A stretch of 64,000 bases of DNA, taken from Laspinema palackyanum D2c. GTDB lineage: Bacteria > Cyanobacteriota > Cyanobacteriia > Cyanobacteriales > Laspinemataceae. A model generated the notes under the pieces. That model was not told the DNA's origin. It saw only the letters and a program-made list of their open reading frames with translations, and searched no databases. This document shows positions 1-64,000 of the stretch, piece by piece; the first letter of the stretch is position 1; each line of letters starts with the position of its first letter. Location: NCBI RefSeq assembly GCF_025370875.1, contig NZ_JAMXFD010000013.1:62001-126000 (forward strand), written 5' to 3'. The translations under genes and the position numbers were made by a program.

Positions 1-355
1 CTAAAGCAGTCGCAATTTGCAAAGCATCTGGTAATTTCAATCGGTATCGTGCCTCCATATCTGCTGCAAGTCGCCCAACTTCCACATCAATATTAGTCAA
101 GGTTATCCCTTGGGTATTCGTGAGCAAATCTAAAAAATTTTGCTGTAAAGCGCTGTCACCCAGTCGGAGTGGTAAAACCATACATTCTGCTAAAGTCACG
201 GGAGAGGATATTGCCCGCAACTTACCCCTTTCAATTTCTTGAAATAAGGCATCTACTACAGGAAAGAACGGAGTTACCCCCTGCACATAATAAATCACCG
301 GGGCCGTATCGAGATAAATTTGGGATACCCCCCTGAGCGCCGATTCAATCTTCAT
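1..355 (-). CDS. PIN-domain toxin, VapC-like (3' end beyond the window)
   Basis: This is a probable ribonuclease toxin of a type II toxin-antitoxin pair. Only the first 118 codons are visible because the gene runs off the left edge. The reading begins MKIESALRG and contains a YLDT motif (Asp16), an AEC motif (Glu57) and LPDALQIA (Asp110), which match the acidic metal-binding residues of PIN nucleases. The ATG overlaps the stop codon of the upstream antitoxin gene in an ATGA arrangement, the usual translational coupling of such pairs. The RNA target cannot be told from the sequence. Confidence 0.8.
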   Translation of the reverse strand, partial: MKIESALRGVSQIYLDTAPVIYYVQGVTPFFPVVDALFQEIERGKLRAISSPVTLAECMVLPLRLGDSALQQNFLDLLTNTQGITLTNIDVEVGRLAADMEARYRLKLPDALQIATAL

Positions 356-597
356 AATCCCTCAAATATCCGCTTTTCTCGTTCTGTCCATTCCCCCCGT
401 CCCTCATTAACCCAATCCTGAGCATCCTGCCCCTCTAGCAAGTTGGGCGCTATCCCCCTAAACTCACTCAGCTTGTGTTTTTTCGGTTTAACCGTTTGCC
501 GCTTCAGTTGCTCCGTTGCATGGCTAATCACCTGCAATTGTTCCTCGGGACTCAGTTGCTCAATTTCCCGTAACACTTGCGCTAATAACGGACTCAT
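352..597 (-). CDS. VapB-type antitoxin
   Basis: An 81-residue protein encoded immediately upstream of the PIN toxin and overlapping it by 4 bases. Its N-terminal half (LSPEEQLQVISHA and neighbours) resembles the short leader of many cyanobacterial antitoxins in which a 'LSPEEQ' helix precedes a variable toxin-binding tail. The tail contains an acidic and tryptophan-bearing segment (QDWVNEGRGEWTEREK). A strong AGGAGG ribosome site lies just upstream of the ATG. It should neutralise the PIN protein and may repress the pair. I see no classical ribbon-helix-helix or AbrB signature, so DNA binding is not assured. Confidence 0.7.
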   Translation of the reverse strand: MSPLLAQVLREIEQLSPEEQLQVISHATEQLKRQTVKPKKHKLSEFRGIAPNLLEGQDAQDWVNEGRGEWTEREKRIFEGL

Positions 598-762
598 AAC
601 CCCAACCTCCTAAGATTTGCCTAACTCGCTACATCTAATTTAGCGCTTGCCGCCACCGTTACATTCATCGGGTTTATAAATTTAACCCCTTCTCTAAATT
701 TAATCCCTCAAAACTCAATAAGTTACTATTCATTACTCCCCCAAAAACTATCAAAAATGGCA

Positions 763-1023
763 TTAACCCCTCTCTCCATAAATGCTTTCTCGGCTAATGG
801 CTTCATCGGATAAAGAGGGCCGATCGCCCGGGTGACTCGCCGCCCACTCCCGAAACGCTTTGGCCCTTTCTGCTGGAGTGGCGGTTTCATAAAAAGGACG
901 CTCTTTCTCAGATTCTGACAGGTTTTCTGGGTGGGTTTTCAGCTTTTCCTCCAAGAGCGATCGCTCCTCTGGGGAAAGAGATTGAACAACTTGGGCTAAA
1001 GATTCCACTAATTTAATATTCAT
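763..1023 (-). CDS. Orphan antitoxin-like protein
   Basis: An 86-residue protein starting MNIKLVESLAQ. An in-frame ATG lies 5 codons upstream, but the chosen start has AGGAGAAGG directly before it. It shares the LSPEERSLLEEKL helix with the antitoxin at 352..597, followed by a charged tail (PAERAKAFREWAASH) typical of cyanobacterial antitoxins that pair with PIN toxins. No toxin gene follows it: the next 165 bases on this strand hold no reading frame of PIN size. It may therefore be an orphan or a remnant of a lost pair. The family assignment is from pattern only. Confidence 0.5.
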   Translation of the reverse strand: MNIKLVESLAQVVQSLSPEERSLLEEKLKTHPENLSESEKERPFYETATPAERAKAFREWAASHPGDRPSLSDEAISRESIYGERG

Positions 1024-1052
1024 ACCTTCTCCTGTCATGCTGGGGTAGGGAG

Positions 1053-1118
1053 CAGAAACCGGGTTTCTTCAACAAATATAAGCGAAAATTCCCGAGCTTG
1101 AGTTCCGGTTTCTGGTCC
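1053..1118. repeat. Dispersed inverted repeat of the AGAAACCGGGTTTCT family
   Basis: The left end GCAGAAACCGGGTTTCT and the right end CCGGTTTCTGG flank about 35 bases. The same 15-base palindrome AGAAACCGGGTTTCT recurs near 14.1 kb and in a double copy at 26.1-26.3 kb. It is probably a non-coding dispersed element. Confidence 0.6.
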
Positions 1119-1222
1119 CTGTTAGAAAGGTGGGGTAAAACAGGAATAGGGGTGTAAAATTGAGGGGGGTCTAGGCGGATCGCCCGCTTTTTTAAGCTCG
1201 TGAAAGCAGAATCTAAAAGTGA

Positions 1223-1531
1223 ATGGAAAACGAAGGCACGGCTTTTTATAGAGGGGGTAGCAATTTTGCTGCCAAACCCTCGGAAGTTAGAATAGATGCG
1301 GAAACCAATACCGTTAAACCCACTCATGGCATCTCGATTCATAAAGATGCCACTATCATGAGACGTTTTGGAGGGGCCTATAAAATCTTGTTTCTGCCGG
1401 AAACGTTAAAATTAGTTCAAAGAGGACGAGATCGGGGTCATTACGAAATTGTCCCGAGAGAGGCTAATTTACTCACCTACGAACAATATCAAGACGAGTT
1501 AAACAAAATCAAGGCCGTTTTAGAGGAATAG
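1223..1531 (+). CDS. Unassigned small protein, possible toxin module of an effector/immunity pair
   Basis: A 102-residue protein I cannot assign to a named family. It contains FYRGG near the N terminus, KPTHGISIHKD in the middle and the stretch GRDRGHYEIVPRE towards the C terminus. From memory this pattern resembles short C-terminal modules of secreted polymorphic toxins, but here it stands alone without signal peptide or delivery domain. It is followed after 4 bases by a second gene with its own ribosome site. A free-standing module of this kind could be a remnant of a larger toxin gene or a domesticated enzyme. Catalytic residues cannot be named with confidence. Confidence 0.5.
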   Translation: MENEGTAFYRGGSNFAAKPSEVRIDAETNTVKPTHGISIHKDATIMRRFGGAYKILFLPETLKLVQRGRDRGHYEIVPREANLLTYEQYQDELNKIKAVLEE

Positions 1532-1535
1532 CAAT

Positions 1536-1991
1536 ATGGAAACTGCACCGAAACTGATATTTAAAGATGGCTGGGATGAAAGAGATGAGGTGGAAACGCC
1601 CATGAAAGGATGTAGAAGCGATGGAATCGTTGATTGCGGTGATGGCACAACCTATTCAGTTTATTTTATTGATCCCATTCGCTTAGAGCAAGATTTAGAG
1701 GCGGAGGTAGAATGTGGTTCCCCTTTTCTGGCCCCACCGGGATTGATTGTGGTACCCGAGGTGACGCGAAGTGCTATGGAAACAGCGATCGCCCAATTAT
1801 GGAAGCAAGGATATTTTGAGGCGTTGCAGCCACTACAACAGAAAAGGGTACCACAGACAATCGGGGATGTTTCTAGATCAAAGGAATTCCACAAGAGTCT
1901 GGATGAACTAAGACTGAGCAATTTCTTGGCTAAAGAGGATGAAACCTTAGAATCTTTAGGGGAAAGGAAGCTGAAGAATCAGATTGAGTAG
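1536..1991 (+). CDS. Unassigned protein, possible immunity partner
   Basis: A 151-residue acidic protein encoded 4 bases after the gene ending at 1531, with GAGGAA as ribosome site. The conserved-looking core is DCGDGTTYSVYFIDPIRLEQ followed by FLAPPGLIVVPEVT and a helix containing AIAQLWKQGYF. The last 50 residues are charged and probably disordered. It has no signal peptide and no membrane segment. Tight coupling to the upstream small protein, an acidic composition and a single globular domain fit an immunity protein, but this is inferred from gene order. A plain hypothetical protein is the fallback call. Confidence 0.5.
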   Translation: METAPKLIFKDGWDERDEVETPMKGCRSDGIVDCGDGTTYSVYFIDPIRLEQDLEAEVECGSPFLAPPGLIVVPEVTRSAMETAIAQLWKQGYFEALQPLQQKRVPQTIGDVSRSKEFHKSLDELRLSNFLAKEDETLESLGERKLKNQIE

Positions 1992-2379
1992 CAACAGAAC
2001 TGGAGATTTTGTTGCCTAAGCCTGAAACTGTTGATTTTTCCTTTGGGAGTGTAAAATTCTCTCCCTCCATTACTAGAGAGTGCCACAGGCGATCGCCTCG
2101 GCGGTCATAATTCAGCCCCGTTGATCAAAGTATTTCTGACTCCTAGGGTAACTGGAGCGAGGACGATCTCAAAATATTCGTTTACCCACTTACACCCACA
2201 GAAACCCCCTAGGGTGCATCAAGTGGTTCTTTTTCAGCTTTAAGCTGTACTGGGGGACAGGCATCACCCGCTGTTCTCCTACTCTACATTCTTTCCCTCC
2301 CCGCCTCCACTTCAGCCGGGATGTGATCAGCATCACCGACTCTCCTGCGTCAAGTCACTGCAACACTTCTTAACATTGC
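1992..2379. other. Intergenic stretch without recognisable gene
   Basis: No convincing reading frame on either strand. The last part forms the promoter region of the first psb34 copy; its HLR1 box is listed separately. Confidence 0.5.
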
Positions 2380-2397
2380 GTTACATTTATTTACATA
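2380..2397 (+). promoter_or_regulatory. HLR1 box (RpaB site) before first psb34 copy
   Basis: GTTACATT-ta-TTTACATA is an exact fit to the high-light regulatory element HLR1: two octamers (G/T)TTACA(T/A)(T/A) separated by two bases. RpaB binds such sites in cyanobacterial high-light-inducible genes. The box ends 21 bases before the ATG at 2419, so it probably overlaps the transcription start or leader. That would suit repression under low light. Confidence 0.75.
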
Positions 2398-2418
2398 AAG
2401 ACACCGAGGAAAAACGAA

Positions 2419-2589
2419 ATGTACACCAGCACTGACGAAAAGGGAATCCTGAACAACTTTGCCACCGAACCCAAGCTGTATCACGCTGATTATCCGACTC
2501 CTGAAGAGCAAAAGCGTTACATTGCTTACGGTGTGGCCTCAGCATTACTTGTGGCCTTGAGGATTTTTACCGCTGTCGCCATCAGCTAA
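2419..2589 (+). CDS. psb34: Psb34-type photosystem II assembly protein, copy 1
   Basis: A 56-residue protein starting MYTSTDEKGILNNFATEP. The N-terminal NNFATEPK motif followed by a single C-terminal membrane helix (about residues 36-54) is the hallmark of the ssl1498/Tsl0063 family of light-harvesting-like proteins, known as Psb34. That protein binds CP47 in PSII assembly intermediates (RC47) in place of HliA/HliB. A GAGGA ribosome site precedes the ATG. The gene is followed 120 bases later by a nearly identical copy. Compared with copy 2 the membrane helix carries an Arg (VALRIF) where copy 2 has Thr, which puts a charge inside the predicted helix. Confidence 0.8.
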   Translation: MYTSTDEKGILNNFATEPKLYHADYPTPEEQKRYIAYGVASALLVALRIFTAVAIS

Positions 2590-2671
2590 TCTGTAAGGGT
2601 TGATGAAGGGTAAGCGTCTTTACCACGCTTAATGCCCTAAGTCAAGTTAGAGCAAGACTTCTTAATATTGC

Positions 2672-2689
2672 ATTACATTTATTTACATA
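2672..2689 (+). promoter_or_regulatory. HLR1-like box before second psb34 copy
   Basis: ATTACATT-ta-TTTACATA differs from the HLR1 consensus only at the first base (A for G/T). It lies 21 bases before its ATG, the same spacing as in the first copy. The duplicated block therefore included the regulatory region, and both copies probably have their own promoter under RpaB control. Confidence 0.65.
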
Positions 2690-2709
2690 AGCCAGCGAGG
2701 ACAAACGAA

Positions 2710-2880
2710 ATGTACACCAGCACTGACGAAAACGGAATTCTGAACAACTTTGCCACCGAACCCAAGCTGTATCACGCTGAGTATCCGTCTCCTGAACAGC
2801 AAAAGCGCTACATTGCTTACGGTGCGGCATCTGCGTTACTTGTGGCCCTGACGATTTTTACCGCAGTTGCCATTAGCTAA
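2710..2880 (+). CDS. psb34: Psb34-type photosystem II assembly protein, copy 2
   Basis: A 56-residue paralogue of the gene at 2419..2589, identical in most positions (MYTSTDENGILNNFATEP; helix ending TIFTAVAIS). It has the same NNFATEPK motif and a single C-terminal transmembrane helix, so the same role in PSII assembly or repair under light stress is expected. An upstream in-frame ATG at 2668 exists. The start at 2710 is preferred because it aligns with copy 1 and has GCGAGGA as ribosome site. A rho-independent terminator follows. Confidence 0.82.
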   Translation: MYTSTDENGILNNFATEPKLYHAEYPSPEQQKRYIAYGAASALLVALTIFTAVAIS

Positions 2881-2914
2881 TCTCCAAGTTTCGATTCAAC
2901 TCTCCTCTATAAAG

Positions 2915-2943
2915 CGTCCCTACTGGTTAGGGGCCTTTTTTTT
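2915..2943 (+). terminator. Rho-independent terminator after psb34 copy 2
   Basis: CCCTA / TAGGG stem with loop CTGGT, followed by GGCC and eight T residues, 35 bases downstream of the psb34 stop codon. Confidence 0.75.
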
Positions 2944-3019
2944 GTGCCGGAGGAAATTGTCAGCGATCGCCTCTTCCCCTAAGATGGCAACTAGCGGCAC
3001 TTACAACAAACCACCCTTT

Positions 3020-3361
3020 ATGACTGAGACCATTTTTAGTAAAATCATCCGTCGGGAAATTCCGGCTGATATCGTTTATGAGGATAACTTGTGCCTCGCC
3101 TTCCGAGATGTGAATCCTCAAGCGCCGGTTCATGTTTTGGTGATTCCCAAGGAACCCGTCGCCAAATTATCTGATGCAGAGTCCAACCATCATGCCTTGA
3201 TGGGTCATTTGCTCTTAACTGTTAAGCGCGTCGCCGAACAACTCGACCTCAAAAATGGCTATCGAGTGGTGATTAATTGCGGGGACGATGGGGGACAAAC
3301 GGTGAATCATTTACACCTGCATATTCTCGGGGGACGGTCCCTTGGTTGGCCTCCTGGATGA
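3020..3361 (+). CDS. HIT (histidine triad) family nucleotide hydrolase
   Basis: A 113-residue protein starting MTETIFSKIIRREIPADIVYED. That N terminus and the C-terminal HLHLHILGG triad identify the HINT/PKCI branch of the histidine triad superfamily. These enzymes hydrolyse purine nucleoside phosphoramidates and related AMP conjugates. The middle contains HVLVIPKEP and INCGDDGGQTVNHLHLH, both standard for the family, and the length is normal. A longer frame extends upstream to 2867, but that part overlaps the terminator and has no family similarity. The gene stands alone downstream of psb34. Confidence 0.92.
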   Translation: MTETIFSKIIRREIPADIVYEDNLCLAFRDVNPQAPVHVLVIPKEPVAKLSDAESNHHALMGHLLLTVKRVAEQLDLKNGYRVVINCGDDGGQTVNHLHLHILGGRSLGWPPG

Positions 3362-3418
3362 GGCGATGAGCGCCGATTTCGCTTAATTTTAGGGGCAATT
3401 CACCCATTGCCCCTCTCT

Positions 3419-5050
3419 CTAAACAATGGTTTTGAGACTATGGGCCGCTTCATTGAGCTTTTGAATCCCGACTTTGGTTTGGGTGATGCCGCTGGCGGTT
3501 TGGACGGCACCTTGGTTGAGATTATTCATCGCTTCAACCACCTCTTGAATGGCGATCGCCTGCTGTTTAGCGGTTAAAGAAATTTGTTGATTGTTGACCA
3601 CCACCTCATTGACCGCTGTTAGGGAATTTTGTTGATTTTGTAACACCACGTCATTAATCGCTTGGACCACCCCTTCCGAGGATTTTAAAACAATTTCCTC
3701 GATCGCCTCGGTGACCTTAATAAAAGCATCTGCTGTATCTCGGGACAATTCGATGCCGGTTTCGGCAGTTTTGCGCCCTTCATCGGTTACCATCACCGTA
3801 GAATTAATCGCACTCTGAATCGCAAATACCAACTGATTAATCTTCTCAGCAGATTTTTTACTTTGGTCTGCCAGCTTTCTAATTTCACTGGCAACCACGC
3901 CAAATCCTTTGCCATGTTCTCCCGCGCGGACTGCTTCTACTGCCGCATTGAGAGAGAGCATATTAGTTTGATTAGCCAAATCACTGACGAGATTCGTAAT
4001 CGAGCCAATTTGATTAGTTTGTTCACTCAACCGCAAGATTTGCTCGGCGATCGCCGCGACTTTTTCTTTTAAAATAGACATTCCCTCTAAAGTCCGACCC
4101 ACGGTTTTGTTCCCACCTTCGGCTAAGGTGAGGACCTGACGGGACCCCTGGGCTGAAGACTCGGCTAAGGATAAGACATCTCGCGCACCCACCACGGATG
4201 ATTCTGCTAATCCTAAGATTTGACGGGCATTTTCCGCAGCAGACTCAGCTTGTTGTACGGTTTGCGCTGAAGAGACCCCCAGTTGATGCATGGTGCTCGT
4301 TGTTTGATTGGCAGAAGAAGCTTGATAGCTGGCACTGCGTTCTTGTTGTTCCACTGTGGCAGAGATTTCGCTGGAAGAGGTGACGATCGCATTAACCGTT
4401 TCATTAATGGTTTGATTGGTTTTGGCGATCGTTGACCAAATCAAAGAAGCAGCCACAGTCCCTAAGAACAAAGATAATAAGGTAGTGACCATTGCCGCCC
4501 CAATTAAAAATCGGATACTCTCCTGGGCTTGGGCTGTATAGTCATCCAGGATCTTCTGCTCATTATCATTAAAAATTCCCCCTAGGTTATCCAGCCTTCC
4601 CACCAGTGTTTTGGACTCTCGCAAGTAGAGATTGACGGCTTCATCATGTCTATTTCCATTTTTTAATTCTAGGGTTCTCAGAGACATCTGATAATACTCT
4701 TGACCAGCCAGAATCATGGTTCTATAAATTTCTTGTTGTTCCGGCTCGTGGATTAGAGGTTCTACTATCCTAGCGGCAGTATCATACCGTTCTTTTTGGT
4801 TCTGAAATTCTAATAAAGCCTCTTCGCTCTGTATTAGTAAATATCCGCGAACTTGCCGCGCCATCATCGCAGTGCTCAACACCATTTCATCGGTGTAAGA
4901 TAAAATTCTTTGCGCTCTACTCACCTCATTAAATTTTTCCGATATTTCACTCATTACGGAATACACCAACCCACTAAATACCATAATTAAGAAGACCGGA
5001 ATTGAAAAGCCTAAAAAAATGCGGCCTCTTAACTTTAAATCTTTGAACAT
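3419..5050 (-). CDS. Methyl-accepting chemotaxis protein with CHASE3-like sensor (long form)
   Basis: A 543-residue chemoreceptor. A membrane helix at about 11-31, a helical periplasmic sensor (about 35-178, CHASE3-like) and a second membrane helix at about 181-205 lead directly into a long signalling coiled coil. The hairpin tip (about 357-395) contains [19 protein letters not shown] and [16 protein letters not shown], which should bind CheW/CheA. The usual NAAIEAARAGE is altered to [11 protein letters not shown]. No C-terminal CheR pentapeptide is present. Relative to its neighbour at 5288..6829 it has an extra 14-residue unit ([14 protein letters not shown], 296-309) on the N-terminal arm and an extra 15-residue unit (471-485) on the C-terminal arm. 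No che genes lie nearby. It probably serves phototaxis or chemotaxis of gliding or twitching filaments. Confidence 0.9.
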
Positions 5051-5287
5051 GGGGGCAGTCTCCTTCAGCCAATGGCTCCTATCTCTGATCCTAAAAATAT
5101 TGTAGCTAACCCCCCAGAGTTTAGACGGGGATTCGGATCCTTTTGAAGGAAAGAGGAAGAACCATAAATTTAACCCAATAGGTGGACGTACTTAGGGGGA
5201 AAATATTTTGAATACAGACTGTCCACCTCCAAAAAAAAGTGCCGTTATTCCGAGGGGGAAAATCCAGTAAATTATCGGGAATATTAC

Positions 5288-6829
5288 TTAGACCAAGGCA
5301 TTCAAATTTTGGGCTGTTTCATTTAATTTATGAATGCCGATTTTGGTTTGGTTAATGCCGTTGACGGTTTCTACGGCACCTTGGTTGAGGTCGTTCATGG
5401 CGGTGACCACCTGGTTAATGGCGACCGCTTGCTGTTTGGTGGTCAGGGAAATTTGCCGAGAGTTGAGAACGACATCATTAATGGCATTCAGGGAGGCTTG
5501 TTGATTGGTCAAAATCACCTCATTAATCGCTTCGGTGACTTTGGAAAAGGCTTCGGCAGTTTCCCGAGAGAGGGTGATACTTTCCTGGGCTTTTCTTTTG
5601 CCATCTTCCGTGACGGTAACCGTTGAAGCAATGGCGGATTCTATATTAACGATCAGGGTACTAATTTTCTGGGCGGAGGTTTTACTTTGGTCGGCCAGTT
5701 TGCGAATTTCTGTGGCAATCACGCTAAATCCCTTGCCATTTTCTCCGGCGCGAACGGCTTCTACTGCGGCATTGAGGGCCAACATATTGGTTTGTCCAGC
5801 GAGGTCACTGACGAGACTGGTAATGTTACTAATTTGGTTGGTTTGCTCACTCAAACGGAGAATTTGGAGGGCAATGGCTTCTACTTTGTCCGTTAAAACT
5901 GACATTCCTTCTTGAGTGCGCTCCACGGCTTGGATGCCGCGATCGGCGAGGGTTAAGACGTCTTGAGCGCCTTGCACTGAAGATTCTGCAAGCTGCAAGA
6001 CTTGATTGGCGTTGTTTTCGGAGAATTGGGCTTGTTCGGCGGTGAGGGTGGAGGAGGAGCCTAATTCGGTCATTGTGGCACTGGTTTCGTTGACTGAGGT
6101 GGCTTGTTGAGAGAGGGTGCGTTCATGTTGCTCAACGGTGGAGGCAATTTGGGTCGATGCGGAGGCGATCGCATTGGTTTCTTGGCGGATAACTCGGGCA
6201 ATGCTGGAGGAAATAATCAGGGCCACTCCCACCGCAATGCCCACTAATAATAAACAGCCTAGGGTGATCCACATCACTAGGGCTTGTAAAGTTCGGGTGG
6301 ACTCCTCATTTTCTGATAACAACAAGGTTTTTTGCTGGGCTTCAAACTCCTCCGTAAGTTCTTTAAATCGAGTCACTAATTGTGTGCCTTTTGCCGTGGA
6401 CCATAGGGTGATCGCCTCCTCCTTTTTCCCGGCATCATAAAGGTTTCTTACCTCGTTGTAGAACTTGATGTAGTCTCTAGTTAGGTCAATCATCTCCTGA
6501 ATCACTTCTCGATCTTCGGGAAGCACATACAGTTCTTTTGCTTGCTCCACGAGGTTATCAAAGTCGCTGACTGCGCTATAATATCGGTTGAGATATTCTA
6601 AATTCCCATTCACGAGATACCCCCGGGCCTCTCTCACGATACCTAACGCGGTATTGGTGATATCATTTAAGGTGATGAGTCGGGCTTGAATCAATTCAAC
6701 ATTTTCAAAAGAACGACTGACTTTTTGAGCAGATTCATAAGTAACGATCATAAATCCGGTAATGGCGATCGCGATGGGGATGCCATATCCCAATACCATC
6801 TGATTTCGGAGCTTTAAATTAGCAAACAT
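5288..6829 (-). CDS. Methyl-accepting chemotaxis protein with CHASE3-like sensor (short form)
   Basis: A 513-residue paralogue of the receptor at 3419..5050, encoded upstream on the same strand with a 237-base gap. Membrane helices lie at about 12-31 and 182-207, with a CHASE3-like helical sensor between them. The signalling tip (about 343-381) carries [18 protein letters not shown] and [16 protein letters not shown]. It has one [14 protein letters not shown] unit where the neighbour has two, and one fewer 15-residue unit on the returning arm. The coiled coil is therefore about 30 residues shorter in total. The two genes clearly arose by duplication. No HAMP domain is obvious in either. The ligand is unknown. 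Confidence 0.9.
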
Positions 6830-7617
6830 AGTCGGTGATTTTCCTTTTTTAATACAACAAATAATGACTTGATGTCAATCTTTGAGTCATTGCTGCATTG
6901 ACCTAAAAAGTAAAAATGCACTAGCTAAATACGTTTAGATCTGTGCTGAGTCGAGTGAAGTGCAGCTACATCCCCGGTCTTCAGTCCTTTCAGGCTTAAA
7001 ATCACTCCCTCATGAAGAGTGAATCCTTCGGTCAGCCATCTCCCTGAAGGTTTGATAATGTTCCTGCCGCTCATGATTCGATTTCAAACTCCTCATTTTA
7101 CAGCAGTCAGCCGACTATAAAACCCCAGCCCGATTACGGAGGGAATTTTAACTCAATCCGCCTTAATTTTCCGATTTACCCCACATTTACACTCTCTATT
7201 ATTATCGCCCAAAATGGGGACAAACATCCCAAGCATTCAGGATAGTTTACAATTCGCATTATCTTTTAACAATTTTTGAGAGAGTTTTTTGTTTCTATCC
7301 ACTAAAACCTTGTTACAGTCAGGGTTTCCCCAGAGACCCTAGATTGAAGGCCCCTGATTGTAGGCCGCCTAAATCATGTTTTCCCAAACCCGGGTTTATG
7401 CCCTAAACTGCTCCATATTCTGAAGAACGGGTTGAGATCTTCAGATCATTGATCGCTGATTGGAGATAAATGATTAAGGATTGTTAAGACTCCATGACTC
7501 ACTCTGACTCCCTAGGGAATCAACCCCATCTCAACTCGTGGAGTGAATCACCTTCTCCTGTGGTTGGATAGGATATTAGCTAAAGCATTCCTAACTGTCT
7601 TTGAACCCTATAGCCCA
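6830..7617. other. Long intergenic region between divergent genes
   Basis: No reading frame with coding character. It must contain the promoters of the receptor gene (minus) and of the Hsp70-like gene (plus). I could not identify a riboswitch or known regulatory RNA. A GTG-initiated extension of the Hsp70-like frame reaches back to 7543. Confidence 0.4.
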
Positions 7618-9210
7618 ATGGCGATCGCAATTGATTTTGGCACAAGCAACACCGTAATCTCGCGCTGGAATAGTGCAACCCAACAACCGGAAACCCTGAA
7701 ACTACCGGGATTATCCTGGCAGTTGGGTCAAAATCCACCCTTAATTCCTAGCTTACTCTATGTCGAGAACGCCACAAAACAACAAGTGGCGATCGCCCAA
7801 CAAGTCCGCGATAAGGGCCTCGACCTCAAAACCGACCCCCGGTTCTTCCGCAGCTTTAAACGCGGCATCGGCACCGATATCCAGGGGTTCCTCCCGGAAC
7901 TCGATGGCGAAATCGTCACCTTTGAAAAAGTCGGGGAATGGTTCCTCACCGGACTGGTGGACTCCCTGCGCCAAATCCCGCTTCCCGTAGACTCCTTAAT
8001 CCTAACCGTTCCCGTGGATAGCTTTGAAGCCTATCGCCACTGGTTGGGACAAGTCTGCCAATCCCTGCAAGTCGAACAAGTCCGCATCATCGATGAACCC
8101 ACCGCTGCTGCCTTGGGATATGGACTCACCGACGGCGAAAACTTGCTCGTTGTAGACTTTGGCGGTGGCACCCTGGATTTATCTTTAGTCCAACTGGATA
8201 AAACTGCCGGGAAACAACCCCTAGGATTTCTCCTCAAATGGGGGGATAAACTATTTGCTGAAAGTTCGGGACAAAAAGTCAAAACTGCTCGGGTTTTAGC
8301 CAAAGCCGGGAATAACTTAGGCGGCACTGATTTAGATAATTGGTTAGTCGATTATTTTGCCGAAACTCAAGGCATGGCCAAAACACCCTTAACCACGCGC
8401 TTGGCGGAACGCTTGAAAATTCAACTCTCTTTACAAAAACAAGGGAAAGAGGTTTATTTTAATGATGAAACGTTGGAAACCTATTCCTTAGAATTAGACC
8501 GCCGTGGTTTTGAGGAAATTCTGGCAAGTCATCAGTTTTTTGAATCTTTGGATGATGCCATGAATCAGGTGAGTCAACAAGCGCGACGGCAGGGATTGGA
8601 TTTTGCGGATATTGATGCTGTGTTGTTGGTGGGGGGAACGGCACTGATTCCGGCGGTTCAGAATTGGGTCAAGCAATATTTTGATGAGAGCAAGATTCGG
8701 TGCGATCGCCCGTTTGAAGCGGTTGCTCAAGGTGCCCTGCAACTGAGTCAAGGCATAGAAATCAAAGATTTCCTCTATCACAGTTACGGCATCCGCTACT
8801 GGGACCGACGCAATCAATGCCATAATTGGCATCCGTTGGTGCGCGAAGGACAACCCTATCCTATGAGTGAACCTGTGGAATTAATGCTTGGTGCCTCATT
8901 AGAGAATCAGCCGAGTATTGAGTTAATTATTGGGGAATTAGGAGCAGATACTGGAGGAACCGAGGTTTATTTTGATGGCGATCGGCTAGTCACTAAGCGA
9001 TTAGAAACGGGAAAAATAGCCGTGCAACCCTTGAATGATAAAGAGGGGGCCAGAAGTATTGCCAAGCTCAATCCGCCGGGACATCCGGGGAGCGATCGGG
9101 TGAAGGTGTTATTTCAAGTGGATGAACAGCGCTTTTTGCGAATTACCGTGGAAGATTTATTCACCAATCAAATCTTATTGGAGGATCAAGCGGTTGTCCA
9201 ATTGAGTTAA
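7618..9210 (+). CDS. Hsp70 (DnaK-like) family ATPase
   Basis: A 530-residue Hsp70-fold protein. The start MAIAIDFGTSNTVISRW carries the first phosphate-binding loop. Further hallmarks are LILTVPVDSF, IDEPTAAALGYGL, VVDFGGGTLDLSL (phosphate 2) and VLLVGGTALIPAV (adenosine site). The nucleotide-binding domain fills about residues 1-380. The remaining 150 residues form a short beta-rich domain with little similarity to the DnaK substrate domain and no EEVD-like tail. This matches the divergent Hsp70 group common in cyanobacteria rather than the main DnaK. A GTG at 7543 would add 25 residues, but the start after CCC-ATG at 7618 aligns with the family. The client is unknown. Confidence 0.88.
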   Translation: MAIAIDFGTSNTVISRWNSATQQPETLKLPGLSWQLGQNPPLIPSLLYVENATKQQVAIAQQVRDKGLDLKTDPRFFRSFKRGIGTDIQGFLPELDGEIVTFEKVGEWFLTGLVDSLRQIPLPVDSLILTVPVDSFEAYRHWLGQVCQSLQVEQVRIIDEPTAAALGYGLTDGENLLVVDFGGGTLDLSLVQLDKTAGKQPLGFLLKWGDKLFAESSGQKVKTARVLAKAGNNLGGTDLDNWLVDYFAETQGMAKTPLTTRLAERLKIQLSLQKQGKEVYFNDETLETYSLELDRRGFEEILASHQFFESLDDAMNQVSQQARRQGLDFADIDAVLLVGGTALIPAVQNWVKQYFDESKIRCDRPFEAVAQGALQLSQGIEIKDFLYHSYGIRYWDRRNQCHNWHPLVREGQPYPMSEPVELMLGASLENQPSIELIIGELGADTGGTEVYFDGDRLVTKRLETGKIAVQPLNDKEGARSIAKLNPPGHPGSDRVKVLFQVDEQRFLRITVEDLFTNQILLEDQAVVQLS

Positions 9211-9278
9211 ATAATAGAGCGGTTCTCGAACTCATGAGGTACAGATTGCTCTCAGGAGTGGGTTGGTAGCGAGGGTGT

Positions 9279-9333
9279 GGAGTGCGAGCATCTTGCTCGC
9301 TTTCTTCAATAGCAAGCAAGATGCTCGCACTCC
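9279..9333. repeat. Inverted repeat, 23-base arms
   Basis: GGAGTGCGAGCATCTTGCT at 9279 is mirrored by AGCAAGATGCTCGCACTCC ending at 9333, with about ten bases between the full arms. It lies 3' of the Hsp70-like gene and directly before the 78-base tandem repeats. This is a typical cyanobacterial palindromic intergenic element. Confidence 0.7.
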
Positions 9334-9337
9334 AGAA

Positions 9338-9650
9338 GAACGACTAAAGTCGTTACTACGAACTGAAGAGAAATTCCCCGGTTTGTAGTAACGACTTTAG
9401 TCGTTTCCGGATTAAGAACGACTGAAGTCGTTACTACGAACTGAAGAGAAATTCCCCGGTTTGTAGTAACGACTTTAGTCGTTTCCGGATTAAGAACGAC
9501 TGAAGTCGTTACTACGAACTGAAGAGAAATTCCCCGGTTTGTAGTAACGACTTCAGTCGTTTCCGGATTAAGAACGACTGAAGTCGTTACTACGAACGGA
9601 AGAAGGATTTTCTTAGTTTGTAGTAACGACTTTAGTCGTTTCCGGATTAA
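9338..9650. repeat. Four tandem 78-base repeats made of nested palindromes
   Basis: The unit begins at 9338, 9416, 9494 and 9572 (exact period 78). Each unit contains AACGACTGAAGTCGTTACTAC near its start and the inverted GTAGTAACGACTTTAGTCGTT near its end. Each arm is itself a palindrome. A 33-residue-periodic reading frame across the block (9306..9692, minus) is an artefact. Two 32-base copies of the arm recur at 32556..32617. The block separates two convergent genes. Confidence 0.9.
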
Positions 9651-9652
9651 TG

Positions 9653-10168
9653 TTAATAATGAACTACAATCGGCGTTCCCACCTCGGCCCAATTAAATAA
9701 CCATTCAGCATGATTGACCGCAACATTAGTACAACCGTGACTCATGGGCGTGCCAAAATTGTTATGCCAATAGGCACCATGAATGGCATAACCGCCATAA
9801 TAGTACATGGTAAACGGAACGTCCGGAACATCATAGGTGTCTCCTTGCATCCGGGTGACTTCATACTTGGTTTGAACGGCAAAGGTACCTGGAGGAGTCA
9901 AATGCCCTTCTTTCCCTGTAGAAACACTGACGGCATAGACGACTTTATTGCCTTCCCATGCCATTAATTTTTGTTCTGTGAGGTCAATTTGAATCCAGCG
10001 ATCGGGAGAGGATTGCAGATCGAGCATCATGCGGGCAATCCGGTCATGTTCTACCGCTTGAGCAACTTGGGGTTGAGAAAACCCACAGAAAGCAGAGAGG
10101 GTCACGGCAGTGATTGCGCCCAACAAACGAACGGGACTCAGACGGATGCAGCTGATGTTTTTTTTCAT
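9653..10168 (-). CDS. L,D-transpeptidase (YkuD family), secreted
   Basis: A 171-residue exported enzyme. An N-terminal signal peptide ([17 protein letters not shown], then a hydrophobic stretch ending near AQA) precedes a YkuD domain starting [15 protein letters not shown]. The active-site region reads [12 protein letters not shown] followed by MSHGCTNV, with the catalytic Cys in SHGC and the conserved His in IHG. Such enzymes make 3-3 cross-links in peptidoglycan or attach proteins to it. The length is that of a minimal single-domain family member. AGGAGA lies upstream of the ATG. The stop codon abuts the tandem palindromic repeats. Confidence 0.92.
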
Positions 10169-10278
10169 GACAATTGATATCTCCTACAGACTTGTTGAAA
10201 ACGGGGTTTTGTGTTAAAAAGGGCGTAAGTTGGGGGATTGGGACTGTGATTTGAGAGTTAGCTACAATCCCAAAGGGG

Positions 10279-10950
10279 TTAATTTCCAAAGGAGGTTATC
10301 TCATTATTATTAAAGTTTTGGATAGAAAAGGTCAAGATTCGGGCCTGGTCCGAGATAGCGTCCCAATCTTGGTCGGCGAGCAGTTTTTTGGGAAATAAAT
10401 CCCCAGAGAGTCCGACAGCGATCGCCCCTGCTTTGAGAAAATTGATGGCATTCTGGAGATTGACCCCGCCGGTGGGAATTAAGGGAATGTGACCCAGGGG
10501 GCCGTGAAGACTTTGGATATAGTGCGGGCCACCCACTGCTGAGATAGGAAAGACTTTAACGCAATTGGCCCCGGCGTGCCAAGCGGTGACGATTTCCGTC
10601 GGAGAAAGCGCGCCGGGGATGATGGGGATTCCAGAAGCAGCAGCGACTTGAATCAGGGCCGGTTCAGTGTGGGGGGTAAACAGGAATTGAGCACCGGCAG
10701 CGATCGCCCGATGCAAATCCACCTGATTTAACAGAGTGCCAGTGCCAATCGTACAGTGCGGTAAATCCGATCGCAGGATATCAATCAGGTCATCAGGGCG
10801 ATCGCTATTCCAGGTAATTTCAATCAGGTGAATCCCGCCTCTGGCAACCGCCCGGGCCATTTCATACCCCAATTCAAAGGTTGTCGCACGAATCACCGCG
10901 ATCGCACGGTATTGTTGTAATAATTTTAACCAAGACTTTTCAGACATCAT
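10279..10950 (-). CDS. eda: 2-dehydro-3-deoxyphosphogluconate (KDPG/KHG) aldolase
   Basis: A 223-residue class I aldolase that cleaves KDPG to pyruvate and glyceraldehyde 3-phosphate (Entner-Doudoroff pathway). Family motifs are HLIEITWNSD, TIGTGTLL, FLFTPHTEP and NCVKVFPISAVGGP, with the Schiff-base lysine in VKVFP and a phosphate-binding region LIPTGGV. The length is normal. Two adjacent ATG codons are possible starts (10950 and 10947). The second has slightly better spacing from an AAGG ribosome site. It is monocistronic as far as the sequence shows. Confidence 0.92.
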   Translation of the reverse strand: MMSEKSWLKLLQQYRAIAVIRATTFELGYEMARAVARGGIHLIEITWNSDRPDDLIDILRSDLPHCTIGTGTLLNQVDLHRAIAAGAQFLFTPHTEPALIQVAAASGIPIIPGALSPTEIVTAWHAGANCVKVFPISAVGGPHYIQSLHGPLGHIPLIPTGGVNLQNAINFLKAGAIAVGLSGDLFPKKLLADQDWDAISDQARILTFSIQNFNNNEITSFGN

Positions 10951-11355
10951 CCTTTGACGTTTCTACAATCTGGCCTCTTGGGAGAATTCAGACCCCTTAA
11001 TATCTCAACCCTTGCTGGCCTCCACCTGTGATTCTTGCTTCGTCAGACCCTTCCCCCCTTTCGTGAGCACTCCTTGTTATCGTAATGGAAGGAGCGTACC
11101 GAAGAGATCATCAAGAGGCGATCGCGAAGATTTTCTGGCCCTCGCCGTTCAACCCCGTTCCCCTACTCTGCCTAGTCCGCCTGTGCCAGAAGCACCCTTT
11201 ACTGACCTATAACCTCTACCCTCAGTTGTCAAGATTCCCGCTTAATTAATTCATCGGGATGATATCAACACCTTAGAATTAAGTCTAATATTAAAAAGTC
11301 CAGGCATCCCTGACCAGCCTATTATCGCCGGGATATTGCAAGCCCGTAGCCATCC
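10951..11355. other. Intergenic region between divergent eda and kinase genes
   Basis: No coding sequence with family features is visible. A 66-residue frame (11012..11212) is proline-rich and lacks a ribosome site; I regard it as chance. Confidence 0.4.
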
Positions 11356-13575
11356 ATGAGCTACTGTATCAACCCCTCCTGTCCCAGACCCACAGACCCC
11401 TTAAATGCCAAGAATCGCATTTGTCGCCAATGCGGTTCGGAACTTGTTGTGGCAGGACGCTATCGCATCGTGAAACTCCTGGGGACCGGCGGGTTTGGAC
11501 AAACCTTTGAAGTAGACGATCGCGGGTTTCCCAAGGTCTTGAAAGTCCTCACGGAACAAAATCCCAAGGCCATTACCTTATTTAAACAAGAAGCCGCTGT
11601 TTTACAACGCCTCAGACACCCCGGCATTCCAGCAGTGGAACCGGGCGGTTATTTTACCTTTACCCCTCGATATAGCAAGACCCCAGTCCATTGCCTGGTG
11701 ATGGAAAAAATTCAGGGTCAGAATTTGGAGGAATGGTTAGCCAGTCGTAACCATGAACCGATTACCCAACAACAGGCAGTGGGATGGTTATTACAACTGA
11801 CAGAAATCTTGCATCAAGTTCATAATCAGCAGTATTTTCATCGCGATATTAAACCGGCCAATATTATGCTGCGGGACCCCGCCCAAATCAAAGCGTTCGG
11901 AACTGAACAATTAACCTTAATTGACTTTGGTTCCGCCCGGGAAGTCAGCGGCACCTATCTGGCAAAAATGGCCGTAGGAAAACAGGGAACGGTGATTTCT
12001 TCTAAAGGATATGCACCGCCGGAACAGGAAAATGGTAAACCCGTTCCCCAGTCCGATTTCTTTGGGTTGGGACGGACATTTGTACAGCTACTCACGGGGA
12101 AACATCCCCTAGATTTTTATGACCCGCTCAATGATGAATTGCGCTGGCGACAGGCAGCCCCTCATATTTCCCCAAAATTAGCCGATTTTATCGATGAATT
12201 GATGGCGCGGTTACCGGGAAAACGCCCCCAAAGTACCGAGGTGATTTTGCAACGGTTAGGGGAACTTGATGTGATGTTGCATCAGAGGAGAAAATCTCGG
12301 GGCCAGTTCATGGTGTTGAAGCCCCCAAATCCACTGCTAGATAAGCTGGAACAGTGGAAAATGCAATTGGTTTTGGGGGGCGGGGTGGTCCTGTTTGGGG
12401 TGGTTGCCGTCACTCAGGTGAATGTGTATCGGCTTGGACTCTCTAGCATCGGGAATGCTGGCGCTGTGGCAGAACAATCTGCCTTGGAGGTAACTCAGGA
12501 GGTTTTGCCTGTTCCAGAGAATGGGGGAGAAACTGCTGTCGCCTCGGTTAATTCCCCAGAAAATTCGGCCCCAGTTAAGGCAGATTCAGGGAAAATATCC
12601 CCGGTTTCACGGTCCGGCAACCGGCAGTTATCCCGAACCATTGCGGTTAATGATATCAAGTTGTCAAATACTTTAACGGGACATTCCCAAGACGTGCGAT
12701 CGGTAGCGGTGAGTCCCGATGGACTGGCGATCGCCTCGGGAAGTTTTGATGGCACGATTAAAATTTGGAATTTAGAAACCGGCGCTTTAATTCGTACCTT
12801 AACCGGACATTCCGATGCCGGAGAAATGGTTTCATCGGTGGCGATCGCCCCCAATGGAACTCTGTTGGTTAGTAGTAGCAATGGTTACGGGGGAACGATT
12901 AAAATTTGGAATTTAGCCACCGGAGAATTATTATCTACCATTCCTGGGACATCTTTGGGAATTTCTTCCATTGCCATTAGTCCCGATAGTAAACTTTTAG
13001 CCAGTGGTTCGGAAGAGGGGAATATTTACCTGTGGAATCTGGACTCAGGGGAAGCCATTGGAACCTTAAACGGTCATTTAGGAACCGTCTTTTCTGTAGT
13101 GTTCAGTCCCGATGGTCAAACCCTAGCCAGTGCTTCTGAGGATGGTTCGATTAAATTATGGCCAGTTGCCAATCAATCCACGGAATCCGGATTAGCACAA
13201 ACCGAAACCCGGCAACTCTCCGGCCATGTGGGGACCGTGTTTTCTGTGGCGTTTAGTCCCAATGGCAAGATGCTGGCATCCGGGAGTGCAGACAATACGA
13301 TTAAATTATGGGATTTGAGTAAAGGTCAAGAAATTAGTTCATTCTCGGGTCATGCCGGAACGATGTTTTCTGTGGCCTTTAGTCCCGATGGCAACACCAT
13401 TGCGGGAGGTACGTTAACGGGTCGAATTAAACTCTGGAATTTAGCCAGTGGAGAACTGGTAGAAACCTTGTCCGGACATTCCCGATGGGTGGAATCCATT
13501 GTGTTTAGTCCCGATGGGGGTAGACTCGCTTCCGGCAGTGGCGATCGCACCATTAGGATCTGGGGAATTCGGTAA
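11356..13575 (+). CDS. Ser/Thr protein kinase with zinc-ribbon N terminus and seven WD40 repeats
   Basis: A 739-residue Hanks-type kinase. Cysteines 4, 9, 23 and 26 form a small zinc-ribbon-like element common in cyanobacterial kinases. The kinase domain (about 33-300) has the glycine loop LGTGGFGQTF, the catalytic HRDIKPANIML and LIDFGSARE in place of DFG-x-A. A membrane helix follows at about 337-357, then a linker rich in Ala/Ser/Val. Seven WD40 repeats complete the protein, each with GH near the start and an IWN/LWD-type end (for example GTIKIWNLETG). The repeats form a beta-propeller on the far side of the membrane from the kinase. The ligand is unknown; signalling from an extracytoplasmic sensor is the likely role. 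Confidence 0.93.
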   Translation: MSYCINPSCPRPTDPLNAKNRICRQCGSELVVAGRYRIVKLLGTGGFGQTFEVDDRGFPKVLKVLTEQNPKAITLFKQEAAVLQRLRHPGIPAVEPGGYFTFTPRYSKTPVHCLVMEKIQGQNLEEWLASRNHEPITQQQAVGWLLQLTEILHQVHNQQYFHRDIKPANIMLRDPAQIKAFGTEQLTLIDFGSAREVSGTYLAKMAVGKQGTVISSKGYAPPEQENGKPVPQSDFFGLGRTFVQLLTGKHPLDFYDPLNDELRWRQAAPHISPKLADFIDELMARLPGKRPQSTEVILQRLGELDVMLHQRRKSRGQFMVLKPPNPLLDKLEQWKMQLVLGGGVVLFGVVAVTQVNVYRLGLSSIGNAGAVAEQSALEVTQEVLPVPENGGETAVASVNSPENSAPVKADSGKISPVSRSGNRQLSRTIAVNDIKLSNTLTGHSQDVRSVAVSPDGLAIASGSFDGTIKIWNLETGALIRTLTGHSDAGEMVSSVAIAPNGTLLVSSSNGYGGTIKIWNLATGELLSTIPGTSLGISSIAISPDSKLLASGSEEGNIYLWNLDSGEAIGTLNGHLGTVFSVVFSPDGQTLASASEDGSIKLWPVANQSTESGLAQTETRQLSGHVGTVFSVAFSPNGKMLASGSADNTIKLWDLSKGQEISSFSGHAGTMFSVAFSPDGNTIAGGTLTGRIKLWNLASGELVETLSGHSRWVESIVFSPDGGRLASGSGDRTIRIWGIR

Positions 13576-13719
13576 ACGGTATTCAATTGAACTCGTAGAT
13601 TAACGCTATGTTGTTAAGTATTCGGTGATTTTTGTATTGCACCCTTTAGGACAGCCAGACCCATAAAGGAAGAAGAGTTTCTCTTGAAAATAGACTGGAC
13701 ATCAATTCTAACAATCAGA

Positions 13720-13902
13720 CTACGAGCGATCGTCGCAGCGACGGCCATCATGAAGACCACAGCGGGACTCATTGGACATTAAAATCTCAGCGGTGCGATC
13801 GGACTCCACCCCTTGCAGCGAAGTAGAAGCAAATCCAGCGAATTGCACAGCAGCCGTAGAAACCAACAGACCGAACAGTAAGACCGAGGTAGATAAACGC
13901 AT
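13720..13902 (-). CDS. Small secreted protein, unknown function
   Basis: A 60-residue protein with a clear signal peptide (MRLSTSVLLFGLLVSTAAVQ, probable cleavage near residue 26). The short mature part is polar and charged, with two cysteines in SRCGLHDGRRCDD that could form one disulphide. GGAAGG lies at good distance before the ATG, which supports translation. I do not recognise the family. The region around it is AT-moderate and contains no partner gene. Confidence 0.5.
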   Translation of the reverse strand: MRLSTSVLLFGLLVSTAAVQFAGFASTSLQGVESDRTAEILMSNESRCGLHDGRRCDDRS

Positions 13903-14097
13903 GATTGACTTCCTTCCGTTTTAGATTGACTTTCTATAACGGAGAATAGCCAGACCCACAGCGTGGCGTCTCCTACTGTGGTGTCACTTTCAAGAGCGTC
14001 TACCCACCCGCAACCCAGGTTCTAGGCGGATAATCTCTCCCCATACAAAAAGGACTGTGCCATCTCGACAACTGGTTGTTCGTTCTGTGGTGGGGTT

Positions 14098-14202
14098 CAG
14101 AAACCGGGTTTCTTTCCTAAATTTAGGGTGTTGAGGCAAAAATTATCGCAAAAACCCGGTTTCTGGGTCCTGTGGTGGGGATTCAAAAACCGGGTTTCTT
14201 AG
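14098..14202. repeat. Dispersed AGAAACCGGGTTTCT palindromes, three copies
   Basis: CAGAAACCGGGTTTCT (14098), AAAACCCGGTTTCTGG (around 14153) and AAAACCGGGTTTCT (around 14187) are spaced by 35-50 bases. They are the same family as the elements at 1053 and 26109. They lie downstream of ftsH on its strand. Confidence 0.7.
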
Positions 14203-14210
14203 TCCTTATT

Positions 14211-14238
14211 GTAGGGGCGCTTCGCGAAACGCCCCTAC
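14211..14238. repeat. Palindrome GTAGGGGCG / CGCCCCTAC
   Basis: A 9-base perfect stem with loop CTTCGCGAAA, located about 50 bases 3' of the ftsH stop codon on the minus strand. It could end the ftsH transcript as a hairpin but lacks a T-run. Similar elements are common in cyanobacterial intergenic DNA. Confidence 0.55.
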
Positions 14239-14285
14239 AGGTGGGGGATTTATCCCCAGCAGGGTTGCCTGTAAAGGCTTGTCGA

Positions 14286-16124
14286 TTAGGCGATCGCCGC
14301 CATCTTGACATCGCTATTAGCTAACAACTCTTGCAATTCATCCGCATCCACGGTTTCCTTCTCAATTAGGAGTTGGGAGAGTTCATCCAACACCGCACGG
14401 TTGGAAACGAGCACCTCTTTAGCTCGTCCGTAGGCTTGTTCCACCAGGTTGCGAACTTCATCATCAATGGCTGCGGCGGTTTCTTCGGAGAAATCACGTT
14501 CCGCCATGATATCGCGACCGAGGAACATATTGCCTTGCTGACGACCGAGGGCCACGGGACCTAGGCGATCGCTCATCCCAAAGCGAGTCACCATCTGCCG
14601 TGCGACTCGTGCCACCTGTTGCAAGTCATTGGAAGCACCTGTGGTAACTTCTTCCTCACCGAAGACAATTTCTTCAGCAATCCGACCGCCAAGGGCCACT
14701 GCCATCTGATTTTGCAGATAGGACCGGCTGTAGAGACCGGAATCCATACGTTCTTCACTAGGAGTAAACCAGGTTAAGCCACCGGCACGTCCCCGAGGAA
14801 TAATGCTGATTTTTTGCACAGGGTCATAATCGGGCATCAAGGCACCAACTAAAGCATGACCGGCTTCATGGTAGGCAACCAGAGTTTTGCGTTTCTCGCT
14901 CATCACCCGGTCTTTTTTCTCGGGTCCGGCAAGGACGCGATCGATGGCATCATTGATTTCATCCATCGAAATTTCGGTCAAATTGCGTCGTGCAGCCAGA
15001 ATTGCGGCTTCGTTGAGCAGGTTGGACAGGTCAGCACCTGTAAAACCGGGTGTCCGACGGGCGATTTTGTCTAGGTCCACATCCTTTGCTAGGGTTTTAC
15101 CGCGAGCATGGACGTTGAGGATTTCCCGACGACCCGCATAGTCAGGGCGATCGACCACAACTTGGCGATCGAAACGACCCGGACGCAATAAAGCGGCATC
15201 GAGGACATCAGGACGGTTGGTTGCAGCAATAATAATGATGCCGGTGTTGCCTTCAAACCCATCCATTTCCGTCAGGAGTTGGTTGAGGGTTTGTTCCCGT
15301 TCATCGTTACCACCGCCTAAACCAGCACCCCGTTGACGACCTACGGCGTCAATTTCATCGATAAAGACGATACAGGGAGCGTTGGATTTGGCTTGTTCAA
15401 ACAAATCGCGGACGCGAGAGGCACCGACCCCCACAAACATTTCCACAAATTCTGAACCAGAGATGGAGAAGAAGGGGACGCCAGCTTCACCCGCTACGGC
15501 TTTTGCCAGGAGGGTCTTGCCGGTTCCCGGAGGGCCGACTAATAAAACACCTTTGGGAATTTTGGCACCAACAGCGGTAAAGCGATCGGCATTTTTCAGG
15601 AAGTCTACTACTTCGCTCAGTTCTAGCTTGGCTTGCTCAATCCCAGCGACATCCCCGAAGGTGACTTGGGTTTGGGGTTCCATTTGCACCCGCGCTTTCG
15701 ATTTGCCAAAGTTCATCGCTTGAGAACCCGGGCCATTTTGAGCACGACGGAGCAAGAAGACTAAGCCCACTAAGAGGAGAACAGGGAAGAATAAGCTACT
15801 GAGTGCTTTGAACCAGAAGCCTTCATCACCTTGGGGGGAGACTTCAATATTGACCCGGTGGTCCGTGAGGATGTTGAGAAGTTCCGGGTCATTGGGTAAA
15901 TTGACTACGACCTTTTTACCATCCTGAGCGGTGACTCTAGCTCGGGAGCGATCGGAGCTAATAACGACTTTATCAATGCGGTTGTTTTGAACTTCCTGGA
16001 TAAACTGACTGTAGCGCCAGGTTTCCTCAGTTGATGTTTGATTTTCAAAAAATGTGGTTGCCAAGAAGATGACAACGATCGCCAGCATTGCGTATAGTCC
16101 GGCGTTTCTCCATTTTTTATTCAC
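14286..16124 (-). CDS. ftsH: ATP-dependent zinc metalloprotease FtsH
   Basis: A 612-residue membrane AAA protease. Membrane helices at about 8-25 and 107-126 flank a luminal/periplasmic domain. The AAA module has Walker A GPPGTGKT (197-204), Walker B VFIDEID (253-259) and the second region of homology [20 protein letters not shown]. The M41 protease domain has HEAGH (419-423) as zinc site. Cyanobacteria have four FtsH proteins that work as hexamers in thylakoid and plasma membranes, including D1 turnover in PSII repair. The N terminus ([14 protein letters not shown]) reminds me of the essential FtsH1/FtsH3 group, but the subtype is not certain. The length is normal. Confidence 0.95.
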
Positions 16125-16220
16125 CAGCGGTCCTCCTAGTTCTGGAATGGGGGGTGTTTGGGCTATTTTTATTCTACTCTGTTAACTAATGTTAACGTAT
16201 TATCAGAATTTGCGGGGCAA

Positions 16221-17015
16221 CTACCCCAGGAAAAGCTGACGTAATTGGCTGAACCCGTTATGGGATGAGGGATAAAGGCGGGTTTGGTTTTCTGAGAAGA
16301 CTTCACAGATAGGGATGACTTCTACCACACTATTACTATAGGCTAAGGCTTCAAACCCGCTCACCACTTCGGCTGTCCAGGGTTCGAGGATGGCGGGATG
16401 ACCTTGAGTGGCTAGGCAGTTCAGAAGTTGCGATCGCATCACCCCGGGTAAAATCCCCACCTCCACGGGCGGAGTCCACCACCGCCCCTCCCGCCATCCC
16501 CACAGATTTCCCGTACTGGTTTCCAACCAATTCCCCTGACCATCAACGAGAATCGCCTCCTGACAACCCTCCCGTTGAGCCGCTTGCAACGCCAACCAGG
16601 AGGAGAGATAGTTGCCGGTTTTATGGGTAGGGAGCGATCGTATAAACAAAGAATCCGCCGCCACCCAAGCCTTCACCCCAACTTCTTGACGAATCGCCAA
16701 CTCCTGTGGTAAAATACGCCCTATAATTAATTCTCTCCCATCCGGGAAAATCGCAATCCGCAGTACCGGCCACTGTGCCCTCATCAACTCCGCCCCCTCC
16801 CGCACCCGCTGCCAATCCGGTTCAGGCCAATGGAAGGGTTCCAGGGAGGATTTCAAGCGCTGACAGTGCTGAGGCCATGCAGTCAGGGGAGAATCCAAGG
16901 ATTGCTCATAAACCCGTAGAGTGGTGAATACGGTGGCACCGTACAGGAGAGCAGGGTCAGCGATCGAGAGTGCGATGCTGCTAGAGTCGTGCAGATTGCC
17001 GTTGTAGAAGAACAT
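16221..17015 (-). CDS. Class IV aminotransferase, 4-amino-4-deoxychorismate lyase-like
   Basis: A 264-residue PLP-dependent enzyme of fold type IV. ADPALLYGATVFTTLRVYE at the N terminus, the lysine in THKTGNYLSSW, and the EAILVDGQGNWLETSTGNLW block with the following VGILPGVMR are typical of the PabC/IlvE/D-amino acid group. The short length and the absence of branched-chain signatures favour aminodeoxychorismate lyase (folate/PABA synthesis). A branched-chain or D-amino acid aminotransferase cannot be ruled out. It lies 96 bases upstream of ftsH on the same strand, probably by chance. Confidence 0.8.
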   Translation of the reverse strand: MFFYNGNLHDSSSIALSIADPALLYGATVFTTLRVYEQSLDSPLTAWPQHCQRLKSSLEPFHWPEPDWQRVREGAELMRAQWPVLRIAIFPDGRELIIGRILPQELAIRQEVGVKAWVAADSLFIRSLPTHKTGNYLSSWLALQAAQREGCQEAILVDGQGNWLETSTGNLWGWREGRWWTPPVEVGILPGVMRSQLLNCLATQGHPAILEPWTAEVVSGFEALAYSNSVVEVIPICEVFSENQTRLYPSSHNGFSQLRQLFLG

Positions 17016-17083
17016 GACATGAGTTGAGGTTTAAGCGTAATCTTCAAGAACTATCCACCGGCTGTTAAAGCAGTCGATTGATA

Positions 17084-17635
17084 TTAGTCTCCCGAAACTG
17101 TAAGGGATGATTTTGTAGCAATCACATTTAAACTAATTAAGGTATTTATGAGGCGTAAACTACTGCAGTCGTCGAATAGATTAAATTCGGAGACTTGCTC
17201 ATATTCGGCAAACCCAACCTCGCCGAGATACATTGCTAAAGTTTCACTATCAAACCCTACTTTATGAACATCATACTGGTCTACCTGGCCTCCAAACATA
17301 ATCCTCATCAAGTGATGGCGTTCTAAAGGAAGTAAATTAGGATTAAGATAAAGCCAACATAAAACTTTCAAATCTGGAACGCTAACCAAGAGTTTCCCTC
17401 CAGGCTTTAAGACACGATGCCATTCTTTTAAGGTATTAATCAGTTCATTATTCAAGCCATAGTGAAAATGTTCTAGCACATGGCTGGCATAAATGGCTTC
17501 AATGGAATTGGTTTCAAACTGACTCAAGTCAGCCGCATCACCCACATAATCTACTTCGGGACGCTGTTCAATATCTAAGATTTTCCAATCCGGGTGAGGT
17601 TCTTTCCCTCCGATATGCAATCTAATAGGAGTCAT
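17084..17635 (-). CDS. SAM-dependent methyltransferase (class I), short
   Basis: A 183-residue protein with the layout of the Methyltransf_11 group. It lacks a glycine-rich motif I. Instead it starts RLHIGGKEPHPDWKILDIE, followed by EAIYASHVLEHF and HRVLKPGGKLLVSVPDL. This variant is common near glycosyltransferase genes. It sits 3' of the large SPINDLY-type glycosyltransferase on the same strand with a 338-base gap. The substrate is unknown; modification of a glycan or of a surface protein is a guess from context. Confidence 0.82.
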   Translation of the reverse strand: MTPIRLHIGGKEPHPDWKILDIEQRPEVDYVGDAADLSQFETNSIEAIYASHVLEHFHYGLNNELINTLKEWHRVLKPGGKLLVSVPDLKVLCWLYLNPNLLPLERHHLMRIMFGGQVDQYDVHKVGFDSETLAMYLGEVGFAEYEQVSEFNLFDDCSSLRLINTLISLNVIATKSSLTVSGD

Positions 17636-17866
17636 TTGGAGTTAAGTCCTGAGCGATATATAAATAAAGTGACCTATTGTGACCCCAAATCAGAGGGAGC
17701 AGTGAGAATTGCCACCGCTGTAGTCTGAGCAGTTCTCTCACTAGCTGGGTTACAACTGATTTAGGATCGCTATAGCCCAATAAATTGCAATTATAAATTT
17801 ATGAGGCTAGTCATCCTGTGATCCTATCATAATAGGCCTGGTATCGGGATAAATGAATCAAGTTTT

Positions 17867-17995
17867 ATGAAACCAAACCCCGGTGACATTCTCGGGCAAC
17901 CCATTAATGGTAAAGGGTTTCAGATTTTAGGGAAGATCAAGCCTATCGGGTTGGGGTTTGGAGTTAACAAGATTTACGAAAGACCACGGACATAA
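17867..17995 (+). pseudogene. Possible decayed start of a Ser/Thr kinase gene
   Basis: A 42-codon frame beginning MKPNPGDILGQPINGKGFQI and continuing LGKIKPIGLGFG. The pattern recalls the N terminus of cyanobacterial Hanks-type kinases (GQ-x-L-N-GRYQI-x-x-x-L-G-x-GGFG), but it stops at 17995 and overlaps the 3' end of the glycosyltransferase gene on the other strand. It may be a remnant or chance. Confidence 0.2.
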
Positions 17996-20223
17996 GTTTC
18001 CCACATTTGGGTATATGCATTTTCCATCTCTCGGGTAAATTTTTGGGCATTCCAAAGCGGGGCAGTTTGTCGCGATCGCCGCAGTCGCCAGGAGATATCT
18101 TGCCGCAAAGATGAATCGGTGCCTAGGCGAACCCCCCATTCTACATACTCCTCATCCGTCCAAGCAATCCCCTCGGTGACACCGACGTTCATCATCATCG
18201 TATAGCTGTTCCTGGCTGCAAATTGTTCCCCTACCCGGGTGACGAGGGGAATCCCCATCCAGAGGGTTTCTAATGTGGTGGTTGCGCCGTTATAAGGATA
18301 GGTGTCGAGGACGATATCGGCGATGCCTAAGTTCGCACGATGAATCGCTTCCGAGGGAGTAGGCGGCAAAAATCGGAGGCGATCGCACGCTACTCCTTCT
18401 TCTTCCGCCAGGTTAATAAAGAACGTCTGGATGGATTGGTTATCCGCAAAACCTTTAATCAAAAAGTAACTATTTGGCACTTGTTTAATAATTTCCATTT
18501 GCAGTCGTGCCGTATCTGGATGACGTTTATAACCTTTCTGGCCACTGAAATACACAATGGCATCACTCGGAATATTCAACTCATCACGACGAAGCGTCGG
18601 TACACCGACCTCAAACCCGTCCACGGCAATATAAGTTTCAGGTAATCGCCAGATTTTTTCCCGGTAATACTCCTGAGCAGATTCAGGCAAAACGTAAGGA
18701 TCGGCAATAAAATAATCGATCATCGGAATCCCCGAAGCATCCCAGCCGAGCCAAGTGACTTGTATAGGAGCAGGTTTCAGTGCCATTACCTCACAGGTAA
18801 CATCCATCGTAATACTATCGAGATCGATTAATATATCAATGTCATCCTGATAAATTTGCTCCGCTATTTCCCAATTGTTACCTCCCAGCTTTCGAGGACA
18901 TTCTATTTCATGGATATACCACTCATTTAATGGGTCTCCCACCTCCGGATTAGTGACAAGATAACCGTGAATTTTAAACCGTTCGCGATTGTGATACTGG
19001 ATTAACCATCGCACCAACCACCCAACGGAATGAACCTTCAAACAATGAGAAATATAGCCAATGTTTAGTCTTTTGGAGAGAACATTAGACTTGGGTTTAG
19101 GATTGCCATTTGAGGGTTGATAATAGGGTCTGACCTGTTCAACTTGCTGATTCAAAAATTGGAAATGCCACTGGCATCGTTCCAATAACTGATTCATAAT
19201 CTCTCGGTTCTCTCGGGGTTGATCTCGAAAGTAGGGGAAAAAATAGCCGGAAGTCAGTAAACGTGCCACCGTTGCTTGCGGAAGTGGAGTCGGTTCTTGT
19301 GCAATCAAAGACGCGAGCAACCGTTCCTGTTCTTCGATAGTTGAACAAACGGTTTCCCAGTGACCCCCTGCACTCATTAGGCCCCTCATTAATAAGTGAT
19401 TTGCAAAAATTTTTTCAGGCAGTGTCTTCACCAGGGAATAGCATTTTTTCGCTAATTCTATTCCTTTGGAGTAATCAATTCCATATTGATAAAAAGCCGC
19501 TAAATGCCTTAAAACTTCCAGATTGTGTTCATCGATTTGCAAAGCCATCTCCAAAATAGAGATTGCTATTCTAATTTGTCTCAGAGAGTAACCAATTTCC
19601 AAAGAAGCGGGCAATAAAATCCCAATCACATCGTAATGCTCCCGGAGATGGGGTAGAGCCGCTTCTATAAAGTCTAGGGATGACGGTTGTATGGGATGAT
19701 GTGATAAAATTTCGCCGAAGACTTGCAGTAACTTGTCTCGATCCAAGCATCCCTTGTCAGGCTGTTGTAGCAAGTCGCTCACTCCCCAGTCTCTCAGTTC
19801 TTCTCCCCCAAAATTGTCAAGAGAAATCCCCAGGTGAATTAAGGATAAAAGGTTATTGAGGTCTTCCGGGTTAATTTCTCTGATATGCCCGCGAATCAAC
19901 CAAGCTTGTAGCCGATCTGCTCCCGTTTCTTGATATTGTGCTTCTTGTTCCAGAATATCTAACAACTCTGCCGTCCATGAGTCCACCTGCTCCTCTTCTC
20001 CATCCAGCATTCCCAAGAGCCATGTGCTAGTTGCCTCTTCTTCTTTTCGTTGCAATAGCAACATTAATCCCAAATGCCAGTAGTGGGATTTCACATCCGG
20101 TTCTGCTTCTATAGCCTGTTCATAGAGAGTCGTGGCTTTGCTATAGTCTCCGGTCCGCCTATATTGCTCAACTTGTTCCCGGAATAAATTTTTATCCCAG
20201 GGTTGGCTAGAAAAAAATGTCAT
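17974..20223 (-). CDS. TPR protein with SPINDLY-type O-GlcNAc transferase domain
   Basis: A 749-residue protein. The N-terminal half has TPR-like helices (for example ATTLYEQAIEAEPDVKSHYW) and further helical repeats to about 370. The C-terminal half is a GT41-type domain, with LNIGYISHCLKVHSVGWL, TWLGWDASGIPMIDYFIAD, YFSGQKGYKRHPDTARL and DTYPYNGATTTLETLWMGIP followed by VTRVGEQFAARNSYTMM. These match the bacterial SPINDLY/OGT family that transfers a sugar from a nucleotide donor to Ser/Thr of proteins. An ATG at 20223 is chosen over a GTG at 20235 because the GTG has no spaced ribosome site. Methyltransferase and pilin genes flank it, so pilin or another surface protein is a plausible target. 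Confidence 0.88.
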   Translation of the reverse strand: MTFFSSQPWDKNLFREQVEQYRRTGDYSKATTLYEQAIEAEPDVKSHYWHLGLMLLLQRKEEEATSTWLLGMLDGEEEQVDSWTAELLDILEQEAQYQETGADRLQAWLIRGHIREINPEDLNNLLSLIHLGISLDNFGGEELRDWGVSDLLQQPDKGCLDRDKLLQVFGEILSHHPIQPSSLDFIEAALPHLREHYDVIGILLPASLEIGYSLRQIRIAISILEMALQIDEHNLEVLRHLAAFYQYGIDYSKGIELAKKCYSLVKTLPEKIFANHLLMRGLMSAGGHWETVCSTIEEQERLLASLIAQEPTPLPQATVARLLTSGYFFPYFRDQPRENREIMNQLLERCQWHFQFLNQQVEQVRPYYQPSNGNPKPKSNVLSKRLNIGYISHCLKVHSVGWLVRWLIQYHNRERFKIHGYLVTNPEVGDPLNEWYIHEIECPRKLGGNNWEIAEQIYQDDIDILIDLDSITMDVTCEVMALKPAPIQVTWLGWDASGIPMIDYFIADPYVLPESAQEYYREKIWRLPETYIAVDGFEVGVPTLRRDELNIPSDAIVYFSGQKGYKRHPDTARLQMEIIKQVPNSYFLIKGFADNQSIQTFFINLAEEEGVACDRLRFLPPTPSEAIHRANLGIADIVLDTYPYNGATTTLETLWMGIPLVTRVGEQFAARNSYTMMMNVGVTEGIAWTDEEYVEWGVRLGTDSSLRQDISWRLRRSRQTAPLWNAQKFTREMENAYTQMWETYVRGLS

Positions 20224-20838
20224 AATCCAAATCACCCATCAAAACTTTTCAATTTCGCCGCTTTTATGTTAAAATAACCCGGTTGTTTTGGCGGGTTGCG
20301 AGGTATCAATTAGATTGCCCCTGCGTTAGCATTTTCTATTGTATTGTAAAATATTAGGTAGGGTTTTAATCGGACCCAAACTTCATTTCCCTAGTTTTCC
20401 ACCTCTGAAACGCTGGATTGATTCCATCTCGTTTAAGATTGCTACAGTAAAAGAGCCTATTAAGTAGAAAAATAAATGATGATGCTTGTTGAAAAACCTC
20501 ATGGCATCATGGATAAAATATGGGGGCCCAATTGATAGAAGTGATAGAACTGATTTGACTGCATTTTTGATTCAATTTAGGGCGGAAGCAACTCACCCCT
20601 CGGTGATATGTTTATCCAATTAACGGTAATTTTATATTAACTTTAATGATTTCTAGATCAGTATATCTTAAAAAGCCGGTCAGCAATGAGCAGTTTTTAT
20701 CCCTTGTGAAAATGATGATTGGATATAAATATGGGGAGGGGATTTTATTACCCCTCCCCCATTACAGCCAATCTGACGATTGGCTCTCTAAACCTTGGAA
20801 GAATTATCTAGGACAGGTATAGCCTTGCCGATGGAAAA
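20224..20838. other. Intergenic region between the glycosyltransferase and pilin genes
   Basis: AT-rich, without a convincing gene on either strand. The part next to the pilin gene contains the hairpin listed at 20733..20759. Confidence 0.45.
20733..20759 (-). terminator. Strong hairpin 3' of the pilin gene
   Basis: GGGGAGGGG / CCCCTCCCC perfect 9-base stem with a nine-base AT loop, about 80 bases downstream of the pilin stop on the minus strand. It is followed by ATATTTATA rather than a pure T-run, so it may stabilise the mRNA end or terminate weakly. Confidence 0.55.
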
Positions 20839-21369
20839 TTACTCACCCAGGTTGACCATAGCACCACAGTCAGTCGCAGCACCACCCAGAGTTGGACTAC
20901 CGGCTTCTGCTTTCGGTAATTTTTCTTCGCACAATAAAGCACGAGTGGTGGATTGAGAAGTAGTCTCATCTACTTCTGCCCAGACTAAACCTGTGTAGGG
21001 CTTGAGTCCATTAGTTAGAGTGGAAGCCAAAATAGCAAGTCCGGAATTCGCAGTAGTGGGAGCTGGTGGATTGAACTCATATTTATAATTAGTTGTTTCA
21101 GTCTGGATACCCACGCCGAGTTCACTATAAGCGCCAAATCGACCTTTTTCTAAGAAGAAAGCTTGTTGTGCACGGTTCATTGCACCAACGTTGTTACGAG
21201 CTTCTACTTGCTTGGCTTTGTTGGCTTGGCTGAGTAAAGAAGGTAACGCCACAGCCGCTAAAATACCGATGATGATAACTACGACGAGCAGTTCGATTAA
21301 GGTGAAGCCTTCTTCCTGCTTTTTGATATTCAGATGTTGCAGGAATTTCGTTTTAAATTCGGTCTTCAT
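20839..21369 (-). CDS. pilA: Type IV major pilin-like protein (PilA family)
   Basis: A 176-residue prepilin. A leader of about 20 residues with KKQEEG precedes the cleavage motif G|FTLIELLVVVIIIGILAA, with Glu5 of the mature protein present, then ALPSLLSQANKAKQVEARNN. The C-terminal domain has two cysteines (LLCEEK, DCGAM) that could form the pilin disulphide loop. The start at 21369 is chosen over 21453 because CAGGAGA lies just before it and the extra residues are not pilin-like. Export and assembly need PilD, PilB and PilQ, not in this window. It could be a major pilin or a minor pilin-like pseudopilin. Confidence 0.9.
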   Translation of the reverse strand: MKTEFKTKFLQHLNIKKQEEGFTLIELLVVVIIIGILAAVALPSLLSQANKAKQVEARNNVGAMNRAQQAFFLEKGRFGAYSELGVGIQTETTNYKYEFNPPAPTTANSGLAILASTLTNGLKPYTGLVWAEVDETTSQSTTRALLCEEKLPKAEAGSPTLGGAATDCGAMVNLGE

Positions 21370-21477
21370 AACAGTAAGTCTCCTGGATGTGTGGGATGCT
21401 TGATTTCTAACTCCTGGAAATAACTTACCCAGCTTCAGAGCATTTGATATCACCCTCGGGGAAAAATTTTTTCTTTC

Positions 21478-22803
21478 TCAAGCTAAACGTTCCAAAAGCA
21501 CGTACAGAAACACTTCTAGGTTACTCAAAAATCCCACCACCTCTTGAAATGCCTGGTTCTGGCTGACTGGCTCTAAGGTTACCGGATTGAGTGGTCTAAT
21601 TTTCAGCCAGCGTTCCACTAAGGATGGAACGGATTGGGGGCCTTCCCATAAGGGGAGGAGGCAGGACGCTATACCACTGCCCACTTTTAGCGGTATTACC
21701 GTTGGCGCAGAGAGATAGCGGCTCACCTCAAAAGGTCTTTGATATCCAATACAGTCAATTAGGTTTTCCTTAACTTGGGCAGTTTTTAGCTGTGGATGGA
21801 GATGCACCCTTGTAGTGTCCCAGTCAGATTCGGTCCATTCCTCCACCGGCAGAAACGGTTCAGCAGGGTTGGGATGACCACACCAAAAGTCTAATAACCG
21901 ATGAATCGGTTGTAACAATTCAAATAAATGTAACTGGTCTTCTATTTCCAGCCCGGGTAAACTCATCGCCAGGAAGGTCGGCAAATCATCGGGAGATTGA
22001 AATAGCTCGGTCAAGTCCCAATGCCGCCAGTTCACCATGTTGATGAATTCTAAATTAGCTGCACTCAAACTGGCGAACAGCTCAGGAATGGTGTACCCTT
22101 TATCTCCCTGTAACAAATAATTGGCTAAATAAAATTCTGGATCGTTTTCTCGCGAAGTCTTCCAGGTCGTTTGTTTCAAATAAATGTCATCTTTTAAAGA
22201 CTTCATCACCTCTTGGACGATAGCAATCTCCATGTCTCCAGGATTGCTTTCCATTAAACCCATCATTTTAAAAACATCTTGAGCGCGATAATACACCCCC
22301 CTCTGAAATAAGCTATGAAGATTTCCTCGGATAATTCCCTGGGGCTTAAGCACTAATTTTAAAGATTGCAAGCCTAATACTAAATCCGGAAGAAGATAGA
22401 GGACATCATCGCAATTTATGTAGTCAAATGTCTGGCCTAATTTCGGAAGTTCTTCGATACTTAAGCAGTGAAATTCGGAATTTTCAATTCCATGATGAGC
22501 CAGTCGTTTTCGAGCGAGCTTGACCGATTCTTCTGATAGATCTATCCCGACAATTTTCGCGCCCGGATTGGCTGCAGCTAATGCTAAAGCTTTATAACCA
22601 CTTCCACATCCTGCATCTAAAATAACTTTTCCTTGAGGATTGACCACCGATTTATTACGAAGATAAAACGGAGTAACGATGTTGTGAATAAATAAAAAAT
22701 TATTATTACCTTGAGGAGAGGCTTCTATCGGGTGGCGAGGATAAGGCCCTGTATCAAATTGATGACGAATTTTTTCTAGCAATTCTGAATTTTGCTCTTC
22801 CAT
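21478..22803 (-). CDS. SAM-dependent methyltransferase with long C-terminal domain
   Basis: A 441-residue protein. The N-terminal SAM domain (about 50-190) has ILDAGCGSGYKALALA (motif I), VGIDLSEESVKLARKRL (motif II) and FDYINCDDVLYLLPD. The C-terminal half is helical, resembling the regulatory-type extension found in some bacterial protein methyltransferases (a region with WRHWDLTELFQ). It begins FDTGPYPRHPIEASPQGNN, a segment seen in cyanobacterial relatives. It lies upstream of the pilin gene on the same strand, 108 bases away. The target is unknown. Methylation of a surface protein or glycan would suit its neighbours. Confidence 0.82.
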   Translation of the reverse strand: MEEQNSELLEKIRHQFDTGPYPRHPIEASPQGNNNFLFIHNIVTPFYLRNKSVVNPQGKVILDAGCGSGYKALALAAANPGAKIVGIDLSEESVKLARKRLAHHGIENSEFHCLSIEELPKLGQTFDYINCDDVLYLLPDLVLGLQSLKLVLKPQGIIRGNLHSLFQRGVYYRAQDVFKMMGLMESNPGDMEIAIVQEVMKSLKDDIYLKQTTWKTSRENDPEFYLANYLLQGDKGYTIPELFASLSAANLEFINMVNWRHWDLTELFQSPDDLPTFLAMSLPGLEIEDQLHLFELLQPIHRLLDFWCGHPNPAEPFLPVEEWTESDWDTTRVHLHPQLKTAQVKENLIDCIGYQRPFEVSRYLSAPTVIPLKVGSGIASCLLPLWEGPQSVPSLVERWLKIRPLNPVTLEPVSQNQAFQEVVGFLSNLEVFLYVLLERLA

Positions 22804-22904
22804 TTAGCCTAGACCCCTAGATTCCAGATAGGTTGAATAATTTTATATGGGATGATTCTACTTCCCGAATTGAGATGATTAAAAGGAAAGTCACCCTTGA
22901 TGGG

Positions 22905-23438
22905 TTAATTCCCTTCTCCTGTGCCGCCCGTACCTGGCGCATTGTCCCCGCCTGTTTCAGGAACTAGCAGATTGGGCGCTCCCAAACCATTATCGGGCCG
23001 ATCGCCACCAGGTAGCTCGAATAGGTCGCCGGAACTGGGGATGGTGGCTAGGGCAACCCGATCGCCTCCTACGGACCTCAGCAAATCCAGCACCTGCATC
23101 ACGTCATTATAACTGGCCATCTTCGACGCCGAAAGCACAATCAACCCCTCGGGTCTAGCTCTTTTATAAGTCAACAATAACTGATACAGTTGCTCCCGGG
23201 TGACGGGTTGTCTATCCACATAAGTTTGTCCCAGTTGGTCCACGCTGACAAACAGTTTCAACTCTTGCATCTGTACCGTCCCCGTCTCCGCCTGTGGCAA
23301 ATCGACGTTCACCGCCTGTTGGCGGGTCAGTTGCAATGCCGCTAGGAGAAAAAAGGTCAAAATACAAAAGATGACGTCGATGAGCGGAATCAACTCGATG
23401 CGAGCTTCTTCCATTTCTGACTCATAGTTAATCTTCAT
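22905..23438 (-). CDS. exbD: ExbD/TolR family biopolymer transport protein
   Basis: A 177-residue protein with the family layout: short cytoplasmic N terminus (MKINYESEMEEARIELIPL), one membrane helix with the conserved Asp (IDVIFCILTFFLLAAL, about 20-37) and a periplasmic domain, then a Gly/Pro-rich tail. Together with ExbB it uses the proton gradient to drive TonB-dependent outer-membrane transport or a Tol-like system. The start at 23438 has GGGAGG upstream and is preferred over 23483. The exbB gene ends 75 bases upstream, so the two form an operon. No tonB gene is visible. Confidence 0.9.
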   Translation of the reverse strand: MKINYESEMEEARIELIPLIDVIFCILTFFLLAALQLTRQQAVNVDLPQAETGTVQMQELKLFVSVDQLGQTYVDRQPVTREQLYQLLLTYKRARPEGLIVLSASKMASYNDVMQVLDLLRSVGGDRVALATIPSSGDLFELPGGDRPDNGLGAPNLLVPETGGDNAPGTGGTGEGN

Positions 23439-23513
23439 CCGGCGATCGCCTCCCAGAAATTCCAAAGGGGTAAAAAATAGCAAGCGGCAGGAATTCCCCC
23501 CGCTTCATCTAAC

Positions 23514-24344
23514 TTAATTCGACTGGTCCGAGGAATTCAAGCCATCAATCTTGTTCGTTCTATCCTGGGGCTGATCCCCTATTTCTGGGTAGCCTTTACT
23601 ATGATTCACAGACCCTTCGGGTTTAACTGTGAACCCACTGTCTGGGACCGTTCTGCTTGCCCAAGATGCGGGAGTTTCTGGCGCACCACTGCGATTGTGG
23701 TGGATTTGGCTCCAATACTGGCGATACAGCAACTCCAGTTCATTCCCACATTTGCGGAAAATTTTGACCTGGTTAACTAGCAAACCTTGAAATAGACGAT
23801 AGAAGGCTAAACTCGTAATGGCCACGATTAGACCAAATGCGGTACTAACTAGGGCTGCACCGATGCCAGTGGTCACTCCAGCGGTGGCTCCCGTGCCGAT
23901 GTCTCCCAAGCGGATTGAACCGAGGGATTCAATTAACCCCAGAACGGTCCCGAGTAACCCGAGTAAAGGTGCTAAAGCAATGACTGCTTCTAATACTTTA
24001 TCACCCCGGCGCATAGTGGCGATTTCTTCTTCTGCCCCGGCTTCTAATGCTAACCGAAAGACTTCGGGATCGGCATTTTGTAAGCGCAAAGGGGCATGGA
24101 GAAAGCGTCCGATCGGGCGCTTGCTGGCTTGTCGGGCCACTTCTTGGGCGACTCGCCAATCATATCGCGCTGCTTCTAGGACGCGGTTAGCCGTTTCTTT
24201 TTCTTTGCTGACGACGGTTGCCCAAAACCAACTGCGCTCTAAAATGGTGGCGACGGCGAGGATGGATAAAATTAATAAGGGCCACAAGGGCCACATGGAT
24301 ACGCCGCCTTTCTCAAAAATATCTTGGATAGTGTCTATATTCAC
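23514..24344 (-). CDS. exbB: ExbB/TolQ/MotA family proton channel protein
   Basis: A 276-residue membrane protein with three helices (about 15-38, 115-140 and 155-185). The MotA/ExbB core is visible as [20 protein letters not shown] and [17 protein letters not shown]. The C-terminal 60 residues are hydrophilic. It is the proton-channel partner of the ExbD protein encoded just downstream. The pair could energise iron or cobalamin uptake, or a Tol-type envelope function. Confidence 0.9.
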
Positions 24345-24594
24345 GCTTTAGGGGTCCTAATATCAATTGCGATCGCCAGGGGTGAAAACTCCAAGCGATT
24401 TAGGATATGGCATCTCTATTCTAGAAATTTACGATACTTTACAACCAGTCTGAGAGGATTCGGTAGAATTCGAGAATAGGGTGGGCGCTACAAACGCCTC
24501 TGGGTGTTTTCAGCAAACCCTCTGGTCACTCATCTACGATACTAAAAAGATGCCTTCTTTGGGGTTTCAGTATCCCCAGTTCAATGTTCTCATT

Positions 24595-25659
24595 ATGAAA
24601 ATCAGCGAAACAATGCCTCGATGGTTGACTTTGGGATTCGCCTTCCCCTTAATTTTCCTCAACAGTTGGCTGTTGCTGGTGGCGTTTGATTATTTTGACA
24701 AGATCATCAGTATCCTGCTTGCCGCCTCGTTGCTGGCGTTTATTTTGGATTACCCGGTGAATCTACTAGAGCGATATGGGGCCAAACATACCCCAGCGGT
24801 GATTCTGGTGTTTCTGTTGACCTTACTGACTTTGGTGGGGTTGGGGATCACCTTGGTGCCGATCGCCTTAGAACAATTGACGGAGTTAGCCAATCGTTTG
24901 CCGGTTTGGATTAAATCCGGTGCCGCGCAACTCCAGACCCTGCAGGAAATGGCGATCGCCCGCAATTGGCCGGTAGATCTCAGTGGATTGAGCACTCAAC
25001 TGACGGAACGCTTGTCGAGTCAGTTGCAAAATCTCACGGGTCAAGTCCTCAGTTTTGCTGTGGATACGGTCAGTCGCATCTTTGATGTGGTGGTGACTGT
25101 TATCTTGACGTTCTATATGCTCTGGCGCGGACGTAGCCTTTGGGAGGGCTTATTACAATGGTTACCTCCCCGTCTGGCAAAAGAGATGCGGTTCTCTCTC
25201 GGCAAAAATTTCCATAATTATTTTGTGGGTCAAGTCACGGTGGCTTCTTTAATGGGAGTTTCGATGACTTTAGCGTTTTTGGTGTTGCGGGTTCCGTTTG
25301 GTCTGTTATTCGGTTTAGTGGTTGGCGTGTTGAGCCTCATTCCGTTTGGGGCTGGTTTAAGTATTAGTTTGGTGAGTATCTTAGTTGCGTTTAATAATTT
25401 TTGGCTGGGGGTGAAAGTTTTAATTGTGTCCGTGGCGATCGAGCAAAGTATCGAAAGTGGAGTGGCACCGCGATTGTTGGGAGGATTTACGGGTCTTAAT
25501 CCAGTCTGGGTGTTAATTTCCCTGTTGATCGGTGCGAAGTTGGGAGGAGTCCTGGGGGTTCTGATTGCAGTGCCTCTGGCTAGTTTTATCAAAAGCACAG
25601 CAGACAGTTTGCGATCGGAGCCCGATAGTCCCCCGGTTGAAGTGTCCAGTGCTCACTGA
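24595..25659 (+). CDS. AI-2E family transporter
   Basis: A 354-residue integral membrane protein with about eight helices, beginning MKISETMPRWLTLGF. The AI-2E (YdiK/TqsA) family pattern is seen in the N-terminal helix pair, the soluble middle part (LSTQLTERLSSQLQNLTGQV), the segment GLLFGLVVGVLSLIPFGAG and the C-terminal GGVLGVLIAVPLASFIK. Substrates are unclear for most members; some export signalling molecules, others act as antiporters. The first GTG-initiated frame would add 38 residues without membrane character, so the ATG at 24595 is taken. Confidence 0.86.
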   Translation: MKISETMPRWLTLGFAFPLIFLNSWLLLVAFDYFDKIISILLAASLLAFILDYPVNLLERYGAKHTPAVILVFLLTLLTLVGLGITLVPIALEQLTELANRLPVWIKSGAAQLQTLQEMAIARNWPVDLSGLSTQLTERLSSQLQNLTGQVLSFAVDTVSRIFDVVVTVILTFYMLWRGRSLWEGLLQWLPPRLAKEMRFSLGKNFHNYFVGQVTVASLMGVSMTLAFLVLRVPFGLLFGLVVGVLSLIPFGAGLSISLVSILVAFNNFWLGVKVLIVSVAIEQSIESGVAPRLLGGFTGLNPVWVLISLLIGAKLGGVLGVLIAVPLASFIKSTADSLRSEPDSPPVEVSSAH

Positions 25660-25668
25660 TTTATAGAG

Positions 25669-25732
25669 TAGCCCCCGCAGGCGGGCTTCGTCCGTATAGC
25701 CCCACCCTTTAGGGTGCGGGTTTCGAGGGTTT
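25669..25732. repeat. Dispersed GCAGGCGGGC..GGGTGCGGGTTT element, copy A
   Basis: This copy reads CCCGCAGGCGGGCTTCGTC, then CCGTATAGCCCCACCC and a hairpin that ends in GGGTGCGGGTTT. Full copies recur near 30.8 kb and at three sites at 45.3-45.6 kb. It lies between the convergent genes for AI-2E transporter and PetM. Confidence 0.8.
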
Positions 25733-25738
25733 GCAAGG

Positions 25739-25792
25739 ATAAAACAAGCGATCGCCTTCTTGAGGATTCAGGAGGGCGATCGCTTGTTTTAT
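25739..25792. terminator. Bidirectional terminator-like hairpin with HIP1 in the stem
   Basis: Perfect 18-base arms (ATAAAACAAGCGATCGCC and its complement) with an 18-base centre. The plus strand ends in TTGTTTTAT, and the reverse does the same. It lies between convergent genes (AI-2E transporter and petM) and can serve both. Confidence 0.7.
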
Positions 25793-25835
25793 GGATGGGG
25801 TTGGGTGTTGGGGGCGATCGGCCCAAACAAGGGGC

Positions 25836-25940
25836 TTATTCTTCTGCGCCTTGAATTTTGAGTAAGGCGAACCCGAGGACTAAACCGACCATGACTAAGG
25901 CAAAGGCTAAAGAGGCTGTTGTGAAAATTTCACCAGACAT
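25836..25940 (-). CDS. petM: Cytochrome b6-f complex subunit VII (PetM)
   Basis: A 34-residue protein, MSGEIFTTASLAFALVMVGL followed by VLGFALLKIQGAEE. It is one membrane helix with the KIQGAEE-type end (KLQGSEE in other species) that marks PetM, a small subunit of the cytochrome b6-f complex in thylakoid electron transport. AGGAGA lies 9 bases before the ATG. The gene is too short to be caught by usual size cut-offs. It is monocistronic and runs against the AI-2E transporter gene. Confidence 0.88.
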   Translation of the reverse strand: MSGEIFTTASLAFALVMVGLVLGFALLKIQGAEE

Positions 25941-26108
25941 CGTTATAATTTCTCCTAAATTTATGGGCTGAGGACAAGTTCTAGCCAGAGCGCTAAACGG
26001 ATTGCGGTTTAAACCCGCACGGAGTATTGTAGAACACTTCGGACCGGGTTCTGCCAGGAACTACGCGGTGGTTTTGGGAAGGGCGATCGGTCCTCTACCG
26101 CTTCGTTC

Positions 26109-26304
26109 GGACAAGAAACCGGGTTTCTTACCCTAATTTGTTGCCAATAGCCAGAGATTTGTTACAGAAACCCGGTTTCTAACCCCTCTATCGACCTTAC
26201 AGGATTAAAAACACAGGACAAGAAACCGGGTTTCTTGCCCTAATTTGTTGCTAATAGCCAGAGATTTGTTACAGAAACCCGGTTTCTAACCCCTCTATCG
26301 ACCC
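26109..26304. repeat. Two direct copies of an 87-base inverted-repeat element
   Basis: Copies start at 26109 and 26216 (period 107). Each runs from ACAAGAAACCGGGTTTCTT, through CCAGAGATTTGTTACAG, to AGAAACCCGGTTTCTAACCC and CTCTATCGACC. Ends are mutually inverted. The copies differ at only a few positions. The last copy stops a few bases before the pentapeptide gene's stop codon. Confidence 0.85.
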
Positions 26305-26310
26305 AGAAAA

Positions 26311-28326
26311 CTAGCCAACCAGCCCAAATAGCTTACTCAGAGTGGGTAGATATTTTTCGGCAAATTCAGCCAGTTTGCTGGCATGACCCACGGTGGCAGA
26401 GATTCCTTGCAGCGCATCTAAAGCCATTCCTGCAATATCCTGGTCCCGCTCTTCTGGCGGCTTTTTCCCCTCTTTGGCGAGGGTTTCCACCGCTTTGAGC
26501 GCCCGTTTCTGCTGATTTTCCCCTAGGGCCGGATCCGTGGTAATCGATTGTTGCAAATTGGTCAAAATATTGACTAAATCTTGACCATTTTCGGATTGAA
26601 CGTCGTGGAGTTCCTGAATGGTATTGGTCACTTGACCCGTGAGGTCCCCTAATGTAAGTTGAGCGCCGGTCATGGTCATGTTATCTCCACCGATCGCAAA
26701 ATTACCGCCGACGTTGAACCCTTCACTTTTGGTTTCCATGATGTCTCCTGCTTGTTTTAAAATATAAACTCGATTGCCTTCACCGTGGATGGATATAGAC
26801 CGATTGGCCTCAGAGAAGACATTCACCAATTCTCTAAATTCTTGCCATTGCGATCGCAGCAAGTCGCGGATTTCTTCAATTTGGTTATTTTTCGCCTGTA
26901 AAAACAAAGGCGCACCGCGATCGAGCAATTCAACCGCCGAGTCATAGTTGTTAACTATTCCCTGATGGATTTCCGCTTTGTTAGCCTCTGAGGTAACCCC
27001 AACTTTCACCGCCATCACCCCATCCCCTTTATGTTCTATCTGATAGCGAGATAAATCTAACCCCTCGTTATCGATAGCGGTTTGGGTCATCGCAAAGGCA
27101 AACGCTTTCCAATTTAAACCCTTTTGGAAAATTAAATCTACCGTGTCTTGGATTTCCCTAATCCATTTTTCAAATTCTCCCGGTTGAAACGTTCCATTAT
27201 CAGGCTTAGGTTCCGAGAGAATGAAGGTTCCATTCCCTTTGCGCGTACATTTCAGATAAACCTTTTCGCAGAGGACATTCTCAAAGCGAGTATTCTTATT
27301 AATATTCCATTCTTGAATGCAGGCGTCAGTTAGAGTAGCCCCTGAAAAATCCGCATCTAATGCCTGAACCTCGGTTAAAATTGCCCCCGTTAGATTTGCA
27401 CCCTGCAAATTTGCTCCGTTGAAGTTTACGCCAGTATAATCTCCCTCAACTCCCATTTTAGAAGTCAGTAATTTTCTAACTTTGGGTTGTTCAAGAATTG
27501 TCCCTTGGAGGCGAGACAAATCTAGTCTTTTTGCGCCTTCAAAACTAGCGCGAGTCAATTTAGCTTGTCTGAAATCCGTATGAGGCAAATCTGCACCATC
27601 AAAGCAAGCATCCGTAAGGTTACATCCATAGAAAGACGTTCCCCCAGTTGCAGCCCAAAACACTGCTTGTTCTCGAATCCAAGCAAATTTAAGGTCACCC
27701 TTCAAGGCTTTTTGGGCAAGGATAGCACCAGTAATTAGGACTGAAGTCGAGGCAATCAGGTTGAACGGAGATTTAGTTGTGAAGTCACGTTCTATGATCA
27801 GGAAGGAAACTCCTATAAGTTGAATAGTAAATGTAAAAACTAGCCCTTTCATAGCCCACACAAGGCGATTGAAAGTTAATAAAAATGCAATAAAAATAGC
27901 TCCAAGTAGTCCTATTATTATGCTTACCCCAAGAAAGGGTATAAGAATTAAAATTCCCTCATCAAAGCCTAAAATAATAGCAACAATAGTAAAACCTAAA
28001 GTAGGGATTATGACCAGGAGAAATAAAAGCCTATTAAAACCCTGTGTTATCGTTAAAACAAGAGCGCTGATATATAGAAAGAAGACAAAGGCATAGAACC
28101 CTCGGAATATCCAAAACTGATTGATTATAATATCGTTAATAATTAATTGCAGAAAAAAACCTGAAATGACTGGAATAATGCTTACTAGAAGGGAACCTAC
28201 AGTACCCCCTACAATCAGCAATAATATTTTCATCCAAAGCTGATGTCCTGCTTGGCTATAGGAAAAATCAGTTTTGCTAATAATGTTTTCAGATTTTTTT
28301 CCTCGGATATCTAGCCCTAACGTCAT
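26311..28326 (-). CDS. Membrane protein with pentapeptide repeats and a C-terminal helical tail
   Basis: A 671-residue protein. The first third holds about six membrane helices (for example LLLIVGGTVGSLLVSIIPVI, FRGFYAFVFFLYISALVLTI). Next come pentapeptide repeats of the A(D/N)LxG type (FYGCNLTDACFDGADLPHTD; GVNFNGANLQGANLTGAIL), interrupted by a short break. The C-terminal 300 residues are helical, with an internal glycine-rich beta stretch (GGNFAIGGDNMTMTGAQLTL) and a tail ending KYLPTLSKLFGLVG. Similar tails recur in cyanobacterial signalling and conflict-type proteins. The ATG at 28326 has AAGG at good distance; a GTG start 11 codons upstream is less likely. It overlaps the HTH gene before it. 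Function is unknown. Confidence 0.75.
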   Translation of the reverse strand: MTLGLDIRGKKSENIISKTDFSYSQAGHQLWMKILLLIVGGTVGSLLVSIIPVISGFFLQLIINDIIINQFWIFRGFYAFVFFLYISALVLTITQGFNRLLFLLVIIPTLGFTIVAIILGFDEGILILIPFLGVSIIIGLLGAIFIAFLLTFNRLVWAMKGLVFTFTIQLIGVSFLIIERDFTTKSPFNLIASTSVLITGAILAQKALKGDLKFAWIREQAVFWAATGGTSFYGCNLTDACFDGADLPHTDFRQAKLTRASFEGAKRLDLSRLQGTILEQPKVRKLLTSKMGVEGDYTGVNFNGANLQGANLTGAILTEVQALDADFSGATLTDACIQEWNINKNTRFENVLCEKVYLKCTRKGNGTFILSEPKPDNGTFQPGEFEKWIREIQDTVDLIFQKGLNWKAFAFAMTQTAIDNEGLDLSRYQIEHKGDGVMAVKVGVTSEANKAEIHQGIVNNYDSAVELLDRGAPLFLQAKNNQIEEIRDLLRSQWQEFRELVNVFSEANRSISIHGEGNRVYILKQAGDIMETKSEGFNVGGNFAIGGDNMTMTGAQLTLGDLTGQVTNTIQELHDVQSENGQDLVNILTNLQQSITTDPALGENQQKRALKAVETLAKEGKKPPEERDQDIAGMALDALQGISATVGHASKLAEFAEKYLPTLSKLFGLVG

Positions 28327-29026
28327 TTTTTTCCTTAGTTTTAGGTGGACATTTTTCACCGATCGTAATAAATTGTCCTAGGGTTGAACACCAGATGTCT
28401 GTCATATTACTAGCTGAATAGGGAACCCCCCCTTCTCTTGAGAATGTGGTAGGAGGAACTGAAACTTTTACAGGCTGGGTTCTTAATAAATCAATACAAT
28501 CTGAAGAGATATTTGTAATTAAAATAAACTCTTTTTCGGTGAGTCCCTGGCTTTTAATAAAGGCGTCTATATCAAAACGGCCCCAAAAAACCTCTTTTTG
28601 CTCTCGTATTAAAATATCTTTAGTACATCCTAAAACCTCAGAAATTTTTGTCAATTCTTTTTGTATTTTAGGCTCCGATATTTTTGAAAGATAGAGAAGC
28701 TGAGTGGTATAAAATGCCAAAACTGAAATATGAATACCAGTTTTTTCACTTAAATCTTCTAAGGTCAAATTATTTGATTCAAGCTGGTAGACAATCTTAA
28801 GCTTGACTAAAATAGGAATATCTGTAGGCGTCTGTAATAATTCTAGACTTGAAATTTCTAAGGTCTCTGCAATTTTGTTGATATCGGGAGCTGTTTCTTC
28901 TTGAATGTGAATGCAATCCGCTGCATATTTTTGAATTTTTTCTATTGCCACTCCGCAACCTTGGCTGAGTTGTTCCAGGGTCATTCCTTTGGCTTCGGCT
29001 AGTTCCTGAATGCGAAGAGTAACCAT
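28289..29026 (-). CDS. Protein with tandem XRE-like helix-turn-helix domains
   Basis: A 245-residue protein of two clear and one degenerate helix-turn-helix units. The first reads LAEAKGMTLEQLSQGCGVA and sits at about 8-60. The second reads NLTLEDLSEKTGIHISVL at about 82-140. A third, altered unit (FIKSQGLTEKEFILITNIS) follows at about 155-185. The remaining C-terminal part is Cys- and Lys-rich. Such proteins usually regulate their own operon. Its last 38 bases overlap the start of the pentapeptide membrane gene, so they form a two-gene unit. AT content is higher here than in surrounding genes, consistent with transfer. Confidence 0.7.
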   Translation of the reverse strand: MVTLRIQELAEAKGMTLEQLSQGCGVAIEKIQKYAADCIHIQEETAPDINKIAETLEISSLELLQTPTDIPILVKLKIVYQLESNNLTLEDLSEKTGIHISVLAFYTTQLLYLSKISEPKIQKELTKISEVLGCTKDILIREQKEVFWGRFDIDAFIKSQGLTEKEFILITNISSDCIDLLRTQPVKVSVPPTTFSREGGVPYSASNMTDIWCSTLGQFITIGEKCPPKTKEKNDVRARYPRKKI

Positions 29027-29223
29027 TGATTTAAAATTCCTATTCTCAGAGTTAAATCGTCTATACGTGGTTCTAGCCGAAGACCCGGATGATTTAGGGA
29101 AATTTTAATAAAACTTTACTTTTCTTAACCTCCCGCAATATTGGGGCGAAATTTTCTACCGGAGGTTAGATCCCTTTGTCCGCCCACGATTGTAGCATTG
29201 TCGGTGGAGGCATAAGAAAATCT

Positions 29224-30669
29224 ATGGAAATTCAAACACCCGATTGGGTAAAACACGCGGTTTTTTATCAAATCTTTCCGGACCGCTTCGCCCGAGGGAC
29301 TCAGCCTCGTGAGCTACTTTTGAAGCATAGTCGTTGGGAAGATTGGCACGCTATTCCTACCCTGCAAGGGTATAAAGGAGGAAATCTCTGGGGCGTTGTA
29401 GACAAACTGGACTATTTGCAAGACTTGGGAATTAATGCAATTTATTTTACCCCGATTTTTCAATCGGCGAGTAACCACCGTTATCATACCCATGATTACT
29501 ATCAGGTGGACCCGATGTTGGGGAAAACTGGGGCGTTTCGCGAATTGTTGTTAGAGGCGCATAACCGGAATATTAAAGTCGTGTTGGATGGGGTCTTTAA
29601 CCACTCTAGCCGGGGCTTTTTCTTTTTTCATGATGTTTTGGAAAATGGTCCTTATTCTCCCTGGGTTGATTGGTTTAAAATTCACGGTTGGCCTCTATCT
29701 CCCTACAATGGTGATTTTCCCGCTAATTATGACGGTTGGGCGGATAATCGGGCTTTGCCGGTGTTCAACCATGATAATCCCGAGGTGCGGGAATACATTA
29801 TGGAGGTGGCGGAATATTGGATTAAGTTTGGAATTGATGGGTGGCGGTTGGATGTGCCGTTTGAGGTGAAAACCGAAGGCTTTTGGCAGGAGTTTCGCGA
29901 TCGCGTCAAAGCCATTAATCCCGATGCCTACATTGTAGGGGAAGTCTGGCATGATGCCCGTCCCTGGTTGGATGGCACCCAATTCGATGGGGTGATGAAC
30001 TATTTATTTACCGGACCCACCATTGCCTTTACTGCTGGCGATCGCGTTGATTTGAGTCAAGTCAAGGACCGGGACTACCAAACCTCCCCTCCCATGTTTG
30101 CTGGAGAGTATGCAGAAAAAATGCAGCAGTTGTTGGAAATGTACCCCTGGGAAATCCAACTGACTCAGCTTAACCTCCTAGCTTCTCATGATACGGCACG
30201 TCTGCTGTCGATCGCCGGAGATGATAAACCTTCTGTGCATTTGGCAACTCTGCTGTTAATGACCTTTCCCGGTGCTCCGAGTATCTATTATGGGGATGAA
30301 GTCGGTTTAGCCGGTCGTCTGGACCCCGACTCTCGTCGCGGTTTTCCCAAGGAAGAAGATTGGGACCGGGAAGTGCTCGACTATCATCGCCAACTGATTG
30401 CGCTGCGTCAGGCTCATCCGGCTTTGCGGACCGGCACTTACAAGGTGTTATCCGCCCAGGGAACCCTGTATGTCTTCGCAAGGCAGTTACCCGAGGAAGA
30501 ACTGATTGTTGCTGTCAATGTCGGCACGAATGCTGCTGAGCAGACTGTGGATGTCTCTGGGTTGAGCTCTCATCCTGAGAAGTTGTTATATGGGAAGGCT
30601 CAAGTGTCTTGGCAGGATGACCAGATGAGTTTAACTGTACCCCCTCGCAGTGGGTGCATTTTGGGTTAA
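29224..30669 (+). CDS. Glycoside hydrolase family 13 (neopullulanase/cyclomaltodextrinase-like)
   Basis: A 481-residue alpha-amylase family enzyme. It starts MEIQTPDWVKHAVFYQIFPD. The four GH13 conserved regions are visible: LDGVFNHSS, GWRLDVPFE (nucleophile Asp), YIVGEVWH (acid/base Glu) and LLASHDTAR (stabilising Asp). There is no N-terminal starch-binding domain, so this is a short type. Expected products are maltose or glucose from maltodextrin, cyclodextrin or pullulan. It is probably part of glycogen turnover together with MalQ at 45.6 kb. The TTG 16 codons upstream is rejected as start. Confidence 0.9.
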   Translation: MEIQTPDWVKHAVFYQIFPDRFARGTQPRELLLKHSRWEDWHAIPTLQGYKGGNLWGVVDKLDYLQDLGINAIYFTPIFQSASNHRYHTHDYYQVDPMLGKTGAFRELLLEAHNRNIKVVLDGVFNHSSRGFFFFHDVLENGPYSPWVDWFKIHGWPLSPYNGDFPANYDGWADNRALPVFNHDNPEVREYIMEVAEYWIKFGIDGWRLDVPFEVKTEGFWQEFRDRVKAINPDAYIVGEVWHDARPWLDGTQFDGVMNYLFTGPTIAFTAGDRVDLSQVKDRDYQTSPPMFAGEYAEKMQQLLEMYPWEIQLTQLNLLASHDTARLLSIAGDDKPSVHLATLLLMTFPGAPSIYYGDEVGLAGRLDPDSRRGFPKEEDWDREVLDYHRQLIALRQAHPALRTGTYKVLSAQGTLYVFARQLPEEELIVAVNVGTNAAEQTVDVSGLSSHPEKLLYGKAQVSWQDDQMSLTVPPRSGCILG

Positions 30670-30791
30670 ATGATGGGGGCGAGCAAGGAGGCATCGCCCC
30701 TAAAGCGGATGGAGAGAGTTGAGGGGGTGGGGTTCCTGAATGCGATCGCCTCTGCTCCCATATCCAGCTATGAAAAGTCGTTTTTATAGAC

Positions 30792-30852
30792 TAGCCCGCG
30801 CAGGCGGGCTTTGTCCCTGTAGCTCCACTATGCAAGGGTGTGGGTTTTTAGA
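30792..30852. repeat. Dispersed GCAGGCGGGC..GGGTGTGGGTTTTTA element, copy B
   Basis: This copy reads TAGCCCGCGCAGGCGGGC, then TGTAGCTCCACTATG and CAAGGGTGTGGGTTTTTA. Same family as copy A. It sits between the convergent genes for the GH13 enzyme and the fasciclin protein, where it can act as terminator for the plus strand. Confidence 0.78.
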
Positions 30853-30859
30853 GACTATC

Positions 30860-31273
30860 TTATACCGCAACCAGACTGGGAATCAGTACCTTGTCGATCG
30901 CATGAATCACCCCATTATCCGTGAGGCGATCGGCACTCAACACTTTAGCATCATTGATTTGGATGCCATTTGAAGTATCAACCCCCACCACGGAACCTTC
31001 CACCGTTTCTGCTGATGCTAATTCCTCCAAATTATCCGTCCGCACGTCTCCATTTAAAACGTGATAGCAGAGGATTTTTTTGAGCTTACTCATATCTTCC
31101 CTCAAATTGGCAAGGGTATTAGAAGGCAGTGCCGCAAAAGCTTCATCCGTGGGTGCAAAGACGGTATAAGGTCCTGGACTCTTGAGCAGATCCAGGAGAT
31201 CTGCCGATTCTACTAAAGTGAGCAGGGTTTTGAATTGCCCCAGTTCCTGGGCGGTTTCTATTAAGTCAGCCAT
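30860..31273 (-). CDS. Fasciclin (FAS1) domain protein
   Basis: A 137-residue single FAS1 domain. H1 motif TVFAPTDEAFAALP and H2 motif NGVIHAIDKVLIPS are both present, with the YH pair in ILCYHVLNGDV. No signal peptide is visible (starts MADLIETAQELGQFKTL), so the domain may stay in the cytoplasm, as in several cyanobacterial relatives. FAS1 proteins are usually involved in adhesion or stress response. The gene ends next to a dispersed repeat shared with the convergent GH13 gene. Confidence 0.92.
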   Translation of the reverse strand: MADLIETAQELGQFKTLLTLVESADLLDLLKSPGPYTVFAPTDEAFAALPSNTLANLREDMSKLKKILCYHVLNGDVRTDNLEELASAETVEGSVVGVDTSNGIQINDAKVLSADRLTDNGVIHAIDKVLIPSLVAV

Positions 31274-31377
31274 GAGTGATTTCTCCCTAAAATGAGGATT
31301 TCTGTTGATTTCTGTTTAGGAATAACATAAGAAATCAGCCCAAGCCCTCTTTCACAGGGAAGAACTTCAGGGTGAAT

Positions 31378-32358
31378 TTATTGACTGACGGTAATCCCCC
31401 GATCGCGCAGTTGTTGGACAAAAAACTCTTCTAGGGAAGCACCCGTTAGGTCAATGGTAATCAGCTTACCTCCCATGAGTTGCAAGCTGGCGAGGAAATC
31501 CTGGGGGGAACCTTTTAAATGCCCTTGCCAGCGATCGTCTTCTAAGTCCAAGTCGGGTAACCACTGTTTGAGCACTTCTAAATTCCCCCCGGTACCTTTG
31601 ACAAAATACAGGTCAGAAGTCCCCAGTAATTCCTTGAGGGAACCGGAGCAAATTAATTCCCCTTGGGCGAGGATGGCCACGCGATCGCAAATTTTTTCCA
31701 CATCAGCGAGGATGTGACTGTTAAAAAAAATCGTTTTCCCTTGTTCTTTCAGGGAAATGATAATTTCCCGCATCTGATAGCGTCCCAAGGGGTCTAGTCC
31801 TGACATGGGTTCATCTAAAAACACCACATCGGGATTATTAATCAGTGCCTGGGCCATGCCAATTCGCTGTAACATCCCTTTAGAATAGTTACGCAGAATT
31901 TTATTACGAGCGGCAGATTTGGCGATGCCCACGAGATCCAATAGATCGGGAATGCGCTGGCGCTGCTCACTGGCAGGAATTTGGAATAAGTTTGCAGTAA
32001 AGGCCAAAAATTCCCAGCCAGTTAGATATTTATAAAAATAGGGGTTTTCGGGGAGATAACCGATGCGTTCTCGGACAGCGCGATCGCCTAAAGGTTGCCC
32101 GAGTAATAACCCGCGACCCCCACTTGGACGCAAGATGCCCAATAAAATTTTGAGGATGGTCGTTTTCCCGGCCCCATTTGGGCCCAGCAACCCAAAGGTT
32201 TCTCCCTCATACACCGTTAGAGTGCAGTTTTTGAGGGTTTCGACTTGTTTGTTCATCCAAAACCCAGTGCGGTAAGCCTTTCGCAATTGAAAGGTCTCGA
32301 TCGCTGGCACGCGCTCACTGGTTATCGGTTCGGTAGGCCAATCAACGACAGAATCCAT
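31378..32358 (-). CDS. ABC transporter ATP-binding protein (ABC-2 type)
   Basis: A 326-residue ATPase. Walker A GPNGAGKTT, signature YSKGMLQRIGMAQAL (the usual LSGG replaced by YSKGM, common in the ABC-2/DrrA group), Walker B VVFLDEPMSGLDP and H-loop IFFNSHIL are all visible. The last 80 residues form the DrrA-type C-terminal extension. It should pair with an ABC-2 permease, but no permease gene lies next to it here. Export of a lipid, polysaccharide or drug is possible. The start at 32358 gives a 25-residue leader before the ATPase domain. Confidence 0.88.
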   Translation of the reverse strand: MDSVVDWPTEPITSERVPAIETFQLRKAYRTGFWMNKQVETLKNCTLTVYEGETFGLLGPNGAGKTTILKILLGILRPSGGRGLLLGQPLGDRAVRERIGYLPENPYFYKYLTGWEFLAFTANLFQIPASEQRQRIPDLLDLVGIAKSAARNKILRNYSKGMLQRIGMAQALINNPDVVFLDEPMSGLDPLGRYQMREIIISLKEQGKTIFFNSHILADVEKICDRVAILAQGELICSGSLKELLGTSDLYFVKGTGGNLEVLKQWLPDLDLEDDRWQGHLKGSPQDFLASLQLMGGKLITIDLTGASLEEFFVQQLRDRGITVSQ

Positions 32359-32555
32359 GTCCGTTTCCCAATTTCGTGCAACCTAATCTAGTTCTATCTT
32401 GTCCCGAATTTACCCAATTTGGCCTTATTTTACATCCTTTCAGGGGCAAGATTCTCCCGATTGCACCGGATTGTAGGACGGATGGGGGCCTTGAAGAGAG
32501 GGGTTTGGGGAGTTTTTCCTCCGACTCTGGGGGTGTGGGGTTGACTTTTGGGGGA

Positions 32556-32617
32556 GAACGACTGAAGTCGTTACTACGAACTGGGGAGAACGACTGAAGT
32601 CGTTACTACGAACTGTG
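32556..32617. repeat. Two direct copies of the AACGACTGAAGTCGTT element
   Basis: GAACGACTGAAGTCGTTACT at 32556 recurs at 32588 (period 32). It is the same sequence as one arm of the 78-base repeats at 9338..9650. It occupies part of the 330-base gap between the ABC gene and the small membrane gene; the rest of the gap shows nothing recognisable. Confidence 0.85.
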
Positions 32618-32690
32618 GGTTTCAGGCTTTTTCTGCTCCTGCTGCGGCTGCGAAATAGAATGGTTTATAGGGAGCAAGAGGAAAAATGCA

Positions 32691-32876
32691 ATGGATCGGT
32701 CTAAAGTTATAGCTATCATTACGGGTGCGATTTCCATTTTGCTGGCGATCGCCTACCTGATTGTTGTTCAGTTGCTTGATTTTCGGGGGGAAATGTTACC
32801 GGCTCCCATTGATACGGGAACTCTCATTCCGTCAACCCGGGTAACTGTTGTTACTCTTATTACCCGTCTATGCTGA
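32691..32876 (+). CDS. Small single-helix membrane protein
   Basis: A 61-residue protein with one membrane helix (VIAIITGAISILLAIAYLIV, about 6-25) followed by QLLDFRGEMLPAPID. I recall similar short proteins in cyanobacteria but no name. AAGAGGAAAA lies before the ATG. Its stop codon overlaps the start codon of the pentapeptide gene in the sequence ATGCTGA, so the two are translationally coupled. Confidence 0.6.
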   Translation: MDRSKVIAIITGAISILLAIAYLIVVQLLDFRGEMLPAPIDTGTLIPSTRVTVVTLITRLC

Positions 32877-33745
32877 TCACAAATGTAGGAAAAATCACGG
32901 TTCTGTTAGTCCCCTTGGGGTTGGCTTTACCTGTTGCTGCAGCTAACCCAGCACACCTACAGCAACTCTTGGACACCAATCGTTGTCCGGGATGCGATTT
33001 GCGGGATGCTCAATTAGAAGGGGCGAGCTTGCGCGGTGCCGATTTGTCGGAAGCCAATTTACAGGGGGCCAATCTCCGAAATGCGGATTTGCGATATGCC
33101 AATTTTCGCAGTGCAAATTTATCCGAAGCGATTCTGATTGCCGCAGACTTAGAAGCGGCAAATTTTAGTCAGGCGAATTTACAGGAGGTGGATATCCGAG
33201 GAGCCAATCTCAAGGATGCGGTGTTGACAGGAGCAAATACTTGTGGTTGGCAGCGACAAGATGCTCGGTTACAAGGGGTCAATTTGCAAGAGGCAGGGTG
33301 CATCCGTCCTACCCCGGCACCGGCACCGAATCCGGCTCCGAATCCGACACCAGAGACAGGGGTACTTCCCCAGAGGCAAGCAGCCGCATTGCTGCGGGAC
33401 TGGTTAACGGCTAAAGCTAACATTTTTGCGCCTCCATTTGATCGGGAATTATTGGGGAATCTGACGACGGGAATTTTATATGCAGATTCTCTCAATTCGG
33501 TGACTTGGTTAGAAAATAATAATGCGTTTTATCAATATGGGGTGCAGCGAGTAGAATCCATTGAGCGATTTGTGACGGAAGGGAATCGGGCGACATTAGA
33601 AGCTAGGGTGACGGAAGATTACACGCTATATGAAAATGGACGAGCCGATCGCGATCGCGCTAGTTTTGGCACGAATTTAATCCGGTATAATTTACACCGG
33701 GTCAACGGTCAGTGGAAAATTGCGGATTATCAAGTCATTAATTAA
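32870..33745 (+). CDS. Secreted pentapeptide-repeat protein with C-terminal IMS (ARC6-like) domain
   Basis: A 291-residue protein. A signal peptide (VLLVPLGLALPVAAANP) precedes a cysteine pair (NRCPGCDL). About 16 pentapeptide repeats of the A(D/N)LxxA type follow (GASLRGADLSEANLQGANLR and onwards). A Pro-rich linker of about 25 residues (TPAPAPNPAPNPTPETG) comes next. The C-terminal 110 residues (QAAALLRDWLTAKANIF, VTWLENNNAFYQYGV, QWKIADYQV) match the IMS domain of ARC6/CDP1-type proteins, a lipocalin-like fold. The small membrane gene overlaps its start. An envelope or thylakoid-lumen scaffold role can be guessed but not shown. Confidence 0.82.
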   Translation: MLITNVGKITVLLVPLGLALPVAAANPAHLQQLLDTNRCPGCDLRDAQLEGASLRGADLSEANLQGANLRNADLRYANFRSANLSEAILIAADLEAANFSQANLQEVDIRGANLKDAVLTGANTCGWQRQDARLQGVNLQEAGCIRPTPAPAPNPAPNPTPETGVLPQRQAAALLRDWLTAKANIFAPPFDRELLGNLTTGILYADSLNSVTWLENNNAFYQYGVQRVESIERFVTEGNRATLEARVTEDYTLYENGRADRDRASFGTNLIRYNLHRVNGQWKIADYQVIN

Positions 33746-33821
33746 AGGCGATCGGTGAGCAGAATTGCTCTCATCAGGGTGTTTCAATTGGATAGGGTTT
33801 ACGAAGGGAGAGAGTGAGTTA

Positions 33822-34943
33822 ATGACAGGCCAAGAAGCACAAGATAATTTTAATTCTTCTATTCATTCAGCACAGAAGAATGAGGAAGAGGGTCTGATTG
33901 TCATCCAGATGAATAATCCGAAAGCCTGGTACGATCGCGCCGGTTCTCTTTATCAGTTAGGACGCTATGAAGAGGCGCTAGAGAGCTATGAGAAGGCGAT
34001 CGACCTTGATACTCACTATGCCGATGCCTGGAATAATCGGGGGATGACCCTGAAGTGTTTGGGACGTCATGAAGAGGCGGTGACGAGTTATGAGAAGGCG
34101 ATCGCCCTCCAGGCTGATTATTACCAAGGGTGGAATAACCTCGGGAATGCTTTGGTGGAGTTAGGACGCTATGAGGAGGCGGTAGCCAGTTACCAACGGG
34201 CGATCGCGATTTCTCCGGAGTATTGTCAAGGGTGGCATAACCAAGGGGAAGCGTTAGCGGCGTTAGAACGCTATGAAGAAGCAGTTGCCTGTTACGATCG
34301 CGTCTTAGTCCTCAAACCTACCTGGCGGGAAACGAAACGGTTGCGACGAACGGCGATGGCGAAGTTGCAAGAGAGGCCCCCTAGTCCCAAACCGGCGATG
34401 CCAGAACCAGTGGAAATCCCGGTTGCTCAGCAAGAGCAGGAAATTGTACCCAAATCAGTCCCGAGTCAGCCGGTGGTTCCCCTGGACCATCCCAAACTAG
34501 CCGCCTGCGATCGGATGGTGGAACGCTATCCTGATGATCCCGAAGCTTGGGTGGATCGGGGCAGTGCTTTAGCGGAATTAGGATGCTATGAGGAAGCGGT
34601 TACCAGCTATGATCACGCCCTTTCCCTGGATCCGGATAATTGGCAGGGGTGGAAAGATCGGGGAGTCGCCCTGAAACAGTTAGGTCGATCGCAAGAAGCC
34701 CTCACCAGTTATGAGCGGGCGTTAGAATTGCAACCTCCGGCCCCTACCATCACGCCAGAACCTGCACAGGCATCTGTGGAGGTTTCTTCTCCAGATAGGG
34801 TTACGCAGTCTCCGGTGGAGGCTCCCTTGCCCGAGATAGTCCCAAACCCCACCCCAGTGCGGCGATCGTCGAGTCCAGTGGGGGGTGTGATCCGTTGGAT
34901 GCGGCGATGGATTGTCCGGCTATGGCGACGCTTGATCGGATAG
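33822..34943 (+). CDS. Tetratricopeptide repeat protein
   Basis: A 373-residue protein with six to seven TPR units of 34 residues in two blocks (for example AWYDRAGSLYQLGRYEEALE and onwards; AWVDRGSALAELGCYEEAVT in the second). A proline-rich linker separates the blocks, and a basic C terminus (VIRWMRRWIVRLWRRLIG) could form an amphipathic membrane-binding helix. There is no signal peptide. The ATG at 33822 is chosen over the upstream start at 33765 on the basis of GGGAGAGAG before it. The partner is unknown. Confidence 0.85.
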   Translation: MTGQEAQDNFNSSIHSAQKNEEEGLIVIQMNNPKAWYDRAGSLYQLGRYEEALESYEKAIDLDTHYADAWNNRGMTLKCLGRHEEAVTSYEKAIALQADYYQGWNNLGNALVELGRYEEAVASYQRAIAISPEYCQGWHNQGEALAALERYEEAVACYDRVLVLKPTWRETKRLRRTAMAKLQERPPSPKPAMPEPVEIPVAQQEQEIVPKSVPSQPVVPLDHPKLAACDRMVERYPDDPEAWVDRGSALAELGCYEEAVTSYDHALSLDPDNWQGWKDRGVALKQLGRSQEALTSYERALELQPPAPTITPEPAQASVEVSSPDRVTQSPVEAPLPEIVPNPTPVRRSSSPVGGVIRWMRRWIVRLWRRLIG

Positions 34944-35156
34944 TTTAGACCTTAAGTGCTTGTTCCACAGGAGATTTACCAACCAACTCATGAACAGGAG
35001 GGTTTAGTTACCCAAGATCGGGGAATAGCGCTCGCAGAATCCCTGGGTGGTCAGTTGGCTGGTTTCTCCAACAATCAGCGCTTTGCTCTGAACTGGACAG
35101 TGCTTAGTGCCTCGATGCTTACAAGTTTCACAGCTTTGCATATCGGAAAAAAATAG

Positions 35157-35928
35157 GAGAAGGTTTTTGCTCTATCAACTTAACAAAGATTCACCAAATT
35201 TCCGAAGTGACTTACGCTACAATCCACGAAATCGTTACATCTTGTAATCGAAGGGCGATCGGCAATCCACTATCCCCCCGGAGATTCTTCCTTCCAGCCC
35301 CAACTTATCGCGATCACAATATTGTCCTCGCCTAGCGGGATTCCCTCCGTTCCTCCCTTAGAGCCTCTAATCTACGAGTATTCAAAAATTTTAAAAGATT
35401 GAAAGACTGACAGATAAGGATTGTCGGACTAACTAAAGTTGCCTCAGTCCGGCCTACAAAACTTTAAAACAATCCCTCTAAATCCCGATCCCAGTTTTTC
35501 ATACCCTCCCTACCAACTCTGCCTAGCCTATCCCCTCCACATTCCCTTGAGTACCTCTTTAGATAGAGATGACACAGAGGCTTTAGACCCATCAGACTAT
35601 GCTCGATAGACTAGACCAATGTCAATCATCCGCGTGGCAGGGATCAACATTTCCTAGAGTTACCTCTTTAGATAGAGAGACGCTTTCAACCCATCAGACT
35701 ATCCTAGATATAGTGGAGCACTGTAAATCCTGCTCTGGGCCGGGATCAACTAAACATGGCAGAGTCTGGCGAAAATTTTAGCCAAATCACCCAGACTTTA
35801 GAGCCGATTTAATTTGATTTAACAAAAGCTTGACCCCTTAAATTTTATTCCCTAAATTAGCCCTCTCTCAACTGATGAACCCATGAGAAAAAGGGAACCT
35901 TAATACTCATACCCATAAGGAATCTTCT
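35157..35928. other. Long gene-poor region with an imperfect tandem duplication
   Basis: No convincing gene. Two imperfect copies of about 100 bases start at 35547 and 35656. Shared blocks are TACCTCTTTAGATAGAGA, CCATCAGACTAT and GGGATCAAC. The 66-residue frame before it (34956..35156) lacks family features. The function of the duplicated block is unknown; a non-coding RNA pair is possible. Confidence 0.45.
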
Positions 35929-36228
35929 ATGCAAGCTCTTGAAAGTCCTCTAACTTTTTCTAAATCTTCCTTCCCTAAATGTTCAGTTAAAAGCAGTTTC
36001 AATTATACTGAAAAAAAGCATAAGGTTTACAGCTCGGAGACTTTACCTAAATCCGATATTGCTGAGTTGTTTTTCTCGGTTTGGCAACATCATGAAATAA
36101 CTGAGACAAATCGTCAAAGGTTAAAATTTGCCTTATTAAGTTATCATGAGCTGAACGAATCGGACTATCGACTACTTAATCGCCTCTTGCACGCGGTAAA
36201 ACGCGGATGGATTAAAATAATAGACTAA
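35929..36228 (+). CDS. Small conserved cyanobacterial protein, family with 58480..58665
   Basis: A 99-residue protein. The C-terminal 60 residues (ELFFSVWQHHEITETNRQRL to the end, with LLNRLLHAVKRGWIKIID) closely match the protein encoded at 58480..58665. The first 40 residues are Ser/Lys-rich. The family pattern is a helix with F..W, then a helix containing L.E.D, and the end HA(V/I)KRGW. I do not know a name. A strong terminator follows 140 bases after the stop. Confidence 0.65.
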   Translation: MQALESPLTFSKSSFPKCSVKSSFNYTEKKHKVYSSETLPKSDIAELFFSVWQHHEITETNRQRLKFALLSYHELNESDYRLLNRLLHAVKRGWIKIID

Positions 36229-36368
36229 GTTCACCGAGAACTCAATAAAACAGACTGATTTTTCTGACCCTATATTTGCAGGCTTATCCGGGATATCCGG
36301 AGAACCGTAGCGTTGACGGGTTGAATTTTTATGGATCCCGTGAAAATTGAATATAAATCAATTGACGA

Positions 36369-36406
36369 TTAATGCCTTCAGGGGTCTGAAGGCATTAATT
36401 TTTTTT
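36369..36406 (+). terminator. Rho-independent terminator
   Basis: Perfect 12-base stem TTAATGCCTTCA / TGAAGGCATTAA with loop GGGGTC, then eight T. It lies about 140 bases downstream of the small gene ending at 36228 and could also act on the convergent strand (AA-rich flank). Confidence 0.88.
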
Positions 36407-36517
36407 AATTCAAAGGTGGGGAATTCCCGGGGGTAAGGGGCGTCTGATTCATCAATTCTATCTTTAAGCAATAACCGATAGATGGGACACCCCTGAGTGA
36501 AACTCCAGGGAAAAACC

Positions 36518-37684
36518 CTAGAGTTTTAACCGGAATAATAAAATCTGATTCACTTGGTCCGGATTAAAATTATCATCACTGATCAGGATTAAACTTTGAC
36601 TGCCGTCTGAGAAACGGGGTCCAAGGGTCATCCCTTCGAGATTGTCTAACTCAATTCCTAAATCTTGTAAGTTTAAAAGCAACCGCTTCTTAATGGGTTC
36701 AACCTTCTTCAATTCCCCTTTTAAACTGGCAATTCTGGAAGTATCGGTAGCGCTGCCGGTTTGAATTTCAAACAGTTTTGCCCCGAAACCGAGAAACCCA
36801 AAATTGCGCTCTAAACTGAGCAAATGCCCTCCCTGTTCTAAGGCTAATAATTCCGGTAATCCTTTGTAAAGACTCCAGCGAATACTCTCATCCAGGGTGT
36901 AAAGATTTTCAGAAATTAAGACTGGGGGTCCATCGGAGATTAGATAATGAAGTAAACGGTTTTTAGGGGGGAGTTCGGCATCGAGTTCATCTAAATCTTG
37001 TACGAGGGGTGCTTCTGTGGCGGTAAACAGGCGATAGGGATCGACGGTGGCATCCCCAAATCCTCGGGGATTGAGGGTGAGGGACTCTAAACCTAAATTA
37101 TCTTGGATACCTTGGGTTTGATTCTCAGCAGTATCGGGGATGTAGCGTTTGGGAAGGGTGATATCCCGGACAAATTGGCCGGTTTCTAGGTCGATTTCGT
37201 GGATAAAGGGTGCCAACCCTTTGCGCGCAATCCCTTCGCTGGCAATATAAACACTGTTGGGGGAGGCAAAGGCGATGCCTTCTGCATCAATTTCACCAAT
37301 GGGATAAGGGTTGCCGTCTTCTCCTTTGAGAAAGGTGACGGATTCGATGTCAACGCTGGCGATTTTAGGTGAATCGGAACTGTTAGAATCCAAATTCAGT
37401 TTAAGGGTATAGAAGCGGGCGGGGGCATAATGTCCGCGATCGTCGGAGATGACGTAGAAGCGATCGCGTTGGCGATCGTAGGTGATGCCGGATAATCCAC
37501 CAACGGGGGTATCCTGAAATGGACGTTTCGGCAGTTCATACTCGTCTAAAAATTCTACGGACAACCCCAGAAATATGCGCTCTTGTGCATTGACTTGGGG
37601 CAAGGCACAGGCGGTTAATATCGTCGATAGCACCAGTGCCAATGCTGTCACCCAGGGGAAAATTTGAAATTTGCGCCAGTTCAC
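36518..37684 (-). CDS. Esterase-like phytase family lipoprotein
   Basis: A 388-residue exported protein with a lipobox-like end of its signal peptide (LSTILTAC). The mature part matches the phytase-like esterase domain: GLSGITYDRQRDRFYVISDD at the start, IGEIDAEGIAF and YIASEGIARKG in the middle, and LLNLQDLGIELDNLEGMTLG towards the end. A beta-propeller fold is expected. The GTG at 37684 with GGAGG 7 bases before it is the best start; a TTG 12 codons upstream is less likely. The substrate is unknown, probably a phosphate ester or lipid in the periplasm. Confidence 0.82.
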   Translation of the reverse strand: MNWRKFQIFPWVTALALVLSTILTACALPQVNAQERIFLGLSVEFLDEYELPKRPFQDTPVGGLSGITYDRQRDRFYVISDDRGHYAPARFYTLKLNLDSNSSDSPKIASVDIESVTFLKGEDGNPYPIGEIDAEGIAFASPNSVYIASEGIARKGLAPFIHEIDLETGQFVRDITLPKRYIPDTAENQTQGIQDNLGLESLTLNPRGFGDATVDPYRLFTATEAPLVQDLDELDAELPPKNRLLHYLISDGPPVLISENLYTLDESIRWSLYKGLPELLALEQGGHLLSLERNFGFLGFGAKLFEIQTGSATDTSRIASLKGELKKVEPIKKRLLLNLQDLGIELDNLEGMTLGPRFSDGSQSLILISDDNFNPDQVNQILLFRLKL

Positions 37685-37848
37685 GATCGCCTCCAACCCT
37701 TGAAAATCTAAACAGTTCAATTTTCAATTTAACAAATTGATGGCTCTATTGGCAGAGTGCCTATCTCTTTCATCAGTCCCGAACCCCGGTTATGTAGAGC
37801 GATTAAATTAAACCGTTAACCCGTTGCGTGAATTCAAAAATAAACGAG

Positions 37849-39144
37849 ATGAAAATTATAACCGGAGTAAAACCTGGAGGAAATCCTTACCGAATCGCCC
37901 CAATTCGACTACACCGAAACCGGGCTTATTTTGGGTTGTTTTTTTGGATTTTAGGCTTGACTTTTTCCGGGTTTAATGCTTCAAGTGCCTTGGGACAACT
38001 GGAAAATTCTGCACCACCCCTGCTGCCTCCAAATCCGTTGGAAGTGTTGATCCCTGACCCGTTAGTGCCGAATCCCCCGAAGAAAAATCAATCCTTAACC
38101 CCAGAACAACTGCGGGAGTTAGAATTGGCTTTAAATATATTAGATGCAGAAGCATCAGCCGAGTTAGCGGCTGGAAATAAGCCCGCAGCGTTTACGATTT
38201 GGTATCGAGAATTGCGGTTATGGCGTTATTTTGGACCCTTGCCGGAGGTGCGCGCTTTAACTCGGGTGGGGACGACTGCCTGGGAACAACAAGAAATTAC
38301 GGCACTGCAAGCGATTGATGCTAGACTCAAGGTCATTCATCAAGAGTATTGTCTGAGTCCTCAAGTTTGTGAATTGCCTCTGTTACAAGCATTAGCGATG
38401 GGATTTGAAACGGTGCGATCGCGGGATTTAGCCCTAACGGTTTATCAGCAATTACTCACCGATGCGCGAGATCGCAACGATGCCTCCGCAGAAGAATCCA
38501 TCCTCACCAATATGGGTCGCCTCTATTTGGAAAAACTCGATTATGTCAATGCGTCAACACCTTATCAAGGATTACTCTCCTTTGCGGTACAACGACGCGA
38601 TCGCCCCCAAGAATTGTCCTATCTCGAACAACTGGCTTTTATCTACACCCAGGCAAATGATTCCCAAGGGGCGATCGCCACGCGGCAGCGACTGGTCACC
38701 CTTTATAGTAACCCCCAAGATATTGCCAAAATCCCTCAACTCAAACTGGCGATCGCCACAGATTATGAACGTCTAGGGCAACTGCAAACGGCGATCGCCT
38801 CCTACGAAGAAGCCTATACCTTCGCCTGGACTCAACAACAATTTTACATCGCCAGTGATGCCCTAGAACGCCTCGCCCGCCTTTATACCACCCTAGAACA
38901 ATTCGATGCCGCCTTAGAAGTTTATGAAGCTTTATTAATCGTTGAGCGTCGCGCCTACAACTTATATGGGATAATGCATACTTATGATCGCATGGGTCAA
39001 ATTTATCAGAGACAAAATGCCTATACCCAGGCTATCCAAGCCTTTCAAAATGGTTTGGAGATAGCCCAACAACTCAAATACCAAGAGACATATTTCACTG
39101 AACAAATAGACCAACTGGTTCGCCGATCGCGTCCATTATTCTAA
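37849..39144 (+). CDS. Exported tetratricopeptide repeat protein
   Basis: A 431-residue protein. A signal peptide or membrane anchor (FGLFFWILGLTFSGFNASSA, about 30-50) is followed by a Pro-rich segment and about eight TPR-like units in the middle and C-terminal half (for example SILTNMGRLYLEKLDYVNAS, LERLARLYTTLEQFDAALE). An upstream GTG at 37828 would add 7 residues. The gene ends 3 bases before the decarboxylase gene, so both are likely co-transcribed. Confidence 0.82.
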   Translation: MKIITGVKPGGNPYRIAPIRLHRNRAYFGLFFWILGLTFSGFNASSALGQLENSAPPLLPPNPLEVLIPDPLVPNPPKKNQSLTPEQLRELELALNILDAEASAELAAGNKPAAFTIWYRELRLWRYFGPLPEVRALTRVGTTAWEQQEITALQAIDARLKVIHQEYCLSPQVCELPLLQALAMGFETVRSRDLALTVYQQLLTDARDRNDASAEESILTNMGRLYLEKLDYVNASTPYQGLLSFAVQRRDRPQELSYLEQLAFIYTQANDSQGAIATRQRLVTLYSNPQDIAKIPQLKLAIATDYERLGQLQTAIASYEEAYTFAWTQQQFYIASDALERLARLYTTLEQFDAALEVYEALLIVERRAYNLYGIMHTYDRMGQIYQRQNAYTQAIQAFQNGLEIAQQLKYQETYFTEQIDQLVRRSRPLF

Positions 39145-39147
39145 TCC

Positions 39148-40608
39148 ATGTTACAAGACCACCGTCAAGCCCCTTTATTAGAAACTCTCGCCCGCTGTGC
39201 CAAAAAACCGGATGCGCCATTCTATGCACCGGGCCACAAACGGGGGCGAGGAATTCCCCAATCTCTGAGTAATCTGTTAGGAACTTCGGTGTTTTTAGCT
39301 GATTTACCAGAATTGCCGGACCTAGATAATTTATTCGCACCAACCGGGGCGATCGCATCGGCACAAGAACTCGCTGCCGATGCTTTTGGTGCATCCCAAA
39401 CCTGGTTTTTAGTCAATGGTTCCACCGCAGGAATTATTGCAGCAATCCTGGCAACGGTTCGCCCAGACGAGAAAATTATTCTGCCTAGAAATGTCCATCA
39501 ATCTGTAATCTCTGGATTAATTTTATCCGGGGCATTGCCGGTTTTTATCGCCCCCGAATTTGATCCAATCTGGGGTTTAGCCCTGAGTATCACGCCAGCA
39601 TCCGTTGCCGAGGCATTAGCGGCCCATCCGGATGCCAAAGCGGTGATGATGGTTTATCCCACCTATCAGGGGGTATGCGGGGATATTCAGGCGATCGCCC
39701 AGGTAACTCACCAATTCGGCATTCCCCTGTTAGTGGATGAAGCGCATGGGCCGCATTTTGCGTTTCATCCCGATTTGCCGACTCCGGCCCTGGTTGCCGG
39801 GGCGGACCTATCCGTGCAATCAATTCACAAAGTCCTCGGGGCCATGACTCAGGCATCGATGCTGCATATCCAAGGCGATCGCATTGATGTCAATCGATTG
39901 AGTCAAAGTTTGCAGTTGATGCAATCCACCAGTCCCAGTTATTTACTCCTGGCGTCCTTAGATGCGGCAAGGCAACAAATGGCACTACAGGGTCAAGAGT
40001 TGATGACCCAAACCCTGGCCCTAAGCAGTCGCGCCCGGGAGGAGATTGCCCAAATCCCTGGATTATCGGTGTTAATGCCACCTGAAGCGAGAAGTCCGGG
40101 ATTTGTGGCAGGCGATCGCACCCGTGTGACGGTGGGGGTTTGGGAGTGGGGACTGAGTGGGTATGAAGTCGATGAAATGCTTCAGGAACAGTTCGGGGTC
40201 ACCTGTGAGTTACCGTCCCCGGACCATTTAACCTTTATTATCAGCTTGGGGAACACCTCGGCAGATATTGACCAACTCGTCCAAGGGTTTTTGACCCTCT
40301 CCCAGGATAATTGCCACAAGCAGCGATCTCGTTCCCTTCCCCAGATGCCTCCCCCTCCCGCCCTATCCCTATGCCCGAGGGATGCGTTTTTCGCTCTTGT
40401 GGAAGCAATCCCCGTTATAGAGGCGATCGGGAGGGTCAGTGCTGAGTTAGTATGTCCATATCCCCCGGGAATCCCAATTTTGATGCCCTCAGAGGCGATT
40501 ACCTTAGAGGCAGTCGCCTATTTGCAACAAGTGCTCGCCCAGGGAGGTATCCTAACCGGATGTAGCGATCCGACTTTAACTACCCTCAAAGTGGTTAGAA
40601 CTGGATAA
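39148..40608 (+). CDS. Orn/Lys/Arg decarboxylase family PLP enzyme
   Basis: A 486-residue fold-type I PLP enzyme without the N-terminal wing domain of the large decarboxylases. PFYAPGHKRGRG at the start, STAGIIAAILATVRPDEKII, LLVDEAHGPHFAFHP (Asp of the PLP site) and SIHKVLGAMTQASML (Schiff-base Lys) are the family signatures. The C-terminal domain (residues 380-480) has the PPGIP turn. Products are putrescine, cadaverine or agmatine. The gene lies only 3 bases after the TPR gene. Confidence 0.9.
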   Translation: MLQDHRQAPLLETLARCAKKPDAPFYAPGHKRGRGIPQSLSNLLGTSVFLADLPELPDLDNLFAPTGAIASAQELAADAFGASQTWFLVNGSTAGIIAAILATVRPDEKIILPRNVHQSVISGLILSGALPVFIAPEFDPIWGLALSITPASVAEALAAHPDAKAVMMVYPTYQGVCGDIQAIAQVTHQFGIPLLVDEAHGPHFAFHPDLPTPALVAGADLSVQSIHKVLGAMTQASMLHIQGDRIDVNRLSQSLQLMQSTSPSYLLLASLDAARQQMALQGQELMTQTLALSSRAREEIAQIPGLSVLMPPEARSPGFVAGDRTRVTVGVWEWGLSGYEVDEMLQEQFGVTCELPSPDHLTFIISLGNTSADIDQLVQGFLTLSQDNCHKQRSRSLPQMPPPPALSLCPRDAFFALVEAIPVIEAIGRVSAELVCPYPPGIPILMPSEAITLEAVAYLQQVLAQGGILTGCSDPTLTTLKVVRTG

Positions 40609-40704
40609 CCGGGCTAAAAATAATCCGGAAATCGGTTAAAAATATGACCATTGAATTGCTCATTTAATCCGATAATTTATAAATTTAGCCGGTTCACCGG
40701 AGAA

Positions 40705-40754
40705 GTAGGGTGGGCAATGCCCACCTTAGTTAAGGTGGGCATTGCCCACCCTAC
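40705..40754. repeat. Perfect inverted repeat with 24-base arms
   Basis: GTAGGGTGGGCAATGCCCAC is followed by CTTA, then GT, then the exact inverse (spacer of 2 bases). A shorter relative with 20-base arms is at 58915..58965. It sits in the 300-base gap between the decarboxylase gene and cbiT; the remainder of the gap has no gene. Confidence 0.88.
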
Positions 40755-40905
40755 AATTGCTTCAAATTATTGGAGTTTTCCATTTTTCTAAATTTTTGAA
40801 TCCCTTAATCGAGGGAAAACCCGTTTTAAACTTATTAAATTTGGGTCTATCAGATAACATAAAAACCGCTTAAAATTATCAATAAAATCCGATAAAAATA
40901 TTATT

Positions 40906-41508
40906 ATGAAATCTGGAATTTGGCCTTATATTACCCCGGGTATTGCGGATGAGTTATTTGAGCGGTTGCCGGGAATTCCCATGAGCAAACGGGAAACGAG
41001 GTTGCTCTTACTCTCCCACCTGCGACTGCAATCCGAATCGGTCTTATGGGATATTGGGGCTGGAACAGGAACCATCCCTGTAGAAGCGGGATTACTCTGT
41101 CCGAACGGGCGGATTTTAGCCGTAGAACGGGATGAGGAAGTGGCCGCCTTAATTCGGGCCAACTGCGATCGCTTCGGCGTTGAAAATGTAGAAGTCATCG
41201 AAGGCAGTGCACCGGAATGTCTCTCCCAGCTACCCCATGCCCCGAATCGCGTCTGTATTGAAGGAGGCCGTCCCATTAAAACCATCTTAGAAAAAGTCTG
41301 GTCCTACTTACTCCCAGAAGGACGAGTCGTGGCCACTGCCGCAAGTTTGGAAAATTTGTATGCCATCTCCGAAAGCTTTGCTGAGTTACAAGTCCGCAAT
41401 GTGGAGGTGGTCCAGTCCTCCTTCAACCGCTTAGAAGGAAGGGGAACTCATCAAAGTTTTGTGGCAGTTGACCCGATCTTTATCCTGAGTGGAGAAAAGC
41501 TTGATTAA
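40906..41508 (+). CDS. cbiT: Cobalt-precorrin-6B C15-methyltransferase (decarboxylating)
   Basis: A 200-residue SAM-dependent methyltransferase of cobalamin synthesis. It starts KSGIWPYITPGIADELFERL, with GIPMSKRETR, the SAM motif VLWDIGAGTGTIPVEAGLL and the RVCIEGGRPIK segment that identify CbiT (equivalent to the C-terminal half of CobL). The enzyme methylates C15 and decarboxylates the acetate side chain at C12. The length is normal for free-standing CbiT. No other cob genes are visible. Confidence 0.9.
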   Translation: MKSGIWPYITPGIADELFERLPGIPMSKRETRLLLLSHLRLQSESVLWDIGAGTGTIPVEAGLLCPNGRILAVERDEEVAALIRANCDRFGVENVEVIEGSAPECLSQLPHAPNRVCIEGGRPIKTILEKVWSYLLPEGRVVATAASLENLYAISESFAELQVRNVEVVQSSFNRLEGRGTHQSFVAVDPIFILSGEKLD

Positions 41509-41707
41509 AATTCCCCCCGGTTTACCGGATTCTCTGGAATTAGAACTCTTGCAGCATGACAAACAGATGCCCCCATCCCCCTTAATCAGCGGCACAGTTT
41601 GGTGGGTGGGTTCCGTAATATCAGGAAACGCTGACCAGACGGAGGCGTTCGGTGAATGATGCAAGAAATCTATTTTGCTAATACTAGATTAACTATAAAA
41701 TTGTTCT

Positions 41708-42613
41708 ATGCCTTTGTCTCGAATTCTCAGTACCATTGTTGCTCTAATCCTAGCGCTAGGTACGACCTTCCTAGGAGGTTGGTACTTTACGGTCGGTTTC
41801 TCCATTCTGGTCTATCTTGCTCATTGGGAATACTTGGAACTTGTCCGGGCTAAAGGGATTTACCCGGCAGCAAAAACGAGTTTATTTCTAAGTCTGGCTT
41901 TGGTCGTGCTTTCAACCCAAAATTCCCAGTTGACTGATGCCCTTTTGCCGATCGCCGGAACCTGTATTTGTTTCTATCTCCTGTTTAAGCCGAAAATGGC
42001 AACGATCGCCGATTTAGCGGCCTCCATTCTCGGTCTATTTTATATCGGTTATTTACCCAGTTTTTGGCTGCGCTTACGCACTTTAGGGTCGGAGGTGGCC
42101 AGTAATCTCCCCTTGGGTGGCTATTGGCCCCAAACCTGGCCTAATTTTTCGGACCTACCCACAGGGTTGAGTGTGACCTTGCTTTCGTTTATTTGTATTT
42201 CTATGGCCGATTCTGCCGCTTATGTCGGTGGCAAATGGTTGGGACGGACTCATTTTTCCGATATCAGTCCGAAAAAGACTGTGGAAGGGGCAGTATTTGG
42301 AATCCTGGGCAGTGTCATTTTGGCAACCCTCGGGGCCAAGTATCTCAATTGGCCCTTCTGGGCGGGGACTGGGGTGGCATTCGGGTTACTACTCGGGATT
42401 GCCAGCTTGATGGGAGATTTAATCGAATCCCTGATGAAGCGCGATGCAGGAGTGAAAGATTCGGGTAAGCTGATTCCCGGGCATGGGGGAATCCTAGACC
42501 GGGTGGATAGTTATATTTTTACCGCTCCTTTTGTTTATTACTTTATTACCCTCTTGTTGCCATTGCTCTCGCAATGGGTCCAGTTGTCTGCCACCGTAAG
42601 CGGGTCTTCCTGA
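41708..42613 (+). CDS. cdsA: Phosphatidate cytidylyltransferase
   Basis: A 301-residue membrane enzyme with about eight helices that makes CDP-diacylglycerol from phosphatidate and CTP. The CdsA signature is complete near the C terminus: LMGDLIESLMKRDAGVKDSG followed by IPGHGGILDRVDS. The WLGRTHFSDISPKKTVEG block is also conserved. The length is normal. The gene is convergent with the DUF2993 gene, with 11 bases between stops. Confidence 0.95.
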   Translation: MPLSRILSTIVALILALGTTFLGGWYFTVGFSILVYLAHWEYLELVRAKGIYPAAKTSLFLSLALVVLSTQNSQLTDALLPIAGTCICFYLLFKPKMATIADLAASILGLFYIGYLPSFWLRLRTLGSEVASNLPLGGYWPQTWPNFSDLPTGLSVTLLSFICISMADSAAYVGGKWLGRTHFSDISPKKTVEGAVFGILGSVILATLGAKYLNWPFWAGTGVAFGLLLGIASLMGDLIESLMKRDAGVKDSGKLIPGHGGILDRVDSYIFTAPFVYYFITLLLPLLSQWVQLSATVSGSS

Positions 42614-42624
42614 TGCCGAACCCG

Positions 42625-43419
42625 TTAAGGCAGAACGGTCAGTTGTCCCTGACAGATTAGCCCGCTTTCGTTAAACGAGAGCTCGGAAATAGCCACATCG
42701 GACCCGAGGGGTAGGATAACGGTTTCTAATGGGATTACCGCAGAGTCTGAAAGAATTTGAATCTTTGGATTGAGAAAGTGCAATTCTGAGGGGGTGCCCA
42801 GTTGTAACCCTGTTTGGAGGAGAAAGGGTTGGGCCCCTTGGGCGGGGGTGTGGAAGCGCCCGCGCAGGGTGAGGGTTTCCTCCGAGGAAAGGATGGCAGC
42901 GCCCTCCCAGGTGAGGGTCGGTTCTGAACACCAGGAGAGGGCTGCGGCGAATTGGGGGAAGAATAAGGGAGTGAAGGCATCGGCAATCAAGGGCGATCGC
43001 ATGGAGGCATTGAGGTCCGATTCTTTCAGATGTAAGCGAACCACCACCGGAACCGGGTCCTGAAGGCGCAAGGATTTCCCGCGCAGAATGTCCCGGAGAT
43101 TGACCTGAATGCCGGTTCCCTGAACCTCCAGGGTACTCAGATGCAGACCTTGATAGATGGCACCGGACCCGCACAGAGAAACCTGGGGAATCACCCCTTG
43201 GAGGATTTGCCGATCGCCTCCGTTAATCTGCACCTCTAGTTCTCTGACCGATTCCACCTGCGATCGCAACCACAATTGCACCGCATGGGAGAGCACCCAA
43301 CCGATGCGAGACTGAGAGGGGGGGATGGGTGGAGTCAGGGGTAAATCCTCTTCGAGTGGGGATAATTCTAGGCGATCGCTTGACACAGAAGTTAATTTTA
43401 TACTTTCTTTTTCGCGCAT
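42625..43419 (-). CDS. DUF2993 (LmeA-like) lipid-binding protein
   Basis: A 264-residue protein of the cyanobacterial DUF2993 family, related to LmeA-type lipid-binding proteins. Supporting segments are IGWVLSHAVQLWLRSQVESV, LEVQINGGDRQILQGVIPQV and PVPVVVRLHLKESDLNAS. It has no clear signal peptide in the chosen reading. The ATG at 43419 is preferred over 43515 because the added N terminus lacks family features. A role in membrane-lipid handling is inferred from the related fold. A convergent neighbour is cdsA. Confidence 0.78.
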   Translation of the reverse strand: MREKESIKLTSVSSDRLELSPLEEDLPLTPPIPPSQSRIGWVLSHAVQLWLRSQVESVRELEVQINGGDRQILQGVIPQVSLCGSGAIYQGLHLSTLEVQGTGIQVNLRDILRGKSLRLQDPVPVVVRLHLKESDLNASMRSPLIADAFTPLFFPQFAAALSWCSEPTLTWEGAAILSSEETLTLRGRFHTPAQGAQPFLLQTGLQLGTPSELHFLNPKIQILSDSAVIPLETVILPLGSDVAISELSFNESGLICQGQLTVLP

Positions 43420-43685
43420 AAATATTCTCAATGCAATTTCCCCGGTACAGGGCCCTAGAATCAGGGAACTCAGGGAGTATCCGTGAAATGTGGGAGCATT
43501 TAGGACCGCCCACAACCGGGCAAACGGGACATTTGAGTGCTTCTAACCCCTACTCTGCGGTTCTGAGTGCTTGTATTCTCCCTGATCCTGTAATATTTGT
43601 ACATAGTTCAGTCTGGCAACTTGTCAGGTGGACTCAACCCCTAAAAACTTTTAGAAAAAAGCGAAAACGCGCAGCCGTCCAAAAC

Positions 43686-44480
43686 ATGGATGCTAGACTG
43701 CAAAAAATCCTATCCGAGTGGGGTATTGCCTCACGCCGTCAGGCTGAAAAAATGATTCAAGAGGGACGGGTCCAACTGAATGGCGAAATTGCCCGCCTCG
43801 GGCAGAAAGCCGACCCTGAACGCGATCGCATCCAAGTCGATGGTATCCCCGTCAACCCTGGCGATCGTCCTAGTCCCCTTTACTTGCTGTTAAACAAACC
43901 CACCGGAGTTGTGTCCACCTGCGCCGATCCCCAAGGTCGGACCACGGTGCTTGACCTCCTGCCTGCTGATTTACGGCAGCAGAACGGCATCCATCCCGTG
44001 GGACGCTTGGATTTTGACTCTACCGGAGCATTACTGCTCACCAATGACGGAGAACTCACCTTCCAACTCACCCATCCTCGCCATAGCATTCCCAAAACCT
44101 ACCAGGTGACCGTTGCCGGAGAACCCCAGGAATCAACCTTGGAAGCATGGCGTCGCGGTGTCATCCTCGATGGCAAAAAAACCCGACCGGCTGAGGTTCG
44201 CATCCTCGATCGCCTGGGTCCCTCCCAAACCCTGCTCGAAGTGATTCTCTGGGAAGGCAGAAATCGCCAAATTCGCCGGGTTGCTGAGTTGTTAGGATAC
44301 CCGGTCATTCACTTACACCGCACGGCGATCGGCTCAATTCATCTCAACCCCCCCGGGGAAGCTCCTTTACCCCAAGGCTACTACCGCCCCTTGAACCCCT
44401 CTGAGATATGTTTCTTACAAAGTCAAGTCTCCCTAAACTCCGTAAATTTGCCAGCAGATACTCAGGAACCGACCCGATGA
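43686..44480 (+). CDS. Ribosomal large-subunit pseudouridine synthase (RluB/RsuA family)
   Basis: A 264-residue enzyme. The N terminus (MDARLQKILSEWGIASRRQA) is the S4 RNA-binding domain. The catalytic domain contains GRLDFDSTGALLLTNDGE with the catalytic Asp, LLLNKPTGVVST and LWEGRNRQIRRVAELLG. The RsuA/RluB/RluE/RluF group modifies rRNA; RluB-type (23S rRNA) is the best guess. The upstream frame to 43431 is not conserved. The stop overlaps the ATG of the rodZ-like gene (ATGA). Confidence 0.92.
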   Translation: MDARLQKILSEWGIASRRQAEKMIQEGRVQLNGEIARLGQKADPERDRIQVDGIPVNPGDRPSPLYLLLNKPTGVVSTCADPQGRTTVLDLLPADLRQQNGIHPVGRLDFDSTGALLLTNDGELTFQLTHPRHSIPKTYQVTVAGEPQESTLEAWRRGVILDGKKTRPAEVRILDRLGPSQTLLEVILWEGRNRQIRRVAELLGYPVIHLHRTAIGSIHLNPPGEAPLPQGYYRPLNPSEICFLQSQVSLNSVNLPADTQEPTR

Positions 44481-45274
44481 AGAAGCATAAACCTAAAGCT
44501 ATCCTGAAACCACAGCAGGATCCATCGGCCAAACTGGCCGAAATGGGTGCTTACTTACGGCAAGTGCGGGAGTCTCAGTCCATGACCCTTGAAGAAGTCG
44601 CGGCCAAAACGATGATTAGAATGAGTCTGCTGCGATCAATTGAAGAAGGGCAACTTTCTAACCTCCCCGAACCGATTTATGTTCAGGGTTTTCTCTTGCG
44701 GTTTGCTGAGGCGCTGGGTTTAAATGGCGTTGAGTTTGCTAAAACCTTTCCCATCATTTCCACCTGGCGCAAGCAGAAAATTGCTCAGTGGTTTTATTTA
44801 CCCATCCCTAGACTGCGACCGATTCATCTGTACCTGATTTATATCCTGCTGATTATTGGTGCAGTCAAAGGGTTAGCGGGATTTGTCGAAACCACGGCGA
44901 TGCAGGAATCCAATGGAGAACAAACGGAAACTGCTCAGACTGTAGCCAGTTCTGAGACAACCACGCCTGAAAAATCCACCCCCCCAACAACCGCCTCTCA
45001 AACCCTGGGGGCCAGTCAGTCCAATTCTAATGCCCCGGTTAGGGTTGGATTGATTCTTCAGGACAGTTCCTGGGTGCAAATTACCGCCGATGACAAAATC
45101 GAATTTGAAGGCACGTTACAACAAGGAACGGAACGCACTTGGGAAGCGAAACAACAACTGGTTATCCTAGCGGGCAATGCCGGTGGGGTTCTCATGGCAG
45201 TTAATGATGAACAAGCCAAACTCATGGGTAAACCCGGGGTTGCTGAAGAGGTGATTGTTCGCGCCGAACCCTAG
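44477..45274 (+). CDS. RodZ-like helix-turn-helix membrane protein
   Basis: A 265-residue protein. An N-terminal HTH_25 domain (YLRQVRESQSMTLEEVAAKT and onwards, ending GFLLRFAEALGL) is followed by a membrane helix at about 118-138 (HLYLIYILLIIGAVKGLAG), a Ser/Thr/Gln-rich linker and a C-terminal DUF4115 domain (SSWVQITADDKIEFEGTLQQ). RodZ couples MreB to the cell wall machinery and controls cell shape. Starting at 44477 it overlaps the stop of the pseudouridine synthase gene by 4 bases; the frame 23 codons further upstream is not needed. Confidence 0.85.
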   Translation: MKKHKPKAILKPQQDPSAKLAEMGAYLRQVRESQSMTLEEVAAKTMIRMSLLRSIEEGQLSNLPEPIYVQGFLLRFAEALGLNGVEFAKTFPIISTWRKQKIAQWFYLPIPRLRPIHLYLIYILLIIGAVKGLAGFVETTAMQESNGEQTETAQTVASSETTTPEKSTPPTTASQTLGASQSNSNAPVRVGLILQDSSWVQITADDKIEFEGTLQQGTERTWEAKQQLVILAGNAGGVLMAVNDEQAKLMGKPGVAEEVIVRAEP

Positions 45275-45276
45275 GG

Positions 45277-45418
45277 AAAACCCGCACCCTGAAGGGTGGA
45301 GCTACACGGACGAAGCCCGCCTGCGCGGGCTAAGAAAGAAAACCCGCACCCTGAAGGGTGGGGCTATACAGACGAAGCCTGTCCTGAGCTCCGTCGAAGG
45401 GCCCGCCTGCGCGGGTTC
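45277..45418. repeat. Dispersed GAAAACCCGCACCC element, copies C and D (tandem)
   Basis: Two copies in the same orientation (45277..45332 and 45339..45418) starting AAAACCCGCACCCTGAAGGG and ending CCCGCCTGCGCGGG. The second carries an insertion (CTGTCCTGAGCTCCGTCG) before its last segment. They lie directly after the rodZ-like gene and face the convergent malQ gene. Confidence 0.85.
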
Positions 45419-45542
45419 AGAGATAAAATCGACTTTTTACAACCGGATTTGGTATGACCCCTCCCTTGAGGTTGGGTTACTTAGGGTATTCCCAGAAATA
45501 AATCATCTTGCATCCGATGCGATCGGACTTAACAATACTCTT

Positions 45543-45602
45543 GTAGCCTGCGGAGGCAGGCTTTGTCCGTATAGCCCCACCCTTGAGGGTGCGGGTTTTT
45601 AG
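45543..45602. repeat. Dispersed element, copy E (inverted relative to C and D)
   Basis: GTAGCCTGCGGAGGCAGGCT, followed by the CCCCACCCTTGAGGGTGCGG hairpin and GGTTTTTA. The hairpin-plus-T end makes it a terminator in plus orientation. It lies 25 bases before the malQ stop codon. The 120 bases between D and E hold no gene. Confidence 0.82.
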
Positions 45603-45626
45603 GATATTTTATTTTTGGGAGTTCCC

Positions 45627-47132
45627 TTAGTAGCACCGGCGACCATAGGTTTCCGTGAGCAGTTTCAGGCGATCGCGCAGGTCCCAAGTCAGCACTTCCC
45701 CGCGATAACGCCATCCCCAATTCCCTTCTGCCAATCCGGGCGTATTCATCCGCGCATCGCTGCCAAGTCCCAACAAATCTTGCAAGGGAATCAGGGCTTG
45801 ATTCGCCACGGAAGACAATGCCACTCGAATCAGTTGCCAGTGAATCCCTTCCTCAGAAACGGGTCCCAAATAGGCTAACAGACACCACCGTTCATGGTCC
45901 GACAGTTTTTCAAACCATCCCACCGTCGTATCATTATCGTGAGTCCCGGTATAAACCACACAGTTGCGCGAGTAATAGTTAAGCGGCAAATAGGGATTCC
46001 CGGGTCCGGATCCAAAGGCAAAGTGTAAAATCTTCATCCCCGGAAACTCGAACTCGTCTCGCAGGGCTTCCACTTCCGGAGTAATCACCCCTAAATCTTC
46101 GGCAATAATCGGCAGACTGCCTAACTGTTCTTTCACCGTTTTCAGCAAAGCCGAACCCGATGCAGCAATCCACTTTCCATTCATGGCGGTGGTTTCCCCT
46201 TGGCGCACAGACCAGAAGGACTCTAGGCCCCGGAAATGGTCGATGCGAATGATATCCACATAACTCAACATGGATTGGAAGCGCTTGACCCACCAATCAA
46301 AATCCTGTTTTTCCAATCGCTTCCACAGGTAAACCGGGTTACCCCACAATTGCCCCGTGGCGCTGAAATAATCGGGCGGGACTCCGGCCATTCCTGCCGG
46401 TTCTCCGGTTTTGACATCCAGACAAAAGATGTTGGGATTGGCCCAGACATCGGCGCTATCGTGGGCGACATAGATGGGAATATCGCCGATAATTTGGATG
46501 TTTCGTTCGTTGGCGTAGCGTTTGAGGTCGGACCATTGCCGGAAAAATTGATATTGCAGGAATTTTTGGAAAAAGATTTCTGCGGTTAACTGTCGCCCCC
46601 ATTTGTCCAGGGCTTCTGGTTGCCGCTTGGCAATGTCGGGTTCCCACTGATACCAGCTTTTGCCATCCATTGCGCCTTTAATTGCCATGAATAAGGCATA
46701 ATCGTCAAGCCAATAGGCTTTTTCATGGCAAAATTCTTGAAATTGCTGTTTTTGCTCGGCAGAAGCCTGGGCTTTGAAGGTTTGGCAGGCTTGTTGTAAC
46801 AGGGGCATTTTGATGGCGATCGCCTGGTCAAAATCGACCCAATCGGCTGGAAACTCGGGCAGGTGATTAAAGTCCCAGTCCGCCAGCAGTTGGTCATCCC
46901 GCAGGCGATCGGGACTGATCAACATCGGGTTTCCTGCCATTGCGGAATAGGACAAATAGGGAGAATTGCCAAATCCCGTAGGTCCTAGCGGCAAAATCTG
47001 CCAGTAAAGTTGGTAACTCTCTGCTAAAAAGTCCACGAAGCGATAAGCCGCTTCGCCAAGGTCACCGATACCAAACCGACTGGGAAACGAGGTGGGGTGG
47101 AGTAGAATACCGCTAGATCTGGGGAAGGGCAT
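45627..47132 (-). CDS. malQ: 4-alpha-glucanotransferase
   Basis: A 501-residue GH77 enzyme that transfers maltodextrin chains and releases glucose, acting with phosphorylase and GH13 enzymes in glycogen metabolism. It starts MPFPRSSGILLHPTSFPSRF and contains LPLGPTGFGNSPYLSYSAMA, IIGDIPIYVAHDSADVWAN, RIDHFRGLESFW (nucleophile Asp), IAEDLGVITPEVEALRDEF (acid/base Glu) and YTGTHDNDTT (third Asp). The upstream extension to 47222 is not family-like. The length is normal. Confidence 0.95.
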   Translation of the reverse strand: MPFPRSSGILLHPTSFPSRFGIGDLGEAAYRFVDFLAESYQLYWQILPLGPTGFGNSPYLSYSAMAGNPMLISPDRLRDDQLLADWDFNHLPEFPADWVDFDQAIAIKMPLLQQACQTFKAQASAEQKQQFQEFCHEKAYWLDDYALFMAIKGAMDGKSWYQWEPDIAKRQPEALDKWGRQLTAEIFFQKFLQYQFFRQWSDLKRYANERNIQIIGDIPIYVAHDSADVWANPNIFCLDVKTGEPAGMAGVPPDYFSATGQLWGNPVYLWKRLEKQDFDWWVKRFQSMLSYVDIIRIDHFRGLESFWSVRQGETTAMNGKWIAASGSALLKTVKEQLGSLPIIAEDLGVITPEVEALRDEFEFPGMKILHFAFGSGPGNPYLPLNYYSRNCVVYTGTHDNDTTVGWFEKLSDHERWCLLAYLGPVSEEGIHWQLIRVALSSVANQALIPLQDLLGLGSDARMNTPGLAEGNWGWRYRGEVLTWDLRDRLKLLTETYGRRCY

Positions 47133-47317
47133 GGTGTATTTACCATTGGAAAATAACTTAAGCGTGGTTGCCCAATCGTTTACTGGGCCAACAAGTCTCA
47201 ACTTTATCATGGGACGGGGCACTAGAGAGCGGCGATCGCCCCATCAAAACTTGATGACAAATCAGCCCCTATCCCTGCTAACAGCGATTCTAAACCTATC
47301 AACTTTAAAATTTAACC

Positions 47318-47746
47318 ATGACCTATCGCAATCCCACTCCGACTGTTGACATCATTATTGAGTTAGGCGATCGCCCCGGACGTCCCATTATCCTGATTGA
47401 ACGTCGCAATGACCCTTTAGGTTGGGCGCTTCCCGGTGGTTTTGTCGATTATGGGGAATCGGTGGAAACGGCGGCGATCCGTGAGGCGAAAGAAGAAATC
47501 GGTTTAGATGTGGAACTTATCGAACAATTTCATGTGTATTCTGACCCGAATCGGGACCCGCGTCAGCATACCCTGAGTGTGGTTTTTTTAGCCACGGCGA
47601 CGGGGGAACCCCAAGCGGCAGATGATGCGAAAAATTTAGACTGTTTTGAGTCTTGGCGCATTCCCCCTAATCTCTGTTTTGACCACGATCGCATCCTCAA
47701 GGATTATTGGCGATATCGAAACTATGGGATTAGACCCCGGATTTAA
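47318..47746 (+). CDS. NUDIX hydrolase (ADP-ribose pyrophosphatase-like)
   Basis: A 142-residue protein. The Nudix box follows GX5EX7REUXEEXGU, here with [18 protein letters not shown] and then EEIGL. The N terminus ([20 protein letters not shown]) and the compact length are typical of bacterial ADP-ribose or NAD(P)H pyrophosphatases of the ADPRase type. The exact substrate cannot be decided. It is divergent from malQ. Confidence 0.9.
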
Positions 47747-48687
47747 GGCGATCGCCATTCCATCTGGAGGGGAACTTCAAAAAATAAAATAGCTCAAACC
47801 CGCACCTTCAAGGGTGCGGTTTTTATAGACTTTTGAAGATTGGATGGAGGAGTATCAGAGTTCGTTTCCCAGTCCACTGGGTCCTGCGAAACCGATGCGA
47901 TCGCCTTGCCGTCCCCCGTTCATCGTCACTCCGACTAGATCGGGGATAGGGCGGTACTCCATTGACCAGAAATGCCCTATCCCTTCGGTTTGGGTCGATT
48001 AAAATCTTAACGGTGCGATCGCTCTGTTGCTATTTTTCTTTAAAGACGAAATATTTCCAACCTCCCAAAGCCCTATCCATCCAAGGGATTCAGATTTTTA
48101 TTAAGGTCATCATCAACCCTAGGGCAATCCCCCTTCCTCAATTTGCACTACCCTGTGCCACTCCCCACTGCCAATGCGCCCTCAACCTTGACATAGAATA
48201 GAGTTTCTAATCCCCGCTCAACCGGATTAAGGACAGCCGGTTTCACCGGAGGAACAGGGTGGTTTCCTTCCATTCCAGTTTCCTGCTCCCTTGCCACGAG
48301 AACACCCGACTAGAATCCTAGAGAAAATAGTCGGGATCAAGCTCACCGTCAACCCTTCCCACCCCTCAACCATCCCCGGTTGTTTATTCGCAATAAATAG
48401 GTGGTCTTTGCAAATGATAAACCCCTTGTTGATCACCCATCCCCTCTTTAAAATGGGTTATCAAACCCCCTTGAAATTCCCTTAAAATTTTATGGTGGAA
48501 AAATATTTTTGCTTTTTCAAATTTTAATCCGAACTTTCTCTGTAATTTATAAATGCCATGAAAATACATAAAAATTTATCAAATTATCACTAATTTTACA
48601 TCTTGCTAATTCGCATAAGAACAAAATTTAATTTAAAAAAATAGCCGATTAAAGGGTAATAAAATTCGCAGTAAAAAAGGTAGGGTT
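47747..48687. other. Intergenic region of 940 bases
   Basis: No reading frame with family features; the 79-residue frame at 47962..48201 lacks a ribosome site and a protein-like composition. A hairpin at 47796..47825 (CCCGCACCTTCAAGGGTGCG then T-rich) is a shortened copy of the dispersed element and may end the NUDIX transcript. The last 200 bases are AT-rich and hold the promoter region of the next gene. Confidence 0.5.
47796..47825 (+). terminator. Hairpin terminator after the NUDIX gene (partial dispersed element)
   Basis: AAACCCGCACCTTCAAGGGT then GCGGTTTTTATAG: a stem of GCACC/GGTGC type followed by five T. It is the hairpin half of the element at 45543..45602 and sits 50 bases after the NUDIX stop codon. 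Confidence 0.7.
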
Positions 48688-51600
48688 ATGAATGTTGAAC
48701 GCCAAATTAGTCAAACCCCTGATTCCGTCAAGCCGGGTGGAACCATTCACGATAGATACTTCCAAATCATAGTGGAACGAGCGGCGATTGGGTTAGCGCT
48801 TTGGGATTTGACTGGAAAATTATTGCAAACCAACCCTTTTTTACAAACCCTGCTGGGGTATGAGGCAGAAGAACTATTGCATCTGGAATATAGTCAGATT
48901 ACTCATCCCGAAGACTGTCAAGTAGAGGAGGCTCTCATGGAAGAGTGTATTGCCAGAAAGAGAGAGGGATATGAAATAGAAAAAAGATTAATCGGAAAAG
49001 ATGGAAAAGAAATCTGGGTCAAACAGAACCTATCCATGAGGCTAGACGGGGCAGAAAATCCACTATTTGCGGTGGCAACCATTGAGACTTTTTCCCCAGT
49101 CTCCTCCCGTGAGAAACCCACTGAAGAATTGGCAGAAAAATACCAAACTATCTTTGATATTTTCCCCCTGGGAATTTCCGTTACAGACTCTGAAGGGAAT
49201 ATTATAGAATCAAATCCTGCTTCATTAAATTATTTAGATGCTCTGGTTATCAGCTCACAAGAAGAGGTCCAACCGGATAGAGATTACCGGCTCATTTTTA
49301 GGGAAGGGACTCCGCTGAATCTCGAAGAATTTTCCAGAAGACTGGTTTTAACAGAAAATGCCAAAAATGGAGTGATCCAAAGTTTACAAGTGGGAATTGC
49401 TTCCGGGGAGGGAGAATTAGACTGGCTGAATATTATAGCTGTACCGATTCCGCTTTCAAATTATGGATTTGTCATCGCCTATATCGAGATTAACGAAGGC
49501 AAAAAAACAGAAATAGCGTTAAAAGAAAGTGAAATGAGGTTTAGAAAAGCCCTGGACCACTTCCCAGATACCTTTGTAATTTATGATGCCGATCGCCGCA
49601 TTCAATTTATTAACACCAATGGGATCCAAGTGAGTGGCTATACCGAAGAACAGATTATCAATCGCCGGGATGAAGAATTATTTCCCCCAGCAGTCACTGA
49701 TAACTATCTTCCCCTACTTCAGGAAGCTATTGAGACAAAAAGTCCTCAAAAAGGAGAATGTAACATTGCTTTAAATAATACCCAATGGAGCGCAGCGATC
49801 GCTTACATTCCCTTGCTGAATGACCGGGGAGAAATTTATCAGATTTTAGGAATTACCCATGATATCACGGAACGCAAGCGGGCTGAAGAATCTTTAATTA
49901 AAAGTGAAACCACCAATCGAGCCTTACTTAATACCATCCCCGATTTAATGTTTAGAGTGAAAGGAGATGGAACCTACTTAGATTTTAAACCGGCTAATTT
50001 TAGCAATTTAATCAAACCGCAAATTTTTCAAGGCTTAAAAGTGGTGGATGTCATGCCCCCAAATATTGCCGAAAAATCCATGAGATATATCCAACAGACC
50101 TTGGAAACTGGAGAGATACAAGTGTTTGAATATCAACTAGAAATCGGCGGTGAAGTTTCGGTCTATGAAGCTAGACTGATTGCCAGTGGAGATGATGAAG
50201 TCGTGGCTATTGTGCGAGACATTACGGCGCGTAAAAATGCCGATATAGAAAAAAATCAATTGATTGAATCCCTCCAGAAGAGTGAAGCGAATCTCGCCCG
50301 AGCACAAAGAGTCGCTCATGTGGGAAGCTGGGAATATGAGGTTGAGTCTAAAAAAATAACCGTTTCTGAAGAATTTTTAAGAATTTTTGACTCCCCTTTG
50401 AATTCCGAAGTAAGCTATTTTCACCTGGTGAATCAGCTACACCCAAAAGATAGAAAAAGTTGGAGGAATCTGATTCGAGAAGCCCTGGCACAAGGGAGCG
50501 CCAATGAAGTTGAACTGAGAATTTGGCAAAGCGATCGCACCCTCCGTTATATTGAAGCAAGGGCGGAGGTGGTATTTAGTGAAACCGGAAAACCCATGAG
50601 GCTCTTTGGAACCGCCTTAGATATTACCGAACAGAAAAAAGCCCAATCTGCCCTTGCCGAATCCGAAGCCAAATATCGCTCCTTAATGAATGATGCCGGA
50701 GATGCAATATTACTCACGGATTTGGAGGGTAATTTTTTAGAATCCAACAAAAAAGCCGAGGAACTATTAGGTTATACCAAAGAAGAATTTGTCACCCTCC
50801 ATGCCAGTCAAATTTTGCCCCCCCAAGAACGGGAAAGAGTGATCTCTATGTTCGCCTTAACGGCAAAAATCGGAGGCGGATGGTTGCCAAATACCCAACT
50901 CCGCCAAAAAGATGGGGAAACTCTGTGGGCGGATATTAGTTGTAGTGTAGTCCAATGGGGAGAGGGTCTGAAAGTTCAGCAGGCAATCCTGCGGGATATT
51001 ACTTATCGGGTTCATATTGAAGCCTCTTTAAGAGAACAAGCGGACCGAGAACGGTTGATATCTGCCATGCAAGAGCGGATCCGACAGTCGTTGGATTTGA
51101 AAGAGATTTTACAAACGACGGTGGTCCAGGTGAGGCAATTTTTACAGTGCGATCGCGTGGCAATTTGTCGCTTAGGCTCGGATTGCACCGGCGAGATGGT
51201 AGCGGAATCGGTTAATTCAGAATACTGCTCCATTTTAGGGCTAACTATTCGGGATCCCTTATTAGGAAAACTGGATTTATCCCTGCAAAAGTTGGGGGGA
51301 ATTTATCAGGTTGAGGATATTACTCAAGCTTGGGTGAGCGAGTTTCAGGTTAATTTTTTAACTGAGGTGGAAGTCAAGGCGATGTTAATGGTGCCCATTG
51401 TCCAAAGTAGTGGGTTATGGGGATTACTGATTGCTCACCACTGTGCGGCACCTCGACGATGGCAGCAGTCAGAAATTAAGTTGCTCAGTCAATTGGCAAC
51501 CCAGGTGGGAATTGCCACCCAACAATCCCAACTGTATGAACAGCTCAAAGAAGCAAATCAACAGTTGCAGCAATTGGCAACTCGGGATGGATTAACCCTG

Positions 51601-52101
51601 TTATCAAATCGGCGTCATTTTAATGAATATTTAGAACGAGAATGGCGACAGATGGAGCGTGAGCGCACCCCACTCTCGTTGATTCTATGCGATATCGATT
51701 TTTTTAAACCCTATAATGACACCTACGGCCATCAAGCTGGGGATGAATCTCTCAAACAAGTTGCAGTTGCCATTCAAAAAGCCAGCAAAAGGCCCTTAGA
51801 TTTTGTAGCGCGCTATGGTGGCGAAGAATTTGCTGTGATTTTACCCGACACCGATGCGGATGGGGCCATCTCCGTCGGGGAAACCATCCGCGAGGGGGTG
51901 AAGGCATTACAAGTTCCCCATCGGGCATCTCCTACCTGTGGATACATTACCTTGAGTGTGGGAATTGCGACGGCGATGCCTGGAGTTGAGTCATCTTTGG
52001 AGACCCTGATTCAAGAAGCCGATCGCGCCCTGTATCGAGCGAAGGACAAGGGCCGCGATTGTTCGGTTCATTATGCTCAGATTGAAAGCCGCTCCTGCTA
52101 A
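48688..52101 (+). CDS. Multi-PAS/GAF diguanylate cyclase (GGDEF)
   Basis: A 1137-residue signalling protein without membrane segments. The N terminus holds about six PAS-type domains (for example FQIIVERAAIGLALWDLTGK, RFRKALDHFPDTFVIYDADR, RSLMNDAGDAILLTDLEGN), several ending in the PAC motif (ITHDITERKRAEE, TALDITEQKKAQSA). A GAF domain (about 795-945, beginning LKEILQTTVVQVRQFLQC) follows. The GGDEF domain (about 960-1130) has LSLILCDIDFFKPYNDTYGH and the active-site RYGGEEF, so diguanylate cyclase activity is expected. No EAL domain and no RxxD inhibitory site just before GGEEF are obvious. Input signals could be light, redox or small ligands; none can be told from the sequence. Confidence 0.93.
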   Translation: MNVERQISQTPDSVKPGGTIHDRYFQIIVERAAIGLALWDLTGKLLQTNPFLQTLLGYEAEELLHLEYSQITHPEDCQVEEALMEECIARKREGYEIEKRLIGKDGKEIWVKQNLSMRLDGAENPLFAVATIETFSPVSSREKPTEELAEKYQTIFDIFPLGISVTDSEGNIIESNPASLNYLDALVISSQEEVQPDRDYRLIFREGTPLNLEEFSRRLVLTENAKNGVIQSLQVGIASGEGELDWLNIIAVPIPLSNYGFVIAYIEINEGKKTEIALKESEMRFRKALDHFPDTFVIYDADRRIQFINTNGIQVSGYTEEQIINRRDEELFPPAVTDNYLPLLQEAIETKSPQKGECNIALNNTQWSAAIAYIPLLNDRGEIYQILGITHDITERKRAEESLIKSETTNRALLNTIPDLMFRVKGDGTYLDFKPANFSNLIKPQIFQGLKVVDVMPPNIAEKSMRYIQQTLETGEIQVFEYQLEIGGEVSVYEARLIASGDDEVVAIVRDITARKNADIEKNQLIESLQKSEANLARAQRVAHVGSWEYEVESKKITVSEEFLRIFDSPLNSEVSYFHLVNQLHPKDRKSWRNLIREALAQGSANEVELRIWQSDRTLRYIEARAEVVFSETGKPMRLFGTALDITEQKKAQSALAESEAKYRSLMNDAGDAILLTDLEGNFLESNKKAEELLGYTKEEFVTLHASQILPPQERERVISMFALTAKIGGGWLPNTQLRQKDGETLWADISCSVVQWGEGLKVQQAILRDITYRVHIEASLREQADRERLISAMQERIRQSLDLKEILQTTVVQVRQFLQCDRVAICRLGSDCTGEMVAESVNSEYCSILGLTIRDPLLGKLDLSLQKLGGIYQVEDITQAWVSEFQVNFLTEVEVKAMLMVPIVQSSGLWGLLIAHHCAAPRRWQQSEIKLLSQLATQVGIATQQSQLYEQLKEANQQLQQLATRDGLTLLSNRRHFNEYLEREWRQMERERTPLSLILCDIDFFKPYNDTYGHQAGDESLKQVAVAIQKASKRPLDFVARYGGEEFAVILPDTDADGAISVGETIREGVKALQVPHRASPTCGYITLSVGIATAMPGVESSLETLIQEADRALYRAKDKGRDCSVHYAQIESRSC

Positions 52102-52589
52102 AATAGATCGCGATTCCACCAGTGCCCCTTGGAGTAAACTATGAAAGGCTGTTTTTTTTGAAGTCCCTCGGTGATGGCGAACAGCTTCGAGGGCCTTGGA
52201 TTGCGATCGCCAGGGGGCACAAAAAGTAGCCCAGTGGAATTAGGGTCAGGAAGATGGACTAGCAATCCCTAGAAATAACCCCGGTTCCAACCCAGAGGCG
52301 ATCGCGCCGTTCCTTACTCCGTTAATGTTCATTCCTGAAGGGGTTTAAGTGAACCGGCAGAACAAGCGCAAGATCCAGGGAGAATGAGATCGTTAATCTA
52401 GGTAAAATATCCCTGAACACAGGATTAACTTCTGGGGAGTTTGAGGGGCTATAAGTCCCGGGCTGTACCAGAATGGTCAGGGTCGGGATACATGGATCCC
52501 TCAAGTCAATTAAAGGGGTCGATGCCCTGAAAATTGACAATCACTGGAATTGTCATGCTATAATTTTATCGCAAATTATTTTTACGGTA
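52102..52589. other. Region between the GGDEF gene and the TnpB gene
   Basis: No gene. The right part (from about 52440) belongs to the transposon's left flank: a hairpin resembling the right-end hairpin (52457..52487), then TGACAATcactggaATTGTCA as a second hairpin. Confidence 0.45.
52457..52487 (+). repeat. Left-side copy of the transposon end hairpin
   Basis: CCCGGGCTGTACCAGAATGG continuing TCAGGGTCGGG folds with stem CCCG..CTG.ACC/GGT.CAG..CGGG. It matches the right-end hairpin at 53767..53796 in about 80% of positions and has the same loop position. It lies about 100 bases before the TnpB start. Confidence 0.6.
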
Positions 52590-53762
52590 ATGCTGAGAGC
52601 AACCAAATACAGAATTTATCCAACCTTCGAGCAAAGGGAACACCTTGCTCAGAGTTTTGGTTGCTTACGATTCGCATGGAACTACGCTCTCAATCTTACC
52701 AACGAAACCTACAAAGCTACAGGGAAGGGTCTAGGTCGCTTTGCCATTCAGAAAGAGATAACTAATCTCAAGAAAGAACACGAATGGATGAAAGAGCCTT
52801 ATTCCCAATGCTTACAGGTTGTTGCACTAAATTTGTCTAGGGCTTTTATAAACTTTTTTGAAGGGAGGGCTTCTTATCCTCAATTCAAATCAAAGCACCG
52901 TACCCAATCTATTAGTTATCCTCAGAATGTCTCAATCGTAGAAGATGGCATCAAATTTCCCAAGATGGGGATTGTTCATGCCAGACTACATAGACCTATT
53001 GAAGGGGCAATCAGAACAGTCACTGTGTCGATGAATGCCTCATGCCAATACTTTGCCTCTGTTTTAGTCGATGATGGGAAAGATATCCCAGAAAAAACGA
53101 CCGAAGGTAAAGCAGTCGGTATTGATTTAGGCTTGACTCATTTTGCTATCACCTCCGATGGGTCTAAATTTGACAATCCCCGTTGGTTGGCTAAACATGA
53201 GAAAAATCTAAGAGCTAAACAAAAACGGTTGTCCAGAAGACAAAAGGGTTCTAACAACCGTAACAAAACCCGTAAGCAGGTATCCGGGGTACATAACAAA
53301 ATATCTCGATGCCGGTCAGATTTTCACCACAAACTATCGCGCAGGATAGTCAACGAAAACCAAGTCATAGTGGTAGAAAATCTAGCAGTTAGGAACCTGG
53401 TCAGAAACCACTGTCTGGCTAAAGCAATCAGCCAAGTGGGATGGGGCCAGTTCTGTACCCTGCTGAAGTACAAAGCAGAGCAAGAAGGGAAAGTTTACCT
53501 AGAAGTAGACCGATTCTTTCCTAGCTCCAAAACCTGCAATGTTTGCCTCAATCAAGTCAGAAGCTTGACCCTTGGTGTCAGGACTTGGCAGTGTGAAAAG
53601 TGCCAAACGAAGCATGATAGAGATATAAACGCTGCCAAGAATATCCGAGATGAAGGACTGCGGATTTTATCCTCTGGAACGGGGGAGATCGCCTATCGTC
53701 CAGGTGTAAGACGAGATAGTAGAGGACGCAAGAAATCTACTGTCTCGCAATCTGCTGGGTAG
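52590..53762 (+). CDS. tnpB: RNA-guided endonuclease TnpB (IS200/IS605 family)
   Basis: A 390-residue TnpB, ancestor-type relative of Cas12. The N terminus (MLRATKYRIYPTFEQREHLA) is the classical wedge region. The RuvC nuclease is complete: Asp179 in GIDLGLTHFA, Glu263 in IVVVENLAV and Asp345 in HDRDINAAKN. The zinc ribbon has CNVC (316, 319) and CEKC (335, 338). The protein uses an omega RNA, usually encoded across its 3' end and the right element end, to cut target DNA next to a transposon-adjacent motif. The first part of the frame to 52473 overlaps left-end hairpins and is not TnpB-like. All key residues are intact. Confidence 0.92.
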   Translation: MLRATKYRIYPTFEQREHLAQSFGCLRFAWNYALNLTNETYKATGKGLGRFAIQKEITNLKKEHEWMKEPYSQCLQVVALNLSRAFINFFEGRASYPQFKSKHRTQSISYPQNVSIVEDGIKFPKMGIVHARLHRPIEGAIRTVTVSMNASCQYFASVLVDDGKDIPEKTTEGKAVGIDLGLTHFAITSDGSKFDNPRWLAKHEKNLRAKQKRLSRRQKGSNNRNKTRKQVSGVHNKISRCRSDFHHKLSRRIVNENQVIVVENLAVRNLVRNHCLAKAISQVGWGQFCTLLKYKAEQEGKVYLEVDRFFPSSKTCNVCLNQVRSLTLGVRTWQCEKCQTKHDRDINAAKNIRDEGLRILSSGTGEIAYRPGVRRDSRGRKKSTVSQSAG

Positions 53763-53766
53763 GAAG

Positions 53767-53796
53767 CCCGCACTGTACCGTAAGGTCAGCGTCGGG
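53767..53796 (+). ncRNA. Right-end hairpin, probable 3' scaffold of an omega RNA
   Basis: CCCGCACTGTACCGTAAGGT continuing CAGCGTCGGG folds with stem CCCG..CTG.ACC/GGT.CAG..CGGG and loop GTAA, just 5 bases after the TnpB stop. In known TnpB systems this end forms the last hairpin of the guide RNA, with the guide being the bases downstream of TAGTTCAC. The assignment is inferred from family knowledge. Confidence 0.5.
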
Positions 53797-53879
53797 TAGT
53801 TCACAAATGTGTTTTCCATTTCAATTCACAAGCCAGCTAAACCGTCCGGGTATCACCCGTTCTTGAAAATCTAATCTCA

Positions 53880-54284
53880 ATGACTAAAACAATCATTCAG
53901 ACAGACCAAGCACCCGCACCCGTTGGACCTTACAATCAGGCGATCGTCGCCACGGGTCAGTTCGTCTTTGTTGCGGGTCAAATCTGCCTAGACCCCAATA
54001 CCGGGACCCTAGTCGGGGAAGGTGATGTGGTCAAACAGACTATCCAAGTGATGGCAAATCTAAATGCTATCCTCACCGCTGCCGGTGCCACCTTTGACGA
54101 TGTGGTAAAAACCACGGTTTTTTTGGCAGATATGAATGATTTTGCTGCGATGAATGCCGTTTATGCTAAATATTTCGATGAAGCCACTGCACCGGCCCGC
54201 GCAACAGTCCAAGTATCACGTTTACCTAAAGATGTACTCGTTGAGATTGACTGTATCGCGGTGATTGAAGGAAATCCTAGATAG
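53880..54284 (+). CDS. ridA: RidA family reactive-intermediate deaminase
   Basis: A 134-residue protein of the YjgF/YER057c/UK114 family, which hydrolyses reactive enamine/imine intermediates formed by PLP enzymes. Family motifs are [40 protein letters not shown] and the C-terminal [20 protein letters not shown], with Arg and Glu of the active site. The length is normal. The TnpB element has inserted upstream, about 80 bases from its start, so its promoter may be altered. Confidence 0.95.
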
Positions 54285-54371
54285 TCTTAAGATTTTAAAA
54301 CAGCAAAATCCTGATATCTTAGGGGTTTGGTGGCAAGATACTGGTAAATTTAGGGGAGGTTATAAAATTTA

Positions 54372-55508
54372 ATGACGATCCAACAGCCTACAAATACGGT
54401 AGTTACTAGCAAAGCGTCTAGTAATTCCTTTAGAACTTCCATTCTGAGCGTTGATTTGGGCCGCACAGCAACAAAAGCTTGTGTCAGCCGCGATCCCAAC
54501 CAAGTGGTATTTATTCCGTCTAATGTGGCCCAAGTCCCTGTAGAAAAAGTGCGCGGTGGGGAATTTGAATCTCGGCCTACGGATCCATTATTGGATATGT
54601 GGTTGGAGTATCAAGGGCGCGGTTATGCGATCGGTCAGTTGGCGGCTGACTTTGGCGCAAGTCTCGGGGTTGGCGAACGGAAAGTGGAAAATGCCCTGGT
54701 GAAAGTCCTCGCCAGCGCCGCTTACTTTGGACTCAAAGATGATTTAGTGGTTGTCCTGGGTCTGCCTTATCATTCTCAAGAAGAGTTTGAGCGGGAAAAA
54801 GAGGAAATTACCAGTTTGCTGACTTCGCCTCATGTGATGAGCTATCGCGGTGAGCAAGTGACCCTGAATATCACCAAAGTTTGGGTGATGCCGGAAGGAT
54901 ATGGCAGCTTAATCTGGTGTGAAGCTCAGGAGAAGGTGGATAAAAAAGGGGTGTCCCCGGAATTTGCTAAGACATCGGTGGCGATCGTTGATATCGGACA
55001 TCAAACTGCTGACTTTTTAATGGTAGATAATTTCCGGTTCGCACGCGGAGCATCCAAGAGCGAACCCTTTGCCATGAGCGAGTTTTACAAGCGCGTTGGC
55101 ACCGAAGTGGAAAAAGCATATAGCCAATCCCCGATTAGCGTCGATAGTCAATCTTTGTCTTTAATCGATGCCGTGAATAAACCCAGGGGTCAACGGTTCT
55201 TCCGTCCTCGTGGCGCATCCAAACCGACGAATTTGGATGATTTTCTGCCCAACTTGCGAGAATTATTTGCCCGCGAACTGTCGGATTTGTTGATTAAGTG
55301 GTTACCGGAACGGGTCACTGACGTGATTTTGACCGGCGGTGGCGGGGAATTTTTCTCCGATGCTCTCAAACCGTTAGTTGAACAAGCCGGTTTGAAAGTT
55401 CATCTGGCCCAACCGTCCCGTCCGGCGAATGCTGTGGGACAATATTTGTATGGAGAGGCTCAACTTGCCTCCTCTTCGTACACTCGCTCCTCTAAGGCTG
55501 GAAGTTAA
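54372..55508 (+). CDS. ParM/StbA-like actin-family protein (CorM-like)
   Basis: A 378-residue actin-fold ATPase. LSVDLGRTATKACVSRD is phosphate loop 1 (about 26-42). VAIVDIGHQTADFLMVDNF is phosphate loop 2 and VTDVILTGGGGEFFSDALK is the adenosine loop. The first 20 residues and the C-terminal Ser-rich tail are probably disordered. The fold matches ParM/StbA, which segregates plasmids with ParR. A downstream gene encodes a ParR-like partner and overlaps by one base. The chromosomal setting without plasmid genes and the partner's membrane-like N terminus fit the CorM protein reported, as I recall, to form cortical filaments in multicellular cyanobacteria. Classical plasmid segregation cannot be excluded. 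Confidence 0.8.
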   Translation: MTIQQPTNTVVTSKASSNSFRTSILSVDLGRTATKACVSRDPNQVVFIPSNVAQVPVEKVRGGEFESRPTDPLLDMWLEYQGRGYAIGQLAADFGASLGVGERKVENALVKVLASAAYFGLKDDLVVVLGLPYHSQEEFEREKEEITSLLTSPHVMSYRGEQVTLNITKVWVMPEGYGSLIWCEAQEKVDKKGVSPEFAKTSVAIVDIGHQTADFLMVDNFRFARGASKSEPFAMSEFYKRVGTEVEKAYSQSPISVDSQSLSLIDAVNKPRGQRFFRPRGASKPTNLDDFLPNLRELFARELSDLLIKWLPERVTDVILTGGGGEFFSDALKPLVEQAGLKVHLAQPSRPANAVGQYLYGEAQLASSSYTRSSKAGS

Positions 55509-56005
55509 TGGTTTTTTGGTTAAGCAAGACAAAGAAACGGGTCGGATTTACCGATGAGGTAGCCGACCAAACCTTGTTAGCGGTTGTGCAGAAAGAGTTA
55601 CAAAACCAACCGCACAAGAGTTTCGGCGACTTGTGTAAAGAAGCCCTATGGCATTATTTGTATGTACCCGAATCGGTGAAACCGACGCGGAAATCAAGTG
55701 ATGCCTCGGACACCATTGCGGAGTTACAAGGGCAATTGAGGTCCTTAGAGGAACGGGTAGCGGCGAGGGAGGCGAGTCGGTTGGATGCAATGGAAAAGCA
55801 GTTGCAACAATTGAGCTTGCAGGTGGGACAGTTGGCGATCGCCCTCAATAATCAACGGGGAAATTATCAACCGCCTCAACAACCCTATCTGGAACCCATC
55901 CCGGAACCCCAACGGGAACCGGAACCGGAACCGGAACCCGTCGCCCCCCCCAAACCCGTGGACCCCTTACTCCAACGACTCAGTTCCTTCATTGATGATT
56001 TCTAA
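55508..56005 (+). CDS. ParR-like adaptor with coiled coil (CorR-like)
   Basis: A 165-residue partner of the actin-like protein, starting within its stop codon (TAATG). The N terminus (MVFWLSKTKKRVGFTDEVAD) has an amphipathic hydrophobic start followed by basic residues, which could bind membrane. Residues 20-60 are compatible with a short ribbon-helix-helix or its remnant. Residues 68-118 form a coiled coil (ELQGQLRSLEERVAAREASR). Then follow a Pro/Glu-rich linker with PEPEPEP and a conserved-looking end PLLQRLSSFIDDF that could contact the filament end. ParR proteins normally bind DNA repeats upstream; I find no convincing repeats of that kind before the operon. Confidence 0.65.
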   Translation: MVFWLSKTKKRVGFTDEVADQTLLAVVQKELQNQPHKSFGDLCKEALWHYLYVPESVKPTRKSSDASDTIAELQGQLRSLEERVAAREASRLDAMEKQLQQLSLQVGQLAIALNNQRGNYQPPQQPYLEPIPEPQREPEPEPEPVAPPKPVDPLLQRLSSFIDDF

Positions 56006-56051
56006 GTCGGAACCAATGGGTTAGAAAAAATCAGGATATTATCTGCAAGCA

Positions 56052-56096
56052 TCAGGAGTCAAAAGTTTTTAAAACCTTTGACTCCTGACTTTTTTT
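56052..56096 (+). terminator. Terminator of the ParM/ParR-like operon
   Basis: Stem TCAGGAGTCAAAAG / CTTTGACTCCTGA around an AT loop, then CTTTTTTT. It lies 47 bases after the stop codon. Confidence 0.85.
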
Positions 56097-56135
56097 AGGA
56101 AGATTATATCAAGAATTTGAAGAGATTCGGTATAG

Positions 56136-56312
56136 TCAAGGGAACTCAAAAGATAGGCTATTTGCTGCTTCTCCAATAATTTGCAGATGATGAACTATCC
56201 AAACTTGAATGAGTTCTTGTTCATCAAATGCTTGCCGTCCTTGATTCGCATAACGTTCAATTGCTGATATCGCCTCCCAAATATCTTGTAGCCGTTCAGT
56301 TTCTCGTCTCAT
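56136..56312 (-). pseudogene. Truncated HEPN toxin (DUF86 family)
   Basis: A 58-codon frame starting MRRETERLQDIWEAISAIER and continuing GRQAFDEQELIQVWIVHHLQIIGEA in the manner of DUF86/HEPN toxins (about 110 residues). It stops after NSLSFEFP, before the RxxxxH catalytic motif (RNILVHDY-type) should appear. The 3' half is missing from the following sequence, so the gene is a truncated remnant. It overlaps the end of an MNT-type fragment by ATGA, the usual order of HEPN/MNT pairs. Confidence 0.7.
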
Positions 56313-56490
56313 AGCTTGATAGCCTCAAGCAAAATGCGATCGCGAATCCGATCTTTCAACATATCCACCGTCACAATATCCACCTGGCGATTTAATAGCT
56401 GTTCCAAATCCAGCAATAACCCCCCTGGAAACCAAGGGGTGATTTTTTCTAAATCATAGTCCACTAAAAAATCAATATCGCTACTACTAA
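56309..56490 (-). pseudogene. 5'-truncated MNT-type nucleotidyltransferase antitoxin
   Basis: The reading SSSDIDFLVDYD followed by LLDLEQLLNRQVDIVTVDML and ending DRIRDRILLEAIKL is the C-terminal two-thirds of a minimal nucleotidyltransferase of the HEPN/MNT toxin-antitoxin type. The N-terminal part with the GSxAR loop is gone; a stop codon lies directly before SSSDID in frame. A short trace of the lost part may remain further upstream. The pair is therefore non-functional. Confidence 0.65.
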
Positions 56491-56867
56491 AATTTTATGT
56501 TCCTGAAGCCAGCAAAAAATCCAAGCAAACTTGGCTTGAACTTTAGGTTATTGTTTCAGCAACCAATCGGATACCGGCGAACTTCAGCCTGACCCCGAAT
56601 AAAACTCAATTTGTCATTGCACGACTGGCTTAGTTTACTTTTTATAACATAAATGTTCTCATAGCCGAACAAGAGTGTCCAGAGGGTCGGTTCAGAAAAA
56701 TTAGCCAGACTTTAGAAACCGGGTTTAAATCCCCAATTAGGGACAGTAAGCCTAGTTTTTTTAAACAAACCCGATCGCGAAACCCTAGAACGATGCTCAA
56801 TGCGCCTGTGTACCACAGTTCTCCCCTACAATAGAAAACCGATCGCATCCCCCTTAATATTCACCCC
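56491..56867. other. Region between the toxin remnants and the DUF3370 gene
   Basis: No gene found. Contains a half element of the AGAAACCGGGTTT type near 56717. The promoter of the DUF3370 gene must lie in the last 100 bases. Confidence 0.4.
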
Positions 56868-58226
56868 ATGCAGATTCTCGCCCTCTTGTCAAGCATTTTA
56901 ATTGCTCAAGCTCAACCGGCACCGGAACCCCAGGAAATTGTCCAACCCCAAGAAGTTCGTCCCTTACCCGGTGGACTGGATAATGTGCCGATGTTTAATA
57001 GCAATAGTCCCGAAAAAATCGGCAGCGAAGGCATTTTACTCTCCACCTTTCCGCCCGATCGCAAAGCATTTCCCTCCGCCCATCTCAACTTCCCTTTTCA
57101 AGGTCGCTTTGATATCTTTGCTCATCATGTGTTTGGGGACCGAGAACTCGATGATTTAACCCCCATGTATGTGGGAATTCTTGTCCATAATCCCACCAAT
57201 GAACCCGTTACCCTGAATATCCTCCAGGGAGCAAGTTATCTCTCCCAACCCGATGCGCCGTTTGTTCAATTGCCGCCCCTTGTTCCGAATCCTTTGGGGG
57301 AAGTTTTCGCGGGACCTGGAGGGCGCGTCACCAGTGAAATTCTGCGGGGACAGCGCCAAGATATCTGGCCCGCGCAACTGGTGATTCCGCCCCAGTCGAG
57401 TCAAATGTTGAAGAATCTGCCGATTCCGGTCCGAACTTTAGAACCGCCCCTGAATGGTCGTTCGACCTTACTGCGGTTGTCCAGTAGTGGGCGAGTTTAT
57501 GTGGCAAGTTTGGCGATGTATGCGCGGCAGGATGCCAGTGGGAATGAGCGCGCACCGACTCTGGAGGAATGGCAACAGCTTTTAGAAACCGCAGATGTGG
57601 CAACGCCGCGCGATCGCACTCCCACTCCCCCAGACCAAACCGAGGGCCAAAGAATCTACGGTCGAGTTTCCGGTGTGTCTCAGGGGTCTACCTGGATGGG
57701 TCAATTGGTCGATCGCCCCACGATTCAAGGGTTGAGTATTCCAGGGTCAGGAGAAAGCTTTTCCTATGCGATCGGCACCTTACCCGGGGGACGATTGGGC
57801 ACCGATCAATCCCAAAGTGCACCGATGTTGGTCCGTTACCCAGATACGGCCTATTCTGCTCATGGGAACTATGCCCTAGAATACCGTTTACGTTTACCCC
57901 TGATTAATGAAACGAATGCCACAGAAACCGTGACGGTGAGTTTACAGACTGCGTTGAAAGAAGAGACTTTAACGCAACAAGGGTTACGGTTTTTAGAACC
58001 CCCAGGACCCCAGGTATTTTTCCGAGGAACAGTGCGAGTTCGCTATACCAATGATGTGGGAGTGCCGACCACGCGCTATTGGCATTTGGTGCAGCGTCGG
58101 GGACAAATTGGGGAAGCGTTGGCGACATTGGAAATGCCACCGGGTGATCGCCGTCTGGTGGAGGTGGATTTGATTTATCCCCCGGATGCTACCCCACCCC
58201 AAGTCCTCACGATTCAGTCTCGCTGA
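56868..58226 (+). CDS. DUF3370 protein, exported
   Basis: A 452-residue protein of the cyanobacterium-restricted DUF3370 family. A short hydrophobic signal (MQILALLSSILIAQAQPAP) is followed by a Pro/Glu-rich segment and PGGLDNVPMFNSNSPEKIGS, the family's N-terminal landmark. A large beta-rich domain holds PMYVGILVHNPTNEPVTLNI and a repeat-like C-terminal half (YALEYRLRLPLINETNATET). The function is not known; an outer-membrane or periplasmic protein is likely. Confidence 0.82.
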   Translation: MQILALLSSILIAQAQPAPEPQEIVQPQEVRPLPGGLDNVPMFNSNSPEKIGSEGILLSTFPPDRKAFPSAHLNFPFQGRFDIFAHHVFGDRELDDLTPMYVGILVHNPTNEPVTLNILQGASYLSQPDAPFVQLPPLVPNPLGEVFAGPGGRVTSEILRGQRQDIWPAQLVIPPQSSQMLKNLPIPVRTLEPPLNGRSTLLRLSSSGRVYVASLAMYARQDASGNERAPTLEEWQQLLETADVATPRDRTPTPPDQTEGQRIYGRVSGVSQGSTWMGQLVDRPTIQGLSIPGSGESFSYAIGTLPGGRLGTDQSQSAPMLVRYPDTAYSAHGNYALEYRLRLPLINETNATETVTVSLQTALKEETLTQQGLRFLEPPGPQVFFRGTVRVRYTNDVGVPTTRYWHLVQRRGQIGEALATLEMPPGDRRLVEVDLIYPPDATPPQVLTIQSR

Positions 58227-58479
58227 GTCGGGGATCAACGCTTTGGTCTCTGATTCAGGGTGATTAATCATGCACTAAATTGGTGAATTTTAGAATCAAA
58301 AGAGGTGGCGGCGATCGCGCCTCTTTTGCCCTGGACAGGTTGAGTTAACTTGTGATATAAATCACGGTATATCCCGATGGATATCACAGCCTATTTTTCT
58401 TTAGATCACTGGATATTCCCTAGTTTTAGTTGATACTTAGAGTATCACTTTTATATTGGTCGTGATACCAGTTCACGCT

Positions 58480-58665
58480 ATGCTTTATCAATCCAGAATT
58501 TCAGACGTATTTTTTCAAGCCTGGAAAGCCGGTTACATTACCCGGTATGAACACACTCAACTGATTAATGTGGGATTAGTAACCCGACTGAATGAAGAAG
58601 ACCGGGCCGCCCTCCATCGCCTATCTCATGCTATTAAGCGGGGATGGCTGGAAGTGATTGATTAA
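58480..58665 (+). CDS. Small conserved cyanobacterial protein, family with 35929..36228
   Basis: A 61-residue protein (MLYQSRISDVFFQAWKAGYI and onwards, ending LSHAIKRGWLEVID). It aligns over its full length with the C-terminal 60 residues of the protein at 35929..36228 (VFF.AW/LFFSVW; LNEED/LNESD; HAIKRGW/HAVKRGW). The start at 58480 is preferred over the longer frame from 58456. Highly alpha-helical and without membrane segment. Function unknown. Confidence 0.7.
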   Translation: MLYQSRISDVFFQAWKAGYITRYEHTQLINVGLVTRLNEEDRAALHRLSHAIKRGWLEVID

Positions 58666-58860
58666 GTCTTAAATGGCTTATTTCAATGGGGTATTTTATA
58701 ATCCTTTAGGAGTGACCAAGGCCTTTTGGTTTCTCCGGTTTTAGTAAAACCCGTTCTTCCGATTTTTGGTTGATTTATTGAAGGTCAAACTCTGCTGTTT
58801 ATTGATGCAATTTTTGACCGATTTAGGTCAAGTTGCGGAAATGAACTGGCAAAATGGATT

Positions 58861-58894
58861 AAAAAACCGGCACCCGTAAGGATGCCGGTTTTTT
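58861..58894 (+). terminator. Rho-independent terminator
   Basis: AAAACCGGCA / TGCCGGTTTT stem with loop CCCGTAAGGA followed by T residues. It lies 200 bases after the small gene ending at 58665, between it and the tRNA gene on the other strand. Confidence 0.8.
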
Positions 58895-58914
58895 ACAAGC
58901 GGTTTCAAGCAATT

Positions 58915-58965
58915 GTAGGGTGGGCATTGCCCACGGAACAGCTATGTGGGCAATGCCCACCCTAC
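58915..58965. repeat. Inverted repeat with 20-base arms, GTAGGGTGGGCA type
   Basis: GTAGGGTGGGCATTGCCCAC, 11 bases, then its exact inverse. It is the same family as 40705..40754 and lies between convergent transcripts. Confidence 0.85.
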
Positions 58966-59025
58966 TCCTTGATATCCACCCGTTCCAGGTTTGGAGACCA
59001 TCCGGGTGAATCGGGCGATTAAAAA

Positions 59026-59097
59026 TGGGTCACCGGGGGCTCGAACCCCGAACCAACGGATTAAGAGTCCGATGCTCTACCATTGAGCTAGTGACCC
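59026..59097 (-). tRNA. tRNA-Lys (anticodon CTT)
   Basis: A 72-base cloverleaf on the minus strand: acceptor stem GGGTCAC / GTGACCC, D arm GCTCAATGGTAGAGC, anticodon arm CGGA-CTCTTAA-TCCG with anticodon CTT, and T arm CGGGG-TTCGAGC-CCCCG. CCA is not encoded. A run of T follows the 3' end and may terminate transcription. Confidence 0.95.
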
Positions 59098-59152
59098 AGA
59101 TTAATCACAATAACATAGTTTTAGGGGTGAAGTCAAGAGGCCAATTCCCATC

Positions 59153-59977
59153 TCAGGCGACTGCACTGATGGGTTTGGGACGGGTTAAAAAATCATGGTC
59201 TTTGAGGAGTTTGTAAAGATTGACATCGGTTTCGAGTAAACAAGCATGACCGCTATCGGGTAATAAGACTTGTTTGGCGTTGGGAATTGAATAGGTTAAG
59301 CGGGTCGCTTCGGCAGCGGAGGGTAACAGCCGATCGCCGGTACTGGCGATCGCCAAAACAGGGTGACGGATGCGACTTAACTCATGAGAGTCCATTTCAA
59401 ACTCTCGGAGTAAATTGACTCGCCAAGTGCTAGTCGGTTGAGGGACGGATTGCATCGCCGCTAACAAATCATTGCGTTCGGAACGGGCGATGCGACCGAG
59501 GGCGGCTAAAAAGGGTAATAAACCCATGACCGATAAGGCGTAGATGGGGGGGGGTAACCATCCGGTCAGGTGGGAGCCAAAATGTAGCCAAGCTTGGCCC
59601 ATAAAACAAGAGGCGGGATTGACTAATATGAGGCGATCGAACAGTTCTGGGGCATGGAGGGCAATTTTCAGGGCCAAGCAACCGCCAAAGGACTCGCCAC
59701 AGAGATAAACCATATCCGGGCGACTGCGACGAAATTGCGATCGCAATAAACCCACGACTTTTTCCGTTAATTGGTCCCAAGAGGATAAATCATGGGCAGG
59801 CATGGCTAGACATTGGATATTAAAAGCGTTAGAGAGACCTTTATTAAGTTGCGATCGCAGGAGTTGTCCGGTCCCATCCATGCCCGGTAAATAAACGAAC
59901 AACGGTAAGTCAGGTTGGAAAGTCGAGGGGTTTGAAAAATGAAACCGCTCGTTAAAATTGTGCATCAGTGAACCCAT
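59153..59977 (-). CDS. Alpha/beta hydrolase (PES-like N-terminal half)
   Basis: A 274-residue hydrolase-fold protein. LFVYLPGMDGTGQLLRSQL, the nucleophile elbow LCGESFGGCLAL (Ser), the acid in ASTGDRLLPS and the His in DSGHACLLE form the catalytic triad. It is encoded 37 bases after an acyltransferase gene on the same strand. In plants the esterase/lipase-type proteins PES1/PES2 join this hydrolase and an LPLAT domain in one chain. The pair may therefore make phytyl or other esters. This role is inferred from order and fold. Confidence 0.88.
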   Translation of the reverse strand: MGSLMHNFNERFHFSNPSTFQPDLPLFVYLPGMDGTGQLLRSQLNKGLSNAFNIQCLAMPAHDLSSWDQLTEKVVGLLRSQFRRSRPDMVYLCGESFGGCLALKIALHAPELFDRLILVNPASCFMGQAWLHFGSHLTGWLPPPIYALSVMGLLPFLAALGRIARSERNDLLAAMQSVPQPTSTWRVNLLREFEMDSHELSRIRHPVLAIASTGDRLLPSAAEATRLTYSIPNAKQVLLPDSGHACLLETDVNLYKLLKDHDFLTRPKPISAVA

Positions 59978-60014
59978 ATCTTTCTTCCGTAAAATTCTGC
60001 GTTTTCAACCCCGG

Positions 60015-60740
60015 TTAGTAACAGCCTTGGCGGAGTAAACCGGCAATTTCTTCCCGGCAGCGATCGGTAATTTCATTCACCAACCGTTTTCCCGATTTAC
60101 CAGGATAGCCCTGTTTTTGTGCCGGAGTCATCCAATAGGGGCGACCGATGAGGAGATTAACGCGACGATAAATCACCATTGGGTGAAATCCGTCTTGTTG
60201 GAAATGAGGTTCAGTGGGGTCAAAGAGACTCAACATCCGAACGGGGAGACCGGAAAGCACTTGTTCTTCCATTGAGGCGATCGCCACCGGCACGATCGCC
60301 AATTCCGGCACCTTGGCACTCAGGGCTAAATGGGCGAACCCGCGATGAAACTCCCCAACTTCTGACGGAGGGGTTAACCGGACCATTGGGGTTGCGCCTT
60401 CGGGAAAGACTCCGATCGCCGCTTGTTGTTGTAGCAGCTTGCTCCCTTGACGAAAAAAGCGATGCTGTTGGGGCCCGTATGACTCTAAGACCAAGCAGCC
60501 CAACTCGGTCACAAATTCTCGTAACAGGGGGACTTGGCCCATATAATGATGGCAGGCAAAGTGGATCGAGCGTCCTGTTCCGGCCATCAATAAGGGGGCA
60601 TCCATAAAGCTGCGATGATTGCTCACGATCAGCGCTGCACCTTCAGCAGGAATGCGATCCCGGTAGTAGATGAAGGTGCGGGTGCCAAAGGCGGTGAGAA
60701 ACCCGTGGGAAATTTGCAGTGGCCTATCTTGTAAGGACAT
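60015..60740 (-). CDS. LPLAT/PlsC-type acyltransferase (PES-like C-terminal half)
   Basis: A 241-residue glycerolipid acyltransferase-type protein. Block I VSNHRSFMDAPLL has the NHxxxxD pair, block III FPEGATPMVRL the glutamate. AFGTRTFIYYRDRIPAEGAA and the C-terminal region are typical of the branch related to plant PES and the cyanobacterial Slr2103-type enzyme that makes triacylglycerol or acyl-plastoquinol. The hydrolase gene downstream is probably co-transcribed. The acceptor cannot be told from the sequence. Confidence 0.88.
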   Translation of the reverse strand: MSLQDRPLQISHGFLTAFGTRTFIYYRDRIPAEGAALIVSNHRSFMDAPLLMAGTGRSIHFACHHYMGQVPLLREFVTELGCLVLESYGPQQHRFFRQGSKLLQQQAAIGVFPEGATPMVRLTPPSEVGEFHRGFAHLALSAKVPELAIVPVAIASMEEQVLSGLPVRMLSLFDPTEPHFQQDGFHPMVIYRRVNLLIGRPYWMTPAQKQGYPGKSGKRLVNEITDRCREEIAGLLRQGCY

Positions 60741-61404
60741 TTTTACAGGCGCGATCGATGAACAGCCTTGGGAAATTTCACAACTTCCCAGCAGCTTTAC
60801 CTTTCGTAAGAGGTTTTGTAAACAATTATAAAGTAAAAATCAGTTTGATTGGTTTCCAGGCCGCCAGTATTCGGAGCCTGAACCACCCATTCTGGGTTCT
60901 GAACTAACCCTCGGTGTTAGAGTGGAGAGGAAACAAAACGCTCAGGGTTTGGGGTGAGGACGCCTTGGGAAATGTCTCCGGTGGCTCAACAGGGTGGGAC
61001 TGGAGAACGAGGTCATTGCCGGGGGTCAAGCTAGTTGGGTCCGGTGTTCTAAAACTTGAGTGAAAGACGTTAGCACCCTAGGGGTTGGCGGGATCAATCT
61101 TTCTCCTTTTTTGATAAAAAAAGGAGGAGACGGTGGTAGTTCAAAACCGCCGATCGCCACAGAACCTATTGCCGAATCGTCCTCCGTGGGGGTGTCGTTC
61201 CTGGATAATCTATAGAAAATCTTAAAAAATCTCAGCAAGAAAGGGAAACAATTTTTATAAAATCTTTATATCTTAGAGGCATACCTCCCTGGAAAACCCA
61301 GGAATCCTAGTAAAAATTTTGTGAAATGTCGAGTAGAATGGAAGTTTGCCGTCCCTCATGTTACCATCGAAATAAAAGAATGGGGGTCGTTTTTAACCGA
61401 ATCC
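60741..61404. other. Region between divergent acyltransferase and metG genes
   Basis: No gene. A hairpin CTCCTTTTTT gata AAAAAAGGAG lies at 61103..61126. The upstream extension of the metG frame to 61321 is not conserved. Confidence 0.45.
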
Positions 61405-63012
61405 ATGAACTCTACCAAGACCAGTAAAAACACATTTGCTATTACAACACCGCTTTACTATGTGAACGATTTGCCTCACATTGGCAGCGCCTATACCACG
61501 ATTGCCGCCGATGTTGTGGCGAGGTTTGAGCGACTTCGGGGGAAATCAGTCCTGCTGATTACCGGAACCGATGAACATGGGCAAAAAATAGAGCGGACCG
61601 CAGAAGCATTGGGGCGATCGCCCCAAGAACACTGCGATACAATTGCTGCCGGATTTGACCAATTATGGCAAAAACTGAACATTGCCTACGACAGGTTTAG
61701 CCGGACCACCAATCCCCGTCATGGAGCGATCGTCAAGGAATTTTTCCAGCGCGTCTGGGACAATGATGACATTTATTTAAGCCAGCAAACGGGTTGGTAC
61801 TGTGTCGCTTGCGAAGAATTTAAAGACAAACGGGAGTTGCTAGAAGACAATCACTGTCCGATGCATCCCAACCGGCAAGTGGAATGGCGGGATGAGCAGA
61901 ATTACTTTTTTCGCCTTTCTAAATACCAACCCCAACTAGAGGCCCTTTATCAAGAGCGTCCTGATTTTATTCGGCCCGAAATTCGACGCAACGAAGTTTT
62001 GAGTTTTGTCCAACAAGGACTGCAAGATTTCTCCATTTCTCGGGTGAATGTAGCTTGGGGATTTCCTGTGCCGGTGGATCCAAAACAGACCCTCTATGTG
62101 TGGTTTGATGCCCTGTTAGGATATGTGACGGCCCTGCTAGACCCGGATCAAGAACCGACCCTGGAGAATGCCTTATCCCAATGGGCACCAATTAATCTGC
62201 ACTTGATTGGTAAAGATATTTTGCGCTTTCATGCCGTGTATTGGCCTGCCATGCTCATGTCCGCAGGGGTTCCCGTTTCCGGGGGAGTGTTTGGACATGG
62301 GTTTTTAACGAAAGACGGTCAGAAAATTAGCAAAACTTTGGGTAATATTATCGACCCAGTGGATTTAGTGGAACGGTATGGATCCGATGCACTGCGTTAC
62401 TACTTTCTGAAAGAAATTGAATTTGGACGGGACGGGGATTTTAACGAAACTCGATTTATTAATATTCTCAATGCCGATCTGGCCAACGACTTGGGGAATT
62501 TATTAAATAGGACCCTGGGCATGGTGAAAAAATATTGTCAAGGTCAGGTGCCGAAGGTGAATCCCGAGGAAATTGGCGATAAGAATGGTTTAAAAGCAGC
62601 GGGGGTAACTTTAGGCGATCGCGTTACCCGTGCTTATGAGGGCTTGCAATTTAGCCAAGGGTGTGAAGAGATTCTGTCCTTGGTGCGAGGCTGTAATAAG
62701 TACATTGACGAACAGGCACCCTGGAAACTCTATAAGCAGGGGGAACAGGAGGCCGTTGAGCAAGTGCTCTATGCTGTTTTAGAATCAGTCAGACTCTCGG
62801 CGTACTTACTCTCTGCGATCATTCCGAATATCAGCACTGCGATTTATCAGCAACTGGGATATTCGATTGATTTTAATGACCAAACCTCGATCATGAGTGC
62901 ACTGAACTTTCCGACTCATTCGAGTTGGGGGATTCTCAGCAGCGATCGCGTGCTCAAAGAAGCCAAACCCGTCTTTGCTCGCCTGGAGTTGAGCAATCCG
63001 GCGTCTTCATAG
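61405..63012 (+). CDS. metG: Methionyl-tRNA synthetase
   Basis: A 535-residue class I aminoacyl-tRNA synthetase. It starts MNSTKTSKNTFAITTPLYYV. The HIGH motif is DLPHIGSAYTT (25-28) and KMSKS appears as KISKTLGN. Zinc site cysteines are in WYCVACEEFKD and DNHCPMHPN. The anticodon-binding helical domain is in the C-terminal third. No C-terminal tRNA-binding (EMAP) domain is fused, consistent with a short type. The start at 61405 is preferred over 61321. No T-box is present. Confidence 0.95.
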   Translation: MNSTKTSKNTFAITTPLYYVNDLPHIGSAYTTIAADVVARFERLRGKSVLLITGTDEHGQKIERTAEALGRSPQEHCDTIAAGFDQLWQKLNIAYDRFSRTTNPRHGAIVKEFFQRVWDNDDIYLSQQTGWYCVACEEFKDKRELLEDNHCPMHPNRQVEWRDEQNYFFRLSKYQPQLEALYQERPDFIRPEIRRNEVLSFVQQGLQDFSISRVNVAWGFPVPVDPKQTLYVWFDALLGYVTALLDPDQEPTLENALSQWAPINLHLIGKDILRFHAVYWPAMLMSAGVPVSGGVFGHGFLTKDGQKISKTLGNIIDPVDLVERYGSDALRYYFLKEIEFGRDGDFNETRFINILNADLANDLGNLLNRTLGMVKKYCQGQVPKVNPEEIGDKNGLKAAGVTLGDRVTRAYEGLQFSQGCEEILSLVRGCNKYIDEQAPWKLYKQGEQEAVEQVLYAVLESVRLSAYLLSAIIPNISTAIYQQLGYSIDFNDQTSIMSALNFPTHSSWGILSSDRVLKEAKPVFARLELSNPASS

Positions 63013-63255
63013 GTGGGCGATCGGCAATGTTGATCCAAAAACAGCGAGTAGAATTATCGAGTATTGGGGGTGGGGTTACAGAGGGGTCCCCACCCCATTG
63101 CCAAAGCAAGGATGATCGGGGCGTTAGGGCACCGTTCCGGTATATCATCAATGGCCTGATGTTCACCTGATTCCGGTGACAACCGGGCGATTCCCTCTAT
63201 CATAGATAATATGAAAAATCAATTTTCCGATAAAAAAAACTGAGGAATAACAACC

Positions 63256-63867
63256 ATGTTGCATCATCATCCAGAAAACAACAACATATTTACCCCCGAA
63301 CAGGTTTTAGAAAATCGCGGTCGAGTTGCCATTTTTATTGATGGCTCCAATTTGTTTTATGCCGCTTTGCAGTTGGGAATCGAAATTGACTATACCAAGC
63401 TGCTGTGTCGCTTAACAGCCGGTTCCCGACTCCTGCGTTCTTTTTTCTATACCGGCGTCGATCGCACCAATGAAAAACAACAGGGATTTTTATTATGGAT
63501 GCGTCGCAATGGTTATCGGGTGATCTCGAAAGATTTAGTTCAACTTCCTGATGGCTCTAAAAAAGCCAACTTGGATGTAGAAATCGCCGTAGATATGATG
63601 GCATTAGTCGGCTCTTATGACACCGCCGTGTTAGTCAGTGGGGATGGAGACCTGGCTTATTCCGTAGATGCGGTCAGCTATCGCGGGGTGAGAGTGGAAG
63701 TCGTGAGCCTCCGTTCCATGACCAGCGATAGTTTAATTAACGTCGCCGATCGCTATATTGACCTAGAATCCATCAAGGAAGATATCCAAAAAACTCCAAG
63801 ACAACCGAACTATACCTACCGACCCCTTTCCAGTATTGGCATGATGGATGATGTGGAAGACCGCTAA
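63256..63867 (+). CDS. LabA-like NYN-domain protein
   Basis: A 203-residue protein with a NYN (PIN-like) nuclease domain: VAIFIDGSNLFYAALQLGIE (Asp), KKANLDVEIAVDMMALVGSY (Asp) and AVLVSGDGDLAYSVDAVSYR (Asp pair). The family includes LabA of Synechococcus elongatus, which acts in the KaiC-dependent repression of gene expression by the circadian clock. The C-terminal 30 residues are variable. RNA processing or degradation is the expected basic activity, though not shown for LabA. Confidence 0.85.
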   Translation: MLHHHPENNNIFTPEQVLENRGRVAIFIDGSNLFYAALQLGIEIDYTKLLCRLTAGSRLLRSFFYTGVDRTNEKQQGFLLWMRRNGYRVISKDLVQLPDGSKKANLDVEIAVDMMALVGSYDTAVLVSGDGDLAYSVDAVSYRGVRVEVVSLRSMTSDSLINVADRYIDLESIKEDIQKTPRQPNYTYRPLSSIGMMDDVEDR

Positions 63868-63906
63868 ATCCTTGTGGATTCAGACATCAACACTACCTAT
63901 TTAAAA

Positions 63907-64000
63907 GTGAAAAATTCGGGTTTTTTCCTTTTGCTTTTATATGCCTTAGTAGGACTGGGTTTACCCAGTTGTGCCTTTTTTAAAAAGGGCAATACTCCAG
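63907..64000 (+). CDS. Lipoprotein start, possibly LptC (runs beyond the window)
   Basis: A GTG-initiated frame KNSGFFLLLLYALVGLGLPS, then the lipobox Cys in LPSC and AFFKKGNTP. The first 31 codons are visible. In other cyanobacteria a LabA-like gene is often followed by an LPS export gene of LptC type, so this may be LptC. No ribosome site is evident before the GTG, which leaves the start open. Confidence 0.4.
   Translation, partial: MKNSGFFLLLLYALVGLGLPSCAFFKKGNTP

Follow-up and report, generated by a model that had tools for sequence, protein, structure and literature searches.

A chromosomal actin-like gene pair of Laspinema palackyanum, very probably a CorMR (FcmBC) operon

Identity of the gene pair

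The gene pair at positions 54372–56005 of the window, that is, of the whole stretch of 64,000 nucleotides analysed here from Laspinema palackyanum D2c, is very probably a CorMR (FcmBC) operon on the chromosome of a cyanobacterium that does not belong to the heterocystous clade. A CorMR-type identity had been put forward in an earlier note made from the sequence alone; the curated equivalog model for each of the two proteins confirms it, as does a PDB entry named CorM. The pair extends the known FcmBC/CorMR cytoskeleton to another genus, the system itself being already published. The CorMR work to which the earlier note rightly pointed is reportedly a preprint of 2025 (Springstein et al.). PMC12645912 independently describes the system in Nostoc punctiforme: FcmB assembles into filaments that follow the membrane along the cell circumference, these filaments lie in the cytoplasm when fcmC is absent, deletion of fcmB or fcmC gives wider, rounder cells, both genes being required for the rod shape, and FcmB contacts FcmC in two-hybrid assays.

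The actin of the window reached 607.4 bits against NCBIfam NF052678 (FcmB), an equivalog model with a cut-off of 300, and both Pfam ALP_N and MreB-like_C matched above cut-off. PDB chain 9rmi, named 'CorM', was the sole PDB sequence matching at E up to 1, and aligned over residues 5–371 with an E value of 9.9e-157 and 524 bits. The partner FcmC likewise passed its model NF052682 (191.9 bits, cut-off 90). The nucleotide loops VDLGRTATK (residues 27–35), VDIGHQTAD (206–214) and TGGGGE (321–326) are all intact, which, with the ALP_N match, bears out the ParM/StbA-like actin read here before; we take them to act as the phosphate-1, phosphate-2 and adenosine-side loops, respectively. ALP_N has one match in the source genome, fcmB itself, and the genome also has a single strong match to MreB as well as one MinC. 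An assignment of fcmB as MreB was tried and rejected, as a genome search with MreB_Mbl (PF06723, E 0.01) returned eight places, the strongest on contig C10 and none at the position of fcmB. The features of the locus, in window coordinates, are as follows.

54372..55508, + strand: fcmB (corM) ORF, 378 aa (NF052678, Pfam and PDB 9rmi matches)
54453..54476, + strand: phosphate-1 loop DLGRTATK, residues 28–35 (DLGRT.TK invariant in six rows of alignment A1)
54990..55013, + strand: phosphate-2 loop DIGHQTAD, residues 207–214 (DIGHQT.D invariant in six rows of A1)
55332..55349, + strand: adenosine-side loop TGGGGE, residues 321–326 (TGGGG invariant in six rows of A1)
55508..56005, + strand: fcmC (corR), filament partner, 165 aa (NCBIfam NF052682)
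55508..55540, + strand: N-terminus MVFWLSKTKKR, hydrophobic with a Trp and then basic, a putative membrane anchor (Trp conservation)
55532..55657, + strand: ribbon-helix-helix-like half, a strand and helices 18–33 and 39–50 (AlphaFold2 model; weak structural matches)
55703..55861, + strand: coiled coil, residues 66–118 (AlphaFold2, block pLDDT 95–98 at residues 71–110)
55862..55957, + strand: Pro/Glu-rich linker (sequence; 6-nt tandem unit at 55901–55938)
55958..56002, + strand: C-terminal tail with DPLLQRLSSFIDDF, putative CorM-binding helix (tail conservation; helix 153–162 in the AlphaFold2 model)
56052..56096, + strand: intrinsic terminator, hairpin 56052–56088 followed by TTTTTTT at 56090–56096 (−19.9 kcal/mol)

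Architecture of FcmC and a proposed mechanism

The two ORFs, both on the + strand, have one base in common (TAATG), the overlap that the earlier note had pointed out. Its outline of the partner also agrees with the AlphaFold2 model and the sequence: FcmC starts with MVFWLSKTKKRV and continues into the coiled-coil helix, the Pro/Glu-rich linker and the tail helix. The amphipathic basic N-terminus that it ascribed to the partner stands only in part. The segment is indeed hydrophobic and then basic, but residues 1–10 are modelled without a helix (mean pLDDT 64), so that an amphipathic helix is not supported.

The tail shows strong conservation. Among 141 distinct FcmC sequences, the final Phe is present in all 141, the ending [DE][DE]F in 132 and the motif DPx[LI]xR[LI] in 133. 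FcmC ORFs were accepted by either their N-domain motif or their tail; since the N-domain motif is found in 141/141, the tail counts are not an artefact of ORF choice.

Foldseek returned no significant match for the window and Gloeomargaritales FcmC models (best E 3.7 and 1.6). In a second structural comparison, the N-terminal half of the window FcmC aligned weakly with NikR and ParD2, with Z of 3.5–3.8 over 43–45 residues, and Z reached 5.2 for the Gloeomargaritales FcmC of locus L097; the matches listed were mostly ribbon-helix-helix entries. The FcmC profile matched mainly coiled-coil or helical chains in the PDB among the best 60 of 93 matches, none of these 60 being named ParR or CorR; in another PDB sequence search, no chain named CorR was among the 5 matches listed. 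A search of genome contigs with FcmC as query confirmed no relative.

We propose that FcmB (CorM) would bind and hydrolyse ATP and polymerise into actin-like filaments, as its family and intact loops suggest. FcmC (CorR) would dimerise through its ribbon-helix-helix-like half and coiled coil. It may be held at the inner membrane by the Trp-plus-basic N-terminus, a step less well supported than the others, and its conserved C-terminal helix would bind the FcmB filaments. The predicted outcome is circumferential filaments beneath the membrane, and narrower or elongated cells.

The N-terminus of FcmC is a putative membrane anchor, to which the sequence lends indirect support. A Trp near the start is not rare: it occurs within seven residues in 4/32 window ORFs of at least 200 aa, in 18/113 ORFs of one locus set and in 55/193 of another, where 29 of the 55 start with MLEW and look like one recurrent neighbour. 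The anchor argument rests on the fixed place of the Trp, which is at position 3 or 4 in 116/116 distinct Trp-type FcmC. Within the cortical reading, a variant that we hold possible but doubtful is that another part of FcmC, or another protein, makes the membrane contact, with the Trp N-terminus serving some other function. It draws on the absence of a helix and the low pLDDT at residues 1–10, and on the FcmC of deep lineages, which keep the same tail without the Trp; the invariant Trp position argues against it, as does the FcmB tree described below, in which the Trp loci are all on one side of one branch (locus L072 there being ambiguous).

Genomic setting and the possibility of DNA segregation

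The source genome comprises 7.03 Mb in 81 contigs, and the window covers positions 62001–126000 of contig C13. The earlier note had named a plasmid-like contig as evidence that would speak against it; what was found is a contig of at least 126 kb that does not resemble a plasmid, and chromosomal relatives. A plasmid origin of the pair was rejected on these two grounds and on the lack of a plasmid hit for FcmC, which had no match among plasmid records at E 0.01. The pair is chromosomal in two related genomes of one contig each (G393 and G395) and on contig C1 of a three-contig genome (G386). In the family of the source organism, FcmB was found in 14/14 genomes and FcmC in the same 14. The window and genome G229 share, by eye, the gene block malQ-NUDIX-RidA-fcmB-fcmC. 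Between NUDIX and RidA the window carries a GGDEF-type sensor ORF and a TnpB-like ORF (48688–53762), and NUDIX and RidA are adjacent in G229. The names malQ, NUDIX, GGDEF-type and TnpB-like are our assignments by eye from the sequence, those of RidA, fcmB and fcmC being excepted.

The clean terminator noticed earlier on the 3′ side of the pair is indeed present as a hairpin with a T run. It is absent from the output of the consensus terminator scan, perhaps because of an internal mismatch in the stem.

The earlier note had seen no convincing parC-like iterons, and none was found in the 400 bp upstream of fcmB, where the best 10-mer has 2 copies and was equalled in 23/30 shuffles. Repeats in 53770–54420 and 55990–56600 are two- or three-copy families alone, at chance level, and the two rows of tandem repeats detected both lie inside the coding Pro/Glu stretch. 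The iteron test counted repeated 10-mers, one mismatch being allowed, over the 400 bp upstream and compared the count with 30 shuffles, a pass being at least 3 copies with at most 1/30 shuffles as high. It was applied to 7 plasmid controls and to 42 of the 154 loci, which comprised each of the 25 that lack Trp and 17 of the 126 that have it. The test is weak, because only 3/7 cyanobacterial plasmid ParM controls pass it (L180, L181 and L182). Five of the 42 loci also pass, namely L114, L116 and L118, whose motif we take to be HIP1-like, together with L145 and the A-rich L115; the window is not among them. That most loci without Trp likewise show none by this test argues against their being working DNA-segregation systems.

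These results bear on the reading in which the pair is a ParMRC on the chromosome with its DNA-segregating role retained: FcmC would bind a distant centromere, and FcmB would push the copies apart. The ParM-type fold seen in the ALP_N match would fit such a role, and so would the ribbon-helix-helix-like half of FcmC, which in the model (best Z 3.8) resembles a DNA-binding fold; chromosomal ParMRs of unsettled role occur in Desulfitobacterium and Clostridium, according to PMC12270681. We nevertheless consider this reading very improbable for the window pair, given the lack of upstream iterons by the test described, weak as it is, and the Nostoc mutants, which according to PMC12645912 have no obvious change in nucleoid distribution while FcmB is at the membrane.

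Lineages, fusions and known systems

FcmB is present in 92/388 genomes of the class, and above cut-off in 62/386 of the phylum sample. In 151/154 loci, fcmB is followed downstream by an FcmC-like ORF. Two loci, L106 and L135, carry FcmB with no recognisable FcmC downstream, and in L045 (genome G374) FcmB is split by an internal stop while the FcmC-like ORF downstream is open. Trp is found in the first 7 residues of FcmC in 126/151 loci and is missing in 25/151; L072, counted among the latter, is ambiguous because an upstream ATG-CTG-TGG is out of frame. Some loci duplicate each other (for example L123/L059 and L134/L060), so that locus counts are not species counts. The N-domain net charge has a mean of −2.4 in the 116 rows that have Trp and of −0.5 in the 24 rows that lack it, a weak difference between rows that are not independent; it is 0 in the window FcmC and −1 to 2 in seven plasmid partners.

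A first FcmB tree comprised 22 of the 126 Trp loci (thinned at 84% identity), all 28 others, 5 fusions (see below) and 5 plasmid ParMs, and a careful tree of 54 rows was built without the 5 ParMs and L045. In the careful tree, a single branch (support 99/97, seen in 98% of 200 bootstrap trees) splits the loci by Trp: on one side are 24 loci that lack Trp, along with two for which no FcmC was found, and the other side holds 22 loci with Trp, all five fusions and L072. The split by itself fits gain or loss. In the first tree, rooted with the plasmid ParMs, the root falls among loci without Trp. This points to a gain of the Trp N-terminus, though the outgroup is very distant and gave long-branch warnings.

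A tentative and rather unlikely extension is that the FcmBC family spans a switch from DNA to membrane. FcmC proteins without Trp, in Gloeomargaritales and Leptolyngbya-type lineages, with their plain ribbon-helix-helix-like half, would perhaps still be on DNA or on some other anchor; a single change, on the branch that leads to the window and to every Nostocales row, would have made the partner a membrane protein; and later Nostocales FcmB fusions, partly on plasmids, would have dispensed with FcmC. Independently of this extension, a cytoskeleton for cell shape has arisen from an actin that segregates DNA, and living lineages with and without the putative anchor flank one well-supported branch, so that the step is testable by swaps of the N-terminus.

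Gloeomargaritales are unicellular and the sister group of plastids. FcmB matches were found in Gloeomargaritales VI4D9, Gloeomargarita sp. SKYG116 and a Gloeomargaritaceae MAG, with FcmC downstream in each, and the best PDB match of the G241 actin is CorM. None of the Gloeomargaritales FcmC (L097–L100, L043 and L044) has the Trp-plus-basic start. Those of G241 and G085 reach 46.7 and 44.6 bits against NF052682, under its cut-off of 90; in alignment A2, 31/31 FcmC match this model at E 0.001, including three from named members of the Gloeomargaritales or Gloeomargaritaceae. An apparent second helix-helix half is found in 4/6 Gloeomargaritales FcmC rows, where at most 1 of 500 shuffles scored as high, and was not seen in L098, L100 or four rows of other lineages. 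The best matches of the L097 FcmC model are ribbon-helix-helix proteins. FcmBC has been reported as completely absent from unicellular cyanobacteria, and Gloeomargarita is not named in the main text of that paper (PMC12645912). The Gloeomargaritales members conflict with this claimed absence for unicellular strains, and with a restriction of the system to filamentous cyanobacteria.

Strong FcmB matches, at 52–61%, also occur in four plasmid records. Five fusions were compared, on three plasmids (Nostoc pNPM2, Dolichospermum pUHCC0315c and Trichormus variabilis plasmid A) and at loci in two genomes (G030 and G245).

FcmB fusion loci, in locus coordinates: L036:7500-9026, L037:7146-9047, L038:7572-9101, L040 and L041; truncated in L185

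All five, of 508–633 aa, carry a glycine-rich hydrophobic segment and a coiled coil N-terminal to FcmB, and no FcmC was found near them in the stretches compared. The fusions derive from chromosomal FcmB, as they are nested inside the Nostocales FcmB clade (97/96 at the nearest starred node). By eye, the last Asp of the phosphate-2 loop is lost in 3/5; the 4/4 fusion rows tested pass the FcmB cut-off, and fusions may for this reason be annotated as FcmB. The same N-terminal membrane/coiled-coil module carries other cargo, a dynamin-like GTPase in 4/8 and an FGE-sulfatase in 3/8 of the proteins tested. In 18/21 loci (L183–L203), the module has as a neighbour a homologue of a 336-aa protein, whose HNH match is weak and below cut-off (E 0.07). 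The module occurs in 23/388 genomes of the order and was not found in the source genome of the window, and viral contigs searched with a fusion as query gave no confirmed relative. Its C-terminal cargo varies (GTPase, sulfatase, FcmB or little else), and in this it resembles a conflict or defence-type cassette with variable cargo. The CorMR preprint may already contain part of what is set out here on the N-terminus switch, the Gloeomargaritales members and the fusions.

Compared with FcmB and FcmC of N. punctiforme (NF052678 and NF052682), the window pair is alike in the cut-offs passed, gene order, orientation and chromosomal location. It differs in its one-base overlap, the commonest fcmB-fcmC gap being 5 nt (90/151 loci), and in the FcmC start MVFW, in contrast to MFQW in 89/116 Trp-type FcmC. 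Against the 524-bit match with CorM 9rmi over residues 5–371, an eight-residue insert, YSQSPISV (residues 250–257; 55119–55142), in the window protein has no counterpart in the five other A1 rows or in 9rmi. The ParM loci carried by plasmids of Nostocales and Crinalium likewise encode a ParM/StbA family protein and have a small downstream gene in the seven loci examined. Their ParM proteins, however, share 22–31% identity with the window FcmB in 21/25 plasmid records matched, and clear upstream repeats are present in 3/7 of these loci.
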